Numbered from the stretch's first letter, positions 1 to 64,000 are shown. The stretch is DNA of 64,000 nucleotides from Gemmatimonadota bacterium (GCA_026706635.1 JAPOYJ010000070.1:1-64000); one strand, 5' to 3'. A program made the numbers and translations. Notes: generated by a model not told the origin, from the letters alone.

Positions 1-140
1 TGGTTAGCTTCGGCTTCATGGCCAGCCTCCTGTGGTTGTGGGCTTCCAAGCCCGTATCACTGTGCAGCGCCCCGAAAGGTGGCGACTGCATTAGCAGGAG
101 GTTGGCCTTCTCATGTCAATCTGGACCCTTCGCTCGCCTG

Positions 141-371
141 TACGAAACTGTAATATGTGCTTTACAATGTGTAATCCAGGGTTTACAATTCCCATATCGG
201 TGGCTTCGCTCTGAGTTGCTCCTCGGGCCAATAGCGCCGCGGCTATTGGCCCTCCGTCGCACCTTGCCAGTGGGGCGCTTCGCCGGTCTCGGTGCTGGCG
301 CGGGCCTGTCCACGGACCGCTGGCGCTTCGCCACTCTCGGTGCTGGCGCGAGATTATCCAGGACTGCATAG
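141..371 (+). repeat. Dispersed intergenic repeat, copy R1, with promoter-like module
   Basis: This is the first copy of the window-wide repeat family. Two tandem 18-bp dyads lie at 149-166 and 170-187, separated by 3 bp. The same bases give TTTACA (161-166), a 17-bp spacer and TACAAT (184-189), a sigma-70-like promoter pointing at the thiolase gene. A hairpin with CCAATAGC/GCTATTGG arms follows near 228-250. The copy ends with the family's right end (GATTATCC..GGACTGC) just before 371. Bases 1-140 hold no gene I can support. Confidence 0.75.
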
Positions 372-425
372 GTATATTTCCGCTCCCGCCACTCCGGCGC
401 ACCCACCAACCCCACCGAGGACCCC

Positions 426-1637
426 GTGCCCGATCCCGCCCGCACACCCGTAGTCGTCGACGCCGTCCGGACCCCCATAGGGCGCTTCCTGGGCTCTCTG
501 GCTGGTCGCTCCGCTCCCGAGCTGGGTGCCGTGGCGGTGCGCGAGGCGATCTCGCGGAGCGGGGTGGAAGCCGCCGAGATCGACGAGGTCATAATGGGCA
601 ACGTCGTGAGCGCTGGCGCCGGGCAGGCGCCGGCGCGCCAGGCGGCGCTGGGCGGCGGGGTCCCGGCAAGTGTGCCCGCCCTGACCGTCAACAAGGTCTG
701 CGGTTCCGGTCTCAAGGCGGTGATGCTGGCCGCCCAGTCGATCCGGGCGGGCGACGCGCGGCTGGTGCTGGCGGGCGGCTTCGAGTCGATGTCCAATGTC
801 CCCTACTACATGCGCGGACTGCGTGGCGGGGTGAAGTTCGGCGACGGCAAGGTGGAGGACGGACTTATCCACGACGGACTCTGGTGCTCCTTTGGGAGGT
901 GCCACATGGGGGGACACGCCGAGTACACGGCTGCCAGGGCTGGCGTCACCCGCCGGGAGGCCGACCAGTTCGCGCTCGAATCCCACCGGAAGGCCGTGCG
1001 GGCGATCGACGACGGCGACTTCGAGTCCGAGATCGTTCCCGTCGAGGTTGCCTCGCGCCGGGGGACGGCGACCGTGGCGACCGACGAGTGCCCGCGCCGC
1101 AACACCTCGCCCGAGGCGCTGGCGCGTCTCCGTCCAGCATTTCCGAACGACGCCCCCGACGGCCTCGAGGAGCTGGTGGTGACGGCCGGGAACGCTCCCG
1201 GCCTCAACGACGGCGCTGCCGCGGTGATGGTGGCTAGCGAGGAGTACGCCACCGCCCACGGCCTCTCCCAGCGGGCGACGATAGGTGGCTACGCCGCCGG
1301 GGGCACTGAACCCCACGACCTCTTCTTCGCCCCGGTGCAGGCGGTCAGGACGCTGATGCGGCGGGAGGGCACCGAGGTGGGGGACTACGGGCTCGTCGAG
1401 ATAAACGAGGCCTTCGCGGTGCAGGCGATCGCCGACATCCGCGAGCTTGCGATCGACCCCGATGTGGTGAATGTGCGGGGCGGCGCGGTCGCCCTGGGGC
1501 ACCCGATCGGGGCGTCAGGAGCACGCATACTCGTTACCTTGCTGGGGGCGATGGAGTCGGGCCGGACCGAGTTGGGGCTTGCGACGCTCTGCCTTGGGGG
1601 CGGCAACGCGGTCGCGCTCTCGGTGCACATGAACTGA
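426..1637 (+). CDS. Acetyl-CoA C-acetyltransferase (thiolase)
   Basis: A thiolase of 403 aa, the usual family length, starting at GTG. The nucleophile is Cys92 in NKVCGSG. The downstream active-site elements NEAFA and GHPIGASG, and the second Cys in TLCLGGGN, are all present. It condenses two acetyl-CoA or cleaves 3-ketoacyl-CoA in the cytosol. It is followed closely by bioY, a 3-hydroxyacyl-CoA dehydrogenase and an acyl-CoA dehydrogenase, so a role in short-chain fatty acid oxidation or acetoacetyl-CoA metabolism is likely; no crotonase is nearby. Repeat R1 upstream supplies a candidate promoter. The acyl-chain specificity cannot be read from the sequence. Confidence 0.93.
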   Translation: MPDPARTPVVVDAVRTPIGRFLGSLAGRSAPELGAVAVREAISRSGVEAAEIDEVIMGNVVSAGAGQAPARQAALGGGVPASVPALTVNKVCGSGLKAVMLAAQSIRAGDARLVLAGGFESMSNVPYYMRGLRGGVKFGDGKVEDGLIHDGLWCSFGRCHMGGHAEYTAARAGVTRREADQFALESHRKAVRAIDDGDFESEIVPVEVASRRGTATVATDECPRRNTSPEALARLRPAFPNDAPDGLEELVVTAGNAPGLNDGAAAVMVASEEYATAHGLSQRATIGGYAAGGTEPHDLFFAPVQAVRTLMRREGTEVGDYGLVEINEAFAVQAIADIRELAIDPDVVNVRGGAVALGHPIGASGARILVTLLGAMESGRTELGLATLCLGGGNAVALSVHMN

Positions 1638-1653
1638 CAGGAGAGGAGAGCCC

Positions 1654-2244
1654 ATGACGACGCAACAGCTCGCGGCCGTGGAGGGATTGCGCGGCGCCCG
1701 AGCGGCGCTCCGCCCACTTGCGGTTCCAATGGCGGTCGTCGCCTTCGCGCTGCTGACGGCGGTTGGCGGCCAGGTCGCGGTGCCGCTGCTCGGCACTCCG
1801 GTCCCGGTCACGCTGCAGACTCTCTTCGTGCTCCTCGCGGGGGTGTTGCTCGGTCCGGCAGCGGGTGCCTCCTCGCAGCTGCTGTACCTCTCGATGGGGC
1901 TCCTTGGGGTGCCGCTCTTCGCGATGGGGGGCGCGGGTCTTCCCTGGCTGCTCGGTCCAACGGGGGGCTACCTGCTGGCCTTTCCGGCTGCGGCGGCGCT
2001 GGCCGGCCTGGTGGCCGGCCGTGCGCGCGGCGGAGTGCGCACCGGGGCGGGGCTGGCCTTGGCCACGGCGCTGATCTTTGCCTCAGGGGCGGTGTGGCTG
2101 TCGGTGGTCACGGCCTCGACGCCTAGCCAGGTCTTCGCCCTCGGGGTGCAGCCCTTCCTCCCAGGAGCGCTCCTCAAGGGGGCTATCGTGTGGGTGGCGA
2201 CCCGGCCAAGGGTTCTTGGGACGGTTTGGGGAGCGCGCCGCTGA
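1654..2244 (+). CDS. bioY: Biotin transporter BioY (ECF S component)
   Basis: A 196-aa, very hydrophobic protein of BioY length. Conserved family stretches are visible: a PVPVTLQTLFVLLAG segment, then the LYLSMGLLGVPLFA and GPTGGYLLAFP segments. BioY is the membrane substrate-binding unit for biotin uptake, alone or with an energy-coupling-factor ATPase module that is not in this window. ATG at 1654 has a GGAGAGGAGAG ribosome site just upstream. Its place inside an acyl-CoA operon, in a genome with two biotin-dependent carboxylase sets in this window, fits a need for biotin. No canonical BirA or BioR box is seen next to it. Confidence 0.9.
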   Translation: MTTQQLAAVEGLRGARAALRPLAVPMAVVAFALLTAVGGQVAVPLLGTPVPVTLQTLFVLLAGVLLGPAAGASSQLLYLSMGLLGVPLFAMGGAGLPWLLGPTGGYLLAFPAAAALAGLVAGRARGGVRTGAGLALATALIFASGAVWLSVVTASTPSQVFALGVQPFLPGALLKGAIVWVATRPRVLGTVWGARR

Positions 2245-2249
2245 GCTTC

Positions 2250-3101
2250 GTGCGCGTTGCGGTTGTCGGCGCGGGGACGATGGGCAATGGGATCGCCCAT
2301 GTCTTCGCGGTCGGAGGCGCCCAGGTCGCTCTCATCGACTCGAGCGGGGCCGCGCTCGAGGGCGCTCTCGCCACGATCGGCCGCAATCTGAGGCGGCAGG
2401 TCGCGAAGGGGGTGCTGACCGCGGGCGAGCGGGAGGCTGCTCTGGGGCGCATCGAGACGGCGACGGAGCTCGAGGCGGCGGGTAGCGCCGAGCTGGTGGT
2501 CGAGGCGGTGCCCGAGGTCGAGTCGCTCAAGCGCGAGATCTTCGCCAAGCTGGACGGGATCGCCCCCCCCGGCACCATCCTGGCCTCCAACACCTCCTCG
2601 ATCTCGATCACCAAGATCGGGGCCGCCACTTCGCGCCCCGAACAGGTGGTCGGAATGCACTTCATGAACCCGGTTCCGGTGATGAAGCTCGTCGAGGTGA
2701 TCAGGGGGCTGGCCACGGCCGACGAGACCGTGCGGCTTACCTCACATCTCGCCAGGGCGCTCGGCAAGGTCCCCGTCGAGGTGCGCGACTTCCCCGGCTT
2801 CGTCTCCAACCGGGTGCTGGCACCGATGATCAACGAGGCGATCTATGCACTGATGGAGGGCGTCGCCGACGCCGAGTCGATAGACGAGGTCATGCGGCTC
2901 GGGATGAACCACCCGCTGGGTCCGCTCGCGCTCGCCGACCTGATCGGCCTCGACACCTGCCTGCACATAATCGAGGTGCTGCACCGAGAGCTTGGAGACG
3001 ACCGCTACCGTCCGTGTCCGCTTCTGCGGCAGTACGTGGCGGCCGGATGGCTGGGTCGAAAGAGCGGCCGCGGCTTCCACTCCTACGGAGAGGACGCATA
3101 G
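2250..3101 (+). CDS. 3-hydroxybutyryl-CoA dehydrogenase
   Basis: NAD-dependent 3-hydroxyacyl-CoA dehydrogenase, 283 aa from GTG 2250. That start lies 5 bp after the bioY stop and puts the Rossmann motif VAVVGAGTMGNGIA at the extreme N-terminus as expected. An upstream GTG at 2190 would add 20 unrelated residues inside bioY. NTSSISIT and the catalytic-His region VVGMHFMNPVPVMKLVE are present, as is the C-terminal domain stretch DFPGFVSNRVLAPMINEA. It interconverts acetoacetyl-CoA and 3-hydroxybutyryl-CoA, between the thiolase upstream and the acyl-CoA dehydrogenase downstream. Confidence 0.93.
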   Translation: MRVAVVGAGTMGNGIAHVFAVGGAQVALIDSSGAALEGALATIGRNLRRQVAKGVLTAGEREAALGRIETATELEAAGSAELVVEAVPEVESLKREIFAKLDGIAPPGTILASNTSSISITKIGAATSRPEQVVGMHFMNPVPVMKLVEVIRGLATADETVRLTSHLARALGKVPVEVRDFPGFVSNRVLAPMINEAIYALMEGVADAESIDEVMRLGMNHPLGPLALADLIGLDTCLHIIEVLHRELGDDRYRPCPLLRQYVAAGWLGRKSGRGFHSYGEDA

Positions 3102-3105
3102 CCCC

Positions 3106-4266
3106 GTGCTCGCCCCGGAGCGGCGCGAGGTAAGGGAGGCGGCGCGCGAGTTCGCGGAGGGCGAGATCGCGCCTTGCGCGGCCGCTTGGGACCGGGAGCA
3201 GGCCTTCGACCGCGGGGTGCTGGATCGGCTCGCCGAGCTCGGCTTCCTGGGCATGCGCGTGCCCGAGGAATACGGCGGCCTGGGCTTCGACCTGGAGAGC
3301 TACGTGGCTGTCCTGGAGGAGATCGCACGGGCGGACCTGGGGGTGGCGCTGACCGTAGCGGTGCAGAATGGTCCGGTGCCCCATCTGATCCTGGCCCATG
3401 GCAGCGAGGCGCAGAGGGCCAGCTGGCTGCCGATGCTCGCGAGCGGCGAGAAGATCGCGGCCTTCGCGCTGGCCGAGGCCGAAGCGGGAAGCGACCCAGG
3501 AGCGCTCCTGACGCGCGCCGAGCGGACGCCCGGAGGGGCGTGGCGACTCGACGGGTCGAAGAGGTGGGTGACGAACGGGTCGCTTGCCGATCTCGCCGTG
3601 GTCTTCGCGCGGACCTCTCCGCCCGGCGAGAGCCCTGGCGTGGGCGCCTTTCTCGTCGACACCAACGCCAAGGGGTACCGTGTCGCCGGTCGCGAAAAGA
3701 CAATGGGCCTTCGGGCCTCGGAGACCGTGGCGGTGGAGCTCGCGGGGGTGCGCGTTGGGGAGGATCGGCTGGTGGGAGACGCGGGGAGCGGTCTCGGGTA
3801 CGCCCTCGAGGCGGTAGATGTGGGGAGACTGGGCGTGGCGGCACAGGCCGTCGGGGTCGCTCAGGCGGCGCTCGAGCACGCCGTGCGCTATTCGCGGGAG
3901 CGACGCCAGTTCGGGCGGCGGATCGCCGACTTCGGGGCGATTCGGAGCAAGCTGGCGACGATGGCGACGAGGGTCGCGGCATCGCGGGCGCTGGTGGCCG
4001 GGGTGGCGGCCGCACTGGGCCAGTCGGGCACGCAGACCCGAGACGGGCTGACCGTTGCGGCCAGCTCCGCGATGGCCAAGCTGTCGGCGAGCGAGACCGC
4101 GATGTGGGTTACGGAGGAGGCTGTGCGCATCTTTGGCGGCTACGGCTTCATGCGCGAGTTTCCGGTCGAGAAGCTGATGCGCGACGCCAAGGGTACCGAG
4201 ATCTTCGGTGGCACCAGCGAGATCATGCGGCTCGTGGTCGGGCGGGCGTTGACGGGGGTGGGGTGA
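3106..4266 (+). CDS. Acyl-CoA dehydrogenase, catalytic Glu missing at known sites
   Basis: FAD-dependent acyl-CoA dehydrogenase of 386 aa, full length, with GTG start 4 bp after the previous stop. FAD/substrate motifs include [28 protein letters not shown] and [13 protein letters not shown]. Family members normally carry the catalytic base as Glu in a YEGT motif. Here the aligned stretch is IFGGT, with Gly368. The alternative base position used by isovaleryl-CoA dehydrogenase aligns with Gly240 in DVGRLG. The fold is clear but the chemistry or substrate may be unusual. Its stop overlaps the glyA start (GTGA). Confidence 0.88.
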
Positions 4267-5543
4267 GGGCCGAGCGCAGCGCCTCCGATCTGCTAGCGAC
4301 GGCCGACGAGGCGATCCATCGGGCGATAGTGGGCGAGGAGGAGCGGCAGCTCGGGCAGCTCGAGATGATCGCGAGCGAGAACTTCGTCTCGCCGTCGGTG
4401 AGGGCGGCGCTCGCGACTGTGCTGACGCACAAGTACGCCGAGGGGGTGCCGGGCCGCCGCTACTACGGTGGCTGCGCCTTCGCCGACGAGGTCGAGAACA
4501 TATGCCGGGTGCGGGCGACCCGCCTCTTCGGTGCCGACCACGCCAATGTGCAGCCGCACTCCGGTTCGCAGGCCAACATGGCGGGCTACTTCGCCTTCCT
4601 CGAGCCCGGCGACCGGATCATGGGGATGGATCTGAGCCACGGCGGCCACCTGACGCACGGCTCGCCGGTGAACTTCAGCGGGCGCTTCTTCGATGTCGTC
4701 TCGTACGGAGTGCGCGAAGGCGACGGGCTCATCGACTACGACGGGGTTCGCGACGCTGCTCTCCGCGCACGGCCAAAGATGATCGTCAGCGGGGCGTCAG
4801 CGTACCCGCGGACCATCGACTTCGAGGCCTTTGGCGAGATCGCCCGGGAGGTCGGTGCCTACCATATGTGCGACCTGTCGCACATCGCCGGGCTCGTGGC
4901 GGCCGGCCATCATCCGAGTCCGGTTCCGCACGCGGATGTCGTCACCAGCACGACGCACAAGACGCTGCGGGGTCCGAGGGGAGGGATCGTGCTCTGCCAG
5001 GCGGAGCACGCCCGAGTGATCGACCGCATGGTCTTCCCCTTCACGCAGGGGGGACCGCTGATGCACGTCATCGCATCGAAGGCGGTGGCTCTGAGGGAGG
5101 CGCTCGCAACCGGATTCGCGGAGTACGCCCGGCGGATCGTCGAGAACGCCCGCGAGCTTGCTGCGGCGCTGAGGGAGCGGGGCGTGCGACTCGTCTCGGG
5201 GGGGACGGACAACCACCTCCTGCTCGTAGACCTGCGCGACCGCGACCTGAGCGGCAAGGACGCCGAGACCGCGCTGGAGGGAGCCGGCATTACGGTGAAC
5301 AAGAACACCGTGCCCGGCGAGGAACGGTCGCCCTTTGTGACCTCGGGGCTTCGGATCGGCACCCCGGCGGTGACGACGAGGGGGCTGGGGAGGGACGAGA
5401 TGCGCACGGTCGGCGGCTGGATCGCCGACATCCTGGATCGCCCGCACGACGCGCCGACCGCAAGTCGGGTCAGAGGGGGAGTGACCGAGCTGTGCGCGCG
5501 GTATCCGCTCTTCGATCCAGGCTGGTGCCCGGACGGAGTCTGA
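4263..5543 (+). CDS. glyA: Serine hydroxymethyltransferase
   Basis: PLP enzyme that interconverts serine and glycine while charging tetrahydrofolate. The protein is 426 aa from a GTG that overlaps the previous stop as GTGA. The PLP-binding lysine is Lys233 in [14 protein letters not shown]. Other family motifs are [21 protein letters not shown] and the C-terminal [16 protein letters not shown]. Translational coupling to the acyl-CoA dehydrogenase is implied by the overlap, although the pathways are not obviously linked. The gene ends the first operon; repeat R2 follows. Confidence 0.96.
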
Positions 5544-5570
5544 CGAGTGAACAGAAGAGGCCATCATTCG

Positions 5571-5650
5571 CCGTATGTCATCTACAGTTTACATTATGTA
5601 ATCTGTAGTTTACAATTTGAACTATGCGGCGCTTCGCGTCCCTCGCGGTT
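5571..5650 (+). repeat. Intergenic repeat copy R2 with promoter-like module
   Basis: A short copy of the dispersed family. The two dyads are at 5576-5593 and 5597-5614, with a 3-bp spacer. TTTACA (5588-5593), 17 bp and TACAAT (5611-5616) form a promoter-like pair pointing at the gene starting at 5691. A GCGGCGCTTCGCG segment typical of the repeat body follows. Confidence 0.65.
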
Positions 5651-5690
5651 GGCTGGTGCTGAGCACTCACCGATGTGAGATTGCCGGCCT

Positions 5691-6116
5691 ATGGGCACAC
5701 ACGACCCCTCAGATCCGGCGGCCGCGCTGCGACAGTCGCAGCTGCGCTTCCACCGGGACGCATATGGATTCCTTCTGACAGCCCTCCACCGGGCCGTCGC
5801 CAGGCTGGAGGAGCGCAGGCACATCTCCGGCGGGGAGCTGGTCGACAGCTTCCGTGAGCTTGCGCTCGAGCGCTTCGGCCCGATGGCCCGCACCGTCCTC
5901 GAGCACTGGGGCGTCTCTGCGACCGAGGACATCGGCGAGATGGTCTTCGCGCTGGTCGAGATGGGGGTTCTGGTCAAGGACGACTCCGACCGCCCCGAGG
6001 ACTTCGCCTCCGTATTCGACTTCGGGGAGGCCTTCGACCGCGGCTATCCGTGGAAGACGTACCGCTGGCGGATGTCCACCACTTGTCCCTGGACGATCGG
6101 GGACGCCGAGGGGTAG
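5691..6116 (+). CDS. Minf_1886 family protein, function unknown
   Basis: A 141-aa protein resembling the small uncharacterised Minf_1886 family. Recognisable stretches are FLLTALHRAV, GGELVDSFRELAL and the region from VFDFGEAFD to the C-terminus. There is no signal peptide, membrane segment or catalytic motif, so a small cytosolic protein is likely. ATG 5691 opens about 75 bp downstream of the R2 promoter-like module. It stands alone, with the gamma-glutamyltransferase gene converging from the other strand. Family assignment is by recollection of its conserved stretches; the role is unknown. Confidence 0.75.
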   Translation: MGTHDPSDPAAALRQSQLRFHRDAYGFLLTALHRAVARLEERRHISGGELVDSFRELALERFGPMARTVLEHWGVSATEDIGEMVFALVEMGVLVKDDSDRPEDFASVFDFGEAFDRGYPWKTYRWRMSTTCPWTIGDAEG

Positions 6117-6148
6117 TGGCGACTATCCGTCGCCGTGATGGCGGCTTG

Positions 6149-8011
6149 TCACCGCCCCAGCGCCAGCCCACCCCGGCGTGGGTCGGACCACCCGGCGAGC
6201 GACCCGTCGGGCAGCACCCGGATCAGCTGCACATCGCCCGATACGCCCCCCTGGAAGTAGGCGTCGGCCGGACCCGGATCGCGCTCCTCGACGGTGTGCC
6301 CCATTGCCTCGAGCGCGGCCACGGTGGCCTCCGGCAGCCCGCGGTATTCGTGGAAGACCATGTCGGGCAGGTGCTGATGGTGCACCCTCGGCGCATGTAC
6401 CGCCTGGGCCGCGTTCATACCGTGATCGACGACGTTGAAGATCGTCTGCAACACCGTCGTGATGATCGACGCCCCCCCGGGAGTGCCGGCAACCAGGAAT
6501 AGCTCGCCATCGGGATCCTCGACTATCGTCGGGCTCATCGCCGAGAGCGGGCGCTTCTCCGGCGCGACGGCGTTCGCTGCGCCCTGCACGAGGCCGAACT
6601 GGTTGGGCGTACCCGGCTTTGCGGTAAAGTCGTCCATCGTGTTGTTGAGGAAGAACCCGGTGCCATCGGCCACGACCTTGCTTCCATACCAGGAGTTGAG
6701 GCTGGTGGTGACCGCAACTGCGTTCCCGGCGGCGTCGACCACCGCGTAGTGGGTGGTGTGGCTCTCGTCGACGATCGACGCGAGGCCGGGCTGCACCTCC
6801 GCCGAGGGAGTCGCGCGGTCGCGCTCTATCGTCGCGGCGCGAGCGGCTGCGTACGCCTCCGACACGAGCTCGTCGATCGGCAGCTCCACGAAGTCGGGAT
6901 CCGCCAGGTACTCGTTGCGGTCGGCGTACGCGCGCCGAAAAGCCTCGACCATGAGGTGAATCGTCTCCGGAGAGTTCCATCCGAGCTCCGAGAGCTCCCA
7001 CCTCTCGAGCATCCCGGCGATCATCGCCATGGTGACGCCCCCCGACGAGGGCGGCGGCACCGAGTACACCGTGTAGCCGCGGTAGCCGAAGGCGACGGGT
7101 TCGCGCCAGAGAGCCTCGTAGCGGTCCAGATCCGCGAGGGTCATCATGCCGCCGCCCCGCTCCATCTCGGCGACGATCAGCCGTGCGGTCTCGCCCCGGT
7201 AGAAGTCGTGTGGTCCCTCGTCGCCGAGGCGCCTCAGGACAGCGGCCAGCTCCGGTTGACGGAAGGCGCTCCCGAGCGGCGGCGGCTCGCCGCCGGGCAT
7301 GAAGAGCCGCGCGGCGGCCGGAAATGCGAGCATCTGGTCGCCGACCGCGTCCAGAGTGGAGAGGAGGCGACCGGTGGTCTCGAACCCCGCGGCGAGCTCG
7401 ACTGCGGGCTCGACGAGCGCCGCCCATTCCAAGCTGCCAAACCTCCTGTGAGCCTCCCAGAGCCCCGCAACCGTGCCCGGCACGCCCGCCGCGAGGTGGC
7501 CGACCAGCGATCGGTCGGTGACCTCCCCGGCGGTGTCCAGGTACATGTCGCGGGTGGCAGCGAGCGGTGCCTTTTCGCGGTGGTCCTGGGCGTGCACGCT
7601 CCCGTCGGCGAGCCGGATCATCATGAAGCCGCCCCCACCCAGATTGCCGGCTTCGGGGTTCACGACGGCCAGCGCCAGACCGGTGGCGACCGCTGCGTCG
7701 ACCGCGTTGCCGCCCGCCTCGAGCACCTCGATCCCCACCCGGGTGGCGAACTCGTCCGTCGTCGAGACGAGGCCTGCGGAGGCGCTCACCGGGTCGGCCG
7801 CGGCGGAGAGTGGCCACCCATCGGGGAATGCGATCCCCGGAGGCGGCGGGCTCCCGCACCCGTAGGAGGCGAGGAGAAGCGCCGCGAGGCCGCCGCACAG
7901 CGCTTCTCGGAGAGGGTGGCCGAGCGGCCGCCCGGCACCTCGGGAATCCTGTGCGCGGGCCGTCGGCAATCCGCCGAAGGCGGCGCTAGGGAGCGGGCGG
8001 AGTCGCGGCAT
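6149..8011 (-). CDS. ggt: Gamma-glutamyltransferase
   Basis: An N-terminal-nucleophile hydrolase of 620 aa that cleaves glutathione and transfers its gamma-glutamyl group. The precursor self-processes before Thr419 in the ESHTTHYAVVD motif. Arg145 in DHREKAP matches the substrate-binding Arg, and GNAVDAAVATGLALAVVNP and GGGGFMM are conserved. A hydrophobic segment ending at Ala-Ser-Tyr-Gly-Cys near residue 52 could be a signal peptide or a poor lipobox, so the enzyme is probably exported. The chosen ATG overlaps the end of the upstream glycosyltransferase gene by 26 bp; an internal TTG (about codon 15) is possible. The two genes look like one minus-strand operon. Confidence 0.93.
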   Translation of the reverse strand: MPRLRPLPSAAFGGLPTARAQDSRGAGRPLGHPLREALCGGLAALLLASYGCGSPPPPGIAFPDGWPLSAAADPVSASAGLVSTTDEFATRVGIEVLEAGGNAVDAAVATGLALAVVNPEAGNLGGGGFMMIRLADGSVHAQDHREKAPLAATRDMYLDTAGEVTDRSLVGHLAAGVPGTVAGLWEAHRRFGSLEWAALVEPAVELAAGFETTGRLLSTLDAVGDQMLAFPAAARLFMPGGEPPPLGSAFRQPELAAVLRRLGDEGPHDFYRGETARLIVAEMERGGGMMTLADLDRYEALWREPVAFGYRGYTVYSVPPPSSGGVTMAMIAGMLERWELSELGWNSPETIHLMVEAFRRAYADRNEYLADPDFVELPIDELVSEAYAAARAATIERDRATPSAEVQPGLASIVDESHTTHYAVVDAAGNAVAVTTSLNSWYGSKVVADGTGFFLNNTMDDFTAKPGTPNQFGLVQGAANAVAPEKRPLSAMSPTIVEDPDGELFLVAGTPGGASIITTVLQTIFNVVDHGMNAAQAVHAPRVHHQHLPDMVFHEYRGLPEATVAALEAMGHTVEERDPGPADAYFQGGVSGDVQLIRVLPDGSLAGWSDPRRGGLALGR

Positions 8012-9539
8012 TCCCGACCCTAAGGACGAAGTTGGCGGGGTCGGTGTCGGTGGCGTAGATCACCTCGAAGGAATCCTCGTCGTGCATGAGCGCCGGGAGG
8101 AGGTACATGCGAGTCGTCTGGTAGAGGGCATCGACAAGAACATAGTCGGTTTGGCGCACCGAATCGAGCACCTTGCCGCGGTCGGAGCTGAACGGGTAGA
8201 TGAGCGCGCGCCGACCGGTCAGAGCGTGGAAGAGGCGGGGCTTCCTGACCGTCACCGAGGCGCCTGCGGGCGTGTTCTCCCCCACCCACTCGGCCGCCTC
8301 GAAGAAGCTGGCCACGGCAGGGTGGTAGCCTGCGTAGCGGTCCCCTGCGCGATAGGCGGCGATCATGTCGAGGTTCTCTGGAATCCTGGCCGCATGGGCG
8401 CCCAGAGAGAGCACGGCCAGCCCACCCGCCACAAGCGCTGGCAGGCGTGGCTCAAGCCACCCGCGCCAAGCCCCGGCGTACTTCGCGGCCACAGCCGCAC
8501 CGTCGGCGGCGTAGAGCAGCACCAACGGCATCAGCACGACGAGGTAGCGCACATCTGCGACGCTCGTCTGGAAGAGGAAGATGGAGGCGCAGCTAAGCGT
8601 CAGGTAGTACTCCGGCGCGCCCGGACGGCGGCGCAGCGCGCACACCAGCCCGAGTAGCGCCAAGAGAGCGACCAACACCGCGACGATCGCGACCGGCAGG
8701 CTCGTCGCCCAGGTGGAGTCGGATCCCGCCAGCGCGCGCGGCAGCTCGCGGGTGGCGTAGACCCATGCGTTGGTCGCGAAGCGCCCTGCCATGCCCCACG
8801 CGTCCAGACGGCCAGCTTCGGGCGAGTAGATGTTGGCGAGGAGGAACTCCTCGAAGTACGACGAAGTGGTGCCTGAGTGGATACGGCTGCGCACGATCCA
8901 CGGAATCGTCAGGCCCGCCCCTACGACGCCGTGCACCAGGAACTTCCGCCACTCGCGGCGCGTCAGGTATGCGAGCGACGCTGCCGCGAGGAGGAGCGCC
9001 CCGATCGAGCGCACGTAGAAGGTCGCCACGCTCGCGAGGAGCGCCATCCAGAAGGCGGGGCCCAGACGGGCCTCGGGACGGTCCTGCTCGAGCTGCCAGA
9101 GCGCCAGCAGGGTGACGAGCAGGAAGGCCGCCTCGCTCAGCATCCAGCGCGAATAGTCTATCACGCCGGGGCAGACGGCGAAGGCCAGCGCCAGGAGGAG
9201 CCAGGAGGCGCGCGCGCGCCCGCTGCGGGCATAGACGACGAAGAGCGCCGTCGATGCGGCGGTGAGGAGGACCGAGAGCAGCTTTAGCGCGACGAAGTTG
9301 CGCCCGAAGGCGGCTACCATGGGCGCCAGGAGCGCTGGGTATCCCGGAGGGTACTTGGTGTGGACCTCGGGCGGCCCCGGGGCAATCTGCGTGGAGTACC
9401 CGTCGCCCGCCCGGAGCAGGCTCTCGGCCAGGAGCATGTAGGTGACGCTGTCGCCGCCGGTATGGATCTTGGGGTCGAAGAGCGCGGCGCAGAGCAGCAG
9501 ATGAAGGGCAGCGAGGGCGAGGGCTACACGGGCGGTCAC
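7986..9539 (-). CDS. GT-C type (GT39/ArnT-like) membrane glycosyltransferase
   Basis: A 517-aa polytopic membrane protein with about ten hydrophobic segments and a soluble C-terminal region. The first periplasmic loop holds an acidic motif (FDPKIHTGGDSVTYM) as in lipid-linked-sugar transferases of the GT-C fold. The EVHTKYPPGYPALLA stretch is typical of GT39/PMT_2 proteins. It probably moves a sugar from a polyprenyl carrier to lipid or protein at the outer face of the inner membrane; donor and acceptor are unknown. GTG 9539 is preferred because an upstream start at 9716 would translate through repeat R3. Confidence 0.78.
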   Translation of the reverse strand: MTARVALALAALHLLLCAALFDPKIHTGGDSVTYMLLAESLLRAGDGYSTQIAPGPPEVHTKYPPGYPALLAPMVAAFGRNFVALKLLSVLLTAASTALFVVYARSGRARASWLLLALAFAVCPGVIDYSRWMLSEAAFLLVTLLALWQLEQDRPEARLGPAFWMALLASVATFYVRSIGALLLAAASLAYLTRREWRKFLVHGVVGAGLTIPWIVRSRIHSGTTSSYFEEFLLANIYSPEAGRLDAWGMAGRFATNAWVYATRELPRALAGSDSTWATSLPVAIVAVLVALLALLGLVCALRRRPGAPEYYLTLSCASIFLFQTSVADVRYLVVLMPLVLLYAADGAAVAAKYAGAWRGWLEPRLPALVAGGLAVLSLGAHAARIPENLDMIAAYRAGDRYAGYHPAVASFFEAAEWVGENTPAGASVTVRKPRLFHALTGRRALIYPFSSDRGKVLDSVRQTDYVLVDALYQTTRMYLLPALMHDEDSFEVIYATDTDPANFVLRVGNAATPPAP

Positions 9540-9556
9540 CCCCTTCCGCCCTCCGC

Positions 9557-9616
9557 CTGCTAACGGCCCGTTCGCGCCTCTCGGTGCTCGCGCGAGATTA
9601 TCCACGGACTGTTTGA
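9557..9616. repeat. Intergenic repeat fragment R3 (right end only)
   Basis: Only the right part of the dispersed family is present: CTCTCGGTGCTCGCGCGAG, then ATTATCCACGGACTG. It lies in the gap between the divergent glycosyltransferase and murQ genes. There is no promoter-like module in this fragment. Confidence 0.6.
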
Positions 9617-9727
9617 CCTGCCTGCATAGTCGCCTCTTGCCCCAATGTCCGCGCGCCCCCCGGGGTCGACGGGAGACCGTTAGCTTCACCGTGGCGCGCG
9701 AACGCGGACCACCCACGGACTGCCAAT

Positions 9728-10666
9728 ATGCTCGACGACCGGCTGACGGAGCAACGCAACCCCGAGAGCGAGGCCGTCGACGAGCTCACCACGCTGGAGA
9801 TCGTGGAGCTCGTCAACCGGGAGGACGCGAAGGTCGCGGCCGCTGTCGGCCGCGAGGCCCCGGCGATCGCCAGGGCGGCCGATCTCGCGGCCAAAGCACT
9901 GCGGGGCGGCGGACGCCTGATCTACGTCGGCGCCGGGACTTCGGGGCGACTGGGCGTCCTCGACGCGGCCGAAATGCCCCCAACCTACGGCACCGACCCG
10001 GCGGTGGTCCGGGGGGTGATCGCCGGCGGCCCGAGCGCGCTCGCGCGGTCGTGCGAGGGGGCCGAGGACGACCCCGGTGCCGGCGCGGCCGCCATGGAGC
10101 GGCTGCGCGTCGGCGCTCGGGACTTCGCATTGGGAATCGCCACCTCGGGGACCACGCCCTTTGTGCACGGCGCGCTGGAGAGGGCGCGCGAGCTGGGCGC
10201 GGCGACCGGCATCCTTCTCTGCACCCCGCCGCCACCCGCGCTCACCGACGCCCACGATGTCGTGATTGCACCCCTCACCGGTCCGGAGGTCGTCACCGGG
10301 TCCACCCGGATGAAGGCGGGCACCGCCACCAAGCTGGTCCTCAACTCGATCAGCACGGCCGCGATGATCCGGATGGGGAAGGTCCACGGCAACCTCATGG
10401 TCGATCTGCGCGTCACCTGCGCGAAGCTGCAGGATCGGGGCGAGCGCATCCTGATGGCGACTCTGGGCGTGGGGCGCGGCCAGGCCCGAGAGCTGCTGGA
10501 CGAGGCCGAAGGGCACGTCAAGACTGCCCTGGCGATGCGACGGCTTGGAGTGGGGGCGGCCCGCGCCCGGGCCGCGCTGGATCGGGCCGGCGGGGTCCTG
10601 GCGGAGCTTCCCGAACCCGACACTTCGGCTGCGGGGGCTGGCGGCACCGCGGTGGGGAACCGATAA
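9728..10666 (+). CDS. murQ: N-acetylmuramic acid 6-phosphate etherase
   Basis: Cleaves the lactyl ether of MurNAc-6-phosphate to GlcNAc-6-phosphate and lactate during cell-wall recycling. The protein is 312 aa, full length, with one SIS domain. Family motifs are TTLEIVELVNRED, VGAGTSGRLGVLDAAEMPPT and STRMKAGTATKLVLN. Catalytic Glu82 and Glu113 align with E83 and E114 of the E. coli enzyme. Repeat R4 begins about 30 bp after the stop. No other recycling gene is adjacent. Confidence 0.95.
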   Translation: MLDDRLTEQRNPESEAVDELTTLEIVELVNREDAKVAAAVGREAPAIARAADLAAKALRGGGRLIYVGAGTSGRLGVLDAAEMPPTYGTDPAVVRGVIAGGPSALARSCEGAEDDPGAGAAAMERLRVGARDFALGIATSGTTPFVHGALERARELGAATGILLCTPPPPALTDAHDVVIAPLTGPEVVTGSTRMKAGTATKLVLNSISTAAMIRMGKVHGNLMVDLRVTCAKLQDRGERILMATLGVGRGQARELLDEAEGHVKTALAMRRLGVGAARARAALDRAGGVLAELPEPDTSAAGAGGTAVGNR

Positions 10667-10696
10667 TCGGGCTCTCGGGGGTGCCGCACCCGCCAG

Positions 10697-10823
10697 CTAG
10701 CAGCCCGTGGACAAACCTCCCACGGCATTCGAGGCGCGCTGCATCCCCGCTGGACCGCTTGCTCGCCTGTCCGTACTGTATTGTATACTTTACAATGTGT
10801 AATCCATGGTTTACAATTCCTGT
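10697..10823 (+). repeat. Intergenic repeat copy R4 ending in a promoter
   Basis: Starts with the family's left end CTAGCAGCCCGTGGACAA and the CCACGGCATTCGAGG body. It runs into the two tandem 18-bp dyads at 10777-10794 and 10798-10815. This copy stops there: the next bases are the start of the following gene, so the remainder of the element is absent or was never present. Confidence 0.8.
10789..10817 (+). promoter_or_regulatory. Sigma-70-like promoter for a leaderless mRNA
   Basis: TTTACA at 10789-10794, an exact 17-bp spacer, then TACAAT at 10812-10817. Six bases later is ATG 10824, so the expected +1 is the A of the start codon. No ribosome-binding site lies between. The overlapping tandem dyads suggest that a dimeric regulator could cover both -35 and -10. 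Confidence 0.65.
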
Positions 10824-13800
10824 ATGAGACCACGACCGTACCCTGCTACCGGAGTGCTGCTGGCGCTTCCGATCCTCCTCGCGCCGGCAGGGGCTGCGGC
10901 CCAGCCTCCCGACCTGGACTGGCGGCAGATCACCACCGAGCACTTCGTCGTCACCTATCCCGCTGGGCTCGCCGACCTCGGTGCCCGCGCCGCCAGGAGC
11001 GCGGAGCAGGTGTACGATCTCCTTGCCGAGCGCTTCGTGGATCCCCCCGGGGGCCGCATCCAGCTCCTCCTCTCCGACCACGCCGACTTCTCGAACGGCT
11101 CGGCGACGGCCTTTCCCTACAACAAGGTGACGATCCTGGTCCGGCCCCCGATGGACGGCGGAGCGCTCTCCTACTTCGACGACTGGGTCGAGATGGTGGT
11201 CACCCACGAGCTGGTGCACACCTTCCACCTGGACATGACCGGGTGGATAGGCCGCGTGATCCGCGCGGTCTTCGGGAGGCCCCCGGGGGGGTGGCCGATC
11301 TTTCCGTCCTGGCACGCCCCCTCGTGGGTGCTCGAGGGACTCGCGACCTACTACGAGTCCGAGCTGACCCATGCGGGGCGCGTGGAGGGCACTTGGCACG
11401 ACATGGTGCTCCGCACGGCCGCGCTCGAGGGATCGCTCGACCGGCTGGACCAGGTGACGGGGGTCTCGCCGGTCTGGCCGGGCGGCAACCGCGCATACGT
11501 CTACGGAGCGCACTACATCGACTGGCTCGCCGAGGAGCACGGCGAGGAGGCGCTCGGCGACTTCGCCCGCTCGGTCGCGGACCTGACGATCCCCTACCGC
11601 TTCAATGCCGCCGCAGGTGACGCCTTCGGCACGGGGATCTCTGCCAGCTGGGAGGAGTGGAGCCGAGATGCCGGGGAGCGGTACGGCGAGCTGGCCGAGC
11701 GGCTGGCCGAGCACGCGCCCATCACGATCGGCGAGACGGTTGACGATGGGGGGCGGGTCGCCGGGCAGCCGATCGTGTCGCCCGACGGGGCAAGGCTCGC
11801 CTTCGCCCGGGCCGACGGAGTGGATGCAGCGCAGATCCGCCTCTCGGCACCGGATGGTTCGCACCCGCGCCAGCTCACGCGCCTGAATGGGACCGACGGG
11901 ACGCTGTCGTGGGGCCCCCGCGGCGACCTCTTCTTTACGCAGCTGGAGGTCGAGGGTCTCTACCAGGTAAGGAGCGATCTCTATCGGACTGCGGTGGACG
12001 GCGGGGTCGAGCGCATCACCCATGGGCAACGGCTTACCCACTCCGATGTGGCGCCGGACGGAAAGGTGGCGGTGGCGGTGCAGGAGGGAGGCGGAACCAA
12101 CGGCCTGGTGATCGTCGAGCTGGCGACCGGCGACGTGACGCCGCTCACGGAGCGCCGCGAGGACACGCACTGGGCGTACCCGCGCTGGTCGCCCGACGGA
12201 GAGCGTATCGCCGTGGTGCGGTGGACCCGGCCCGCGATGATGGACATCGTGGTCCTGGATGCGGCCGGGCGCCTCTTGGCGCGCCTGACCAACGACCGCG
12301 CCGTCGACATGACGCCCTTCTGGACCGCCGACGGCTCGACGCTCCTCTGGTCCTCGGACCGGACGGGAATTCCGAACATCTTTGCCGCCAGGGTAGATCG
12401 ACTGGTAGACGGAGGGGAGCGCGAGGTTCGGCAGGTAACGAATGTCCTGGGCGGAGCCGCGCACCCCTCGGTCGATCGTCGGGGCCGCTGGATCCACTTC
12501 GCCTCCTACCACGCCGACGGGTGGCACATCGAGCGGATCCCATTCGACCCGGAGGGCTGGTTCGAGCCGCAGCCGACACTCCCCGCCTTTCTGGACCAAC
12601 CGCTGGCCGCCGCGCACGAGCAGACGGCCTCGGCAGCGACCGCCGATTCCGGGGTCGGCCCGCACGGGGCGTCGGGTGGGGTCTCCCACGCCGCTCCGCA
12701 CAACGGCACAGATGCCGAAGCCGAAGGGCCGCCAGAGGAGGAGCGCTACCGGGCGCTGCCCACGCTCCGGCCCTACTTCTGGCGGCCCGTCGCCCGCGCG
12801 GGCGAGAGCGCCCGGAGCATTTCGGATTCGGCCTTCCACACGGTCATCGAACCGTACGTCGGGTTGGCGACCGAGGGGCGGGACCTGGTCGGGAGGCACC
12901 AGCTCTCGCTTGTCGCAAGGGTGTCGCTCGACGGCGAGCGCCTCACCGGCAACCTCGGGTACAGCTTCTACGGACTCGGCAACCCGGTCCTCGGGGTCTC
13001 GGTCGGCCAGGACTACGGAATCTGGCTTCCGACTTCGTACCCGCTCGAGGGCGAGGAGTTCTTCCTTGTCGACCGCGAGCGCCAGGCCACCCTCACGACC
13101 ACAATCAGGAGCAACCGCTTCCGGAGGGCGGCGGCGCTGACCCTGAGCGGAAGCGTGATTCGCGAGGATTTGTCGCTCGTGGGCTTGGACGGCGCCGCCC
13201 CGCCCTCCCGATGGCCTTTCAGCTTCCCCTCCGAGGAGAGCGTCTTCTCCCAGCTGCGCGCCACCGCGTCCATTTCGCGCGCCCAGCGCCGCGCCTACTC
13301 GATCTCGAGCGAGGACGGTGGCTGGGCCTGGATCGGCGCGCTACGGCAGGGAGTGCTATCCGGACTCGAACCAGAGCTGCGCGACAGCATCCGCTACGAC
13401 CGCAGCTACTCCGAGCTCACGGGCGAGCTGGCGCTCTTCAAGAGCCTCGGCCTAGGTCTTGGCTTCTCGAACCATGTGCTGGCCGTGCGGATCTCCGGCG
13501 GGGTGGCGAGCGGGCCGGGGGCGCATGGGTCTCACTTCGCTGTAGGCGGCGCCGAGGGCTCGCCGGAATCTCTGACGGGCTACGATCTCTTCGGAGGTTC
13601 CTCGAGACTCCTTCCGCTGCGCGGCTACAGGGCTGGCGCGCGCCGGGGGAGCCGCGGGTGGTCGGCGAGCGCCGAGTACCGCTTTCCGATCCTCCTCGTC
13701 GATCGCGGCGTGGGGCTGCTGCCACTCTTTCTCGACAGGGTCCACGGTTCGCTCTTCTGGGACGCCGGGAACGCCTGGGGACCGTTGCAGACCAGCGAGG

Positions 13801-13994
13801 ATAGGGCTGCCCGATTCCCCGAGTATCACAATCCCCGCATGGAGGAGCTCTTGGGCGCGGGGGCCGAGCTCTCGGCGATTCTCTCGGCCGCCTACCAGCC
13901 CAGCCTGACGCTTCGCTTCGGCATAGGCTTTCCGCTTGTCGAGAGCACCGGCCTGGACCCTGTCTTCTACCTGCGGATTGGGAACTCATTCTGA
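10824..13994 (+). CDS. Secreted metalloprotease-like / PD40 propeller / OM barrel protein
   Basis: A 1056-aa multidomain protein. Residues 1-27 form a signal peptide ending in AGAAAQ. Residues about 30-280 are a gluzincin-like domain with HELVH at 128-132 and a downstream Glu171 in EGLATYYES, as in the peptidase-MA group. Residues about 295-560 carry PD40/TolB-like propeller repeats, such as YPRWSPDGERIAVVRW and TPFWTADGSTLLWSSDR. A low-complexity linker (about 590-650) leads to a C-terminal beta-barrel ending in Phe, the outer-membrane targeting signature. The barrel region resembles BamA/TamA-type surface antigens. Whether the protease site is active is unknown. ATG 10806 would start inside the promoter and is rejected. 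Confidence 0.8.
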   Translation: MRPRPYPATGVLLALPILLAPAGAAAQPPDLDWRQITTEHFVVTYPAGLADLGARAARSAEQVYDLLAERFVDPPGGRIQLLLSDHADFSNGSATAFPYNKVTILVRPPMDGGALSYFDDWVEMVVTHELVHTFHLDMTGWIGRVIRAVFGRPPGGWPIFPSWHAPSWVLEGLATYYESELTHAGRVEGTWHDMVLRTAALEGSLDRLDQVTGVSPVWPGGNRAYVYGAHYIDWLAEEHGEEALGDFARSVADLTIPYRFNAAAGDAFGTGISASWEEWSRDAGERYGELAERLAEHAPITIGETVDDGGRVAGQPIVSPDGARLAFARADGVDAAQIRLSAPDGSHPRQLTRLNGTDGTLSWGPRGDLFFTQLEVEGLYQVRSDLYRTAVDGGVERITHGQRLTHSDVAPDGKVAVAVQEGGGTNGLVIVELATGDVTPLTERREDTHWAYPRWSPDGERIAVVRWTRPAMMDIVVLDAAGRLLARLTNDRAVDMTPFWTADGSTLLWSSDRTGIPNIFAARVDRLVDGGEREVRQVTNVLGGAAHPSVDRRGRWIHFASYHADGWHIERIPFDPEGWFEPQPTLPAFLDQPLAAAHEQTASAATADSGVGPHGASGGVSHAAPHNGTDAEAEGPPEEERYRALPTLRPYFWRPVARAGESARSISDSAFHTVIEPYVGLATEGRDLVGRHQLSLVARVSLDGERLTGNLGYSFYGLGNPVLGVSVGQDYGIWLPTSYPLEGEEFFLVDRERQATLTTTIRSNRFRRAAALTLSGSVIREDLSLVGLDGAAPPSRWPFSFPSEESVFSQLRATASISRAQRRAYSISSEDGGWAWIGALRQGVLSGLEPELRDSIRYDRSYSELTGELALFKSLGLGLGFSNHVLAVRISGGVASGPGAHGSHFAVGGAEGSPESLTGYDLFGGSSRLLPLRGYRAGARRGSRGWSASAEYRFPILLVDRGVGLLPLFLDRVHGSLFWDAGNAWGPLQTSEDRAARFPEYHNPRMEELLGAGAELSAILSAAYQPSLTLRFGIGFPLVESTGLDPVFYLRIGNSF

Positions 13995-14230
13995 GTGCAC
14001 GGCCCGCTCGGGGTATCCGCGAGCTGCCCCGTCTTGCGATGTGGTCATCGACCCGACTCTCGTCTTACGCAGAGCTCATCGATCCTGTCGCCGTCTTGCA
14101 GAACGTCCAGTCGACGCGCACTTCCGCAGTGCCATCGTCATTTGCGACCGGATCGGGCAACCCGGAGTGTGCGGAGGACCGTCCTACGTTGCGATGAGGG
14201 TGTGACTTCGGACGTTCGGAGGGAGTGGCA

Positions 14231-15262
14231 ATGATCGGCAGAGTTGCGGCGAGGGGATACGGGATCGGAGCGAAGGGCTGGCTTGGGGCTACGGTGGCGC
14301 TGGTGGGAGCGGCGGCGCACCCCGAGGCGAGCGAGGCCCAGAGTCGGGACCTCAGCTTGCGCATGGTGCCTAGCGGGTGGCACGAGCCCGTCAAGGTGAT
14401 TGGCGTCTGGACCGAGCCGAGCGAGGAGCCGAAGGGCGGCCTGAGCGTCATCAGTCTGCTTGCGGAGGGCCCCGCCGAGGAGTCGGGCGTCAGGAAGGGC
14501 GACATCATCGTGGCGGCGGGGGGTCACCAGCTCGACCAGCCGCTTGACGACGAGGCCGAGGAGGGTGTTGACGACTTGCGCAACCTCCCGAATCAGCGTC
14601 TCCGGGCCCTGGTACAGGCGGTACCAGAGGGGGAGGCGCTCCAGATCGAGTTGCTGCGCGACGGCGAGAGGGTGTCGCTCGCGGTCACACCCGGGGTCAT
14701 GGGGTACGATGAGTTCGGCGAGCGCGTCACGAGGGACGCGGCTGCGAGCTGGATGGACTTGCTCGACCTCGATCGCCTGGCGGAGTCGCTCGAAGACCTG
14801 AGCGCGGAGCTCAGACTCCGCGTTCGCGGGAAGGAGCTGGGGATGCGCATCCGCGACGAGCTGGAGCGGTGGCGAGACCAGTACGAGCACTACCGAAGCC
14901 GGCCCAGAGCACACTCGCTCGACACGAGTTTGGCACTGGTGCCGAGCCGGAGCATTGAGAGCATTGAGCTGCACCTGGAGGGTCTCCGGGGGCTCGGCAG
15001 CCACGGACTCGAGATGGTGGACCTCAATCCAGGACTGGGATCGTACTTCGGAGTCGACGAAGGCGTGCTGATCGCCGACGTCGAGTCGCGGTCGCCGCTC
15101 GGGCTCGAACCCGGCGACGTGGTGATCTCGGTCGATGGCCGCCAGGTGGACGACGCGGACGAGCTGCGCCGCATCCTTCGCTCCTACACCGACGACGAGG
15201 AGATCGTCTTCCGCATCCAGCGCTCTGGCCACGAGACCTCGGTGGAGGGTAGCATTAGGTAG
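14231..15262 (+). CDS. Exported protein with two PDZ domains
   Basis: 343 aa from ATG 14231, preceded by GGAGGGAG; a GTG at 14225 lies inside that ribosome site. The N-terminus has a weak signal-like hydrophobic stretch ending near Ala-Gln (residues 14-37). One PDZ domain is near residues 55-160 (GPAEESGVRKGDIIVAAGG). A second is near residues 265-335 (SPLGLEPGDVVISVDGRQV). A charged helical region (about 175-225) joins them. There is no protease domain, so it is more likely an adaptor or chaperone-like envelope protein than a DegP enzyme. Its end lies about 55 bp before the carboxylase operon. Confidence 0.75.
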   Translation: MIGRVAARGYGIGAKGWLGATVALVGAAAHPEASEAQSRDLSLRMVPSGWHEPVKVIGVWTEPSEEPKGGLSVISLLAEGPAEESGVRKGDIIVAAGGHQLDQPLDDEAEEGVDDLRNLPNQRLRALVQAVPEGEALQIELLRDGERVSLAVTPGVMGYDEFGERVTRDAAASWMDLLDLDRLAESLEDLSAELRLRVRGKELGMRIRDELERWRDQYEHYRSRPRAHSLDTSLALVPSRSIESIELHLEGLRGLGSHGLEMVDLNPGLGSYFGVDEGVLIADVESRSPLGLEPGDVVISVDGRQVDDADELRRILRSYTDDEEIVFRIQRSGHETSVEGSIR

Positions 15263-15317
15263 CGCTGCCGAAGGCGGGCTACAAACATCAGCTGCTACCG
15301 AACCTGAGGGTCGGGCA

Positions 15318-16829
15318 TTGCTCAAGTCGGTCCTGGTCGCCAATCGAGGGGAGATCGCGCTTCGGGTGGTTCGCGCCGCCCAGGACCTGGGGATTCGTGC
15401 CATCGCCGTCTTCTCCGAGGCGGATCGCGGCGCCCCCCACGTGGTCGCGGCCGACGAGGCGTACCATATCGGCCCCGCCCCGGCCGCCGAGAGCTATCTG
15501 AGGATCGACAGGCTGTTGGATGCCGCCCGCCGCTCTGGCGCCGAGGCCATCCACCCCGGGTACGGCTTCCTTGCCGAGCGGGCCGAGTTCGCCGAGGCGG
15601 TGACCCAGGCCGGGCTCGTCTTCGTGGGTCCGGCGGCAGAGACGATCCGCGCGATGGGCGACAAGACGGAGGCGCGGCGCACGATGATCGCGGCGGGGGT
15701 GCCGGTCGTTCCCGGCAACGCCGACCCGATCGCCTCGCCCGCAGAGGCTGGCCGCATAGCCTCTGAGATCGGGGTGCCAATAGTCCTCAAGGCCGCGGCC
15801 GGGGGCGGTGGCAAGGGGATGCGGGTCGTGGAGGATCTGGGCGAGGTCGCACGCGCCTACGAGGCGTGCGCACGCGAGGCCGAGGCCGCATTCGGGGACA
15901 GAAGCGTCTACGTCGAGCGCTACCTGCCGCGGCCGCGCCACATCGAGGTACAGCTCTGCGGCGACTCGCACGGCCGGGTGGTGCACCTCCACGAGCGCGA
16001 GTGCTCGATTCAGCGCCGCCACCAGAAGCTCGTCGAGGAGGCCCCGTCGCCGCTACTCGGCCCCAAGGACCGCACGAGGATCGGCGAGGCGGCACTCCGC
16101 GCCGCCGAGGCGGTCGGCTACGTCGGTGCCGGAACGGTCGAGTTCCTCTGGCAGGACGACGAATTCTACTTCCTCGAGATGAACACCCGCATTCAGGTCG
16201 AGCACCCGGTGACCGAGATGGTGACCGGCGTCGATCTGGTGGAGTGGCAGCTGCGCATCGCATCTGGCGAGCCGCTGCCACTCTCACAGGACGAGATTCC
16301 GATCGCAGGCCATGCGATCGAGTGCCGCATTACCAGCGAGTCCCCCTTTGACGGTTTCCTCCCATCGGCCGGGTCCGTCGCTGGCCTGGAGGTGCCTGGC
16401 GGGCCGGGCGTGCGCTGGGACGGCGGGGTCGGGGTCGGAAGCCAGATCGGCCTGCACTACGACCCGCTGCTGGGCAAGCTGATCGTGCACGCCGCCGACC
16501 GGTCCAGCGCGATTCGACGGATGGCGCGTGCGCTCGACGAGTTCCTCATCGCCGGCATGGCGACGAGCGCCCCGTTGCTCAGGCGGATTATGCACGAGCC
16601 CGACTACCTCGCCGGGCGTCTCTCGACCGCCTACCTGGAGGATCACCCGCAGCTCCTCTCCGAGGCGCCGTCTCCGGGTGAGCGCGAGGTGCTCCTGGTG
16701 GCCGTAGCGCTGCTGGAGCACCGCCGGAGAGGTATGCGCGCGGCGCCGCGCATTGTGGATGGGGGACACCCGCTCCCCCGGTGGGCCGATCTCCCGCGAT
16801 CCTGCCAGCCGAGCGGGAGCGGGTGGTGA
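15318..16829 (+). CDS. Acyl-CoA carboxylase biotin carboxylase subunit
   Basis: ATP-grasp biotin carboxylase of 503 aa that carboxylates protein-bound biotin using bicarbonate. The start is TTG 15318, which gives [18 protein letters not shown] at the N-terminus. The glycine-rich ATP loop [14 protein letters not shown] and the [15 protein letters not shown] catalytic stretch are intact. It is about 55 aa longer than the AccC encoded at 45220, with an extra C-terminal tail as in propionyl-CoA or other acyl-CoA carboxylases. It overlaps a biotin carrier gene, which overlaps a mutase gene; this fits propionyl-CoA to succinyl-CoA conversion. The carboxyltransferase subunit is not in the window. 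Confidence 0.88.
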   Translation: MLKSVLVANRGEIALRVVRAAQDLGIRAIAVFSEADRGAPHVVAADEAYHIGPAPAAESYLRIDRLLDAARRSGAEAIHPGYGFLAERAEFAEAVTQAGLVFVGPAAETIRAMGDKTEARRTMIAAGVPVVPGNADPIASPAEAGRIASEIGVPIVLKAAAGGGGKGMRVVEDLGEVARAYEACAREAEAAFGDRSVYVERYLPRPRHIEVQLCGDSHGRVVHLHERECSIQRRHQKLVEEAPSPLLGPKDRTRIGEAALRAAEAVGYVGAGTVEFLWQDDEFYFLEMNTRIQVEHPVTEMVTGVDLVEWQLRIASGEPLPLSQDEIPIAGHAIECRITSESPFDGFLPSAGSVAGLEVPGGPGVRWDGGVGVGSQIGLHYDPLLGKLIVHAADRSSAIRRMARALDEFLIAGMATSAPLLRRIMHEPDYLAGRLSTAYLEDHPQLLSEAPSPGEREVLLVAVALLEHRRRGMRAAPRIVDGGHPLPRWADLPRSCQPSGSGW

Positions 16830-17365
16830 GCCGGGAGGGGGGCGAGCTGGCCAGCTACATCGTCGAGCTCCTCGGCGAGCGCCACAGAGTGGGCGTTGGG
16901 CCGGGAGGGACCGTTCACATTGACGGGAGGGAGGTCGATGCCGAGCTGGCCCCGACGGGAGCTCCGGACGGTCACCGCCTCCTCCTGGACGGGGCTTCAC
17001 ATGTGCTCGCCGCTGGGCACGAAGGCGGAGGCGGGTGGCGCCTCGCGCTCGGCGGCCGGGACTTCCGTGTGATGGTCCTCGAGGAGCGGGCGGCCCGGCT
17101 CGGGGCACTGGCGGGAGGAGGACGCCGGAAGCCCCGAGTCGCGTCCCTATCCGCCCCCATGCCTGGCCTCGTGGTCCGGATCGAGGTGGAGGAGGGGGAC
17201 GAGGTGGAGGAGGGGCAGGCACTCCTCATCGTCGAGGCGATGAAGATGGAGAACGAGCTGCGGGCGACCGCTGCGGCACGGGTGGTCCGCGTCCCGGTGC
17301 GCCCCGGCCAGGCGGTCGAGAAGGGCCAGCTGCTGGTCGAGTTCGCGGAGGCGCAGGAGGCGTGA
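16826..17365 (+). CDS. Biotin carboxyl carrier subunit of acyl-CoA carboxylase
   Basis: 179 aa with a C-terminal biotinyl domain. The biotinylated Lys is in EAMKMENEL, preceded by the [18 protein letters not shown] strand pattern. The N-terminal half resembles the BT-type linker region found between carboxylase and carrier in fused enzymes; here the chain is split into two proteins. GTG 16826 forms a GTGA overlap with the preceding stop. GTG 16823 and GTG 16781 are alternative starts. The gene's own stop overlaps the next start in the same way, so all three subunits are probably translated coupled. Confidence 0.85.
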
Positions 17366-18906
17366 GCACGGGCGACGGGGACCTCTTCCGGGAGCGGCTG
17401 CCAGAGGGCTTCAGCGTCCGCGACGACCTCGGGCGCCCCGGGAGCTTCCCCCATACGCGCGGGATATACCGGTCGATGTACCGAGGCCGCCTCTGGACAA
17501 TGCGGCAGTACGCGGGCTTTGGCACTGCCCAGGCGACCAACGCGCGCTATCGCTTTCTCCTCGAGCGCGGGACCACGGGCCTCTCGGTGGCCTTCGACCT
17601 GCCCACCCAGATGGGGTACGACTCCGACGCGCCGATGGCGGTCGGCGAGGTGGGCAGGGCGGGGGTGGCAATCGACACGCTGGACGACATGCGCACGCTC
17701 CTCGGCGGAATCGACCTGGGGGCGATCTCGTGCTCGATGACGATCAACGCCACGGCCCCGATCCTCCTAGCCCTCTACACGGCCGTCGCCGACGAGACCG
17801 GAGTGCCGCGCAGCAACCTCCGGGGCACCGTGCAGAACGACATCCTGAAGGAGTACATCGCCCGCGGGACGTACATCTATCCCGTCGCCCCGTCGCTCAG
17901 GATGGTGAGCGATCTGATGGCCTTCGCGGCGGCCGAGCTTCCGCAGTGGAACACCATCTCGGTCTCCGGCTACCACATCCGCGAGGCTGGCTCGACGGCG
18001 GCGCAGGAGGTCGCCTTCACCCTCGCCAACGGCCTCCACTACGTCGAGCGGGCGCTGGAGCGGGGGATCGCGCTCGAGGACTTCGCACCCCGCATCTCCT
18101 TCTTCTTCGCGGCCCACAACGACCTCTTCGAGGAGGTCGCCAAGTTCCGGGCAGCCCGTCGGATCTGGTCGCGGCTGATGAGAGAGCGTTTCGGCGCGTC
18201 CGACCGATCCTGTCGTCTCCGCTTCCACACGCAGACGGGCGGATCGACGCTGACCGCGCAGCAGCCGCTCAACAACGTCGTCCGGGTGGCTCTGCAGGCG
18301 CTCGCGAGCGTACTCGGGGGGACGCAGTCGCTGCACACCAACGGATACGACGAGGCTCTGGCGCTTCCGAGCGCCGAAGCGGCCGAACTGGCGCTCCGCA
18401 CCCAGCAGATCATGGCCGAGGAGTCGGGCGTGGCCGCCTGGGCGGACCCCCTTGGCGGGAGCTTCCTACTGGAGCACCTGACCAATTCCGTCGAGTCCGA
18501 GGCACTCGCGCAGATGTCGCGAATCGAGGAGATGGGCGGCTCGGCGGCCGCCATCGAGTACATGCGCGACGAGATCCACCGCGCCGCCTACCGCCACCAG
18601 CTGGATGTCGAGAGCGGAGACCGGGTGGTCGTGGGGGTGAACCGCTACGAGACGGAGGCTGAGCCCACCCCGGTGGCTGGCCCCGACTACCGCGACCTGG
18701 AGCGGCACCAGGTGTCGACCCTCGAGTCGTTCAGAGACGGGCGGGACGCGGGCCAGGTGGAGAGCGCACTGCGGGGAGTGCGCGACGCTGCGCGGGGCGA
18801 TGGGAACCTGCTGCCTCCGATGATCGAGGCGGTGAAGCGAAGGGCCACCCTCGGGGAGGTCAGCGACGCGCTCAGGGAGGTGTGGGGAACCCACTCCCGG
18901 TCCTGA
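17362..18906 (+). CDS. Methylmalonyl-CoA mutase, large subunit without B12 domain
   Basis: The catalytic TIM-barrel half of an acyl-CoA mutase, 514 aa. The active-site motif is RQYAGFG with Tyr50. By family knowledge, methylmalonyl-CoA mutases have Tyr there, isobutyryl-CoA mutases Phe and hydroxyisobutyryl-CoA mutases Ile, so methylmalonyl-CoA is the likely substrate. [12 protein letters not shown] and [16 protein letters not shown] are conserved. The cobalamin-binding domain with DxHxxG is absent; a separate small subunit, not encoded here, must supply it. GTG 17362 overlaps the previous stop as GTGA. Confidence 0.9.
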
Positions 18907-18916
18907 CGATCGTCCG

Positions 18917-18962
18917 CTAGCAGTCCGGGATAGTCTCGCGCGGTTTGTCCACGGGCTGCTAA
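18917..18962. repeat. Minimal repeat copy R5 (both inverted ends)
   Basis: A 46-bp copy with a left end CTAGCAGTCCG and a right end TTTGTCCACGGGCTGCTAAG enclosing only about 15 bp. It starts shortly after the mutase stop. It shows that the inverted ends can exist without the long body. Confidence 0.6.
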
Positions 18963-18964
18963 GG

Positions 18965-19011
18965 GAACCCCCAGCGAACCCGCACGTTCGGCACGGGTCC
19001 CCCGGGGGTTC
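18965..19011. terminator. Strong stem-loop, probable terminator
   Basis: Outer arms GAACCCCC and GGGGGTTC enclose inner arms ACCCG/CGGGT. A T-rich tail is short on both strands. It could end the mutase operon on + and the small minus-strand ORF or operon from 19.7 kb. Confidence 0.55.
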
Positions 19012-19088
19012 GTTCTGTAACTACCGGCCGCAACCCGGCGCGAAGACCGCTCTACGGCGTGGACTTCTCGTGATCGTGGCTCGGTGGC

Positions 19089-19151
19089 CTACCTGCCGAA
19101 GCGGCGGTCGCTTGCCCTTGCCGGGTTGGGCTGGGTACTCGGACTAGACAA
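19089..19151 (-). CDS. Possible 20-aa microprotein with a perfect Shine-Dalgarno
   Basis: TTG start, then 19 more codons ending at TAG: an Arg-rich C-terminus (ARASDRRFGR) with no homology I recognise. The reason to list it is the ribosome site: AGGAGGTGATC, complementary to the 16S 3' end over 11 bases, 7 bp before the TTG. It sits 87 bp downstream of the minus-strand gene at 19239-19739 and before a strong stem-loop. An overlapping GTG in another frame would give 36 codons. It may be a regulatory leader or chance. Confidence 0.3.
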   Translation of the reverse strand: MSSPSTQPNPARASDRRFGR

Positions 19152-19238
19152 TTGATCACCTCCTATTGTTCGGGTTCGACTCTGGGCGGGACATTGCATC
19201 CTGCTGCTCGACAATCTACCCCGGGCGGGGGCGGTAGC

Positions 19239-19739
19239 TCAAGGGGGATCCTTCTCGTCGCCTCCTCTGGAGGTGGCACGTGCCAGCAGTCCCGCCCCCC
19301 TGCGCAGCATCCGCACCTTGGCCGCCAGGTCGAGCACCGCGTCCTCGGCCTCGGACTGGGCCACGTCGAGGAGAGCCGAGATCTCCGCGACGCGCCGGCG
19401 GGACTCGACCGACAGCCTGCCGAGCTCGCCGGCCACCTCGCCCACCGTCCGGTTGAGGCGCTCCACCTCCGTGCTGATCACATCGGTGACCCGCTTCAGG
19501 TTGCCGACTGTACCGGTGGCGTGCTCGAGGAGCGGCCCGGTCTGTTCGGTGACGGAGTCGAGTGCCGCGAGCATCCTGCGCACGTCTCGCCGCATCTCGG
19601 CGAGCGCCACTACGAGGGCCGTTAGGATCCCCAGAAGCGCCACCACGGCCACGATCACGGACCACTGGGTTGCGACCGCGAGCCCGTCGTGCGCCAGCTG
19701 CACGACGGACGTGTCCTGCGCGAGTGGAGTTGAGAGCAT
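19239..19739 (-). CDS. Membrane-anchored coiled-coil protein (DUF948-like)
   Basis: 166 aa. One hydrophobic helix lies at about residues 25-50 (SVIVAVVALLGILTALVVAL), followed by a long heptad-rich region of alternating hydrophobic and charged residues through about residue 145. This plan matches small DUF948-like proteins. ATG 19739 has a GGAGG site 5 bp upstream. It probably sits in the inner membrane with the coiled coil in the cytosol. There is no enzymatic motif. It is divergent from murA, whose start is 94 bp away. Confidence 0.65.
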   Translation of the reverse strand: MLSTPLAQDTSVVQLAHDGLAVATQWSVIVAVVALLGILTALVVALAEMRRDVRRMLAALDSVTEQTGPLLEHATGTVGNLKRVTDVISTEVERLNRTVGEVAGELGRLSVESRRRVAEISALLDVAQSEAEDAVLDLAAKVRMLRRGAGLLARATSRGGDEKDPP

Positions 19740-19832
19740 GGCGGCCTCCAGCGGGTGGTGACGGGGAGACGAATATGGGGCGGTCGGCCCGCGCTATCCA
19801 GAGACAGTTGTGGCGTGGTATCTTCCCCCGCG

Positions 19833-21110
19833 ATGTCCTCCTTCATCGTAACGGGCGGTCGCGAGCTCCGCGGCAGCATCCGTCCCGCCGGGAACAAGAA
19901 CGCGGCGCTGCCCGTGCTGGCCGCCGCCCTCATGTCGGCCGAGCCGGTCACGGTGCGCAACGTGCCGCGCATACGGGACGTGAACACCCTCCTTGAGATC
20001 GTCGAGTCGCTCGGGGCCAGGGTGGAGTGGATCGGCCCGAACGATGTGGTCGTTGACGCCGGGCACCTGGAGCCCCGGGATCTGGATGCGCCTCTGGCGG
20101 GAAGCATTCGCGCCTCGATCCTCCTCGCCGGACCGCTCCTCTCCCGATTCGGCACCCTCTCGCTGCCACCTCCCGGAGGCGACGTCATCGGACGCCGCCG
20201 CCTCGACACGCACGTGCTGGCATTCCGCGCCCTAGGAGCGGAGGTGGAGACCTCGGCAGGGCTGGAGCTCCGGGCAAGGAGGCTGGTCGGTGCCGACGTG
20301 TTCCTCGACGAGCCGTCGGTCACCGCCACCGAGAACGCGGTGATGGCAGCATCGATGGCCCGCGGCACGACCGTCATCAGGAACGCCGCCGCCGAGCCGC
20401 ACGTCCAGGATCTGTGCCGCCTCCTCACGGAGATGGGCGCACGGGTGGATGGCATCGGAACCTCGCAACTGACGATCGAGGGTGCGGACACCTTGGGCGG
20501 GGCCGACTTCGAGATCGGCGCAGACCACATCGAGACGGGTTCTCTGATCGGGCTGGCGGCTGTGACGGGGAGCCAGCTCGTCATCGAGGACGCGCCCGTC
20601 GAGCACCTGGACTCGATACTCATCGGCTTTCGCCGCCTGGGCGTCGCATGCCGCGTCGAGGGCGCAAACCTCCATGTGGACGCGCGCGAGCGCCCGGTGA
20701 TTCAGGCGGATGCCTTCGGCCATATCCCGAAGGTCGACGACGGACCTTGGCCAGCCTTTCCCGCCGATCTCACCTCGATCGCGGTTGTTGCCGCCACCTG
20801 CGCCGTGGGGACGATACTCGTGCACGAAAAGATGTTCGAGTCGCGGATGTTCTTCACCGACAAGCTGGTCGCGATGGGTGCCAGGATCATCCTCTGCGAC
20901 CCTCACCGGGTGGTCGTCGTCGGCCCCTCGCGCCTAAGGGGGGGCAGGATGGAGAGTCCCGACATTCGCGCCGGAATGGCGATGCTGATCGCGGCGCTCG
21001 GCGCCACTGGGGAGAGCTTGATCGGCAACGCCGACCAGATAGGGCGCGGATACGAACGAATCGACGAACGTCTGGCCGCCCTCGGCGCCGAGGTCGAGCG
21101 CCGACCCTAG
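19833..21110 (+). CDS. murA: UDP-GlcNAc enolpyruvyl transferase MurA, Asp variant
   Basis: First committed enzyme of peptidoglycan synthesis, 425 aa, starting at ATG 19833. Lys22 (GNKNAALP), the catalytic Asp in FPADLTS and the Arg in DIRAGMAM are present. The loop residue that is Cys115 in E. coli is Asp117 here (LPPPGGDVIGRR). Mycobacterial and chlamydial MurA carry the same change and are insensitive to fosfomycin, so natural resistance is expected here. The stop codon is the TAG of a repeat left end (TAGCAGCCCGTGG). Confidence 0.95.
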   Translation: MSSFIVTGGRELRGSIRPAGNKNAALPVLAAALMSAEPVTVRNVPRIRDVNTLLEIVESLGARVEWIGPNDVVVDAGHLEPRDLDAPLAGSIRASILLAGPLLSRFGTLSLPPPGGDVIGRRRLDTHVLAFRALGAEVETSAGLELRARRLVGADVFLDEPSVTATENAVMAASMARGTTVIRNAAAEPHVQDLCRLLTEMGARVDGIGTSQLTIEGADTLGGADFEIGADHIETGSLIGLAAVTGSQLVIEDAPVEHLDSILIGFRRLGVACRVEGANLHVDARERPVIQADAFGHIPKVDDGPWPAFPADLTSIAVVAATCAVGTILVHEKMFESRMFFTDKLVAMGARIILCDPHRVVVVGPSRLRGGRMESPDIRAGMAMLIAALGATGESLIGNADQIGRGYERIDERLAALGAEVERRP

Positions 21111-21125
21111 CAGCCCGTGGAAGAA
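21107..21125 (+). repeat. Repeat left-end fragment R6 at the murA stop
   Basis: CTAGCAGCCCGTGGA begins at the murA stop codon itself, then the similarity ends. It adjoins a decayed transposase fragment. Confidence 0.5.
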
Positions 21126-21240
21126 ACCCTCAACGCCCTTCGGGGCCACCTGGCCGAGTACGGCGTGGTTGCTCCGCAGGGCAGAGCCCGGATCAGGGAC
21201 TTGGCCGGAGTGCTGGAGTACGGGGACTGCGCCGCATCTA
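21117..21240 (+). pseudogene. Remnant of an IS110-family transposase
   Basis: About 35 codons read LNALRGHLAEYGVVAPQGRA and on to a short charged stretch. This resembles the conserved helix of IS110/IS1111 transposases (usually ..RGHLAEFGIVAxxG..). No other part of a transposase, and no element ends, can be seen. It therefore looks like the relic of an insertion between murA and the LexA-like gene. Confidence 0.6.
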
Positions 21241-21403
21241 GAGGCCGGACATACGACAGTACCTGGCCAGACTGCCACCAACCCGCTTCCCGAGTCACGC
21301 TTGCCCACCCGGGGGCGTCCACATACGGACTGCTAGCAGTATCCGTGTCAACCGAACCTCGATCTGCCTCCGCCTCCGCCCGCTGACCCGTTGCCGACCG
21401 GAG

Positions 21404-21451
21404 TGCGCAGGTGCTTGCTGCGGTTGGGCGTGGCAGTCCGATACCTGCGCA
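21404..21451. repeat. Inverted repeat in the 21.24-21.63 kb gap
   Basis: TGCGCAGGT (21404-21412) and ACCTGCGCA (21443-21451) are exact 9-bp inverted arms with a 30-bp centre. The rest of the gap has a short body fragment of the dispersed repeat (GAGCGCTTCGCCGCTCTCGG, about 21509-21528) and no gene I can support. The arms could be an operator for the adjacent repressor gene. Confidence 0.4.
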
Positions 21452-21628
21452 GCGGGTTGCGGAGCTGCTGCCGACTAGCCCGTGGGCCCTTCTTCGCGCC
21501 ACGCCAGCGGAGCGCTTCGCCGCTCTCGGTGCCAACGCTCCCGACAGGATGTTGCCCCGAGGCGATCAAGCGTCTATCGTGACTGGCCATCGCACCTCGC
21601 GACCCCAACCACCCGCAACCATTTCGGA

Positions 21629-22339
21629 ATGCAGAGCGGCTCCAGGTCAGCAGCGATCCCCCCCCATGACCCCGCGCCTGTCGCCGCCAGGTTGGCGCTC
21701 ACGGCGCTGGAGCAGGAGGTCCTCGACTTCATGGTCGACTACCTCCTCGCAAACTCCTACCAGCCGTCGATCCGGGAGATTGGCCAGTACTTCGAGATCA
21801 AGAGCACCAAGACCGTTTCCGAGCTGCTCCATTCGCTTGCCGCCAAGGGTGTCATCGAGCGAAACCCGTCCCGCTCGCGCGCCGTGCGGTTCGTCGGCCT
21901 CGACCTCGGGGCGAATACCGTCTCGCTGCCTTGCTTCGGCACCCTGAAGGAGGCGCTAGCCAGCCACTTTCGGGGAGAGGGACAGGGTAGGGTTGCAATC
22001 GACCGAGGGCTGGCTGGCGGGAGCACGGGTTTTGTGGTGCGCGCTGTGGGAAGTCGACTGGCGGCGATGGGGGTCGAGGATGGCGACCTGCTGCTTGTGC
22101 GCCCGGTGCGGATCGAGGAGCTAGACGATGGCGATGTGGTCGTGGCTGTCCTTGGGCGCGACATCGATTTCCGGCGGATTGCCGGCGGTGGCGGGAGCGT
22201 AAGGTTGCGGGCCCTCTGGGGAGAGCACGAGGGCGGGGCGCCGCTCGGGCCGGGCAGTCCGGTGGTCGTCGGGCGCGTCTCGGCGCTCTACCGCGATCTC
22301 TCCGCTTCGCCCGTGGCGGCGCCTGCGGTAGCGCATTAG
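21629..22339 (+). CDS. LexA-like repressor lacking the self-cleavage machinery
   Basis: A LexA homologue of 236 aa. Residues about 24-90 are the winged-helix DNA-binding domain (LTALEQEVLDF, PSIREIGQYFEIKS, LAAKGVIERN). The S24 fold follows, with FVVRAVGSRLAAMGVEDGD aligning without gaps to E. coli FLLRVSGMSMKDIGIMDGD. The catalytic Ser is Arg143 here (a Ser sits one place earlier) and the catalytic Lys is Arg182 (DFRRI for TVKRL). The Ala-Gly cleavage site is replaced by Lys-Glu-Ala. It should bind DNA but not cleave itself. ATG 21629 is chosen; a TTG at 21692 would give the typical short LexA N-terminus. Confidence 0.8.
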   Translation: MQSGSRSAAIPPHDPAPVAARLALTALEQEVLDFMVDYLLANSYQPSIREIGQYFEIKSTKTVSELLHSLAAKGVIERNPSRSRAVRFVGLDLGANTVSLPCFGTLKEALASHFRGEGQGRVAIDRGLAGGSTGFVVRAVGSRLAAMGVEDGDLLLVRPVRIEELDDGDVVVAVLGRDIDFRRIAGGGGSVRLRALWGEHEGGAPLGPGSPVVVGRVSALYRDLSASPVAAPAVAH

Positions 22340-22376
22340 CGTCTCCGTTCGATCGCGAGGCGGCGATCGCGCGTGG

Positions 22377-22805
22377 ATGGCCCGCGCCCTGGAGGTCGCC
22401 GGCGCTGCGGAGCTAAGGGGCGAGGTGCCGGTGGGGGCGGTGGTCGTCCGGGGCAACTCGATTGTCGCAGAGGCGCACAACCGGATCGTCGCAGCGGGCG
22501 ACCCGACGGCGCACGCCGAGCTCATGGCCATCAGGGAGGCCGCCCTTGCGGTTGGCGATCGCCGCCTCGGCGGCTGTACCCTGTACGTGACGCTCGAGCC
22601 CTGCGCCCAGTGCGCCGGGGCGATCGTGCTGGCACGGCTGGGCCGAGTCGTCTACGGGGCTCCCGATCCCAAGTCGGGCATGGCGGGCAGCCTGGAGAAC
22701 CTGGTGGCCGACCCCCGCCTCAACCACCGGGCGCAGCTGGCGGGTGGTGTCCTCGCCGAAGAGTCCGCCGCGCTGCTCCGGCGCTTCTTCCGCGCTAGGC
22801 GCTAG
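22377..22805 (+). CDS. tadA: tRNA-specific adenosine deaminase
   Basis: Zn-dependent deaminase making inosine at position 34 of tRNA-Arg, 142 aa. The zinc and proton-shuttle motif HAELMAI and the PCAQCAGAI motif are intact. EVPVGAVVV and ADPRLNHRAQLAGGVL also match the family. It is encoded 37 bp after the LexA-like gene. Its TAG stop is the start of a repeat left end (TAGCAGCCCGTGGACAA). Confidence 0.93.
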   Translation: MARALEVAGAAELRGEVPVGAVVVRGNSIVAEAHNRIVAAGDPTAHAELMAIREAALAVGDRRLGGCTLYVTLEPCAQCAGAIVLARLGRVVYGAPDPKSGMAGSLENLVADPRLNHRAQLAGGVLAEESAALLRRFFRARR

Positions 22806-22839
22806 CAGCCCGTGGACAACGGAGTGCTAGCGGCTGCTA
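22803..22839. terminator. Hairpin between convergent tadA and nhaC
   Basis: TAGCAGCC (22803-22810) and GGCTGCTA (22832-22839) are perfect 8-bp arms, formed by a repeat left end (R7) and a partial right end. It overlaps both stop codons, so it may serve as a two-way terminator. Confidence 0.45.
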
Positions 22840-24810
22840 ACCCGCCGCCTCCCGTTCGACAATCTCGGCCACCGGCTTCCCGAAGAGTCTGAGGAAGAGG
22901 AAGAGCACCCCCACTCCCCCCAGGAGCGCGACCCAGTTGGGGAGACCGAGCGACGTTCCCACACTCCCCAGCAGCAATCCCACCGCACCGACCAGGAGGG
23001 CATAGGGAAGCTGGGTGCGCACATGCTCGATGTGGTCACACGCGGCGGCCGTCGACGAGAGCACCGTCGTGTCCGAGATCGGCGAGCAGTGGTCCCCCCA
23101 GATCGCGCCCGCGAGCACCGAGCTCGTCGTCGCCAGGAGGATCCCGTACTGGGACCCGTCGACGAAACCCGAACCTCCCGCGAGCGAGACGGCGAGCGGA
23201 ATGACCAGCGGGAGCATGATCGCCATCGTCGTCCACGAAGTTCCGGTCGCGAAGGCCATCGCCCCCGAGGTGACGAAGACGAGCGCGGGAAGCAGGGCAA
23301 GTGGCAGGTTGCCGTCCAGAAGCTGGGTCAGGTAGGCGGCCGTGCCGACGTCCTTGACCACGGCCCCGAGCGACCACGCAAGCGCCAGGATGATCATCGC
23401 GACCATCATCGCCTTCATTCCGCCGATCCACGCCTCGACGCACTCCCGCACGGAGAGGATCCCCTGCGCGGTCGACAGGACCACGGCGACGGCGCACCCG
23501 GCCAGAGACCCCCAGAGCAGGGTGGAGAAGGGGTCGGCCGCGCCGAAGATGTCGCGTAGCGATGCGTCGGTGCCCACGGCGCCCCTCCCCGAGGTGTAGA
23601 GTCCTCCGAGCACGACCAGGACAACGGTCAGCACCGGTACGGCCGCGTTCCACCAGTGGAGCGGCGCACCCTCCTTGGCCGTGGCAAAGCTCTTGCCCGT
23701 GTCCACGACCGGAGTGGCGCCCTCCGCCAGGAGGCCGCCGCCGGCCGCCGCCCTCGCTTCGGCTCTCGCCATCGGGCCGAAGTCGCGATTCATGACCGAT
23801 GTGAGGACTACGAAGGCGATGGCCAGGAGCGGGTAGAAGAGGTAGGGGATCGTCTGCACGAAGACGGCGTACGGGCTGAGCCCCCCCAGGAACGCCGCCT
23901 CGGCGCCAGCGCCGCCCAGAGTCTCCCCTGCGGCAACGGAGATGCCGTCGCCGATCAGCGACACCTGGTAGCCGACCCAGGTGGAGATCGGGACGATCGC
24001 TGCTACCGGCGCCGCGGTGGAGTCGATCAGGTAGGCCAGCTTCTCGCGCGAGATCTTCAGCCGGTCGGTGATCGGACGCATGGTGTTGCCGACGACGAGC
24101 GTGTTGGCGTAGTCGTCGAAGAAGATCACCAACCCCGCCATCGAGGTCGCCAGCTTGCCGCGCGCTCGGTTCCATGCGATGCGGGCGACTCGGCGAGCGG
24201 CCCCCGCGGTGCCCCCATTCCTGCTGATCAGCCCCACCATCCCGCCCAGCATCAGGCTGAAGACGATGATCTGGGTGTGGCCGCCCGTGTCGCCGACGGC
24301 GTGCACCACATAGTCGTCGACCAGCCGCCAGGTTGCGCTCAGGGGGTTGTACCCGGCCACCGCGAGCGCCCCCAGCCAGATGCCGGCCAGGAGCGCGGTG
24401 ATGACCTCCCTGAAGATCAGCGCGAGGACGATCGCCAGGAGTGGCGGGAGGAGGGAGAACCAGGCCGGGGCGAAGGGCCGGGAGAGCTCGATCTCCGGCC
24501 CCTCGCCGATCCGGACGCTGAGCGGCAGCTGGGAGCGGCTATCTACCGAGATGCCCGAGAGCTCCGTGGCCTCGCCGGGTCGCACGACTCCGGACGCGAG
24601 GCGTCTACCCGCATTGTCGCGCAGCTCCACCGGCGCGCCAGCGGGCGGGATGTCGCCGATCCCCGTCACCTGCACGGCGAAGGGGACCGACGACAGAATG
24701 ACCTTCGGGCCCTCGACCTCCTGTGCGACCATGGAGATCGGGGCGGCGCCGGGAAGCGCGGCGGCGACCATCGAAGCCAATAGCGAAGCGCGAAGCGTGT
24801 TCGTGCGCAT
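22837..24810 (-). CDS. NhaC-family Na+/H+ antiporter with exported N-terminal domain
   Basis: 657 aa. A signal peptide (MRTNTLRASLLASMVAAALP) is followed by about 100 residues predicted to lie outside the membrane. About twelve hydrophobic helices then show NhaC features: FFDDYANTLVVGNTMRP, STAAPVAAIVPISTWVGYQ and GDHCSPISDTTVLSS. The product would exchange Na+ and H+ or an organic acid across the inner membrane. The extra N-terminal domain is unusual for NhaC. ATG 24810 has a strong GGAGGGGG site 3 bp away; a longer frame to 24975 lacks one. Confidence 0.85.
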   Translation of the reverse strand: MRTNTLRASLLASMVAAALPGAAPISMVAQEVEGPKVILSSVPFAVQVTGIGDIPPAGAPVELRDNAGRRLASGVVRPGEATELSGISVDSRSQLPLSVRIGEGPEIELSRPFAPAWFSLLPPLLAIVLALIFREVITALLAGIWLGALAVAGYNPLSATWRLVDDYVVHAVGDTGGHTQIIVFSLMLGGMVGLISRNGGTAGAARRVARIAWNRARGKLATSMAGLVIFFDDYANTLVVGNTMRPITDRLKISREKLAYLIDSTAAPVAAIVPISTWVGYQVSLIGDGISVAAGETLGGAGAEAAFLGGLSPYAVFVQTIPYLFYPLLAIAFVVLTSVMNRDFGPMARAEARAAAGGGLLAEGATPVVDTGKSFATAKEGAPLHWWNAAVPVLTVVLVVLGGLYTSGRGAVGTDASLRDIFGAADPFSTLLWGSLAGCAVAVVLSTAQGILSVRECVEAWIGGMKAMMVAMIILALAWSLGAVVKDVGTAAYLTQLLDGNLPLALLPALVFVTSGAMAFATGTSWTTMAIMLPLVIPLAVSLAGGSGFVDGSQYGILLATTSSVLAGAIWGDHCSPISDTTVLSSTAAACDHIEHVRTQLPYALLVGAVGLLLGSVGTSLGLPNWVALLGGVGVLFLFLRLFGKPVAEIVEREAAG

Positions 24811-24975
24811 TTGCCCCCTCCAACGGAGTTGTGGCCGGAAGCTCCATCTGGAGCAGGCCGTGGAGTGCCACCCATAATGCTGGCAGCGCGGCGGGGGTGC
24901 AATTAGCTTTCGGTCGAACGCTGTGGGAGGCTGGCCCGCGGGCTCGCAGTCGCTCGCCATCGGATCGACGGACAA

Positions 24976-24991
24976 CGCACGAGAGGTTGCG
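24976..24991 (+). promoter_or_regulatory. Possible PyrR-binding RNA hairpin
   Basis: CGCA/TGCG arms hold the loop CGAGAGGT. GAGAGGTT matches the conserved GNGAGGYU core of PyrR-binding RNA. It lies 38 bp before the chosen pyrR ATG and contains the only purine-rich, ribosome-site-like sequence nearby. Translational repression by UMP-bound PyrR, as described in mycobacteria, is an inference. Confidence 0.35.
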
Positions 24992-25028
24992 AATCGACAA
25001 GGCTTTGGCGACCGGCCCCAAGGTGCTC

Positions 25029-25556
25029 ATGGACCCCGAGGCCGTGGGGCGGGCGATCGCCCGCATGGCCCACGAGGTCGTGGAGCGGCTCGCTGGGGCG
25101 AGGGAGGCGGTCCTAGTCGGCATTCAGCGCAGGGGCGTCGATCTGGCGGCCATGATCGGCGAGGCGATCGCGGAGGCCGAGGGCGTGCGTCTGCCGATCG
25201 GGACGCTAGACATCACCCTCTACCGCGACGACCTCATAGCGATGGGTCCGCGCCCGGTCGTCGGGGAGACCCGGCTCCCCTCGGGGGGCGTGGACGAGCG
25301 CCCGGTCGTGCTTGTCGACGACGTCCTCTACACCGGGCGGACGGTGCGCGCCGCCCTCAACGAGCTCATGGACTGGGGACGGCCGACGCGCATTCTCCTC
25401 TGCGTGCTCGTCGACCGAGGAGAGCGCGAGCTGCCGATCCAACCGGATATCGTGGGTCGCGAGGTGCCGGTGCTCGAGGGTCAGCGGGTGGACGTCCTGG
25501 TGCCCAGACTGGACGAAGAGCTCGCGGTCGCAGTCGATGCGCTGGGGCGGCCGTGA
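25029..25556 (+). CDS. pyrR: PyrR, pyrimidine regulator / uracil phosphoribosyltransferase
   Basis: 175 aa. The PRPP-binding loop is [30 protein letters not shown] and [10 protein letters not shown] are also PyrR features. It binds pyr mRNA when UMP is high and may salvage uracil. ATG 25029 is chosen from in-frame alternatives GTG 25023 and TTG 25005; none has a clear ribosome site. The stop overlaps pyrB as GTGA. Confidence 0.92.
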
Positions 25557-26524
25557 GCGGCGGCAAGACCGTCCTCGGCAAGGACCTGACCGGGCTCGAC
25601 GCGCTCTCGGCCGAGCAGATTCGCGCCATACTCGACACCGCCGAGCCGATGAAGCAGATCGCCCGCAGACGGGTCAAGAAGGTGCCGGTGCTCAGGGGCA
25701 AGACGATAGTGAACCTCTTCTTCGAGGCCTCCACGCGGACCCGCATATCCTTCGAGTTCGCCGAGAAGCGCCTCTCTGCCGACACTGTGAACATCGGATC
25801 GGTGGGGTCGTCGGTATCGAAGGGCGAGACGCTGGTGGACACCGCTCGCAACCTCGAGGCGATGAGCATCGACATGGTGGTCATCAGGCACTGGTCGGCG
25901 GGGGCTGCCGCCTTCCTCGCAGCCCGGATCCCGTCGAGCGTCATCAACGCGGGCGACGGCGCGCACGAGCACCCGACCCAGGCGCTTCTGGACATCCTCA
26001 CCCTGCGCGACCACTTCGGCCGCATCGACGGCCTGAAGGTGTGCATAGTCGGCGACGTGCTCCACTCGCGGGTGGCGCGGTCGAACATCCACGGCCTGAC
26101 CAAGCTGGGTGCCGAAGTCGCGGTCTGCGGGCCGCGCACCCTTCTGCCGGCCGGAATCGAGGAGCTCGGGGCGCGCGTCGTAAACGGCGTCGAGGAGGCG
26201 ATCGAGTGGGCGGACGCCCTGAATGTGCTGCGCCTCCAGCTCGAGCGCATGCAGGACGGCTATGTGCCCTCGCTTCGGGAGTACAATCGCGTCTTCGGGG
26301 TGACGTCCGCGCGTCTGCAGCGTGCCGACAGGGAGCTTCTGATCATGCATCCGGGCCCCCTGAACCGAGGCGTTGAGATCGACTCGGACGTCGCCGACGG
26401 CCCCCATTCGGTGATCCTCCGCCAGGTCACCAACGGTGTGGCGGTCCGCATGGCGGTCCTCTACCTCCTCGCTGGCGGAGAGGCGCTCCTTGCCGAGGTG
26501 GCCGGGGAGTGGAGGCAGGAGTGA
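25553..26524 (+). CDS. pyrB: Aspartate carbamoyltransferase catalytic subunit
   Basis: Makes carbamoyl aspartate in UMP synthesis. The protein is 323 aa from the overlapping GTG 25553. The carbamoyl-phosphate motif [21 protein letters not shown] and the aspartate-loop [11 protein letters not shown] are all intact. The downstream partner is a dihydroorotase homologue that looks inactive (next entry). In Pseudomonas and relatives an inactive dihydroorotase is a structural partner of this enzyme, so a PyrB-pseudo-PyrC complex is plausible. Confidence 0.96.
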
Positions 26525-26540
26525 GGCTCTGGAGGATCAG

Positions 26541-27857
26541 GTGAGCGACCTACTCCTCCGTGGCGGGACCGTGGTCGATCCGGGTGCCGGAACTCGGAGG
26601 GTGGCCGATCTCCTGGTGCGCGACGGGTTGATTGAGGCCGTTGCGCCGGCTCTGGAGGTCGGAGCGGTCGGGGAGGAGATCGACGCGAGCGGCTTGGTGG
26701 TGGCACCCGGCTTCGTGGACCCTCATGCGCACCTCTGCGAGCCGGGGTGGGAGCACCGAGAGACGATCCGTAGCGGGGCGCAGGCCGCGGCTGCAGGTGG
26801 CTTCACCACCGTATGCTGCATGCCGGACACCGACCCGGTCGTCGACGACCCCGCCACGGTGGGATATGTCGTCGCCGAGGGCAGTCGGGCTGGCGGCGCA
26901 CGCGTCCTGCCAGCGGCGGCTCTCTCGGTCGGCAGGAAGGGCGAGCAGCTAACCGAGTTCGGCGAGCTCGTAGCGGCTGGCGCGGTGGCGGTGGGCGACG
27001 CGGGCAGGTCGGTCGCATCCTCCACCCTAATGCGGCTGGCGCTCGAGTACGCCCAGTCGTTCGGCGTTCCCATCCTGGCCCATTCGGAGGACACGGAGCT
27101 GGCTCGGGGCGGGCAGGTGCACGAGGGGGTGGTCTCGACCCGCCTGGGGCTCCGCGGCCTCCCGGCCGTCGCGGAGGAGATCGGGGTGCTGCGCGACATC
27201 GCCCTCGCCAGGGCAGCAGAAGGGCGGCTGCACATTCAGCGCGTATCGACTGCCGCAGCCGTCGCCGCGATCCGTCGCGGCCTGGAACGGGGGGTGCGGA
27301 TCACTGCCGAAGCCACACCCCACCACCTCCTGCTAGCGCACGACCTGCTGGGCGACTACGGCACCGAGTACAAGGTGAGCCCGCCACTCCGCCCCGCGGC
27401 CGATGTGGAGGCCGTCCAGAGGGCGCTCGCCGACGGCACGATCGCTTGTGTGGCGACCGACCACGCTCCCAGGCACTACGACGAGAAGGAGCAGGCCTTC
27501 GACGATGCGCCGCATGGCGTCGTCGGGCTCGAGACGGCCTTCGCGGTGCTGCACACCCGCCTCGTGAGGGGTGGGGCGATGGAGCTCCCGACGTTGCTCA
27601 AGCGGATGTCGCTTGGGCCCGCTCGAGCTCTGGGGATAGAGGGGGGTACGCTGGAGCGAGGTCGCCGCGCGGATCTGGTCCTGATCGACCCGGCGGCCGA
27701 GTGGGTCGTCGATCCAGCCCACTTCCTCTCGAAGGGTCGGAGCACGCCCTTTGCCGGGATGGGGGTGACCGGGCGGGTGGTGCGCACCCTGGTGGGGGGC
27801 GAGACGGTATGGTCGGTGGGCGAGGATCCGCCCGCCCGGGTGGGGCGTTACCGCTAA
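26541..27857 (+). CDS. Dihydroorotase homologue, probably inactive (pseudo-DHOase)
   Basis: 438 aa, class I dihydroorotase fold, GTG 26541 with GGAGG 5 bp upstream. Compared with the Aquifex enzyme, the first metal pair is kept (His62, His64), as are His181 and the catalytic Asp307 (TDHAP). Metal ligand D153 aligns with Ala154 (VGDAG for TDDG). Metal ligand His in HIQHVST is Arg234. The substrate-carboxylate binders are changed too: Arg to Cys66 (HAHLCEPG) and Asn to Asp96 (MPDTD). It probably supports PyrB assembly rather than catalysis, and a true PyrC must lie elsewhere. It converges on rpsT with 2 bp between stops. Confidence 0.85.
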   Translation: MSDLLLRGGTVVDPGAGTRRVADLLVRDGLIEAVAPALEVGAVGEEIDASGLVVAPGFVDPHAHLCEPGWEHRETIRSGAQAAAAGGFTTVCCMPDTDPVVDDPATVGYVVAEGSRAGGARVLPAAALSVGRKGEQLTEFGELVAAGAVAVGDAGRSVASSTLMRLALEYAQSFGVPILAHSEDTELARGGQVHEGVVSTRLGLRGLPAVAEEIGVLRDIALARAAEGRLHIQRVSTAAAVAAIRRGLERGVRITAEATPHHLLLAHDLLGDYGTEYKVSPPLRPAADVEAVQRALADGTIACVATDHAPRHYDEKEQAFDDAPHGVVGLETAFAVLHTRLVRGGAMELPTLLKRMSLGPARALGIEGGTLERGRRADLVLIDPAAEWVVDPAHFLSKGRSTPFAGMGVTGRVVRTLVGGETVWSVGEDPPARVGRYR

Positions 27858-27859
27858 GG

Positions 27860-28114
27860 CTAGGCGAGCCGCTGGATCGTCCGGTCCATTCGCGACTTCA
27901 GGCGGGCAGCCCGGTTGGGGTGAAGGATGCGCCGGGTCGCGGCCCGGTCGATCAGCGCCACGGCGGCCCGGCGTCGCCGCTCCGCCTCGGCCTTGCTCTC
28001 GGCCTCGCCGATTCGACGCAGGGCAGTTCGGATCTGAGAGCGGAGGACCCGGTTGCGCCCACGGGCCGCACGGCTGAGATGCATGCGCTTCGTAGCGCTC
28101 TTGATGTTCGGCAT
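27860..28114 (-). CDS. rpsT: Small ribosomal subunit protein bS20
   Basis: 84 aa, highly basic and helical, with the family N-terminus MPNIKSATKRMHLSRAAR. It binds 16S rRNA in the 30S body. The usual C-terminal HPNRAARLKSRM stretch is present. It is monocistronic on the minus strand. Confidence 0.95.
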   Translation of the reverse strand: MPNIKSATKRMHLSRAARGRNRVLRSQIRTALRRIGEAESKAEAERRRRAAVALIDRAATRRILHPNRAARLKSRMDRTIQRLA

Positions 28115-28243
28115 TATTCAACCCGAGTTGCTTGGCTGGGCTCGCCCCGACGGGAGTGGCGGCGAAGACCCGATACCACCTGGACGCACGCGGCGTAGGG
28201 ACACCAAGATAGAGTCGGCGCCCGGCCGAATCAACCGGAGCCC

Positions 28244-28586
28244 CCGCTTGGTGCCTCCGTACTCCAGCGGCGCTGCATCCCGACCGCTTCCATCGCTTCC
28301 CACAGTGTAATGTATGCTTTACATTTTGTAATCCATGGTTTACAGCGTGCGTATCCGTGGCTTCGCTCTGTGTTCCTCCTCGGGCCGGTAGCGCTGCGGC
28401 TATTGGCCTATGCGGCCCGCAGATGCACCCTGGCGGTATTCGAGGGGCGCTGCATCCATGCTGGATCGCTTCGCTTCTGCGTTGCTTCTTGGGCGAATGG
28501 CTCCGCCATGCGCCCCGCAAAGCGCCTTGCCAGCCCGGCGCTTCGCCCCTCTCGGTGCTCGCGCGAGACTGCCCACGGGCTGCTAG
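28244..28586 (+). repeat. Long intergenic repeat copy R8 upstream of scpA
   Basis: Dyads at 28306-28323 and 28327-28344; TTTACA 28318-28323, 17 bp, then a weak -10 TACAGC. A body of about 200 bp shared with copies R9, R10 and R11 follows (GATGCACCCTGGCGG, GGATCGCTTCGCTTCTGCG). The copy ends with GAGACTGCCCACGGGCTGCTAG. Short reading frames through it are not believed to be genes. The rest of the 28115-28595 gap shows nothing else. Confidence 0.8.
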
Positions 28587-28595
28587 ACTTCGTGT

Positions 28596-29498
28596 ATGGA
28601 ACTCTCGTCGTCTGCCACCCTGATCGACAATGGCTCGCAAGGGGGCGCGTACACCGGTCGCGGCACTCCCGCCTCCGACGGCCTCCTAGTGGTGGAGACC
28701 GAGCGCTTCCGCGGACCGCTCGATCTGCTCCTGCACCTGGTGCGCGTGCAGGACATCGACATCTTCGACATCCCCATCGCCACGATCACCGAGCAGTTCC
28801 TGAAGGCAATCGAGGGGCTCGTCGTCGCCAGGATCGACGAGGCGGGCGAGTTCCTTGAGATGGCGGCGCTGCTGGTTCGCATCAAGACGCGCATGCTGCT
28901 CCCGAGCCCGTTGGCCGACGAGGATCACGATCCGCGTGCCGAGCTGGTGCGCAGGCTGCTCGAATACGAGATGATCCGCGACGTGGCGGACCGGCTTCGG
29001 ATCGCCGAGAGCGATCGCAGGTGTCGCTTCGACCGGGGGTACGTAACCCCGCGCGAACGGCGGCAGGTCGAGGTGATGCCACTGGAGCTGACGTGGGACG
29101 AGTTTCTCGCCGCCGCCGTGGGCGTCGAGCTTCCGGATAGGCGCGATCAGGAGCATCGGGTGGCCACCAGGACCGTCGCTCTCTCGGAAAAGACGGGGCT
29201 GATCGTGGGGGCGATCGGGAGGCTGGGTCGGATCGAATTCTCAAGTCTGATAGCGCCCTGGCGGAGCCGGGCACATGCGGTCATGACGCTCCTCGCCGGT
29301 CTCGAGCTGACCCGGCACCGCATCGTGCGGCTCCGCCAACGCGAGCCCTTCTCGCCGCTGTGGTTCTACCGGGGCCGCAGCTTCGAGCCCGGTACTGGAG
29401 ACATGTCGCCCGCTGCGCAGGGAGCTGCGGGGGGCGACGAAGGGCATACCCCTCTCCCCGGTGCGGCCGCCGCGGCGACTGGAGCCAGAGGCCGATAG
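28596..29498 (+). CDS. scpA: Segregation and condensation protein A
   Basis: The kleisin subunit of the SMC-ScpAB condensin, 300 aa. The N-terminal SMC-binding stretch FRGPLDLLLHLVRVQDIDIFDIPIATIT and a C-terminal winged helix around VMTLLAGLELTRHRIVRL are present. The first 25 or so residues are not conserved, so the true start could lie further in. ATG 28596 begins 10 bp after repeat R8 ends, with no ribosome site. TAGACT ends 6 bp before the ATG, which would fit a -10 for a leaderless mRNA. Confidence 0.92.
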   Translation: MELSSSATLIDNGSQGGAYTGRGTPASDGLLVVETERFRGPLDLLLHLVRVQDIDIFDIPIATITEQFLKAIEGLVVARIDEAGEFLEMAALLVRIKTRMLLPSPLADEDHDPRAELVRRLLEYEMIRDVADRLRIAESDRRCRFDRGYVTPRERRQVEVMPLELTWDEFLAAAVGVELPDRRDQEHRVATRTVALSEKTGLIVGAIGRLGRIEFSSLIAPWRSRAHAVMTLLAGLELTRHRIVRLRQREPFSPLWFYRGRSFEPGTGDMSPAAQGAAGGDEGHTPLPGAAAAATGARGR

Positions 29499-29501
29499 GC
29501 C

Positions 29502-30170
29502 ATGGACGACACCCGGATCGTCGAGGCGGTGCTCTTCGCCAGCGATGCGCCGTTGCTTGCGAGCGAGATTGCACGCGCCGACGAGCGACTCGACGAGGAT
29601 AGGGTCGAGGCTGCGCTGGCCGCCCTCAGGGCGGAGTACGACCGATCGGATCGGGCGTTCGAGGTGCGTCATGTGGCGGACGGCGTCCAGATCATGACCC
29701 GCCCCGAGTTCGCGCCGTTTCTCGAACGCCTCGATACCGTTCCGGTCTCGCCGCGTCTCTCGGGGCCGGCTCTGGAGGCCCTTGCGATCGTGGCGTACAG
29801 GCAGCCCATAGGCCGCATCGACGTGGAGTACGTCCGCGGCGTGAACTCGACGGGCGTGATCCGCACCCTCATAGACCGCGGTCTGATCACGGCCGTGGGG
29901 CGCGGAGAGGGAATTGGGAGGCCAGTTCTGTACGGGACCACGAGCAGATTCCTGCAGCACTTTGGGCTTCCGTCCATAGAGGACCTTCCGAGGCCCGACG
30001 AGCTGCCCGTGGTCCTCCGGGACCGCGTTCCGCTGGAGGATGTGGGCGACGCCTCGGCCGATCTCGAGGGGGATGGCGACAGCGCCGACGAACCCGCTCC
30101 GATCGACCTCGAGTCGGCAGTGGAGGCGGTGCTGGCCCAGGCCGATCTTGTCCCCGAACCGGCGGAGTAG
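29502..30170 (+). CDS. scpB: Segregation and condensation protein B
   Basis: 222 aa, the winged-helix dimer that binds ScpA. Family stretches are LSGPALEALAIVAYRQPIGR, VRGVNSTGVIRTLIDRGLI and GRPVLYGTT. The acidic C-terminal tail (after about residue 170) is typical. It follows scpA by 3 bp, so the two are translated together. Confidence 0.94.
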   Translation: MDDTRIVEAVLFASDAPLLASEIARADERLDEDRVEAALAALRAEYDRSDRAFEVRHVADGVQIMTRPEFAPFLERLDTVPVSPRLSGPALEALAIVAYRQPIGRIDVEYVRGVNSTGVIRTLIDRGLITAVGRGEGIGRPVLYGTTSRFLQHFGLPSIEDLPRPDELPVVLRDRVPLEDVGDASADLEGDGDSADEPAPIDLESAVEAVLAQADLVPEPAE

Positions 30171-30258
30171 GCGTAGGCCCGGCGGGCGGGCTCGCTCCCG
30201 GGCGGACCGCCAACCCTCCGCTCGACGCACGAGCGAGCGTCAGGAGGGTGCCGTCAGG

Positions 30259-31008
30259 GTGCAGAAGTACATCTCCCAGGCGGGGGTGGCTTCGCGCCGG
30301 GAGGCCGAGCGGCTGATCGCGGAAGGGCGGGTCACGGTCAACGGCACGCCCGTGGCGCAGCTGGGCGCGCGTGTCGAGCCGGCATCGGACACGGTGGAGG
30401 TCGACGGAATGGTAGTGCGCCCGGCCCCTCGGCGCTGGGTCGTGCTCCACAAGCCCGTCGGAGTGCTCTGCACACGCCGGGACCCCCAGGGTGGGAGGAC
30501 CGTATACGACGTCCTGCCGCCCTGGGGCGCGGGGCTCCGCTATGTGGGCCGACTCGACCGCGATACCTCGGGCCTCCTCCTCCTCACCAACGATGGCGAC
30601 CTGGCTGCGGCGCTCGCACACCCGCGCGGGCGGGTCGAGCGCGAGTACCTGGCCCGGTTGGCGGGACAGATCACACGCGGTGCGATCGCCCGCCTCAGGC
30701 GCGGCGTCGAGCTGGAGGACGGATTCGCACGTCCCCGGCGTGTTCGGAGGGTGGCGCTGGGTCACGACGAGTGGGGTGTGGCGCTCGTCCTCGCGGAGGG
30801 AAGGAAGCGAGAGGTGCGGAGGATGTTCGAAGCGGTCGGTCATTCGGTTGCGGCTCTCGTCCGCACCCGATTCGGTCCCTTCCGCCTCGGCGGAATGAAG
30901 CCGGGTGGCGTGCGGCCAGCCCGGGAGGACGAGTTGGCCGAGGCTCGGGCGCTCGTCGGCGCGGCGGAGGGGCGAAGACGCGCTGCTCGGCGTGGAGCGC
31001 ACCGATAG
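30259..31008 (+). CDS. rluB: 23S rRNA pseudouridine synthase, RluB/RsuA type
   Basis: 249 aa. An S4 RNA-binding domain occupies residues 1-60 (QKYISQAGVASRREAERLI). The synthase domain has the catalytic Asp in GRLDRDTSGLLLLTNDG, then HKPVGVLCT. The C-terminus is basic. GTG 30259 follows a GGAGGG site. The position after scpAB is a common bacterial arrangement and supports rluB over rsuA. Confidence 0.9.
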   Translation: MQKYISQAGVASRREAERLIAEGRVTVNGTPVAQLGARVEPASDTVEVDGMVVRPAPRRWVVLHKPVGVLCTRRDPQGGRTVYDVLPPWGAGLRYVGRLDRDTSGLLLLTNDGDLAAALAHPRGRVEREYLARLAGQITRGAIARLRRGVELEDGFARPRRVRRVALGHDEWGVALVLAEGRKREVRRMFEAVGHSVAALVRTRFGPFRLGGMKPGGVRPAREDELAEARALVGAAEGRRRAARRGAHR

Positions 31009-31086
31009 ACGGCGACCTGCGTGGCGACCTGCGTGGCGGCTCCCCCGTCGTCTCCCATGGGAACCGCCGAGCCGTTATCGTTACGC

Positions 31087-31160
31087 GGGCCCATAGCTCA
31101 GTCGGTTAGAGCAGCGGACTCATAATCCGACGGTCGGGGGTTCAAGTCCCTCTGGGCCCA
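31087..31160 (+). tRNA. tRNA with CAT anticodon (Met or Ile2)
   Basis: A 74-nt cloverleaf with a 7-bp acceptor GGGCCCA/TGGGCCC and discriminator A. D loop (AGCTCAGTCGGTTAGAGC) and T arm (GGGGGTTCAAGTCCCTC) are standard. The loop CTCATAA gives anticodon CAT. It lacks the initiator-type acceptor mismatch, so it is elongator Met, or Ile2 if the C is changed to lysidine. CCA is not encoded. Confidence 0.93.
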
Positions 31161-31556
31161 CTCGGGATCCCACGGTCGGTGCCGTTCGGGGACTAGTTGC
31201 GCCTGCGCCCCGTCGCGGCCCCGCCTTCGGGGCGAGTCGTCCTGTTCGATTCCGATCCCCGGCTGACGTCCGCCCAGCCTTGGACGAGCACTCCGGCTGT
31301 CGCCGACCAGTTCGCTCCGGGCTCCCGAGCGCCACTCGTCCGGCGCTCAGCGCCCGGCCACGTCCATCCGCGCGTACCAGATCCGTCCGGCGATTCCCGT
31401 AGGGGAACTGCGCGACGTGGTGCACCGGCGACCCGCACGCTGGAGAAGTTCGCACGGCCGGGCGGGTGTTGGGGGAGACGAAGCCGCGCCGTTATGGTGA
31501 GGGTTCCCAGCGGTGATCGCGGAGTGCGTGGAGCAAAGACGAGCGGAGGACCAATC
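31161..31556. other. 396-bp gap with no supported gene
   Basis: Between the tRNA and the TonB-plug-like gene. Open frames exist on both strands but have no conserved pattern, no good start and codon use unlike the neighbours. No repeat of the dispersed family and no clear promoter is seen. Confidence 0.5.
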
Positions 31557-32570
31557 ATGACGCGCCGACTCATTCCGGTTTTCGCCACCGCGCTGTGGGC
31601 CGTCGTCGCGCAGCTCGCTATCCCGGGCCCGGTCCGGCAAGGCACGGCCCAGGAGGCAGGGCGTGAAGTGGAGCTCCAGTTGGAGGGGCGCTTTGTGGAC
31701 GCGGAGAGCGGAGAGGGGGTGCCGGATGTTGTGGTCCGCCTCTTCGGCCAGCCGGGCCGCCACGTCAGCAGACCGGACGGGACGCTCTCCCTCGACGTCC
31801 CGCCGGGACGGTACGACTTCACCACGTGGAAGGCCGGGTACGCCACCGTCAAGGGCAAGCTCCCGGTCGGCATGGCCGGCGAGTTCACCGTGTCGATGTA
31901 CCGGCTGGACGATGTGGAGCTGGGTATCCCCGCCAGGCTCGTGGTCCGGGTCGGGGAATACGGGTCGGGGCGCCCGATCGAGGGGGCGGTGGTGTCGCTT
32001 CAAGGGGGCGGGGTGCGCCAGAGCGACACCCGCGGGATGGCCGAGTTCACGGATCTGCGCGAGCCCGTGGCCGAGTTGAGTGTCGGCATGTTCGGCTATG
32101 CGCAGCGGACCGAGCGGGTATCGCTGCAGTTGGAGCGAACGACCATGGTGCAACTGGTCATGACCGCGGACGCCATCGGACTGGAACCCCTCGAGGTGGA
32201 GGTGCGCTCACGGTTCCTGGAAGCGCGCGGCGTGTACTGGAGGATCGATCACGGCCGGGTGCAGCACCTTCTGACGCGCGAGCACCTCGACACGCTGTCC
32301 TCTATTTCCGACGCGCTGGATCGCATGTCCGGAATGCGGGTGGAATACTCCGGTGGCCTGCCCTATGTGACAGGGCGGCGACGCTGCCCACTCCGTATGT
32401 TCCTGGACGGTTTCCCACTCTTCCTCGACAGTGTTGACGACCTGTTGCCGCAGGAGATCGAGGTGATCGAGGTCTTTCTGGCGGAACGGACGCCCGTTCA
32501 GTTCGGCGGGATCAATAACAGGTGCGGCTCCGTCGTCATGTGGTCGCGCCGCAAGGCGGGGCGAAGATAG
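31557..32570 (+). CDS. Exported regulatory-like / TonB-plug domain protein without barrel
   Basis: 337 aa. A signal peptide spans about residues 1-31 (ending GTAQE). Two CarboxypepD-reg-like/Ig folds follow (GRFVDAESGEGVPDVVVRLF and a second near residue 135). A TonB-plug-like segment near residues 245-325 contains LSSISDALDRMSGMRV and MFLDGFPL. Receptors normally continue into a 22-strand barrel, but this protein stops. It may be a periplasmic or outer-membrane partner. ATG 31557 has GCGGAGGA 7 bp upstream. Confidence 0.72.
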   Translation: MTRRLIPVFATALWAVVAQLAIPGPVRQGTAQEAGREVELQLEGRFVDAESGEGVPDVVVRLFGQPGRHVSRPDGTLSLDVPPGRYDFTTWKAGYATVKGKLPVGMAGEFTVSMYRLDDVELGIPARLVVRVGEYGSGRPIEGAVVSLQGGGVRQSDTRGMAEFTDLREPVAELSVGMFGYAQRTERVSLQLERTTMVQLVMTADAIGLEPLEVEVRSRFLEARGVYWRIDHGRVQHLLTREHLDTLSSISDALDRMSGMRVEYSGGLPYVTGRRRCPLRMFLDGFPLFLDSVDDLLPQEIEVIEVFLAERTPVQFGGINNRCGSVVMWSRRKAGRR

Positions 32571-32639
32571 GGCCGGGGAGGTTAGACTTGACTGGACAGG
32601 GACGAGACGGTGGGAACACGAACCAGACGGAGGCATTCC

Positions 32640-33125
32640 TTGAGCGTACTCGAAGCGGGAACCAGCGCGCCGGACTTCTCTCTGCTGCGGGCGCTTGGCG
32701 ATGACCCGGTGACGTTGTCGCAGCACCTGGGCGAGCCGGTGGTGCTGCTCTTCGTGCCGCTCGCCTTCAGCGGCGTGTGCACGAAGGAGCTCTGCCAAGT
32801 CTCCGAGAATTGGGGAGTATGGGGATCGCTCGGCGTGCAGGTCTACGCGATCAGCGTCGATTCGCCCTTCGTGAACCGGAAGTGGGGTAGCGAGATGGGG
32901 GTACCGTTCCCAATACTGTCCGACTTCAACAGGACCGCGGCTTCTGCGTACGGGGTTCTGCGCGAAGACCTGGGGGGGCTTCGCGGAGTTGCCAACCGCT
33001 CCGTCTTCGTCATTGACGCGGCGGGCTTCCTGCGCTACAGCTGGGTCGGCGAGGACCCCGGAGTGCTGCCCCCCTTTGACGAGGTCGTGGCCGTGGTGGC
33101 GGCACTGAACCAACCGGCGCAGTGA
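32640..33125 (+). CDS. Peroxiredoxin (AhpE/Bcp-like)
   Basis: Thiol peroxidase of 161 aa with a thioredoxin fold. The peroxidatic Cys is in PLAFSGVCTKELC; a second Cys five residues later could resolve it. The start is TTG 32640, which has GGAGG 6 bp upstream and puts the APDFSL motif near the N-terminus; GTG 32610 has no such site. It reduces hydrogen or organic peroxides using thioredoxin or a similar donor. Repeat R9 begins 5 bp after the stop. Confidence 0.88.
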   Translation: MSVLEAGTSAPDFSLLRALGDDPVTLSQHLGEPVVLLFVPLAFSGVCTKELCQVSENWGVWGSLGVQVYAISVDSPFVNRKWGSEMGVPFPILSDFNRTAASAYGVLREDLGGLRGVANRSVFVIDAAGFLRYSWVGEDPGVLPPFDEVVAVVAALNQPAQ

Positions 33126-33130
33126 CCGGC

Positions 33131-33415
33131 TAGGCAGTCCGTGGATAATCTCGCGCGAGCACCGAGAGCGGCGAAGCGCACCGCTGGCAAGGCGCTTTGC
33201 GGGGCGCATGGCGGAGCCATTCGCCCAAGAAGCAACGCAGAAGCGAAGCGATCCAGCATGGATGCAGCGCCCCTCGAATGCCGCCAGGGTGCATCTGCGG
33301 GCCGCATAGGCCAATAGCCGCAGCGCTATTGGTCCGAGGCGCAACGCAGAGCGAAGCGGCCCAGCGGGGATGCAGCGCTGCTCGAATGCCGTGGGAGGTT
33401 TGTCCACGGGCTGCC
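33131..33415 (-). repeat. Intergenic repeat copy R9, reverse orientation, both ends
   Basis: A complete copy of about 285 bp. It begins GCAGTCCGTGGATAATCTCG and ends TTTGTCCACGGGCTGCC, the inverted ends of the family. Its body is the complement of R8, R10 and R11 and includes the CCAATAGC/GCTATTGG hairpin. It has no tandem-dyad module. It separates the convergent peroxiredoxin and release-factor-like genes. Confidence 0.8.
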
Positions 33416-33418
33416 CTG

Positions 33419-33769
33419 CTACTCCTCCGGGCGTGGCCGGGCCCTCAGCCGCTTGAGGCGCGACCGCCGCTTCTTCTCCTCGATGCGCCGCTGTCGCTCG
33501 TGAGCAGGCACCTGGGTCTGGATGCGTGGCGGGTCCTCGCGCGCCAGCTCCGCAAGCTTCTCGCGCAGACGGCGAAGTGCCTCCCTGCGGTTGCCGTGCT
33601 GGGACCGGTGCGCACGGGACGCGACGGATATTCCGGTGGGGCGGTGGGTGAGTCTAATCCCCGACTCGACCTTGTTCTGGTGCTGACCCCCCTTTCCGCC
33701 GGACCGGAAGGTGTCCACTCGGCACTCGGCAAGCAGGTCGCGGGATTCGGTCTTCGCGTCCACTGTCAT
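33419..33769 (-). CDS. RF-1 domain peptide chain release factor-like protein
   Basis: 116 aa with the GGQ peptidyl-hydrolase motif at residues 27-29 (GGKGGQHQNKVESGIRLTH) and an Arg/Lys-rich tail, but no stop-codon-reading domains. It resembles ArfB and C12orf65-type proteins, which free stalled ribosomes. It probably hydrolyses peptidyl-tRNA on stalled ribosomes. It is monocistronic. Confidence 0.85.
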   Translation of the reverse strand: MTVDAKTESRDLLAECRVDTFRSGGKGGQHQNKVESGIRLTHRPTGISVASRAHRSQHGNRREALRRLREKLAELAREDPPRIQTQVPAHERQRRIEEKKRRSRLKRLRARPRPEE

Positions 33770-34073
33770 GGGAACCTCGACTAACTGACATCCACAGTTG
33801 ACATATTGATAACTAAACCTGACTCTGATTCAGGGGCCACCCCTCGCAGCCTTCGTGACATGGCCCATTCCTTCATGGATTAGCCCGGTGGAAGAGGGTA
33901 CTTTGGCGGTGCGCGACGAGGAGACGGAGTGGCCTCCCGCTGGACCACTTGCGGCACAGTGGTCGCGGGATCGAAGATCGCCCGCGCCGGGTGCAATCGC
34001 CAGTCTGGCCGCACAGTGGTCGTCCCGGTGCCCGAACGGCGAGCGCGGTGGGAGAGGTCCGCTCGCTGTAGAG

Positions 34074-34101
34074 TTGCCCCGCGCTAGTTTCGCCTTATAT
34101 T
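34074..34101 (+). promoter_or_regulatory. Probable recA promoter
   Basis: TTGCCC (34074-34079), a 16-bp spacer, TATATT (34096-34101), 46 bp before recA ATG. No LexA-type box is recognised nearby. Upstream, in the otherwise empty 33770-34147 gap, GCACAGTGGTCG occurs twice about 60 bp apart (near 33953 and 34013). Confidence 0.55.
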
Positions 34102-34147
34102 CGGTATTGGCGTAGTTACCGCACACCAGAGAGAGAGGTCGCAAGAG

Positions 34148-35248
<1,101 letters not shown>

Positions 35249-35468
35249 CAGCGGTTTCAGGGTGGTGTAGTGGCCTGCGGACCCGCGGTCGACTCGGCCT
35301 CGAGGAGGGCCCCGAAGCCCAGCCGCGTGGCTCCTCGCCTCTGCCTGTGCGACCGTTAGTTGGCAGCACCACCGCTGGCGGATCGTGGTCCGCCACTCCA
35401 TGGGAGCCCGAAGCATGAGCGTCACGACCCTACACCCGACCCCGGGATCGCCCCTCGCCACATGCAGC

Positions 35469-35871
35469 TTAGCAGCCCGTGGACAAGCCTCCCACGGCAT
35501 TCGAGCGGCGCTGCATCCGCGCTGGACCGCTGCGCTCTGCGTCGCTCCTCGCACCAATAGCGCTGCGGCTATTGGTCCTTGCGGCCCGAAGATGCACCCT
35601 GGCGGCATTCGAGGGGCGCTGCATCCGCGCTGGATCGCTTCGCTTCTGCGTTGCTTCTTGGGCGAATGGCTCTGCCATGCGCCCCGCGAAGCGCCTTGCC
35701 AGCCCGGCGCTTCGCCCCTCTCGGTGCTCGCCCGGGCGCATCCACGGACCGCTTCGTCGCGCCTTGCCAGTGGGGCGCTTCGCCGGTCTCGGTGCTCGTC
35801 CGGGCCCGTCCACGGACTGCCAGCGCTTCGCCGCTCTCGGTGCTCGCGCGAGATTGTCCACGGACTGCTGG
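35469..35871 (+). repeat. Long intergenic repeat copy R10, runs into a gene
   Basis: Begins TTAGCAGCCCGTGGACAAG and ends ATTGTCCACGGACTGCTG. The body includes the CCAATAGC/GCTATTGG hairpin and three successive right-end-like units (near 35745, 35812 and 35860), a nested structure. There is no tandem-dyad module. The preceding 35249-35468 stretch shows no gene I recognise. Confidence 0.8.
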
Positions 35872-36965
35872 GCCTGCTTCTCGCGGGCGCGCTCACCCTG
35901 GCGGCAGCACTTCCGGCCTCCGGCCAGAGCAGGGCCGACTCGGCCGCGGTGCTCCTGGGTACCGCCGAGGCGATGGAACAACGCGGCAGCGAGGAGCTGG
36001 CGCTGGCGCTCCTGCAGTACCTCGCGAGCCGCTTCCCGGACACCGAGTCCGGGCGCATAGCGGCCTCCAGGGCCGAGTCCATCGTGATCGCGCACGGGGC
36101 CCGGGGCGGTGAGACCGAGCTCAAGGTCTGGGGAGCGACCTACGGGATATGGCTCGGGTGGGCCACGCCAGCAGCCCTCGATGCCTACGACGAGTCAGCT
36201 TACGGCGCGGGACTGCTCCTTGGCGGCCCCACCGGATTTCTCCTCGGGAGGGCCCTGGCCAACTCGCGGCCCGTGTCGCTAGGTCAGGCGCGGGCCATCA
36301 CCTGGGGGGGCACCTGGGGTGCCATTCAGGGTGGTGTGGTTGCGGGGATGGCCGGTATCGATTCCGACGAAGGGGTGGTCGCGAGGATGCTGCTGGTCAG
36401 TGTCTTGGGAGTGGCTGGGGGACTGGCTGCCGCGCAGCAGGATGTCTCGCCGGGTACGGCCACCTCGGCCATGCTCGGCAGTCTCTGGGGAGTGTGGTTC
36501 GGGGGAGCCATATCGGTCCTGGCCGAACTCGAAGACGAGGCGGCGTGGACGATGGTCGCGCTCACCGGCAACGCGGGTCTGGCGCTAGGGGCCGCCATCG
36601 GGAGCCGAGTGCCGCTCAGCCGCCCGCGCGCGCGGATGATCAGCATGGGCGGACTTCTCGGGACGGTCGGAGGTGCGGGGTTGGCGCTTATCGTGGGGGC
36701 GGAAGACGAAAAGGGGGTCTTTGGCATGGCGCTGTTCGGCAGCTCCCTGGGACTGGGGCTCGCCACGGCGGCAACGTCGGACTACGGGACGGACGAGGGC
36801 TCCCTTCGCCCGCGCGCGGGCGAGGCCCTCCTAAACCGCCATGGGGGCGAGTGGTTCGTGGCCACGCCGCTCCCTTCGCCAGCTGTCGGGGTGGCCGCGC
36901 ACGGACCCAGGGTCGGCGAGCGGCGTGTTTCCTGGCGGGTGCCCCTGCTGAGCGCGCGCTTCTAG
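35865..36965 (+). CDS. Glycine-rich membrane or envelope protein, start codon unclear
   Basis: About 366 aa. A signal-like segment (LLGLLLAGALTLAAALPASG) comes first, then a short helical region. Alternating Gly/Ala-rich hydrophobic segments follow, such as GAGLLLGGPTGFLLGRAL and MLGSLWGVWFGGAISVL. The family is unknown. No ATG, GTG or TTG lies in frame between repeat R10 and the signal peptide: the frame runs back through the repeat. Initiation would need CTG (35865) or ATT (35853), or a start deep in the repeat. The repeat may have displaced the native start. Confidence 0.55.
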   Translation: MLGLLLAGALTLAAALPASGQSRADSAAVLLGTAEAMEQRGSEELALALLQYLASRFPDTESGRIAASRAESIVIAHGARGGETELKVWGATYGIWLGWATPAALDAYDESAYGAGLLLGGPTGFLLGRALANSRPVSLGQARAITWGGTWGAIQGGVVAGMAGIDSDEGVVARMLLVSVLGVAGGLAAAQQDVSPGTATSAMLGSLWGVWFGGAISVLAELEDEAAWTMVALTGNAGLALGAAIGSRVPLSRPRARMISMGGLLGTVGGAGLALIVGAEDEKGVFGMALFGSSLGLGLATAATSDYGTDEGSLRPRAGEALLNRHGGEWFVATPLPSPAVGVAAHGPRVGERRVSWRVPLLSARF

Positions 36966-37060
36966 CGCGGACTGCGGACGGCGGGCACCCGCAGGTTGCG
37001 GTCGGCGACCGGACCCGCGCCGGGTTGCGACCCGGCCCGGCGTTTTCGAGACTTCCCTGC

Positions 37061-39739
37061 ATGAAGTCATCCGAGATCCGCCAGCGCTTTGTCGACTACT
37101 TCGTCGCGCGGGGTCACGCTGAGCGGCCCAGCTCTCCGTTGGTGCCGGCCAACGACCCGACGCTGCTCTTCACCAACGCGGGAATGGTCCAGTTCAAGGA
37201 GGTATTCCTCGGGCTGGAGGTCCCGCGGTACAGGCGAGCCGCCACCGCCCAGAAGTGCGTGCGCGCCGGAGGCAAGCACAACGATCTCGAGGAGGTGGGC
37301 CGCACGGCACGCCACCACACCTTCTTCGAGATGCTGGGGAACTTCTCCTTCGGCGACTACTTCAAGGCCGAGGCAATCGAGTACGCGTGGGGCTTCCTGA
37401 CCGACGAGATGGGGCTGGATCCGGGCCGGTTGTTCGTGACCCTGCACCGGACCGACGAAGAGGCGGCGGGGTTGTGGACCGAGGTGGCGGGGGTCGCGCC
37501 GGAGCGCATCCATCGGCTGGGGGACAAGGACAACTTCTGGCAGATGGCCGACACGGGGCCGTGCGGTCCGTGTTCGGAAATCCACTATGACCTGCGGCCG
37601 CGGGCCGAGCGGAGGACGGTGCCCGAGACGGAGGAGTTCGAGCGGAGGGGCGAGGCCGGTGAATTCCTGGAGTTGTGGAATCTGGTGTTCATGCAGTTCG
37701 ACCGGGATTCTTCCGGCGAGCAGACGCCGCTGCCGGCACCGAGTATCGATACGGGACTGGGGCTGGAGCGGCTTGCGGCGGTGATGCAGGGTGTGGGGAG
37801 CAACTATCACACGGATCTGTTCCTGCCGCTGCTCGAGAGCGTGGCGGAGGTGGTGGGGCGGCCGTACGACGCGGGGAGCGGGGAGGGCGTCTCATACCGA
37901 GTGCTGGCCGACCACGCGCGGGCGGTGGCGTTCTTGTTGGGGGACGGGGTGTTCCCGTCGAATGAGGGACGGGGCTACGTGCTGAGGAGGATCCTGCGGC
38001 GGGGAGTTCGGCACGCGTGGCTGCTGGGGATGCGGGAGCCAGCGCTGGCGGAGGTTGTGGGCGAGGTGATCGAGCTGATGGAGGGGACGTACCCGGAGTT
38101 GGGCGCTGGGCGGGATCGCGTGCTGGCGACGGCTCGGGGCGAGGAGGAGCGGTTCCTGGCGACGATCGACGGGGGGATGGAGAGGCTGGGGGTGGTGGCG
38201 CCGCAGGTGGCCGCGGGGACATCGCCGAGACCGGTGATTCCGGGGGATGAGGTGTTCAAGCTGTATGACACGTTCGGGTTCCCGCCGGATCTGACGCGGA
38301 TAGTGGCGGAGGAGCGGGGGTACGGGGTCGATATGGAGGGGTTCGAAGAGGCGTTGGAGGGGCAGAGGAGGCGGTCGCGAAGCGGGAGATCGATAAGCGT
38401 GGATGCAGACCCCGTTCGATTTCACTTCCATATCCCGGAGGCAGCAGCAACCGTCTCGCGCCCGACGTCCTCGCCCCCCCGTTTCGTCGGTTACGACACC
38501 CTGAAAGCGGCAACCGAGGTCATCAGCTTCTCACGTCGCCGAGATGGCTCCATCGCCCTCATCCTCCAACACAACCCCTTCTACCTCGAAGCTGGCGGCC
38601 AGGTCTCCGATCAGGGCCGAGTCTTCACCGACAGCTGGAGCATGGAGGTCGCCGAAGTCCTCCGCGACGGCGAGCATGTCATCCTCCGCGGCCGCCCCAC
38701 CGGCGACTTCCCCGGCGAATCCGTCCTCGGCAGCACCGTCACCGCCCAGGTCGACGCCCCCGCCCGCCGCGACACCGAACGCAACCACACCGCCACCCAC
38801 CTCCTCCACGCGGCCCTGCGCTCGGTTCTGGGCGACCATGTGGTGCAGCGCGGCTCCCTCGTCGCTCCGGACCGGCTTCGCTTCGACTTCTCCCACACCG
38901 CCCCCATGACGCCCGCCGAAATCGGCGCGGTCGAGGACATGGTGAACGAGGGGATCTGGGTCAGCCACCCCGTCCTCACCGCGATCCGCCCCTTCGAGGA
39001 AGCGGTCGGTGCCGGCGCGATGGCCCTCTTCGGCGAGAAGTACGGCGACGAGGTACGGGTCGTGGAGATCCCCGGGGTCAGCATGGAGCTGTGCGGCGGC
39101 ACCCACGTCGGGCGCACGGGCGAGATCGGGCTCTTCAAGATCACCTCCGAGACCGGCGTGGGCGGTGGAGTGCGACGCACCGAGGCGCTCACGGGCCGGA
39201 AGGCCTTCGGGCACCTGGCCGCTTACAGGGAGCGGTTGGAGAAGCTGGCGGTCTCGGTGAAGGCCCGGCCGGACGCCGTGGAGCGTCGCGTCGGGGAGCT
39301 GATGACGGAGAAGGCCGCGCTCGAGGAGCTGGTCGACGACCTGCGCCGGCACGGCTCGGGGGGCGCCGATGTGCTCGCCAAGGCCGAGATCGACGCGGGG
39401 GGCCGCACCGTGAAGTACAGAGGGGTTCGCATGAGGGTGCGAAACGCGGGTGACGTGAGGAAGTGGGGAGACACGTTCAGGGACTCGCCGGACGCGGGCG
39501 TGGCAGTCGTCGCCGCCCAGATGACGGCCGGAAGGTGCGCCCTCTTCGCCTTTGCCAGCGACGCCGCCATCGCGGCGGGGCTGAGGGCGGACTCTGTCGT
39601 CCGGGAGTTCGCCTCCAGGGTCGGCGGTCGGGGAGGGGGCCGCGCGCACATAGCGCAGGCGGGCGTCGGCGATCCGGGGGGCCTCGACGAGGCGGTGCGG
39701 GGCGGGGCGCGGATCCTGACCGACTTGGTCGAGGGGTAG
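37061..39739 (+). CDS. alaS: Alanine-tRNA ligase
   Basis: 892 aa, full length. Class II catalytic core motifs are ARHHTFFEMLGNFSFGDYF and NLVFMQFDR. The editing domain has HTATHLLHAAL and CGGTH, the zinc-type residues that clear Ser and Gly. The C-Ala domain ends with a GGRGGGRAHIAQAG stretch. Third-codon positions are strongly G-rich to about 38.4 kb, then abruptly C-rich to about 39.0 kb, which suggests a mosaic gene. The stop coincides with a repeat end (GTAGAGCCCGTGGACAA). Confidence 0.97.
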   Translation: MKSSEIRQRFVDYFVARGHAERPSSPLVPANDPTLLFTNAGMVQFKEVFLGLEVPRYRRAATAQKCVRAGGKHNDLEEVGRTARHHTFFEMLGNFSFGDYFKAEAIEYAWGFLTDEMGLDPGRLFVTLHRTDEEAAGLWTEVAGVAPERIHRLGDKDNFWQMADTGPCGPCSEIHYDLRPRAERRTVPETEEFERRGEAGEFLELWNLVFMQFDRDSSGEQTPLPAPSIDTGLGLERLAAVMQGVGSNYHTDLFLPLLESVAEVVGRPYDAGSGEGVSYRVLADHARAVAFLLGDGVFPSNEGRGYVLRRILRRGVRHAWLLGMREPALAEVVGEVIELMEGTYPELGAGRDRVLATARGEEERFLATIDGGMERLGVVAPQVAAGTSPRPVIPGDEVFKLYDTFGFPPDLTRIVAEERGYGVDMEGFEEALEGQRRRSRSGRSISVDADPVRFHFHIPEAAATVSRPTSSPPRFVGYDTLKAATEVISFSRRRDGSIALILQHNPFYLEAGGQVSDQGRVFTDSWSMEVAEVLRDGEHVILRGRPTGDFPGESVLGSTVTAQVDAPARRDTERNHTATHLLHAALRSVLGDHVVQRGSLVAPDRLRFDFSHTAPMTPAEIGAVEDMVNEGIWVSHPVLTAIRPFEEAVGAGAMALFGEKYGDEVRVVEIPGVSMELCGGTHVGRTGEIGLFKITSETGVGGGVRRTEALTGRKAFGHLAAYRERLEKLAVSVKARPDAVERRVGELMTEKAALEELVDDLRRHGSGGADVLAKAEIDAGGRTVKYRGVRMRVRNAGDVRKWGDTFRDSPDAGVAVVAAQMTAGRCALFAFASDAAIAAGLRADSVVREFASRVGGRGGGRAHIAQAGVGDPGGLDEAVRGGARILTDLVEG

Positions 39740-40163
39740 AGCCCGTGGACAAAGCCCTGACGGCATTCAAGGCGCGCTGCATCCGCGCTGGACCGCTGGC
39801 GCTCGCCTGTCCATACTGTAATGTATACTTTACAATATGTAATCCGTGGTTTACAATTCTTGCATCCCTAGCTTCGCTCGGTGTTGCTCCTTGGCCTGAT
39901 AGCGCTTGCTACCAGGCCTTCGTCGCGCCTTGCCAGTGGGGCGGCCCGCGAACAGGACCCCGACGGCATTCGCCCGGCGGAGCATCCCCGCTGGGCCGCT
40001 TCGCTCTGCGTTGCTTCTCGGGCGAATGGCTCCGCCATGCGCCCCGCGAAGCGCCTTGCCAGCCCGGCGCTTCGCCGGGCTCGGTGCTCGTCCGGGCCTG
40101 TCCACGGGCCGCCGGCCCTTCGCCGGTCTCGGTGCTCGCGCGAGACTATCCACGGACTGCTCG
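39737..40163 (+). repeat. Long intergenic repeat copy R11 with promoter-like module
   Basis: Starts at the alaS stop codon and ends ACTATCCACGGACTGCTCG. Dyads are at 39817-39834 and 39838-39855. TTTACA 39829-39834, 17 bp, TACAAT 39852-39857 would drive the cca-hflX operon. The body after it matches R8 and R10. No gene is seen within. Confidence 0.8.
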
Positions 40164-40196
40164 AGCTCCCCGAGGCCTCACGATGAGGGCATCCTC

Positions 40197-40520
40197 GTGC
40201 TCGCCAACTGGGATGTCAGACGCGTGACCATCGGCGAGTGGATCGACTCGCGTGGCGGGAGCGTCCCTTCGGCCCTCCGCAGTCGCTTGCGGGCGCAGGG
40301 GGAGGTCTCGCTGACGGCGCTTCTGGACGCGGCCATCGTCGAGCTCGAGGCGGTCGAACGGGGCGACCCCGCCGATCGCGCGACGGCGTTTTCGCTGCTC
40401 GCTGCCGACGCCTACGTCACGTACGCCTGCCTCTGGGAGGTGACGGAGGGCACCGGAGACGGCATCGAAGACATACTCGCGCAGCTTGCGGGAGCACCGG
40501 GGGTGGGGTCGCCAGAGTGA
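40197..40520 (+). CDS. Small conserved-looking protein, function unknown
   Basis: 107 aa from GTG 40197, with GAGGG 8 bp upstream. The sequence is mildly acidic and mainly helical, with no signal peptide or catalytic motif. An ATG at 40183 belongs to a different, 14-codon frame. Its stop overlaps the cca start (GTGA), so it is the first gene of the cca-hflX operon. I do not recognise a family. Confidence 0.6.
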   Translation: MLANWDVRRVTIGEWIDSRGGSVPSALRSRLRAQGEVSLTALLDAAIVELEAVERGDPADRATAFSLLAADAYVTYACLWEVTEGTGDGIEDILAQLAGAPGVGSPE

Positions 40521-41860
40521 CACAGGGCTCGGGTCGGTCGGTGGGCGGCCGTGCTGCGGCGACCGTCCGAATCGAGGTGCCTGGGGCGGTGCGCGAGCTG
40601 GTCGCGAAGCTCGAGGAGGCTGGCTTCGAGACGTGGACTGTAGGCGGCGGCGTGAGGGATGCCGTGTGGGGCAGGCGCCGCGCGCCCGAGGACTGGGATC
40701 TGGCCACTCGCGCCACTCCGGGCGAGGTGCGCGGGATCTTCCGGCGCACGGTGCCTCTGGGCGAGAGGCACGGGACCATCGGCGTATTCGGCGCCGACAA
40801 CCGGCTCTACGAGGTCACCACCTTTCGGCGGGACATCTCGACCGACGGGCGCAGGGCGGTGGTGGCATTCGCCAGCTCGATCGACGAGGACCTCGGCCGC
40901 CGCGACTTCACCGTGAACGCAATGGCCTGGCATCCGCTTCGCAAGGCGCTCGTCGATCCCCACGGCGGTCGCGAGGACCTGGCCGGAGGAATCCTCCGCG
41001 CGGTGGGCGACGCCCGGCTCCGCTTCACGGAGGACCGTCTGCGCGTTCTCCGAGGACTTCGCTTCGCGGGGAGCCTTGGCCTTGAGATCGAAGCCAGGAC
41101 CTGGGCGGCTCTCGTCGAGGCGGTCGCGGGGCTGGGTCTCCTCTCGGCGGAGCGCGTCCGCGAGGAGATCGTAAAGGTCCTCGGAGGGCCGCGGCCTTCC
41201 CGGGCGCTTGGGCTCTACCTGAGCGCGGGCGTGGTCGAGAAGCTGCTCCCCGAGGTGGAAGGCGGGATCGGGGGCGCGGCTCTGGTAACGGCGGATGCGC
41301 TGAAGGGGAGGGAGCCGGAGCTGCCGCGCCTGGCCGCGCTCCTCCTGCACGGAATGGGGCCGGCCCCCGATCCCGACCGGGTCGCCGCGCTCCTCGAACG
41401 GCTCCGGTTCTCGAATGCCGAGGTGCGGCGGGTGTGCGCGGTGGTCGAGAGCCGACTGGCACCCCCCGCAGGGCTCCGCGACGACTTGGCGCGCCGGCGG
41501 TGGATGGCGGCGGCCGCGCGCTCCTCGCCGACTGCCCTCTCCGACGCCTTCCGGGTCTGGCGTGCGCACTCGCAAGCCGTCGCCGCAGAGAATCACCGCG
41601 AGGTGCAGCTGGCGATCGCGGCGATCCAGCGCGACCTCGACGCGGGTCTACCCATGCGGACCGAGGAGCTGGAGATATCCGGCGCCGCCCTACTGGCGTG
41701 CGGCTGGCGACCTGGCCCGGCGCTCGGCGCTGCCCTCACCGCGCTGCTCGAGTTGGTGTGGATCGACCCTTCGCTGAACACTCGCTCGGCGCTCCTCGAG
41801 ATGGCGGAGGGGCTCGACCCAGAGAGCCTTCCGACCACCTCCACCGGGGAGCGAGTTTGA
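40517..41860 (+). CDS. cca: CCA tRNA nucleotidyltransferase / poly(A) polymerase family
   Basis: 447 aa. Class II nucleotidyltransferase head GGGVRDAVWG with the catalytic DWDLAT acid pair, then RRDFTVNAMAW and the EDRLRVLRGLRFAG helix. It adds or repairs the tRNA 3' CCA; a poly(A) polymerase is the alternative in this family. The CAT and Pro tRNAs here lack encoded CCA, which fits a need for it. Both of its borders overlap neighbours (GTGA, TTGA). Confidence 0.9.
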   Translation: MTQGSGRSVGGRAAATVRIEVPGAVRELVAKLEEAGFETWTVGGGVRDAVWGRRRAPEDWDLATRATPGEVRGIFRRTVPLGERHGTIGVFGADNRLYEVTTFRRDISTDGRRAVVAFASSIDEDLGRRDFTVNAMAWHPLRKALVDPHGGREDLAGGILRAVGDARLRFTEDRLRVLRGLRFAGSLGLEIEARTWAALVEAVAGLGLLSAERVREEIVKVLGGPRPSRALGLYLSAGVVEKLLPEVEGGIGGAALVTADALKGREPELPRLAALLLHGMGPAPDPDRVAALLERLRFSNAEVRRVCAVVESRLAPPAGLRDDLARRRWMAAAARSSPTALSDAFRVWRAHSQAVAAENHREVQLAIAAIQRDLDAGLPMRTEELEISGAALLACGWRPGPALGAALTALLELVWIDPSLNTRSALLEMAEGLDPESLPTTSTGERV

Positions 41861-43179
41861 CAGAGCGGATACGCGACCCCCGCCCCGCTGGCGACTCCGA
41901 GGCGAGCCCGGGGGTGGAGCGCGCCATCCTGGTCGCAGTGCCGAGCCCCGACGGCGGGAAATCCAGCGCCTGCGAACACCTCGCCGAGCTGGAGCGCCTC
42001 GCCGACACGGCTGGCGCTCAGGTGGTAGGCGAGATCGTGCAGATCCTCGACGCACCGCGGGCGCGCTACTACCTGGGGAGCGGCAAGGCGCGTAAGCTCG
42101 CCGAAATGGTTGGCGCGGAGGAGGCCGAGCTGGTTGTCTTCGACGACGAGCTCACGCCCGCCCAGGCCCGCAACCTGGAGAAGCTCTGCGGAGTGAGGGT
42201 CCTGGATCGAACGGAGCTGATTCTGGACATCTTCGCGACCCGGGCCCGGAGCTACGAGGCCCGCCTGCAGGTCGAGCTGGCGCAGCTTCAGTACCTCCTG
42301 CCGCGCCTCCGGCGGATGTGGATCCACCTCTCGCGCATTCGGGGCGGCATTGGACTACGCGGTCCGGGCGAGACGCAGCTCGAGGTCGACAGGCGGCTGA
42401 TCGGGAGGCGCATCGCCGACCTGCGCCGCAAGCTGGCTGCCGTCTCGCGAGCCGAGGCTACGCGGCGAAAGGGCCGCGCGGACTCCTTTCGCGCGACGCT
42501 CGTGGGGTACACCAACGCGGGAAAGTCCTCGCTCCTGCAGGCGCTGTCCGGGAAGGAGCAGCACGTCGAGGACAGACTCTTCGCGACGCTGGACGCCTCG
42601 ACGCGCCTCGTGGATCTGGGCGATCGGCGCGAGGCTCTCGTGACCGACACGGTCGGGTTCATCCGGAAGCTCCCGCACCACCTCGTTGCCTCCTTCCGAT
42701 CCACTCTGGCGGAGGCGCGCGAGGCGGATCTGCTTCTGCATGTCGTCGACGCGTCGCACCCCCAGCGAGGGGTACAGGCGGAGGTGGTCCGCGCGACCCT
42801 CGCAGAGATGGGGCTCGCCGACCGCGCTGTGCTCACGGTCTACAACAAGGTCGACCTGCTGGGCGACGAGGAGATGATGGCGCTCCGCGCACTTCCCGAC
42901 CTGGGTGGCGAGGGACGGGCGGTCTACACCTCGGCGCTCGCTCCGGCCACCCTGGAGCCGCTTCGGTCGGTGCTACGCAGGCGCGCCAGGGAGCGGTGGC
43001 GCAAGGTGCGCGTGCGGCTGCCCGTCGCCGAGGGCAGGGTGCTGGCCGCGCTCTACGAGGGGGGCGACGTCCTTTCTCGCACCGAGGACGGCAGCACCGT
43101 GACTGTCGTCGCCAGGGCCTCTCGCACCCTGATCGGGCGTCTGTCAGCACAGCCCGGCATCCGAGTCGCGGAGTGCTGA
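41857..43179 (+). CDS. hflX: GTPase HflX
   Basis: 440 aa. The N-terminal HflX domain has YYLGSGKARKLAE and FDDELTPAQARNLE. The RGPGETQLEVDRR linker is followed by a G domain with GYTNAGKSSLLQAL, DTVGFIRKLP and YNKVD. It splits stalled ribosomes and binds the 50S E site region. TTG 41857 overlaps the cca stop as TTGA. Confidence 0.95.
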   Translation: MTERIRDPRPAGDSEASPGVERAILVAVPSPDGGKSSACEHLAELERLADTAGAQVVGEIVQILDAPRARYYLGSGKARKLAEMVGAEEAELVVFDDELTPAQARNLEKLCGVRVLDRTELILDIFATRARSYEARLQVELAQLQYLLPRLRRMWIHLSRIRGGIGLRGPGETQLEVDRRLIGRRIADLRRKLAAVSRAEATRRKGRADSFRATLVGYTNAGKSSLLQALSGKEQHVEDRLFATLDASTRLVDLGDRREALVTDTVGFIRKLPHHLVASFRSTLAEAREADLLLHVVDASHPQRGVQAEVVRATLAEMGLADRAVLTVYNKVDLLGDEEMMALRALPDLGGEGRAVYTSALAPATLEPLRSVLRRRARERWRKVRVRLPVAEGRVLAALYEGGDVLSRTEDGSTVTVVARASRTLIGRLSAQPGIRVAEC

Positions 43180-43193
43180 CGTGGAGGGGCCAT

Positions 43194-43382
43194 CTAGTCG
43201 ACGAGAGGCTGGTAGCAAAGCCACCGGCACTAGGAGCAGCGCAGAGCGAATCCTAGGGCATAGCATTTGTAAATCATGGATTACATATTGTAAAGTATAG
43301 ATTACACTGTGGACGAGCAAGCGAAGGGGTCCAGCGGGGATGCAGCGCTGCTCCTGCCGCGGGGGCTCGTCCGCGGTCTGCC
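43194..43382 (-). repeat. Intergenic repeat copy R12, reverse orientation
   Basis: On the minus strand the dyads are at 43306-43289 and 43285-43268, with the -35/-10 pair TTTACA/TACAAA separated by 17 bp. This copy points back into the end of hflX, so if active it would make antisense RNA. GGATGCAGCGCTGCTCC and a weak right end GTCCGCGGTCTGCC lie next to tRNA-Sec. Confidence 0.7.
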
Positions 43383-43386
43383 AAGG

Positions 43387-43483
43387 GGGGGCGGATCGGG
43401 ACTGGTGTTCCGTCTGGTCTTCAAAACCAGTGTGCCCGGCTGAAACCCGGGTGGGTGGGTTCGATTCCCACACGCCCCCGCCA
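43387..43483 (+). tRNA. selC: tRNA-Sec (anticodon TCA)
   Basis: About 97 nt with the marks of selenocysteine tRNA: a 6-bp D stem CGGGAC/GTTCCG closed by a 4-nt loop, and anticodon stem CTGGT/ACCAG around CTTCAAA. A long variable arm is built on CCCGG/CCGGG. The T arm is GTGGGTTCGATTCCCAC. The acceptor pairs GGGGGCG with CGCCCCC; the eighth pair of the bacterial type would be G-A. Discriminator G and CCA are encoded. It implies UGA recoding in this organism. Confidence 0.92.
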
Positions 43484-43529
43484 CTCGACTGTATCTTCCA
43501 CCCCCATGGAGAGGTCTCACACTGCACGG

Positions 43530-43603
43530 CGGGGCGTGGCGCAGCTCGGTAGCGCGCCTGCTTTGGGAGCAGGAGGTCGCCGGTTCGAATCCGGCCGCCC
43601 CGA
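43530..43603 (+). tRNA. tRNA-Pro (anticodon TGG)
   Basis: A 74-nt cloverleaf. Acceptor CGGGGCG/CGCCCCG, discriminator A, anticodon loop TTTGGGA. T arm GCCGGTTCGAATCCGGC. CCA is not encoded. Confidence 0.95.
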
Positions 43604-43696
43604 CTGGCAGGGAGTCGTTGACATGCCTTGGCGAGCGGCGACGATTGTGATGTTTCCCGGCCAGTATTGCGCGAATGGCCCGCGAGGAGAAACACA

Positions 43697-44149
43697 ATGC
43701 GGATAGCCGTGATCCACGGACCCAACCTCAATATGCTGGGCGTGCGCGAGCCGGAGCTATACGGCACCGTCACCCTTGCCGAGATTGACGGCCAGATCTT
43801 CGCCCTCGCCTCTGAGCTGGACATCGAGGTGGAGGCCTTTCAGTCGAACTGCGAGGGCGCGATTCTGGACTATCTCGCCCAGTCGCGCGACCGCGTCGAC
43901 GGGGTCCTCGTCAACCCCGCCGGACTCGGCCACACCTCGGTTGTGCTCCTCGACGGACTCCTCGCGACGGGACGCCCCTTCGTCGAGGTTCACCTCACCA
44001 ATCCGGCCGCCAGGGAGGCCTTCCGCAGGCGCTCCCGGATCGCCCCGGCCGCCGTCGGGACCGTCGCGGGTCTTGGCCTGCAAAGCTATCTTCTAGGGTT
44101 GCGCGGGCTTTACCACCATATCCACGAGGGCGATGCCAAGCACCGCTGA
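43697..44149 (+). CDS. aroQ: 3-dehydroquinate dehydratase, type II
   Basis: Third step of the shikimate pathway; small dodecameric enzyme of 150 aa. GPNLNMLGVREPELYG carries the catalytic Tyr, EVHLTNPAAREAFRRRS the catalytic His and Arg. ATG 43697 has GAGGAGA upstream. It overlaps efp by 17 bp. Confidence 0.94.
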   Translation: MRIAVIHGPNLNMLGVREPELYGTVTLAEIDGQIFALASELDIEVEAFQSNCEGAILDYLAQSRDRVDGVLVNPAGLGHTSVVLLDGLLATGRPFVEVHLTNPAAREAFRRRSRIAPAAVGTVAGLGLQSYLLGLRGLYHHIHEGDAKHR

Positions 44150-44699
44150 CTTTCGCAACGGGATGGTGCTGGAGATCGACGGGGAGCTCTGGACGATCAC
44201 CTACTTCCAGCACGTCAAGCCCGGCAAGGGCGGCGCATTCGTGCGCACCAAGTTGAAGAACGTCCTCTCCGGCGCCGTCGTCGACCGCACCTACCGGGCC
44301 GGCGAGAGGGTGACGAGCGTCCGCCTGGAGCGCCGTCCGGTCGACTACTCGTACAGCGACGGCGATCTCTACTACTTCATGGACCGGGAGACGTTCGACC
44401 TCATCCCGATCAGCCGCGAGATGCTGGGCGCCTCCCAGCTGAAGTACCTGAAGGAGAACATGCAGTGCGAGGGTCTGGTGCACGACGGCAACGTGATCAG
44501 CGTCGAGCTTCCGGCCTTCGTCGAGCTGGAGGTGGCCGACGCGGACCCCGGCTTTAGGGGCGACACCGCACAGGGGGCGACGAAGCCGGCGACGCTCGAG
44601 ACCGGCGCCGTGGTGCAGGTGCCCCTCTTTGTCGAGGTCGGCGACGTGCTCAGGATCGACCGGCGCGAGGACAAGTACCTGACCCGAGTGAACGCATGA
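44133..44699 (+). CDS. efp: Elongation factor P
   Basis: 188 aa, three beta-barrel domains. It relieves ribosome stalling at polyproline. The tip is KPGKGGAFVR with Lys32, the usual modification site; the modifying enzyme is not in the window. It overlaps accB as ATGA. The order aroQ-efp-accB-accC is a common bacterial cluster. Confidence 0.96.
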   Translation: MPSTADFRNGMVLEIDGELWTITYFQHVKPGKGGAFVRTKLKNVLSGAVVDRTYRAGERVTSVRLERRPVDYSYSDGDLYYFMDRETFDLIPISREMLGASQLKYLKENMQCEGLVHDGNVISVELPAFVELEVADADPGFRGDTAQGATKPATLETGAVVQVPLFVEVGDVLRIDRREDKYLTRVNA

Positions 44700-45184
44700 T
44701 CGAAATCGGATTCCTGGAGTCGCTGATCCGGATGCTGGACGACTCCTCCCTGGACACGCTCGAGATCAGGCGCGGCGGAACGCGTCTGCGTCTCTCGAAG
44801 TCGCCCGATGGCATCGCCGCTGCAAACCCGGTGGTCCACGCCCCGGCCGCGCCCGCTACCACGGTCGTCCCGACGTCGGCTGCCGCGGAGTCGACGGCTG
44901 CGCCCGCCGCTTCGAAGGCCGCCCCGCCCGCCGCCTCCGCGAGCGCCATCGAGGTGACCTCGCCGATGGTGGGGACCTTCTACCGGGCGCCGTCGCCCGA
45001 GGCGGACCCCTACGTCGAGGTGGGGAGCGAGGTGGCGGCCGGTGACGTGCTCTGCGTGATCGAGGCGATGAAGCTGATGAACGAGCTCGAGTGCGAGGGC
45101 GCCGGACGGATCGTCGAGATCTGCGTCGACAACGCCGAGCCGGTGGAGTTCGGGCAGCTCCTCTTCCGCCTCGAGCCCTCCTGA
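44696..45184 (+). CDS. accB: Acetyl-CoA carboxylase biotin carboxyl carrier protein
   Basis: 162 aa. N-terminal AccC-binding helices, an Ala/Pro-rich linker (about 45-82) and the biotinyl domain with Lys126 in EAMKLMNELE. MVGTFYRAPSPEADPYVEVG is the AccB signature. It carries CO2 for malonyl-CoA synthesis. Confidence 0.95.
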   Translation: MIEIGFLESLIRMLDDSSLDTLEIRRGGTRLRLSKSPDGIAAANPVVHAPAAPATTVVPTSAAAESTAAPAASKAAPPAASASAIEVTSPMVGTFYRAPSPEADPYVEVGSEVAAGDVLCVIEAMKLMNELECEGAGRIVEICVDNAEPVEFGQLLFRLEPS

Positions 45185-45219
45185 CGGTCGCGGGCTGCTA
45201 GCGGCGCCGGGCAGGCGGA

Positions 45220-46560
45220 GTGTTCTCGAAGCTGCTGATCGCCAATCGCGGCGAGATCGCGCTCCGCATCGTCCGCGCATGCCGCGAGCTCGGCATCGCA
45301 ACCGTCGCGGTGCACTCGGAGGCCGACCAGGAGTCGCTGCATGTGCGCTTCGCCGACGAGGCGGTGTGCATCGGCCCGCCGCAGTCGTCCGACTCCTACC
45401 TGAAGGTCTCGCGCATCGTCGCCGCGGCGGAGGTGACGGGTGCCGAGGCGGTGCACCCGGGCTACGGATTCCTCGCCGAGAGCGCCGAGTTCGCCGAGAT
45501 CTGCCACCGCTCGAGGCTGGTCTTCGTCGGTCCCACGCCGGAGCAGATCCTGACGATGGGCGACAAGGCGGTGGCGCGCGAGACGGTGCGCCGCGCCGGA
45601 GTTCCGGTGGTGCCCGGATCGGATGGGATCGTCGAGGACGCGGATGAGGCCGCTGGCCAGGCCCGCGAGATCGGCTTTCCGGTCATGATCAAGGCGGCGG
45701 CCGGCGGAGGAGGCAAGGGGATGCGGATCGCCACCGACCCCGAGTCCTTTCCGCGCCACTTCCGGGCGGCCCAGGCCGAGGCCGAGGCGGCCTTTGGCGC
45801 GGGCGGGTGCTACCTCGAGCGCTGCGTCGTCCGCCCTCGCCACATCGAATTCCAGGTCTTCGGCGACAGCCACGGGCGGGTGGTGCACCTGGGCGAGCGC
45901 GACTGCTCGATCCAGCGCCGCCACCAGAAGCTCGTCGAGGAGGCGCCGTCGCCGGCCCTCTCTCCGGAGATGCGCGAGCGCATGGGCGCGGCGGCCGTCG
46001 GGGCTGCGGAGGCGATCGACTATCAGGGCTCGGGAACCGTCGAGTTCCTTCTCGACGAATCGGGCGACTTCTTCTTCATCGAGATGAACACGCGCATCCA
46101 GGTCGAGCACACCGTGACCGAGGCGGTGACCGGTCTGGACCTCGTCAAGGAGCAGATCCGGGTGGCGGCGGGGCAGCCGCTCTCCTTCCCCCCGAATCCA
46201 TCCGCCTTCCACGGCCACGCGATCGAGTTCCGGATCAACGCCGAGGACCCCGATCGCAACTTCGCTCCGGCTCCTGGACGGATCGCGGCCTTCCATCAGC
46301 CGGGCGGGCCGGGAGTGCGGGTCGACACGCACGTCTACTCGGGGTACATGGTACCGCCCTTCTACGACTCGCTCATCGGCAAGCTGATCGTCTGGGGGAA
46401 CACGCGCGAGGAGGCGGTGGCGCGCGGGCGCGAGGCGCTCGACTCCTTCGTCGTCGAGGGCATCCCGACCACGATCGGCTACCTTTCGCGGATCACTCGG
46501 AACGCCGACTTCATGGCCGGGAGGGTCGACACCGGCTTCGTGGACAGCTTCGACTGCTAG
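45220..46560 (+). CDS. accC: Acetyl-CoA carboxylase biotin carboxylase
   Basis: 446 aa, standard AccC length. [20 protein letters not shown] opens the N-terminal domain, [15 protein letters not shown] is the ATP loop, and [18 protein letters not shown] the catalytic segment. GTG 45220 follows GGCGGA. This is the fatty-acid-synthesis copy; the copy at 15318 belongs to a different carboxylase. A CTAG repeat-end fragment (GGGCTGCTAG) lies between accB and accC. Confidence 0.95.
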
Positions 46561-46573
46561 TCGGGGGTTGACG

Positions 46574-49042
46574 ATGGCCGACGCGCGCCAACGACGAGGT
46601 GGAACCAAGGCGGCGGTAGCCCGTCGGGAGACCTCGGCCATCAGGCGCCGAGGGCAGGTGCCGACCGGCGGCCGCCGGGAGCTGGAGCAGCGCATATTCG
46701 CCGTTGTCGCGGTCGTGCTGGCCGTGCTCGTCGCCGCGGCGCTCGTCCCGATCGAACCGCTGGGCGTCTCCGCCACCGAGATCTTCCCTGCCGGCAATCC
46801 AGTCGGCACTCTCGGCGATACCCTGGATCGCGCCGTCAGGGAGTGGGTCGGCGCAGGCTGGGTCGGCGCACCGCTCCTCGTGCTCGCCTGTGCGCTGGCC
46901 ATGGGCAGGTGGTGGCGGGCCGAGCGCCGCCGGAGCCTCTGGATCGTATCGGTGGCGCTGACGGTGCTGCCGCCCCTCTGCGCCTTCCTGGCCGGGGCGG
47001 GGGAGGGCTCGGTCGGGGTGGTCGGCGGCTTCCTGGGCGAGCCGCTCCGCTCCGCCACCGGCTGGTTTGGGGCGTGGGTCGTCATGGCCGGAGTCGTCGT
47101 CTCCGCCTGGGCCTCGGCCTTCGGGCTCGGTTCGCTGCGCGTCCCCGCACGGCTGGCGGCGCTCGCCGGCGGCGGGAGGATCGGACACCTACCGGGCAAG
47201 CTCTCGCGGCGCTGGGCCGAGCTCTGGGAGATGCGAGCCCAGAGGCGGAACGCTGCCCGGGGTCGGCCGGATCGGAGTCGGCGCGAGGCGGGCCGGACGA
47301 GGCGGGAGCGCCGCCCCAGGGGGAGACGTTCACGGCGAAGGGTAGCGCTGGGAGGTGCCTCGCCGACGGTCCCAGCCCCCACTGTGCCAAGCTCGGAAGC
47401 CCCGGCGACCCAGCCTGGGAGCCCGGCGCATGTGCAGCGGGATCGCTCCTCCGAGCCGTCCGCGCCAGGCATCGAGTCCCCCACTCCCGCCGGGCGCCGC
47501 TACACCCCGCCCGGTCCGGGGCTTCCCGGCACGGAGCTGCTCCGCGAACCCGAGCGCTCGGACCGCGTCGGGATGGAGCGCGACCTCGACCACCTGGGCG
47601 AGGTGCTCGTCGGCACCCTTGCGACCTTCGGGATCAGCTGCGAGATACGGGGCCGCGTGACCGGACCGGCAGTCACCCGCTACGAGGTGGTGCCGGAGGC
47701 TGGGGTCAAGGTCAGCCGCATCGCCAGTCTCGACGCCGACCTGGCGCTCGCGATGAAGGCCCGGAGCGTGCGGATCGTCGCTCCGATTCCGGGAAAGGGC
47801 GCCGTGGGGGTCGAGATCCCGAATCCGCAGCCCCAGATGGTGCGTCTCCGCGAGATCATCGAGGAGCCGATCTTCGCCCGCTCAGGCGGGACGCTCCCAC
47901 TGGCGCTCGGCCGCGATCTGACCGGCCACCCCTACGTCGCGGATCTCGCCAAGATGCCGCACGCCCTTATCGCCGGCGCCACGGGCTCCGGGAAGTCCGT
48001 CTGCCTGAACACCATCATCACCAGCCTGGTCTACCGCCACGGCCCCGACCGCCTGCGCCTCCTCCTCCTGGACCCCAAGATGGTCGAGCTCTCCGCCTAC
48101 GCGGAGCTTCCCCACCTGCGCCACCCGGTGGTGACCGACCCGCGCGAGGCGGCCGGAGCGCTCAGGTGGGCCGTCATGGAGATGGAGCGCCGCTACTCGC
48201 TGCTGAGCGCCAACGGCGTCCGGTCGCTCGGGGAGTTCAACGAGCGCCTCGAGCGGGGCGGAGAGCTGAGGCTGGCCCGGCCCGGGAGCGCAGTGGGCGA
48301 CGACGAGGCACCGAGGTACGAGGAGGGGATGCTCCCCTGGATCGTCGTGGTGGTGGACGAGCTCGCCGACCTGATGATGACGGTGCAGGCCGAGGTCGAG
48401 AAGCCGCTCACGCAGCTCGCGCAGAAGGCCCGCGCGATCGGCATCCACCTGCTGGTGGCGACGCAGCGTCCCAGCGTCAATGTGATCACCGGGCTCATCA
48501 AGGCGAACTTCCCCTGCAGGATCGCCTTCCGCGTCGCCTCCAAGACCGACTCGCGCACGATCCTCGACCAGAACGGCGCCGAATCGCTCCTCGGGGCTGG
48601 CGACATGCTCTTTCTTCCGCCGGGACAGAGCGAGCCGGTGCGGATGCAGGGCGCCTTCGTCTCGACCGACGAGACCGAGGAGCTAATGGCCTGGTTCCGC
48701 GAGCAGGCCGATACGCTCGACGCGCTCAGGGCCAGGGTCGCGAGCCGTGAGCGCGACATCCTGCAGGAGGTGGGCGAGCTCGAGGCCGACGAGGCTGGCG
48801 GCTTCGGCGCGGAGGGGGCGGGCGACTGGGACCTCCTCTTCCGCGAGGCCGCCCAGGCGTGCATCGAGCAGGGCGCAGGCTCCACCTCTCTCCTGCAGCG
48901 GCGCCTGCGGATAGGATACGGCCGGGCGGCGAGGATCGTGGACCAGCTCCACGACGCCGGAGTGCTCGGCCCTCCCGACGGATCCAGGCCCCGCGAGGTC
49001 CTAGTGGGCGCCGCCGGCCTGGACGAGATATGCCCGTCCTGA
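46574..49042 (+). CDS. ftsK: DNA translocase FtsK/SpoIIIE
   Basis: 822 aa. Three or four N-terminal membrane helices (to about residue 190) and an Arg- and Pro-rich linker come first. The motor follows, with Walker A GATGSGKSV, Walker B WIVVVVDELADLMM and the GLIKANFPCRIAFRVASK stretch. A C-terminal gamma winged helix (about 755-820) reads KOPS-like DNA polarity sites. It pumps chromosome termini through the septum. ATG 46574 is preferred over TTG 46568. Confidence 0.94.
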   Translation: MADARQRRGGTKAAVARRETSAIRRRGQVPTGGRRELEQRIFAVVAVVLAVLVAAALVPIEPLGVSATEIFPAGNPVGTLGDTLDRAVREWVGAGWVGAPLLVLACALAMGRWWRAERRRSLWIVSVALTVLPPLCAFLAGAGEGSVGVVGGFLGEPLRSATGWFGAWVVMAGVVVSAWASAFGLGSLRVPARLAALAGGGRIGHLPGKLSRRWAELWEMRAQRRNAARGRPDRSRREAGRTRRERRPRGRRSRRRVALGGASPTVPAPTVPSSEAPATQPGSPAHVQRDRSSEPSAPGIESPTPAGRRYTPPGPGLPGTELLREPERSDRVGMERDLDHLGEVLVGTLATFGISCEIRGRVTGPAVTRYEVVPEAGVKVSRIASLDADLALAMKARSVRIVAPIPGKGAVGVEIPNPQPQMVRLREIIEEPIFARSGGTLPLALGRDLTGHPYVADLAKMPHALIAGATGSGKSVCLNTIITSLVYRHGPDRLRLLLLDPKMVELSAYAELPHLRHPVVTDPREAAGALRWAVMEMERRYSLLSANGVRSLGEFNERLERGGELRLARPGSAVGDDEAPRYEEGMLPWIVVVVDELADLMMTVQAEVEKPLTQLAQKARAIGIHLLVATQRPSVNVITGLIKANFPCRIAFRVASKTDSRTILDQNGAESLLGAGDMLFLPPGQSEPVRMQGAFVSTDETEELMAWFREQADTLDALRARVASRERDILQEVGELEADEAGGFGAEGAGDWDLLFREAAQACIEQGAGSTSLLQRRLRIGYGRAARIVDQLHDAGVLGPPDGSRPREVLVGAAGLDEICPS

Positions 49043-49746
49043 GGATGCCCCTCGTTGTCGTGGCCGCGGTCCTACCGGCCGCCGCGTCGCTCGTGGCACC
49101 GCTGGGGGCACAGGGCGGGGAGCCCGAGCTGGGGGGGGCGCACCGCGCGGTCGAGGCGGCGGCGGAGCGATACCGCGAGATCGGCGCCTTCTGCGCCGAC
49201 TTCGCCCAGACGATCGAGGTGAAGCTCCTGGGCCGCCGGGTCGAGAGCTCGGGCGAGCTCTGCCGACGACACCCCGACCTCTTCTCGATGCGCTTCGCCG
49301 ATCCCGAGGGCGACATGGTGGTATCGGACGGAGAGCGCCTCTGGGTATACTACCGGAGCGTCGACCCCGACCAAGTGCTGAGCTATCCGGCCGCCAGCGC
49401 TCCCGGCAGCCACGACTTCGTGCTCGAGCTCCTGCAGGATCCGGCAACCGGGTACGCCCTCGCCGAGCCCGCCACCGAGGTGGTGGAGGGGCGGGAATGC
49501 CGGGTGGTGGACGCCACTCCGGGCCCCGGAGCCCGCTACCGGGGCGCCCGTCTCTGGATCGACGGCCAGTCGCATCTGCTCAGGCGAATCGAGCTGCGCG
49601 AGGAGAGCGGCAATCTGCGCTCGGTGGAGCTCTCCGGGTACACCTTTTCGCCTCCGCCCGCCGACAGCCTCTTCACCTTTGCCGTGCCGGAAGGTGTCCA
49701 GGTGGTGGATCGTCCGGGGGTCGGGGCTATGAGGGTGGGGCGATGA
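49030..49746 (+). CDS. lolA: Outer-membrane lipoprotein carrier LolA-like protein
   Basis: 238 aa with a signal peptide (residues 1-27, ending LGAQ). The LolA fold is indicated by the FCADFAQTIEVKLLGR start, MRFADPEGDMVVSDGERLWVYY and a C-terminal FTFAVPEGVQVVD. It would shuttle lipoproteins across the periplasm. Overlaps with ftsK (13 bp) and rimO (ATGA) suggest coupling. Lnt lies in the same operon, which also serves lipoproteins. Confidence 0.85.
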   Translation: MPVLRMPLVVVAAVLPAAASLVAPLGAQGGEPELGGAHRAVEAAAERYREIGAFCADFAQTIEVKLLGRRVESSGELCRRHPDLFSMRFADPEGDMVVSDGERLWVYYRSVDPDQVLSYPAASAPGSHDFVLELLQDPATGYALAEPATEVVEGRECRVVDATPGPGARYRGARLWIDGQSHLLRRIELREESGNLRSVELSGYTFSPPPADSLFTFAVPEGVQVVDRPGVGAMRVGR

Positions 49747-51233
49747 GGCTCCGCACCCGCGAGCTCCCGGTCTTCCCGGTGGCGGGAGGACCGGTTCGGG
49801 GGGGACCGGCGTCGGTCGCGGCCGTCGAGCCGCAATCCTTCGAGATCGGCCCCGCGGACGGCCCGCGTCTGGGGCTCGTGACGCTAGGCTGCGACAAGAA
49901 CACCGTCGATTCCGAACGGATGATGGCGGTGCTGGCCCAGGCGGGCGCCCGGGTGACCAGCGACGTCGAGAGCGCCCAGGTCGTGGTGGTCAACACCTGC
50001 GGATTCATCGAGTCGGCCAAGGAGCAGTCGATAGACACGATCCTGCGTGCCTGCGAGATGAAGGAGGAGGGCCGGGTGGAGGCGGTCGTCGCCGTGGGGT
50101 GCATGGTGCAGCGCCACGGGGACGAGCTCGAGCGCGAGATCCCCGAGCTGGACCTCAGTCTGGGGATCGCCGAGATGCCGCGGCTGGTTTCGAAGCTGCG
50201 GACGCTGGGCTGGCTCCCCTCGGAGGACGACGGCGAGGTGCACAACGGAATTGTGCATAACATGGAGATCCCGCTCAGGGTGCTCGCCACCTCCACGCCG
50301 CACACCTCCTTTCTCAAGATCAGCGAGGGGTGCGACCATCGCTGCGCCTTCTGCGCCATTCCCCACATGCGGGGCCTGCACCGTTCGGCACCTCTGGGCG
50401 AGCTCGTTGACGAGGCCCGGGCGCTGGGCGAGGCGGGGGTGAGGGAGCTGAACATCGTCTCGCAGGACACCACCTGGTACGGACGCGATCTCCGGCGTCG
50501 CGACCGCTCCGCGGCGCTCCTGCCGGAGCTGCTGCGGGCGCTCCTGGATGGGAGCGACGTCGAGTGGTTCCGTCTGCTGTACATGTATCCTTCGGGGATC
50601 GGGCGCGACACCGTCTCGCTGATTGCCGGCGAACCGCGTCTCCTCCCCTACCTCGACATGCCCCTCCAGCATGGGAGCGACCGGGTGCTCGCCCGCATGC
50701 GACGCCCCGAGCGCCGAAGCGTGGTGCGGGAGCGGGTGCGGTGGCTGCGGGAGGAGATCGGCGACCTGACGCTCCGCACGACCGTGATCGTGGGCTTTCC
50801 GGGCGAGACCGAGGACGACGTGGAGGAGATGCTCGACTTCCTCGACGAGATTCGCTTCGACCGGCTGGGCGCCTTCGCGTACTCGGTCGAGGAGGGGACG
50901 GCGGCTGCGGCCATGCCGGACCAGGTGCCGGACGAGATCAAGGCGGAGCGCCTCGACCGGGTGATGGAGCGCCAGCGCGAGATCTCCTGGGAGCTGAACC
51001 AGAGTTGGGTGGGGCGACGCGCGCGGGCGCTGGTGGATTCGGTGCCCTCCCCGTCAGGCGGGGGCGATGCGGCCCAGGCGGTCGGGCGGACCGAGGGGCA
51101 GGCAGCCGAGGTCGATGGCCACACCCTGCTGACCGGCGCCGGATTGACGGAGGTGCAGCCCGGCGACTTCGTCGAGATTGAGATCGTGGACGCCGACGAC
51201 TACGACCTCGCCGCGAGGATAGTCGCCAGGTGA
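49743..51233 (+). CDS. rimO: Ribosomal protein uS12 methylthiotransferase
   Basis: 496 aa radical-SAM enzyme. The N-terminal MTTase domain has GLVTLGCDKNTVDSERM and NTCGFIESAKEQSIDTIL. The radical [4Fe-4S] motif CDHRCAFC and a C-terminal TRAM domain follow. It methylthiolates Asp of uS12. About 30 residues precede the usual N-terminus. Its stop overlaps the next start (GTGA). Confidence 0.95.
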   Translation: MRLRTRELPVFPVAGGPVRGGPASVAAVEPQSFEIGPADGPRLGLVTLGCDKNTVDSERMMAVLAQAGARVTSDVESAQVVVVNTCGFIESAKEQSIDTILRACEMKEEGRVEAVVAVGCMVQRHGDELEREIPELDLSLGIAEMPRLVSKLRTLGWLPSEDDGEVHNGIVHNMEIPLRVLATSTPHTSFLKISEGCDHRCAFCAIPHMRGLHRSAPLGELVDEARALGEAGVRELNIVSQDTTWYGRDLRRRDRSAALLPELLRALLDGSDVEWFRLLYMYPSGIGRDTVSLIAGEPRLLPYLDMPLQHGSDRVLARMRRPERRSVVRERVRWLREEIGDLTLRTTVIVGFPGETEDDVEEMLDFLDEIRFDRLGAFAYSVEEGTAAAAMPDQVPDEIKAERLDRVMERQREISWELNQSWVGRRARALVDSVPSPSGGGDAAQAVGRTEGQAAEVDGHTLLTGAGLTEVQPGDFVEIEIVDADDYDLAARIVAR

Positions 51234-52255
51234 CCGGCAAGGGAGGGAAGGTGCGGATCGGGGTGTTCGGCACCGGCGCGATCAGCCAGCTGATGCACCT
51301 TCCGATGCTCTCGGAGCGCCCGGATGTGGAGCTGGCCGCTGTCTGCGACCCGGACGAGCTGAAGGCGAGGAGCGTGGCCGAGCGCTTCGGCATCCCACAG
51401 GTGCTCGCGGACGAGGCGATGGTGGCGGCTCGGGACATCGACGGAGTGGTGGTCGCCGCTCCGAGCTTCCTGCACGAGGTGATCGCCGCGCAGTGCCTGG
51501 AGCGTGGCAAGGACGTCCTGGTGGAACGCCCGCTGGCGCTCTCGCCGGGCGGGGCCAGATGGTTGGTCGACGCCGCCCAGGACGCCGGTCGGAGCCTAGT
51601 GCTTGGGATGGCGCACCGCTACCAGAGCGATGTGATGGCGCTCAGGCGCGCGGTGGCCGACGGTGCGCTCGGCACCATCGGGGCGGTGCGCGTGACCTGG
51701 CTGAACTGTGCCAAGCGGAGGCCGCGGAGCGGGTGGCGCAGGCGCGCCCTCGAGTCGGGTGGCGGGGTGCTGATCGACATCGGGGTGCCCGCCCTCGATC
51801 TGGCGCTCTGGGTGCTGGGCTACCCCGGGGTGGAGCGCGTCTCCGCTCTTACGCTGGGCGACGAGGTGGACGACGTCGAGGAGGACCTGCACCTGCACGC
51901 CTGTGCCGAGGGGGGCGTCGCGATCTCGCTATCGGCCAGCTGGCGCTTCCACGGCCCGGACGACCAGCACCGCATCGAGGTCTTCGGCTCGCGGGGCACG
52001 GCTGTTATGGCCCCCCTCTCCATACACCGCGACGAGGGCGGCCGCACGGTCGACGCGACACCGCGCCTCCCGCAGCCGAGCGGAGGCGAGAGCATGTTCA
52101 CGAGTGGCTACCGGCGCCTGCTCGACCGGTTCGTGGCGATAGTGGCGGGACGCGCCGAAGCCGAGCCGCCGACGGAGCAGGTCGCGCTGATGCGCCTTGT
52201 CGAGGCGGCGTATCGATCGGCACAGGAGGGCCGCGAGGTTACGGTCTCGGCTTGA
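51230..52255 (+). CDS. Gfo/Idh/MocA-family oxidoreductase
   Basis: 341 aa with an N-terminal Rossmann domain (VRIGVFGTGAISQLMHLPML) and a C-terminal Gfo/Idh barrel. Family members carry a Lys in an EKP motif that helps catalysis; here it is ERPLA, so Lys is Arg. The substrate is unknown; sugars or cyclitols are usual. Both ends overlap neighbours (rimO GTGA, lnt TTGA). Confidence 0.85.
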   Translation: MTGKGGKVRIGVFGTGAISQLMHLPMLSERPDVELAAVCDPDELKARSVAERFGIPQVLADEAMVAARDIDGVVVAAPSFLHEVIAAQCLERGKDVLVERPLALSPGGARWLVDAAQDAGRSLVLGMAHRYQSDVMALRRAVADGALGTIGAVRVTWLNCAKRRPRSGWRRRALESGGGVLIDIGVPALDLALWVLGYPGVERVSALTLGDEVDDVEEDLHLHACAEGGVAISLSASWRFHGPDDQHRIEVFGSRGTAVMAPLSIHRDEGGRTVDATPRLPQPSGGESMFTSGYRRLLDRFVAIVAGRAEAEPPTEQVALMRLVEAAYRSAQEGREVTVSA

Positions 52256-53880
52256 GGAGACGCCAGCGTCTCCTGCTGCTCGCTGCCTCGTCCGGGGCGC
52301 TCCTAGGCTGGACCTTCTCTCCCTACGGCGGCCCGGCGCTACCCTTCCTGGCCTTCGCGCCGCTCGCCGTCGCGCTGGCAGCCCTTCGGAGCGATCGCAG
52401 CGCAGGCCACCCAGCCAGTCTCGCCCCGATGGCGCTGGGCTTCGCTACCGCTGCGGTCGCCCACGGCATCGGCCTCTACTGGATGGTCCCGGCGCTCTCG
52501 TGGCGAACACCGCTCGCCGTGCCGATATACCTCCTGGTGCTGACGCTGATCGGCGTGGTGGCGGGTGCGGCCTGTCAGGCGGCGATGTTCATACATGGTC
52601 GCGCAAGGTGGCCGCTGCCCCTCGCGCTGGCCTGCTGCTGGACGGGCTTCGAGTGGGCGGCCGCGCGTGCGCCCGGAGTCCCGTACGCCTGGCTGAATGC
52701 GGGGCAGTCGCTTGTCTGGCACCCCTCGCTGGCCGCTGGGGTGGAGGTGCTCGGGGCTCGCTTCATGGCCTTCTGGACGGTGATGGTGGGGGCGGCGGTC
52801 GCTGCACTGTTGGCGAGTCGGGGCACGGAGCGTGTGCGTACCGCGGCGGCGGTGGCGGCGCTGGCGGGGGTTCCGGCGATCGGCGGCGCGGTGCGGCAGG
52901 CCGGGCTGGACGGGGAGATGTCGGGTGCGGGGAACGCCGTCCTGCGTGGCGAATCCGAGGTGCTTCGTGTGGCGGCGGTCCAGACGGGACGCGCCCAGGG
53001 GGACCTCGAGGCGTGGCTGGATCCGTTGGAGGAGCTGCACGCCACGGGTCCGCTGGATCTGGTCGCCTTCCCCGAACGTCACCTCCCGGTGCTCCTGCGC
53101 GAACCGGGAGCGGAGCGGCCCACCGCCGCCGGGGCCCGGGTTGCCGAGTCTGCCCGCCTCCTGGGACTTCCCGTCGTCGTCGGTGCCCTGGACGCCGAGG
53201 CGCTCCCGGCCGACGCCCGCGACACGCTCTGGTACAACGCCGCCTTCCTCCAGTCGCCGGACGGCACCCTCTCCGCACCCTACCGCAAGGAGCGCCTGGT
53301 CCCCGGCGTGGAGGGCACGGGGTGGGCGGGCTCGACCCTCGGTGCCCTGAGCCGGGGCTACGCGGCGGGGAGAGGGTCCCGACCCCTGGTTCTCTTGGAC
53401 GATGGCACTTCTTCGTCGTCTGGAGGCCTAACGCGTGCGCCGACCGTCGCCCCGGTCGGCGTCATGATCTGCTACGACTCTGCCTTCGAGGCCACCGCCC
53501 GCGAGCTGATGGGCTCGGGTGCCGGGTGGCTCCTCGTCATCTCCAACGACGACTGGCTGGACCCCCAGCGCACCTTTCGGACAACCTGGGCGTACTGGCA
53601 GCACGCGACGCACGCCCGGTTGCGAGCCGTCGAGCACCGGGTGCCCGTGGTCCAGGTCGCCGCCACCGGCTACACCTTCGCGGTCTCGGCCGCGGGAAGA
53701 GGCGATCGGCGGGCCCTCGGTCCGGGAGAGAGGGGGGTGGCGGTTGCAGAGGTGACGCCGAGCCCCGGCGGCTCCCTCTACACCCGCACGGGCGATCTGC
53801 TCGGCCTGGCGTGCTTCGCGATCTTCGCGCTGGCGACGGCGTGGTGGGCGATTGGCCGCCCGCTGGTCCGGCTGGCCTGA
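52252..53880 (+). CDS. lnt: Apolipoprotein N-acyltransferase
   Basis: 542 aa. Six or so N-terminal membrane helices, then a nitrilase-type periplasmic domain, then a final helix. The Glu-Lys-Cys triad is visible: Glu in VAFPERHLPV, Lys in PYRKERLVPG, Cys in MICYDSAFE. It adds the third acyl chain to lipoproteins. TTG 52252 overlaps the previous stop as TTGA. Confidence 0.93.
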   Translation: MRRRQRLLLLAASSGALLGWTFSPYGGPALPFLAFAPLAVALAALRSDRSAGHPASLAPMALGFATAAVAHGIGLYWMVPALSWRTPLAVPIYLLVLTLIGVVAGAACQAAMFIHGRARWPLPLALACCWTGFEWAAARAPGVPYAWLNAGQSLVWHPSLAAGVEVLGARFMAFWTVMVGAAVAALLASRGTERVRTAAAVAALAGVPAIGGAVRQAGLDGEMSGAGNAVLRGESEVLRVAAVQTGRAQGDLEAWLDPLEELHATGPLDLVAFPERHLPVLLREPGAERPTAAGARVAESARLLGLPVVVGALDAEALPADARDTLWYNAAFLQSPDGTLSAPYRKERLVPGVEGTGWAGSTLGALSRGYAAGRGSRPLVLLDDGTSSSSGGLTRAPTVAPVGVMICYDSAFEATARELMGSGAGWLLVISNDDWLDPQRTFRTTWAYWQHATHARLRAVEHRVPVVQVAATGYTFAVSAAGRGDRRALGPGERGVAVAEVTPSPGGSLYTRTGDLLGLACFAIFALATAWWAIGRPLVRLA

Positions 53881-54047
53881 GCTGCCGGGTCCGCTTCCTC
53901 GACTCGTTCCGCGACCTGGTCTCGGCCGGTTTCTGGACGACCGAGGAGGGAAGGGGGGACCTGGAGTACGTGCCGTTTCCGAGCTCGGACGGACCGCACG
54001 CCGCGATGCTGGAGCGGCTGGGGCTGGCGGGGGAGGATCTGGCCTAA
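53844..54047 (+). CDS. Small protein downstream of lnt, function unknown
   Basis: Up to 67 aa; the part likely to be conserved is RFLDSFRDLVSAGFWTTEEG to the end. GTG 53844 lies inside lnt; alternatively a CTG at 53877 would make a CTGA junction in the style of this window. A hairpin follows. No family recognised. Confidence 0.45.
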   Translation: MGDWPPAGPAGLSCRVRFLDSFRDLVSAGFWTTEEGRGDLEYVPFPSSDGPHAAMLERLGLAGEDLA

Positions 54048-54065
54048 GGAGGCGAAGCGTTTCCG

Positions 54066-54081
54066 CGGACGGTTTCGTCCG
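54066..54081 (+). terminator. Stem-loop after the lnt operon
   Basis: CGGACG/CGTCCG arms with a GTTT loop, followed by a short T-containing stretch. It marks the end of the housekeeping operon and of the core-like region. Confidence 0.4.
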
Positions 54082-54118
54082 GCTAGATTGCGCCTGGAGG
54101 GTCGACCCTGACGCTTGG

Positions 54119-54355
54119 TAGCCCGCGTGGACATAATCCTCCCGGTAATCGAGCTGCGGTGCATCCGCGCTGGGCCGCCGGCTCGGCCACAATGACAACT
54201 AAACTTTACATTGTGTCGTGTTTACTATACATCGGATCCTCTCGCGGCTCCGCTCTGCGCGGCTCCTTGGACCAACAGCGCTGCTATTCCCCCGTCGTCG
54301 CGCCTTGCCAGCCCGGCACCTCGGCGCTCGGGCGGCTCCACGCACGGACCACTAG
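54119..54355 (+). repeat. Diverged repeat copy R13 at the edge of the accessory block
   Basis: Left end TAGCCCGCGTGGACATAAT, right end CTCCACGCACGGACCACTAG. The tandem module is diverged in sequence but keeps the 18-3-18 spacing (54193-54210 and 54214-54231). It lies upstream of the ATPase/PIN/ligase cassette and may drive it. Nothing else is seen in 54082-54367. Confidence 0.6.
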
Positions 54356-54367
54356 GATGACGGCACC

Positions 54368-55795
54368 GTGATTACCCGGCTCCGGCTGACGAATTTCAAG
54401 GCATGGAAGGAGCTCAAGATCGAATTCGCGCCCGTCACTGGGATGTTCGGAGCCAACAGTGCGGGGAAGAGCAGCCTCCTTCAGTTCCTCTTACTGCTGA
54501 AACAGACTCGTGATGCGACCGACCGACGCATCGTTCTGGAATTCGGTGGTCCCGATGGGCTGGCCAATCTCGGCAGCTACCGCGAAGTGGTCCATGGCCA
54601 TGATTCCAGCGCCGACATCAGTTGGAGACTCGCGTGGAGGTTACCGAAGGAACGCCGGATCGCGGCTCTATCGGGTGATGGACGGCCGGTCACCCTCTCG
54701 GGCCAGGAGATTGAAACTCACTGCGCGGTCGGCCTTTCGGAAACCGGTCGCTCATCCACACCCATTGCGCACAGACTGACCTACCGATTTGACGACTACC
54801 AATTCACGCTGGTACAATCCGAGAACGGACCGAAGAAAGGGTACGGACTGGATATCTCACACGAGAACCAGGAGTTCACCCTCAAGCGCCAGCAAGGCCG
54901 CCCCTTCGATCGAATCCCGCCCCCAGTCAAGACCCACTTGTTTCCTCCCGAGGTCAAGTGGGCCTATCAGAACACCGATTTTCTCAGCGATTTCGAACTT
55001 GAATACGAAGGCCTGATGGACCGAATCTACTATCTGGGTCCGCTCCGGGAGTACCCGCTACGGCACTACGACTGGAGCGGGGCTAGTCCGGCGGATGTCG
55101 GATCTCGCGGTGAACGTGCCATTCACGCCATCCTGGCCGCTGCTGCGCAAGAGGAGACTCGAAGTCTTCAGCCTCGCGCATGGCGGCGCCCGTTCCAGGA
55201 AATCATCGCACACTGGCTCCGGGAACTGGGGCTGGTCGATCGATTCGCGACCGCAGAGATCGGATCCGGGTCCAACGTTTATCAGACGCGCGTCACTGCC
55301 AACTCTTCCAAGACTCCGACCAGCCTCACCGATGTGGGATTTGGGGTCTCCCAGATTTTGCCGGTCCTGGTACTCCTCTACTATGTCCCCAGGGGGTCCG
55401 TAGTGCTGCTGGAACAGCCCGAAATACACCTGCACCCCGCCGTGCAGAGCCGTCTGGCTGACCTGTTTCTGTGTGTCGCCAAGCACCGGAACCTCCAGAT
55501 CATCGTCGAATCGCACAGCCAGCACCTCCTGCAGCGGCTCCAACGACGAGTTGCCGAACAGCAAGTTCATGTTCCGGGGAGGGAAGCCTACCCTGCCTTT
55601 ATGGTCTCCTCCGACGATGTGCGCCTCTACTTCTCGTCGGTCTCGGGTGGCGTCGGCAAACTGGAAGATCTGCAGCTGAACCACTGGGGAGAGATCGAGA
55701 ACTGGCCGGACGGATTTTTCGGGGACGAAATGGAAGAGATCGCCGCGATCAGCTCTGCTACCCTCCGACGCAAGCTGGCAGGTTCGTCCGGGTGA
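54368..55795 (+). CDS. AAA/ABC-type ATPase with DUF3696-like C-terminus
   Basis: 475 aa, SMC/Rad50-like single-chain ATPase. Walker A is GANSAGKSS (residues 28-36). A long middle insertion follows. The signature-like segment LTDVGFGVSQILPVL and Walker B VVLLEQPEIHLHP come near residue 320-360; VESHSQHLL follows. The C-terminal WGEIENWPDGFF is the DUF3696 mark. Such ATPases act as sensors or motors in several phage-defence systems. It looks less GC-rich than the core genes, which suggests transfer. GTG 54368 starts it; its stop overlaps the nuclease start (GTGA). Confidence 0.85.
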   Translation: MITRLRLTNFKAWKELKIEFAPVTGMFGANSAGKSSLLQFLLLLKQTRDATDRRIVLEFGGPDGLANLGSYREVVHGHDSSADISWRLAWRLPKERRIAALSGDGRPVTLSGQEIETHCAVGLSETGRSSTPIAHRLTYRFDDYQFTLVQSENGPKKGYGLDISHENQEFTLKRQQGRPFDRIPPPVKTHLFPPEVKWAYQNTDFLSDFELEYEGLMDRIYYLGPLREYPLRHYDWSGASPADVGSRGERAIHAILAAAAQEETRSLQPRAWRRPFQEIIAHWLRELGLVDRFATAEIGSGSNVYQTRVTANSSKTPTSLTDVGFGVSQILPVLVLLYYVPRGSVVLLEQPEIHLHPAVQSRLADLFLCVAKHRNLQIIVESHSQHLLQRLQRRVAEQQVHVPGREAYPAFMVSSDDVRLYFSSVSGGVGKLEDLQLNHWGEIENWPDGFFGDEMEEIAAISSATLRRKLAGSSG

Positions 55796-56304
55796 GGGAC
55801 CGGAGTGTCGTAGACACCAACGTTCTCGTCGTCGCTAACGGGCGGGCCACTCATGTAAACAAACACTGCCAGCTGGCTTGCGTGGACGAGCTAGCACGGC
55901 TCGCCCGCGAGGACGTGGTGTGTGTCGACGACAAATTCCTCATCCTGGGTGAGTATGGAAGGAGGATCGGACAACGGGGACAGGAGAAATCCGGCACGGT
56001 CTTCTACAAGCATGTCTGGCAGAAGATGCGCGACACGAACCGAGTCCGCCTGATCTCTGTCGATCCCATTGACCGGGAGGGCAGGGACTTCAGTGACCCG
56101 ATCCTTCCAACGAACAACCTGAAGAAGGATGCGAAGTTCCTGGCCGTCGCCGTCAAGGCCCAAGCCACCATCGTGAACGCCACCGATTCGGACTGGACCG
56201 AGCATCGTGAGCTGACCGATCGGTTGGGGGTCGACGTGAGACAGCTGTGCCCTGAGCACGCGATCCGACCTGGGAAATCGAACGGCGACCATGCTTTCCA
56301 GTAG
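55792..56304 (+). CDS. PIN-like ribonuclease domain protein
   Basis: 170 aa. It starts VVDTNVLVVAN (Asp8); a further acid is Glu54 in ILGEYG. KKDAKFLAVAVKA (Asp113) and NATDSDW (Asp132, Asp134) complete an acidic cluster like that of PIN nucleases, which cut RNA with Mg or Mn. There is no separate antitoxin. It is locked between the ATPase (GTGA overlap) and an RNA ligase (14-bp overlap), so the ATPase probably controls it. Target RNA unknown. Confidence 0.78.
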   Translation: MRDRSVVDTNVLVVANGRATHVNKHCQLACVDELARLAREDVVCVDDKFLILGEYGRRIGQRGQEKSGTVFYKHVWQKMRDTNRVRLISVDPIDREGRDFSDPILPTNNLKKDAKFLAVAVKAQATIVNATDSDWTEHRELTDRLGVDVRQLCPEHAIRPGKSNGDHAFQ

Positions 56305-56962
56305 CCTGAAATACCCCCGCACTCCCTACTGGCCCTACTCCCCAGGCATTGGCCGTCACGACACGGTTCATCCCGAGCCCCAGCGGTTCGTCGGCTGCCG
56401 GGTCGTTGTGACCGAAAAGCTCGACGGAAGCAATGTCCTGATCCACCGGGGGAAGGTCTACGGGCGCTCCGTCGCTGACGAGGCAGCTCACAAGTGGATG
56501 GCGATGGTCAAGAAGCACCATGCCTGGAAGGTCAACGAGCCGGATGCCTACCTCTACGGCGAGGACATCTACGGCGTGCACAGCATCGAGTACGGAGCGG
56601 TCAGGGAGGAGGCGACGTTCCATGCCTTCGCCCTGCGGGACTCGAGAGGGGACTTCTCGTCCGTGGCTGCCCTGGAGCGGTTCACCGCTGAACGGAGCAT
56701 CCCCGTTGTTCCCGTCGTCTACCGGGGTAGCTTCGTTTCCCTAACCGAGATGCGGTTGTTCCTCGAGGGCGAGCAGGCGAAACAATCCGTGCTCGGCGGC
56801 GAACGCGAGGGCACGGTCGTGCGCATTGCCGATGGCTTCGCCTCACCCGAGTTCGCGCGCAACGTCTGCAAGAGCGTGCGGCGGGATCATGTGCAGACAG
56901 ACAGGCACTGGACTCGCAACTGGCGGCCCTGCAAGCTGGAACGGAAGACCCATCATGGATAG
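56291..56962 (+). CDS. RNA ligase (Rnl2-type nucleotidyltransferase)
   Basis: 223 aa. Motif I TEKLDGSN has the nucleophile Lys43; motif III is YLYGEDIYG, motif IIIa FHAFALRD, motif IV EGTVVR (Glu173). The C-terminal NVCKSVRRDHVQTDRHW is typical of small bacterial RNA ligases. It should seal 3'-OH/5'-phosphate RNA using ATP. The overlap with the PIN gene suggests that it repairs, or modifies, what that nuclease cuts. Confidence 0.85.
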   Translation: MLSSSLKYPRTPYWPYSPGIGRHDTVHPEPQRFVGCRVVVTEKLDGSNVLIHRGKVYGRSVADEAAHKWMAMVKKHHAWKVNEPDAYLYGEDIYGVHSIEYGAVREEATFHAFALRDSRGDFSSVAALERFTAERSIPVVPVVYRGSFVSLTEMRLFLEGEQAKQSVLGGEREGTVVRIADGFASPEFARNVCKSVRRDHVQTDRHWTRNWRPCKLERKTHHG

Positions 56963-56986
56963 GCAGTTTGGCATGAGGGAGGGGCA

Positions 56987-58108
56987 GTGAAGAGGCCGAA
57001 TGGCTACCGGGCCATCATACCGCTTGCCGTTGCGACGAGCTTCGGCGCGCCCGCGGCGGACGCCCAGCAGGTGCTGGAGATCGACTATGCCACCGGGCGG
57101 ACCATCATCGACGACCAGTGGCGGTCGATGCGAGCCTCCGATCTGGCCGTCGACAGGGGCCGGGGCATCCTCTACGTCATCGACGCCGAGGAGCCGGAAG
57201 GGGTCATGGCCTTCTCCCTCGAGACGGGCGAGTGGATCCGAACGATCCAGACCCCGGAGGGCGACGGCCCCCGGGAGTTTCCGGCGGGCAGGCGTGGCAT
57301 TGCGGCTGCCCGCGACGGGGCTCTCTACGCCGCTGGCCCGAAGAGGGTCATCGAGTACGATTCGGCGGGTGCCTTCGTCAGTTCCTGGATCCCCGACTGG
57401 GCGACGAGCTTCCACGTCTGCGACTTCGGCGGCGAGCCAGCCATTCCGATCCCCGAGGGAGTGATTCGCAGAGGACCGGAGGGCCGGGAGGATGTCCTTC
57501 CCTCGCCGGACGCGGAGCAGAGCCGCTTCGTGGTCCTTTCCGAGGTGCAGGGCCGGACCGCTATGACAGCGCACGTCGATTTCCGGATCGCGTGCGGGGA
57601 GACCAGCGCCTTCGTCGTCAGGTCCTACGACCATGGACCGGACTCGGTGTTCGTGTACCACCGGGGTGGCGAGGTGGGCAGGGTGGCCGTCCCGACCGAC
57701 TTTGCCGACTGGGCGGAGGATTGCGGCGAGGAGGTGACCACGCCATCCGGGCACCTCTGGCGCATCCCTTGCCCGATCTGGAATCGGGGGTTGTACCCGT
57801 CCTTTGACGGCCGGGGAAATCTCGTCCTCTTCAGCGAGGTCGACTTCGAGACCGCGGGCACGATCATCGACCCCGAGACCGGGTGCTACGCGATCGTGCG
57901 CAAGGATCCGAGTACCGGCAAGGCGCGCGTCCCCGTGCGCATCCTCGGCGACAGCGTCCTGGTATTTCGCAATCACAGCGAGCCGAATGAGAATGGGGGA
58001 ACCACCTACTACGCGGACAGCGCCAACCGGGCCTCGCTCCACCCGCTGCGCCGGGTCAGCGGCGAGCCGTGTCCCGGGATTTTGCCTACCGTGAAAGGGG
58101 TTGGGTAG
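56987..58108 (+). CDS. Exported 6-bladed beta-propeller-like protein
   Basis: 373 aa, signal peptide ending ADAQ (residue 27). Repeated strands such as LAVDRGRGILYVIDAEEP and VIEYDSAGAFVSSW suggest NHL/6-bladed propeller blades. Two C-terminal Cys could form disulphides. No enzyme motif. GTG 56987 has GGGAGGGG upstream. It lies within the accessory block but resembles a core envelope protein. Confidence 0.65.
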   Translation: MKRPNGYRAIIPLAVATSFGAPAADAQQVLEIDYATGRTIIDDQWRSMRASDLAVDRGRGILYVIDAEEPEGVMAFSLETGEWIRTIQTPEGDGPREFPAGRRGIAAARDGALYAAGPKRVIEYDSAGAFVSSWIPDWATSFHVCDFGGEPAIPIPEGVIRRGPEGREDVLPSPDAEQSRFVVLSEVQGRTAMTAHVDFRIACGETSAFVVRSYDHGPDSVFVYHRGGEVGRVAVPTDFADWAEDCGEEVTTPSGHLWRIPCPIWNRGLYPSFDGRGNLVLFSEVDFETAGTIIDPETGCYAIVRKDPSTGKARVPVRILGDSVLVFRNHSEPNENGGTTYYADSANRASLHPLRRVSGEPCPGILPTVKGVG

Positions 58109-58553
58109 GGCGGGTTGGGCGAGCCGTCGCACCGGGTTGCCCATGGAGCTCCAGAAGGCGGGCCGGTGTGATGATCGGTATCCCGTGGAACGGAGACATG
58201 GCGAGCAGGTCGCCGTCACCCGTCACCAGGTGGTCGGCGCGACCCATGAGCGCCGTCTCCAGGATCTTGTCGTCCGTGGTGTCGCGGCAGCCGAGGCTGG
58301 CACCGGCGATCGGGGCCCATTACGCAACCGCCGCCGCCAGCGCGACGAAGGCTGCACGGGATTCCCGACCCACATAGCGGTCGAAATTCGAGGCGAGGAT
58401 CCTGTAGCGAAGCTCGGCGAAGGTCTCGTCGCTGAAGAGTAGAACCCCGTTGCCTGCCCTGACGAGATCGACCACCCTGCGAGGTGGTCCGGTCCGGGTG
58501 AGGGCGGTGCTGATCAGAACGTTGGTGTCAAGTGCGACCCTGTCAGCTCTCAT
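58086..58553 (-). pseudogene. PIN-domain toxin broken by an in-frame TAA
   Basis: COG1569-like PIN protein: MRADRVALDTNVLIS (Asp in DTN), FSDETFAELRYRILA, then after the stop TTDDKILETALMGRADHLVTG. Reading is interrupted once, by TAA at 58322-58320 where relatives have a Glu codon before Trp. The second half, including the catalytic DD and D, is intact to TAG 58086. It overlaps the propeller gene end. No antitoxin gene is visible upstream. It is likely decayed. Confidence 0.75.
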
Positions 58554-58604
58554 CGGAGAGCCCTGATGGTCAAGACGGGCCTTGGTGCACTCGGGCTTAG
58601 TCAC

Positions 58605-58640
58605 TGACCAAGCTGTTGCGGCGCGCCGCCTACTTGGTCA
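58605..58640. promoter_or_regulatory. Inverted repeat, possible operator of the AlbA_2-type gene
   Basis: TGACCAAG (58605-58612) and CTTGGTCA (58633-58640) with a 20-bp centre, about 50 bp before the ATG. A further TGGTCAAG half-site is at 58567. Similar words recur inside the coding region near 59660-59710. Self-repression by the winged helix of the product is plausible. Confidence 0.4.
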
Positions 58641-58689
58641 CTGTTCAAGCGAAGGTTGCGCCAACGGACGCCAACGGAGGCCGGGGGAC

Positions 58690-59945
58690 ATGGATCGCGA
58701 GGAGCCTGGAGGCCCGACGGAGCGGCACGAGTGGCCGGAGGCCGAGCACGGCGAGGAGCGCTTCCCGCAGGACGACGCTGCGGGCCGGTACGACGGCGGG
58801 GTCCTGGAGGAGCTGGAGGCGCACCAGTTCTTCCATCCCCGGTCGGTGCGCTGGTACCGGTCGATCTTCTCCGATCGGAGCCCCGACCATGGACGGGACC
58901 TCGGCGATGTGGAGTTCCTGCACGATAGGGGATGGGTCGTCGAGTGCGGCGACGGGCTGGTGCCGACGCGGGCGGCGGTGCTCGTCTTCGGGAGGGCGCG
59001 CTACCTTCGGCGGCTTCTGCCAGGCGGGGTGGTCGACTGTCAGTTCATTGACTACGCCCACGACAAATGGACGACCGACCGCCGCCGGACCGACCGGATC
59101 GTCGTCGAGGAGAACCTGCTCCAGGCTTGGCTGACCGTTACGGAGCGCTACATGCGGCGTGCGGAGCGCCCGTTCCGCCTGGACCCGCGAACCATGCTTT
59201 CCAGCGACCATCCGCCCGGCTACGCGTCCTTCCGGGAAGCCTTCGTCAACCAGCTGATCCATCAGGACTACCCGACAGCGGGCGCACGGCCTTCATCCGC
59301 TTCTATCGCGACCGGACGGTCTTCTGGAACCCGGGGGACGCCGACGCCCCGACCGGCGAGCTGCTCGACCGGACGGCGAAGGAGGTGCGGAATCCTCTGA
59401 TCGCGGCGGCGTTTCGCGGAATCGGCCTCGCAAGGCAGGCGGGCACCGGGATCCGGGCCATCTTCCACGACTGGCAGAGTCTCGGCCACGCCCCTCCCCT
59501 GATCCGCAGCGACGAGGTCCGAAACGAGTTCGAGCTGACGCTGATGGGGAGAGAAACGCCGGCTGGGAAGTGGGGGCCGACGGTGGGGACGTGCGGGGAA
59601 CCAGTCGAGGATCGCGGCGACGACGAACGTCCCGTGGACCCGCCAGGTGCGGACATGGACAGTGACCATGGTGACCAAGTGCGCTCCGACATGGACAGTG
59701 ATCAAGTTGGGCTCCAGCTGAGCGCCCGCCAGCGTGCTATCGTAGCGGCGTGCGACGTCCCGCGCAGCTTGGCCGAGCTCATGGAGCGCGCCAGCGTGTC
59801 GCATCGCTCCCACTTTCGCGCCAAGCACCTGAAGCCGCTGCTGGAGGCCGGGCTGGTCCGCATGACGAATCCCGGCAATCCGCGCGCGCCGAACCAGAGG
59901 TACGTGCTGACGGATGTGGGGGCTGCGGTGAAGGAGAGTGGATGA
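58690..59945 (+). pseudogene. AlbA_2/Schlafen-type ATP-binding regulator, frameshifted
   Basis: The first frame (ATG 58690) encodes VPTRAAVLVFG, a DCQFIDYAHDKWTTDRR stretch and REAFVNQLIHQDY. The family sequence then continues one frame over: AFIRFYRDRTVFWNPGDA, VRNPLIAAAFRGIGLARQAG and a C-terminal winged helix (LAELMERASVSHRSHFRAKH) to 59945. One base is missing near 59272-59276. The linker repeats DMDSDxxDQV twice, a feature I associate with this type of regulator. It is disrupted unless frameshifting or a sequencing error applies. Confidence 0.75.
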
Positions 59946-59946
59946 C

Positions 59947-59982
59947 TCGCAGTCCATGGGAGGCTTGTCCCCGGGCTGCTAG
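59947..59982. repeat. Minimal repeat fragment R14
   Basis: GCAGTCCATGGGAGGCTTG..CCGGGCTGCTAG: both inverted ends with almost nothing between, directly after the regulator's stop. Confidence 0.5.
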
Positions 59983-60036
59983 CTCCGGCCGCCACCCCGG
60001 CTTGCCCGCGCGATGCGCCGCCTCCACGTTCACGCG

Positions 60037-61626
60037 ATGAGGAAATTCAACACGGCGGGTCCGATCAGGCCCGCGCGCGACTACAACATCCCGCCGCTCG
60101 ACCGCCTCGACCTTCCGGAAGTGCTCGAGTTCATCAAGGACGAGCGCTATTTCGTCCTGCACGCCCCCCGCCAGACGGGAAAGACGTCGGCCCTGCTGGC
60201 GCTGCGCGGCCTGCTGAACGGGGGCACGGTCGGCGACTATCGCTGCGCGTACATCAACGTCGAGTCGGCGCAGACCGCGCGGGAGGACGTCGGGCGGGCG
60301 ATGGGCGCGATCGCCTCCCAGATCGCCCGCGAGGCGAGATACACGCTGAACGACCACGCCACGGCAGAGGTGGCGGAGGAGCTTGACACCAACCGGCGTC
60401 CGGACGACGCGCTCGGCACCCTTCTGGAGAGCTGGGCGCGGGCCGCCGATTCACCCCTCGTGCTGCTGATCGACGAGATCGACGCGATGGTGGGCGACTC
60501 GCTGGTGTCGGTGCTCCGGCAGCTCAGGACGGGCTACGTGCGCCGTCCGGAGGGCTTCCCCCAGAGCGTCGTCCTCTGCGGCGTGCGCGACGTGCGCGAC
60601 TACCGGATCCACGCGAGTTCGGAGAAGGAGGTCATCACGGGTGGCAGCACCTTCAACATCAAGGCCAGGTCGCTGCGGATGGGAGACTTCACGCGATCGG
60701 AGGTGGAGACCCTGCTCGGCCAGCACACCGCCGAGACCGGCCAGGAATTCGCGCCCGGGGCGCTGCGGGCCGTCTGGGAGCAGACCCGGGGGCAGCCCTG
60801 GCTCGTCAACGCGCTTGCGCTGGAGATGTGCTTCTCGTCGGGGATGCCGAAGGAGCCCGGCGAACCCCTGTGCGAACGGGACGTCTTCGAGGCGCGCGAG
60901 GCGCTGATCCTGCGCCGCGAGACGCACCTGGACCAGCTCGCCGACAAGCTGCGCGAGGAGCGCGTGCGCCGGGTGATCGAGCCGCTGCTGAGCGGGGGGG
61001 ACGGCCAGCACAGCGAGCGCGACTTCGAGTACGTGCGCGACCTGGGGCTGGTGGCTCCGGGCCGCACCCTGCGGGTGGCCAATCCCATCTACGGCGAGGT
61101 GCTGCCGAGGGAACTCACATGGGTGCTTCAGCACGAGATCGAGCCGCAGGAGGTCGCGTGGTACGTTCGCCCCGACGGCGGTCTGGACATCGACGCCCTG
61201 CTCGCCGCCTTCCAGGACTTCTTCAGGCAGAACTCCGAGCACTGGATCCGCCGGGCCCAGTACACCGAGGCGGGTCCGCAGCTGGTGCTGCAGGCGTTTC
61301 TGCACCGGGTGGTGAACGCGACCGGCCGGATCGAGCGCGAGTACGCGCTCGGCAGCCGCCGGGTGGACCTGCTGGTGGTCTGGCCGCGTGAAGGGGGGGC
61401 GGAGGACCGCATAGTGGTCGAGTGCAAGCTCGTCAGAGAGGGCCGCTCCCTCTCGCGCACGGTTGACGAGGGACTCGAACAGACCCGGCGCTACATGGAC
61501 ATCAGCGGCACGGACCAGGGCCATCTCGTGGTCTTCGACCTGCGCCCGGGCAGGAGCTGGGAGGAGAGGGTCTTCCGCGAGGAGAGGGAGCGGGAAGGCG
61601 CGCGGATCACGGTGTGGGGGGCGTGA
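60037..61626 (+). CDS. AAA-like ATPase fused to a PD-(D/E)XK nuclease-like domain
   Basis: 529 aa. Walker A APRQTGKTS (Lys49), Walker B LVLLIDEID, then a winged-helix-like middle (about 240-340). A C-terminal domain has SRRVDLLVV (Asp444) and RIVVECKLV (Glu462, Lys464), the PD-(D/E)XK pattern. ATG 60037 is preferred to 60013 because MRKFNTAGPIRP is the usual family start. Such proteins are widespread and of uncertain role, often in mobile or defence regions. Confidence 0.8.
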   Translation: MRKFNTAGPIRPARDYNIPPLDRLDLPEVLEFIKDERYFVLHAPRQTGKTSALLALRGLLNGGTVGDYRCAYINVESAQTAREDVGRAMGAIASQIAREARYTLNDHATAEVAEELDTNRRPDDALGTLLESWARAADSPLVLLIDEIDAMVGDSLVSVLRQLRTGYVRRPEGFPQSVVLCGVRDVRDYRIHASSEKEVITGGSTFNIKARSLRMGDFTRSEVETLLGQHTAETGQEFAPGALRAVWEQTRGQPWLVNALALEMCFSSGMPKEPGEPLCERDVFEAREALILRRETHLDQLADKLREERVRRVIEPLLSGGDGQHSERDFEYVRDLGLVAPGRTLRVANPIYGEVLPRELTWVLQHEIEPQEVAWYVRPDGGLDIDALLAAFQDFFRQNSEHWIRRAQYTEAGPQLVLQAFLHRVVNATGRIEREYALGSRRVDLLVVWPREGGAEDRIVVECKLVREGRSLSRTVDEGLEQTRRYMDISGTDQGHLVVFDLRPGRSWEERVFREEREREGARITVWGA

Positions 61627-61774
61627 GGGGGGGTGTGACCCGTCCCGGCTTTCCCCCCGGTCCACACGGCAAGGTCGCCAATCGGGATGTCGAGCGCCGG
61701 TCGCGTGCGGAGGCCGGTAGGCTAGATTCGGGTTCGTTAGCCATTCGCCGGTCGAACACTCGAGGGGACGATCC

Positions 61775-62917
61775 ATGATCCGGAGATTCTACGCGGACAA
61801 CTTCCGCTGCCTGTTGAACTTCGAGCTGGAGCTCGACGAGCTGAATGTCTTCCTGGGCGCGAACGGAACCGGAAAGAGCTCGGTGTTCGACGCGCTGTGG
61901 AAGATCCAGCGGCTGGTCTACCGCGGCGGAAGGATCGACGAGATCTTCCGGCGGAGGGACCTGTCGCACCTATATGTCGGCAACCACCGGGACAATGCCG
62001 GTGTCCACGAGGATGGCGGCGTGCGGCAGAAGATCGAGCTTGATCTCGACATCGAGAGCCACTCGTACCACTACCGGTTGAGTATCGGCCACCGCGAACC
62101 CAGGAAGATGCGGATCGACGAGGAAGTCCTTCTGTGCGACGAGAGACCGCTCTTCGAGTTCCGAATCGGCGAGGCTCAGCTGTACCGGGATGACGGGAGT
62201 CGAGGACCGAAGTATCCGTTCGATTGGACGCAATCCGGACTCGCTGCCCTGCATGAGCGGCATGACAACAAGAAGCTGTCTCGCTTCAAGAGGGAGTTGG
62301 CGATGTGGACCATCGTCCGACCCTGTCCGCCGATCTTCGAGGAGGAAGCCAGGACGGAGGACGAGCTTCTGACACCGGCCATGACCAACTTCGTGGCGTG
62401 GTACCGCAGGGTCTCCCCGGAGCGGCTGGGCGCCGCCGTGGACCTGCTGGGCGATCTCCGTGACGTGCTTCCCTCGTTCGAGTCGCTGAGTCTCATCGCC
62501 ACCGGTGAAGACGCTCGCGCCTTGGAGGCCGTGTTCAAGCGGCCTCACGAGCGTTCGCGGTACCGGCTCGGACAGTTGTCGGACGGGCAGCGGGCGCTGA
62601 TCGCCTTGTATTGCCTGCTGCACTTCTGCGACGGAGGGGCGGAGAGGGCCTCGCTGTTCATTGACGAGCCCGACAACTACATCTCGCTACGGGAAGTGCA
62701 GCCATGGGTCGTGGCGCTCTCCGAAGCCCTCGGAGATACCCTCGAGCAGGCCGCCATCATCTCCCATCACCCCGTGACGATCGACTACCTGGGTGGGAAA
62801 GCCAAGTGGTTCTTCCGGAACGACGATGGACTGGCGCGGGTGCAGTACGAACCGCCTTCGTCTGTAGGAGCGCCGGGATCTTACTCCGAGATCATCGCGA
62901 GGGGTTGGGAGCGGTGA
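61775..62917 (+). CDS. AAA family ATPase (SMC-like), paired with a TOPRIM protein
   Basis: 380 aa. Walker A LGANGTGKSS (residues 28-36), ABC-like signature YRLGQLSDGQRALIAL, Walker B ASLFIDEPDNY and switch His in IISHHPVTIDYL. Close to AAA_15/AAA_21 ATPases. The GTGA overlap with the next gene makes a two-component unit like ATPase/TOPRIM anti-phage pairs (OLD and PARIS logic). ATG 61775 begins after a TAGATT-containing leader. Confidence 0.85.
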   Translation: MIRRFYADNFRCLLNFELELDELNVFLGANGTGKSSVFDALWKIQRLVYRGGRIDEIFRRRDLSHLYVGNHRDNAGVHEDGGVRQKIELDLDIESHSYHYRLSIGHREPRKMRIDEEVLLCDERPLFEFRIGEAQLYRDDGSRGPKYPFDWTQSGLAALHERHDNKKLSRFKRELAMWTIVRPCPPIFEEEARTEDELLTPAMTNFVAWYRRVSPERLGAAVDLLGDLRDVLPSFESLSLIATGEDARALEAVFKRPHERSRYRLGQLSDGQRALIALYCLLHFCDGGAERASLFIDEPDNYISLREVQPWVVALSEALGDTLEQAAIISHHPVTIDYLGGKAKWFFRNDDGLARVQYEPPSSVGAPGSYSEIIARGWER

Positions 62918-63462
62918 GCGCCAGTGTGGTTCTGCTCTGTGAGGACTCGCAGACTGACATGTTCCTACGTCGCTTTTTCCGTCGCCGGTTTGGCCGCCAG
63001 TTTCGTCGTCGGATTCACAGTGTTCCGTTTTCGGGTGGCATCCGCTCAGGTGAGCAGCATGTGCGTGAGAAGTTCCCCGACCAGTTGAGGCTGATTCGGG
63101 GCCGGAGGGGAGCCGTCCTGATTGCGGTCATAGACTCCGACATGGAATCAACGGAGGCTCGTCGAACGCAGCTTCAACAGCAGTGTGCGGCGCGGGACAT
63201 CGAGGCTCTTCGAGCTTCTGATCCAGTTCTCGTCTTGGTTCCGCGCCGCAATATCGAGACGTGGTTCCGTTACTTGGACGGCGCCGAGTTCGACGAGACG
63301 ACCCGCTATCCGCACCTCCGCCGTGAAGCCGATTGCGAGCCACTGGCCGACCGGCTGTACGACATGTGCCACGAGCAACAGAAGCTCGCGGAGCCAGCCC
63401 CGGCCTCGCTGGTCGAGGCGTGCCGGGAATACCCGAGGCTGACGCGGCTGCTACAACGCTGA
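62914..63462 (+). CDS. TOPRIM-like (DUF4276/OLD-type) nuclease candidate
   Basis: 182 aa. Glu10 in VVLLCEDSQTDMF, the DxD pair Asp74/Asp76 in IAVIDSDMES, and Glu115 in RRNIETWFRYLDG give the TOPRIM acid set. An Arg-rich strand follows the first helix. Probably the effector of the upstream ATPase. GTG 62914 overlaps its stop. The assignment to DUF4276 rather than another TOPRIM family is uncertain. Confidence 0.7.
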   Translation: MSASVVLLCEDSQTDMFLRRFFRRRFGRQFRRRIHSVPFSGGIRSGEQHVREKFPDQLRLIRGRRGAVLIAVIDSDMESTEARRTQLQQQCAARDIEALRASDPVLVLVPRRNIETWFRYLDGAEFDETTRYPHLRREADCEPLADRLYDMCHEQQKLAEPAPASLVEACREYPRLTRLLQR

Positions 63463-63585
63463 GTCGATCATGAGAGCGGCGACCATGGGGGCTTCGCGGT
63501 GGTGGGGACTGTGGAACGCCTCATGATGCGAATGGAGGGTATCTACGACAACTTGGCCCGAAGCCGTGGCGGCGTGAGGAGCTAA

Positions 63586-64000
63586 ATGAGCCGAATCACC
63601 AGCCTTTCCCTGACCGATGTCCGATGCTTCGCGGGGACTCAGCGGACCGGACTGCCCCGCGTCACGGTGCTGGTGGGCAAGAACGGCACGGGCAAGTCGA
63701 CGTTCCTGGGATGCGCCCGCGTGACCGCGCGCCTGTCGGGGTTCGTCGACCTGAGCGACAGAAATCCCTTTGACGATCCGCCGTTCTCCATGGGCGGCTT
63801 CGAGACGATAGCCCGCTCGGGGGCCTCGAAGTTCGCCATCGAGGCCACGTTTGAGGGTCACCGCTACAACCGTGTTCGCGTGGTCTACGACCGGGGACAG
63901 GGCGGCGAGCCCCGGGAACGGGAACTGGAGGTGAGCCTCTCCGCGGAATCGGGCCAACCTGACGTGTTCCGAGTGACGCGCCCTCGTTCGCCGCGATCCG
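63586..64000 (+). CDS. AAA family ATPase, cut by the window end
   Basis: 138 codons seen, no stop. Walker A VGKNGTGKST (about residues 30-39) follows LSLTDVRCFAGTQRTGLPRV, typical of AAA_21/RecF-like ATPases of defence loci. ATG 63586 has GAGGAG upstream. It follows the TOPRIM gene by 123 bp and may belong to the same or a separate system. Confidence 0.75.
   Translation, partial: MSRITSLSLTDVRCFAGTQRTGLPRVTVLVGKNGTGKSTFLGCARVTARLSGFVDLSDRNPFDDPPFSMGGFETIARSGASKFAIEATFEGHRYNRVRVVYDRGQGGEPRERELEVSLSAESGQPDVFRVTRPRSPRS

Follow-up and report, generated by a model that had tools for sequence, protein, structure and literature searches.

Why should the gene for an RNA ligase share an operon with the gene for a putative ribonuclease? 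The question is raised by a locus in the window, by which we mean the whole 64,000-nt stretch of DNA analysed here (contig C30 of a 2.8-Mb draft genome), where three overlapping plus-strand genes encode, in this order, an ATPase, a PIN-fold nuclease and a small ATP-dependent RNA ligase. Phage defence by ribonucleases tends to be viewed as one-way self-damage, and RNA repair as the phage's answer to it. A sequence-only reading of the locus had taken the three genes for a single cassette in which an ATPase sensor releases a ribonuclease and the ligase either reverses the damage or makes a new RNA joint. Here we ask whether the genes form one unit, what their products are likely to be and what the ligase might do beside the nuclease.

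Organization of the locus

The coordinates, gene order and overlaps proposed in that reading were all borne out (Table 1). The ATPase and nuclease genes overlap by 4 bp (GTGA), with the GTG start of the nuclease gene lying within the ATPase stop, and the nuclease and ligase genes overlap by 14 bp. The region had also been described as less GC-rich, and this too holds: GC is 0.606–0.614 across 54–57 kb as against mostly 0.66–0.72 in other parts of the window. Among the best 80 of 259 nuclease relatives (see below) the window's closest matches in named records are Gemmatimonadota MAGs.

Table 1. Features of the three-gene locus (positions counted along the window)
Feature	Coordinates	Strand	Basis
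Low-GC leader 5' of the cassette; promoter and ribosome-binding site expected there	54199..54367	+	Sequence only
HEC-03B-type ABC/AAA_15-DUF3696 ATPase, putative sensor/gate, 475 aa, GTG start	54368..55795	+	PADLOC, Pfam, motifs
HEC-03A PIN-fold nuclease, putative ribonuclease effector, 170 aa, GTG start	55792..56304	+	PADLOC, AlphaFold2, VIA-align, acids
Minimal ATP-dependent RNA ligase, nucleotidyltransferase domain only, 223 aa	56291..56962	+	Pfam, PHROG, model, motifs

Properties of the three proteins

The first two proteins match the two models of HEC-03, which PADLOC lists as a candidate defence system. The ATPase matches HEC-03B with E=2.6e-181 (residues 1–471 on model positions 1–454 of 458), and its Pfam matches to AAA_15 (4e-25) and DUF3696 (1.3e-6), with a further match to AAA_21, agree with its earlier assignment to the DUF3696 type. 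Its Walker A motif is GANSAGKS and its Walker B region reads LLEQPEIHLHP. The EQPE of the latter, which places Gln at the position of the catalytic Glu of ABC-type ATPases, is present in 78 of 81 ATPases and is common to those from ligase-bearing and ligase-less HEC-03 loci. Fast ATP hydrolysis is doubtful because of this motif; the ATPase might switch slowly, EQPE being a hint of a long-lived ATP-bound state. Among near-identical loci the central part of the ATPase can be hypervariable. In the clearest pair of loci (L039 and L042) it is 46–64% identical, as against 89–100% for nuclease and ligase and mostly 92–99% for the flanks; weaker divergence of the same kind was seen in two further pairs (L044/L045 and L021/L022) and was absent from some other close pairs. 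Sensor diversification or allele exchange would be expected to leave such a fast-changing segment. The idea that the ATPase is a sensor thus gains indirect support from its variable middle.

The nuclease matches HEC-03A with E=7.2e-46 (residues 5–159 on model positions 3–157 of 159). It has no meaningful Pfam match (none to the Pfam PIN models at E<=0.1), and a sequence search of the PDB returned only spurious matches (designed TIM barrels, a chemokine). The AlphaFold2 model built from a 79-row alignment (pLDDT 91.6) has a PIN fold, and its best structural matches are to toxins of the VapC family and to further PIN proteins (VapC11 of VapBC11, 6a7v: VIA-align Z 9.9, 120 residues aligned at rmsd 3.1; 7vwo: Foldseek E 1.5e-3). 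Across 79 relatives the acids D8, D46, E54, D113, D132 and D134 are invariant or nearly so, and the active site is conserved equally whether or not the operon includes a ligase. The sequence-only reading had called this protein PIN-like and had proposed structure prediction as the way to look for a PIN acid cluster; both the fold and the clustered acids are present. We also considered that phages might carry HEC-03 or its nuclease and rejected this, as no relatives of the nuclease were found in the viral contigs or phage records searched.

The call of the third protein as an RNA ligase is upheld by matches to Pfam RNA_ligase (PF09414, 1.4e-18) and to PHROG families 34045 (1.4e-32) and 24030 ('RNA ligase', 1.5e-30); no PADLOC or NCBIfam model was matched, nor was any PDB entry by sequence. 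Its structure model (pLDDT 88.3) aligns about equally well by VIA-align with the Naegleria ligase NgrRnl (Z 16.4, residues 139–339) and with T4 Rnl2 (Z 15.6). The earlier label 'Rnl2-type' is approximate: NgrRnl scores slightly better, and the match is to the nucleotidyltransferase domain alone, as the protein has neither the N-terminal OB domain of Rnl5 nor the C-terminal domain of Rnl2. The residues of motifs I to V (K43-x-D-G, with K43, D45 and G46, and E91, F113, E173, R178, K194, R197) do not vary among the 44 relatives compared. By sequence the protein is nearest to ligases encoded on large viral contigs.

Linkage of the genes across phyla

Conservation of the locus was surveyed on two scales. 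Within the phylum nine of 395 genomes have HEC-03A, and in seven of these a ligase lies directly behind it; the window-type ligase family was likewise found in nine, seven times directly beside HEC-03 and twice without ATPase and nuclease. For the wider search a single nuclease sequence returned no relatives, and an alignment of nine nuclease sequences returned 259, of which the best 80 were kept. A related ligase adjoins the nuclease in 38 of these 80 HEC-03 loci, a fraction that leans towards loci similar to the window's, as the 80 are those closest to it, and is not a measure of global prevalence. The gap between the two genes is −25 to +82 bp (median 16), and the ligase always adjoins the nuclease and is never found elsewhere in the loci. 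In one locus (L067) it lies on the opposite strand and a further locus (L036) has a broken ligase. The ATPase gene lies beside the nuclease gene in 82 of 83 loci examined. By record name the trios fall in six phyla: Gemmatimonadota, Acidobacteriota, Pseudomonadota, Binatota, Myxococcota and Spirochaetota. At the DNA level no copy was found in 5,426 Escherichia coli genomes.

When mapped onto a 77-row ATPase tree, the presence of a ligase requires two changes, as against 25.9 for shuffled labels, and a single change when long branches are thinned. ATPase, nuclease and ligase distances correlate with r 0.82–0.87 over 32 loci, a figure to which shared ancestry contributes. All three genes are under purifying selection, with dN/dS mostly 0.09–0.3 and a maximum of 0.46 in a nuclease pair with very few changes. 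Within the window's genus the trio is patchy (6 of 23 genomes, at two different sites). Five of the six carriers have it at one syntenic site; in the window's own genome the left flank of that site is on another contig (C41), where the trio is absent, and its own copy lies elsewhere. Chance neighbourhood is ruled out by linkage conserved across phyla, and the sequences support the view that ATPase, nuclease and ligase are one conserved unit. The claim of a single cassette is thus sustained by the loci of the wider search (the best 80 of 259) and by the seven genomes of the phylum. The sequence-only reading had proposed recurrent linkage within defence islands as the check on its interpretation; the linkage recurs across phyla, but defence genes are in the minority around the ligase-bearing loci (see below).

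Origin of the ligase

A second kind of trio was found through annotated plasmids and not through the first survey of downstream genes. Plasmids of Azotobacter, Aeromonas, Tistrella and Rhodococcus carry, in the same order, genes for a DUF3696-type ATPase, a HEC-03A protein and an 'RNA ligase family protein'; the HEC-03A/B identity was confirmed for the Azotobacter and Rhodococcus loci, and some of the plasmids with the trio are conjugative. The plasmid-type ligases are diverged, being about 26% identical to that of the window. In the ligase tree the ligases of window type fall together in a clade (support 100/97) that has viral-contig ligases as its sisters, and the plasmid-type ligases lie in a separate part. 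Plasmid-type ATPases group with those of ligase-less HEC-03 loci. A single ancestral ligase for both HEC-03 clades was considered, and the corresponding one-clade tree was rejected (p-AU 3.5e-5, with long branches involved), so the simplest reading of the sequences is that RNA ligases probably took the third slot of HEC-03 at least twice independently. Independent recruitment of two ligase clades would be an unusually clean evolutionary signal of functional coupling. The third slot can also be filled differently, as Acinetobacter plasmids with HEC-03 have there a gene annotated as an HNH endonuclease.

Genomic context and ligases that stand alone

A gene for a protein with HD and AAA_33 kinase domains, the make-up of RNA end-healing phosphatase-kinases, lies close to 7 of 10 sampled cellular ligases outside HEC-03. 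No such gene was found at any of 43 HEC-03 ligase loci (39 window-type and four plasmid-type, with flanks of about 5 kb where available). Ligases with no such neighbour might therefore act only on ends that need no healing. Cleavage by two-metal nucleases yields 5'-phosphate and 3'-OH ends, AriB of PARIS being a demonstrated case (PMC12409363), and PIN enzymes are expected to behave alike. These are the ends required by ATP-dependent RNA ligases of this kind (PMC7824862), which would make a healing enzyme unnecessary here. We infer that the lack of a healing gene beside HEC-03 ligases fits the directly sealable ends expected from metal-dependent nucleases.

The neighbourhoods differ with the presence of the ligase. 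Ligase-less HEC-03 pairs lie within type III methylase, DISARM (DrmMI, DrmD) and Hma/DUF499 loci, which supports a defence role for the ATPase–nuclease pair. Ligase-bearing loci are poor in defence genes, with few PADLOC matches among 108 neighbours, most of which are housekeeping genes, and four of these loci lie 25 bp behind thrS. Many of their hosts appear to be sponge-associated MAGs.

The two phylum genomes with a ligase and no HEC-03A (G017 and G153) have the orphan gene at the syntenic site of the trio. In G017 an intact ligase gene now directly follows the leader found 5' of the ATPase in relatives, ATPase and nuclease being gone. In G153 the junction is different and codon 42 of the ligase, within the active-site motif, is a stop. 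The two orphans do not group together in the tree (support for this is weak). A ligase kept alone is what an antidote might show, there being two cases of which one is broken; the orphans may be decaying remnants.

Discussion

The locus combines a conserved gene unit, recognizable folds, intact active sites and purifying selection with repeated recruitment of a ligase; in addition there is no end-healing neighbour, the middle of the ATPase is hypervariable and a ligase has been kept after loss of the other two genes. From sequence and folds we predict a HEC-03 variant in which an ATP-gated ribonuclease defence carries its own resealing ligase as antidote, and we rate this as having about an even chance of being correct. 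In such a system the ATP-bound HEC-03B ATPase would be the sensor that holds the PIN nuclease inactive, until a phage-derived trigger meets the variable middle of the ATPase and the nuclease is freed or activated, by analogy with AriA and AriB of PARIS. The nuclease would then cut cellular or phage RNA, most likely tRNA or another structured RNA of translation, and the chemistry of PIN enzymes suggests that 5'-phosphate and 3'-OH ends would result. The ligase could join such ends directly with ATP, no kinase or phosphatase being needed, and might thus buffer a leaky nuclease before infection and allow the cell to recover afterwards. Of the two ligase roles suggested by the sequence-only reading, we infer that reversal of damage is better supported than formation of a new RNA joint. 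Several observations sit less easily with a resealing antidote. Few defence genes lie around ligase-bearing loci, four of which sit behind thrS; about half of the sampled HEC-03 loci have no ligase, so that the nuclease does not depend on one everywhere; and the closest relatives of the ligase are viral, which is compatible with general RNA repair too. As to the sensor, the EQPE motif puts a gate driven by ATP hydrolysis in question.

That viral kinship is one reason to consider the ligase as a general RNA-repair add-on, which would mend tRNAs or rRNAs damaged in the same conflict by nucleases other than the PIN enzyme (of phage or host, or a toxin) and merely share the operon. Such repair is the role proposed for the ATP-grasp ligases of jumbo phages, acting on tRNAs that host defences have cleaved (PMC7824862), and the intact ligase of G017 persists alone. 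The HD-kinase neighbour that is usual for HEC-03-free relatives is nevertheless absent from the HEC-03 ligases, and the ligase always adjoins the nuclease and does not occur in other parts of the defence loci, so we regard this explanation as rather unlikely. A function outside defence, in which the genes act as accessory RNA-processing factors in host RNA maturation in a manner comparable to HARP and Rnl3, would account for the housekeeping genes around ligase-bearing loci, thrS among them, and draws some support from the many apparently sponge-associated hosts. It is hard to reconcile with patchy presence at two sites in the genus, with carriage on conjugative plasmids, with a sensor-like hypervariable ATPase middle and with the embedding of the ligase-less sister pair in restriction and DISARM-like loci, and we think it improbable.

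The constant order of the nuclease and ligase genes, and their overlap, would also suit a cut-and-join effector, in which the two enzymes turn a target RNA into a rearranged or circular form and the ligated product (circles, chimeras) is the output, silencing phage translation or serving as a signal; archaeal Rnl3, which is associated with the PIN-family HARP, circularises RNA (PMC12153264). Against it, the nuclease active site is equally well conserved in the roughly half of sampled loci that have no ligase, and two genomes have the ligase and no nuclease; we give this scheme only a slim chance. Slimmer again is the chance that the locus is chiefly a toxin–antitoxin addiction unit, with the nuclease as a VapC-like toxin, the ATPase and/or the ligase as antitoxin, and maintenance of plasmid or island as the main benefit. 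The PIN fold is indeed closest to VapC toxins, plasmid copies lie beside AbiEii- and Hok-type genes, and orphan ligases resemble orphan antitoxins; yet there is no VapB-like antitoxin gene, the upstream gene encodes instead an ATPase of 475 aa whose family also has members in defence systems, and addiction alone leaves the hypervariable ATPase middle unexplained.

If a defence operon has repeatedly gained its own RNA ligase, as proposed above, this suggests a reversible form of immunity in which the cell cuts, survives and reseals. The three small genes make tolerance of, and recovery from, defence ribonucleases testable, and HEC-03, an uncharacterised candidate, gains a predicted nuclease chemistry together with a natural comparison between trio, pair and orphan ligase.

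Relation to known systems

The trio had been thought not to be a named system. This is true of the trio in the literature searched, where no paper on an ATPase–nuclease–ligase combination was found (an earlier mention may exist), but the ATPase–nuclease pair is HEC-03 ('Hma-embedded candidate' 03) of PADLOC, of which the first two genes of the window's trio are full-length members with the same order and overlap. PADLOC has models for HEC-03A and HEC-03B and none for a ligase, and loci with a ligase lie outside Hma and restriction loci. HEC-03 is mentioned once in the literature searched, without a ligase, and no report there makes a ligase one of its components; as far as searched, only the addition of the ligase is unnamed so far.

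Among other defence systems, Gabija differs in its GajB helicase, for which the trio has no counterpart (its second and third genes being PIN/HEC-03A and RNA_ligase), and Septu in that neither of these genes has an HNH or PtuB match. VapBC has a small cognate antitoxin gene, and the window's nuclease adjoins instead the genes for the ATPase and the 223-aa ligase. Small RNA ligases homologous to that of the window occur in HD-kinase repair operons of Deinococcus, Bosea, Variovorax and Pseudomonas plasmids; these carry the presumably end-healing HD and AAA_33 gene, and no PIN nuclease or DUF3696 ATPase was found with them. T4 Pnkp/Rnl1, which acts against PrrC, and the jumbo-phage ligases offer the likeness of an RNA ligase opposing a defence ribonuclease, and viral ligases are sisters of the window's clade. 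There, however, the ligase is viral counter-defence, whereas in the window it belongs to the operon of the nuclease itself.

Two systems come closer. PARIS (AriA and AriB) likewise combines an ABC ATPase sensor with a metal-dependent nuclease effector, and AriB leaves 5'-phosphate and 3'-OH ends (PMC12409363). AriA models cross-match the window's ATPase weakly, HEC-03B being far the better model; AriB is a Toprim tRNase, for which the trio has no match, having a PIN nuclease with an added RNA ligase. In HARP and Rnl3 the gene for a PIN-family nuclease, a protein-only RNase P, is co-localised with that for an ATP-dependent RNA ligase, and a toxin–antitoxin role was considered by the authors (PMC12153264). 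That pair has no ATPase, its genes are usually bidirectional and not overlapping, it occurs in extremophiles, and both proteins are of other families, the nuclease here having no Pfam PIN match at E<=0.1 and the ligase no NCBIfam match (TIGR01209 for Rnl3). The closest precedents are thus PARIS for the logic of ATPase and nuclease and HARP–Rnl3 for the co-localisation of nuclease and ligase, though the trio is identical to neither of them. What was not expected is that RNA ligases should repeatedly be paired with a defence ribonuclease.

HEC-03 loci in other genomes

Among the HEC-03 loci of the best 80 of 259 nuclease relatives, 78 of the 81 HEC-03B ATPases carry EQPE in the Walker B region, where Gln replaces the usual catalytic Glu. 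Upstream, thrS (threonyl-tRNA synthetase) lies about 25 bp 5′ of the ATPase gene at four Acidobacteriota loci (L039, L042, L046 and L064), and in three of these four genomes it is the sole thrS detected. The third slot, which holds the small RNA ligase in the window, is taken by an HNH-annotated gene in HEC-03 of an Acinetobacter soli plasmid (L109:3627-6284), where the ATPase gene is split and an N-6 DNA methylase lies upstream. At a Spirochaetia MAG locus the ligase gene is in fragments (L036:6479-6886) behind an otherwise intact HEC-03 pair. A McrC-like ORF (L144:3049-4191) was also seen in genome G000, near the counterpart of the site that holds HEC-03 in five related genomes, and this site may be a defence hotspot.

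RNA ligases outside HEC-03

Small RNA ligases form operon-like groups with an HD + AAA_33 protein at seven loci (L110, L113-L116, L118 and L124), and such groups are found on plasmids of Deinococcus, Pseudomonas, Bosea, Sphaerospermopsis, Variovorax and Embleya; in D. radiodurans a TIGR02452 protein additionally sits between the two genes. The ligase of a viral contig (L106:6001-6660) has an in-frame stop; possibly the phage uses a reassigned stop codon, or the sequence is in error here.

Other genes in the window

Because a tRNA-SeC gene is present, the organism probably uses selenocysteine. Downstream of the HEC-03 trio, the PIN_3 toxin-like ORF is probably truncated, and the overlapping ORFs that follow look, from their sequence, like one gene split near 59260 by a frameshift, due to either pseudogene formation or an assembly error. 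None of the PADLOC models matches the AAA ATPase beyond them. The two genes at 61775-63462 are possibly another ATPase-effector defence pair, the AAA_15 ATPase cross-matching PDC-M25A, MADS mad3 and HEC-01A in PADLOC.

Further features of the window
Feature	Position	Strand	Basis or remark
tRNA-SeC adjoining tRNA-Pro	43387-43604		
PIN_3 toxin-like short ORF, 94 aa	58320-58604	-	match to first half of PIN_3 model only
Overlapping ORF pair	58582-59945	+	resembles AlbA_2/RecG-like ATP-binding proteins (by eye)
AAA ATPase	60013-61626		weak PD-(D/E)XK match at C-terminus
AAA_15 ATPase, then protein with weak mad4/HEC-01B match	61775-63462		PADLOC comparison
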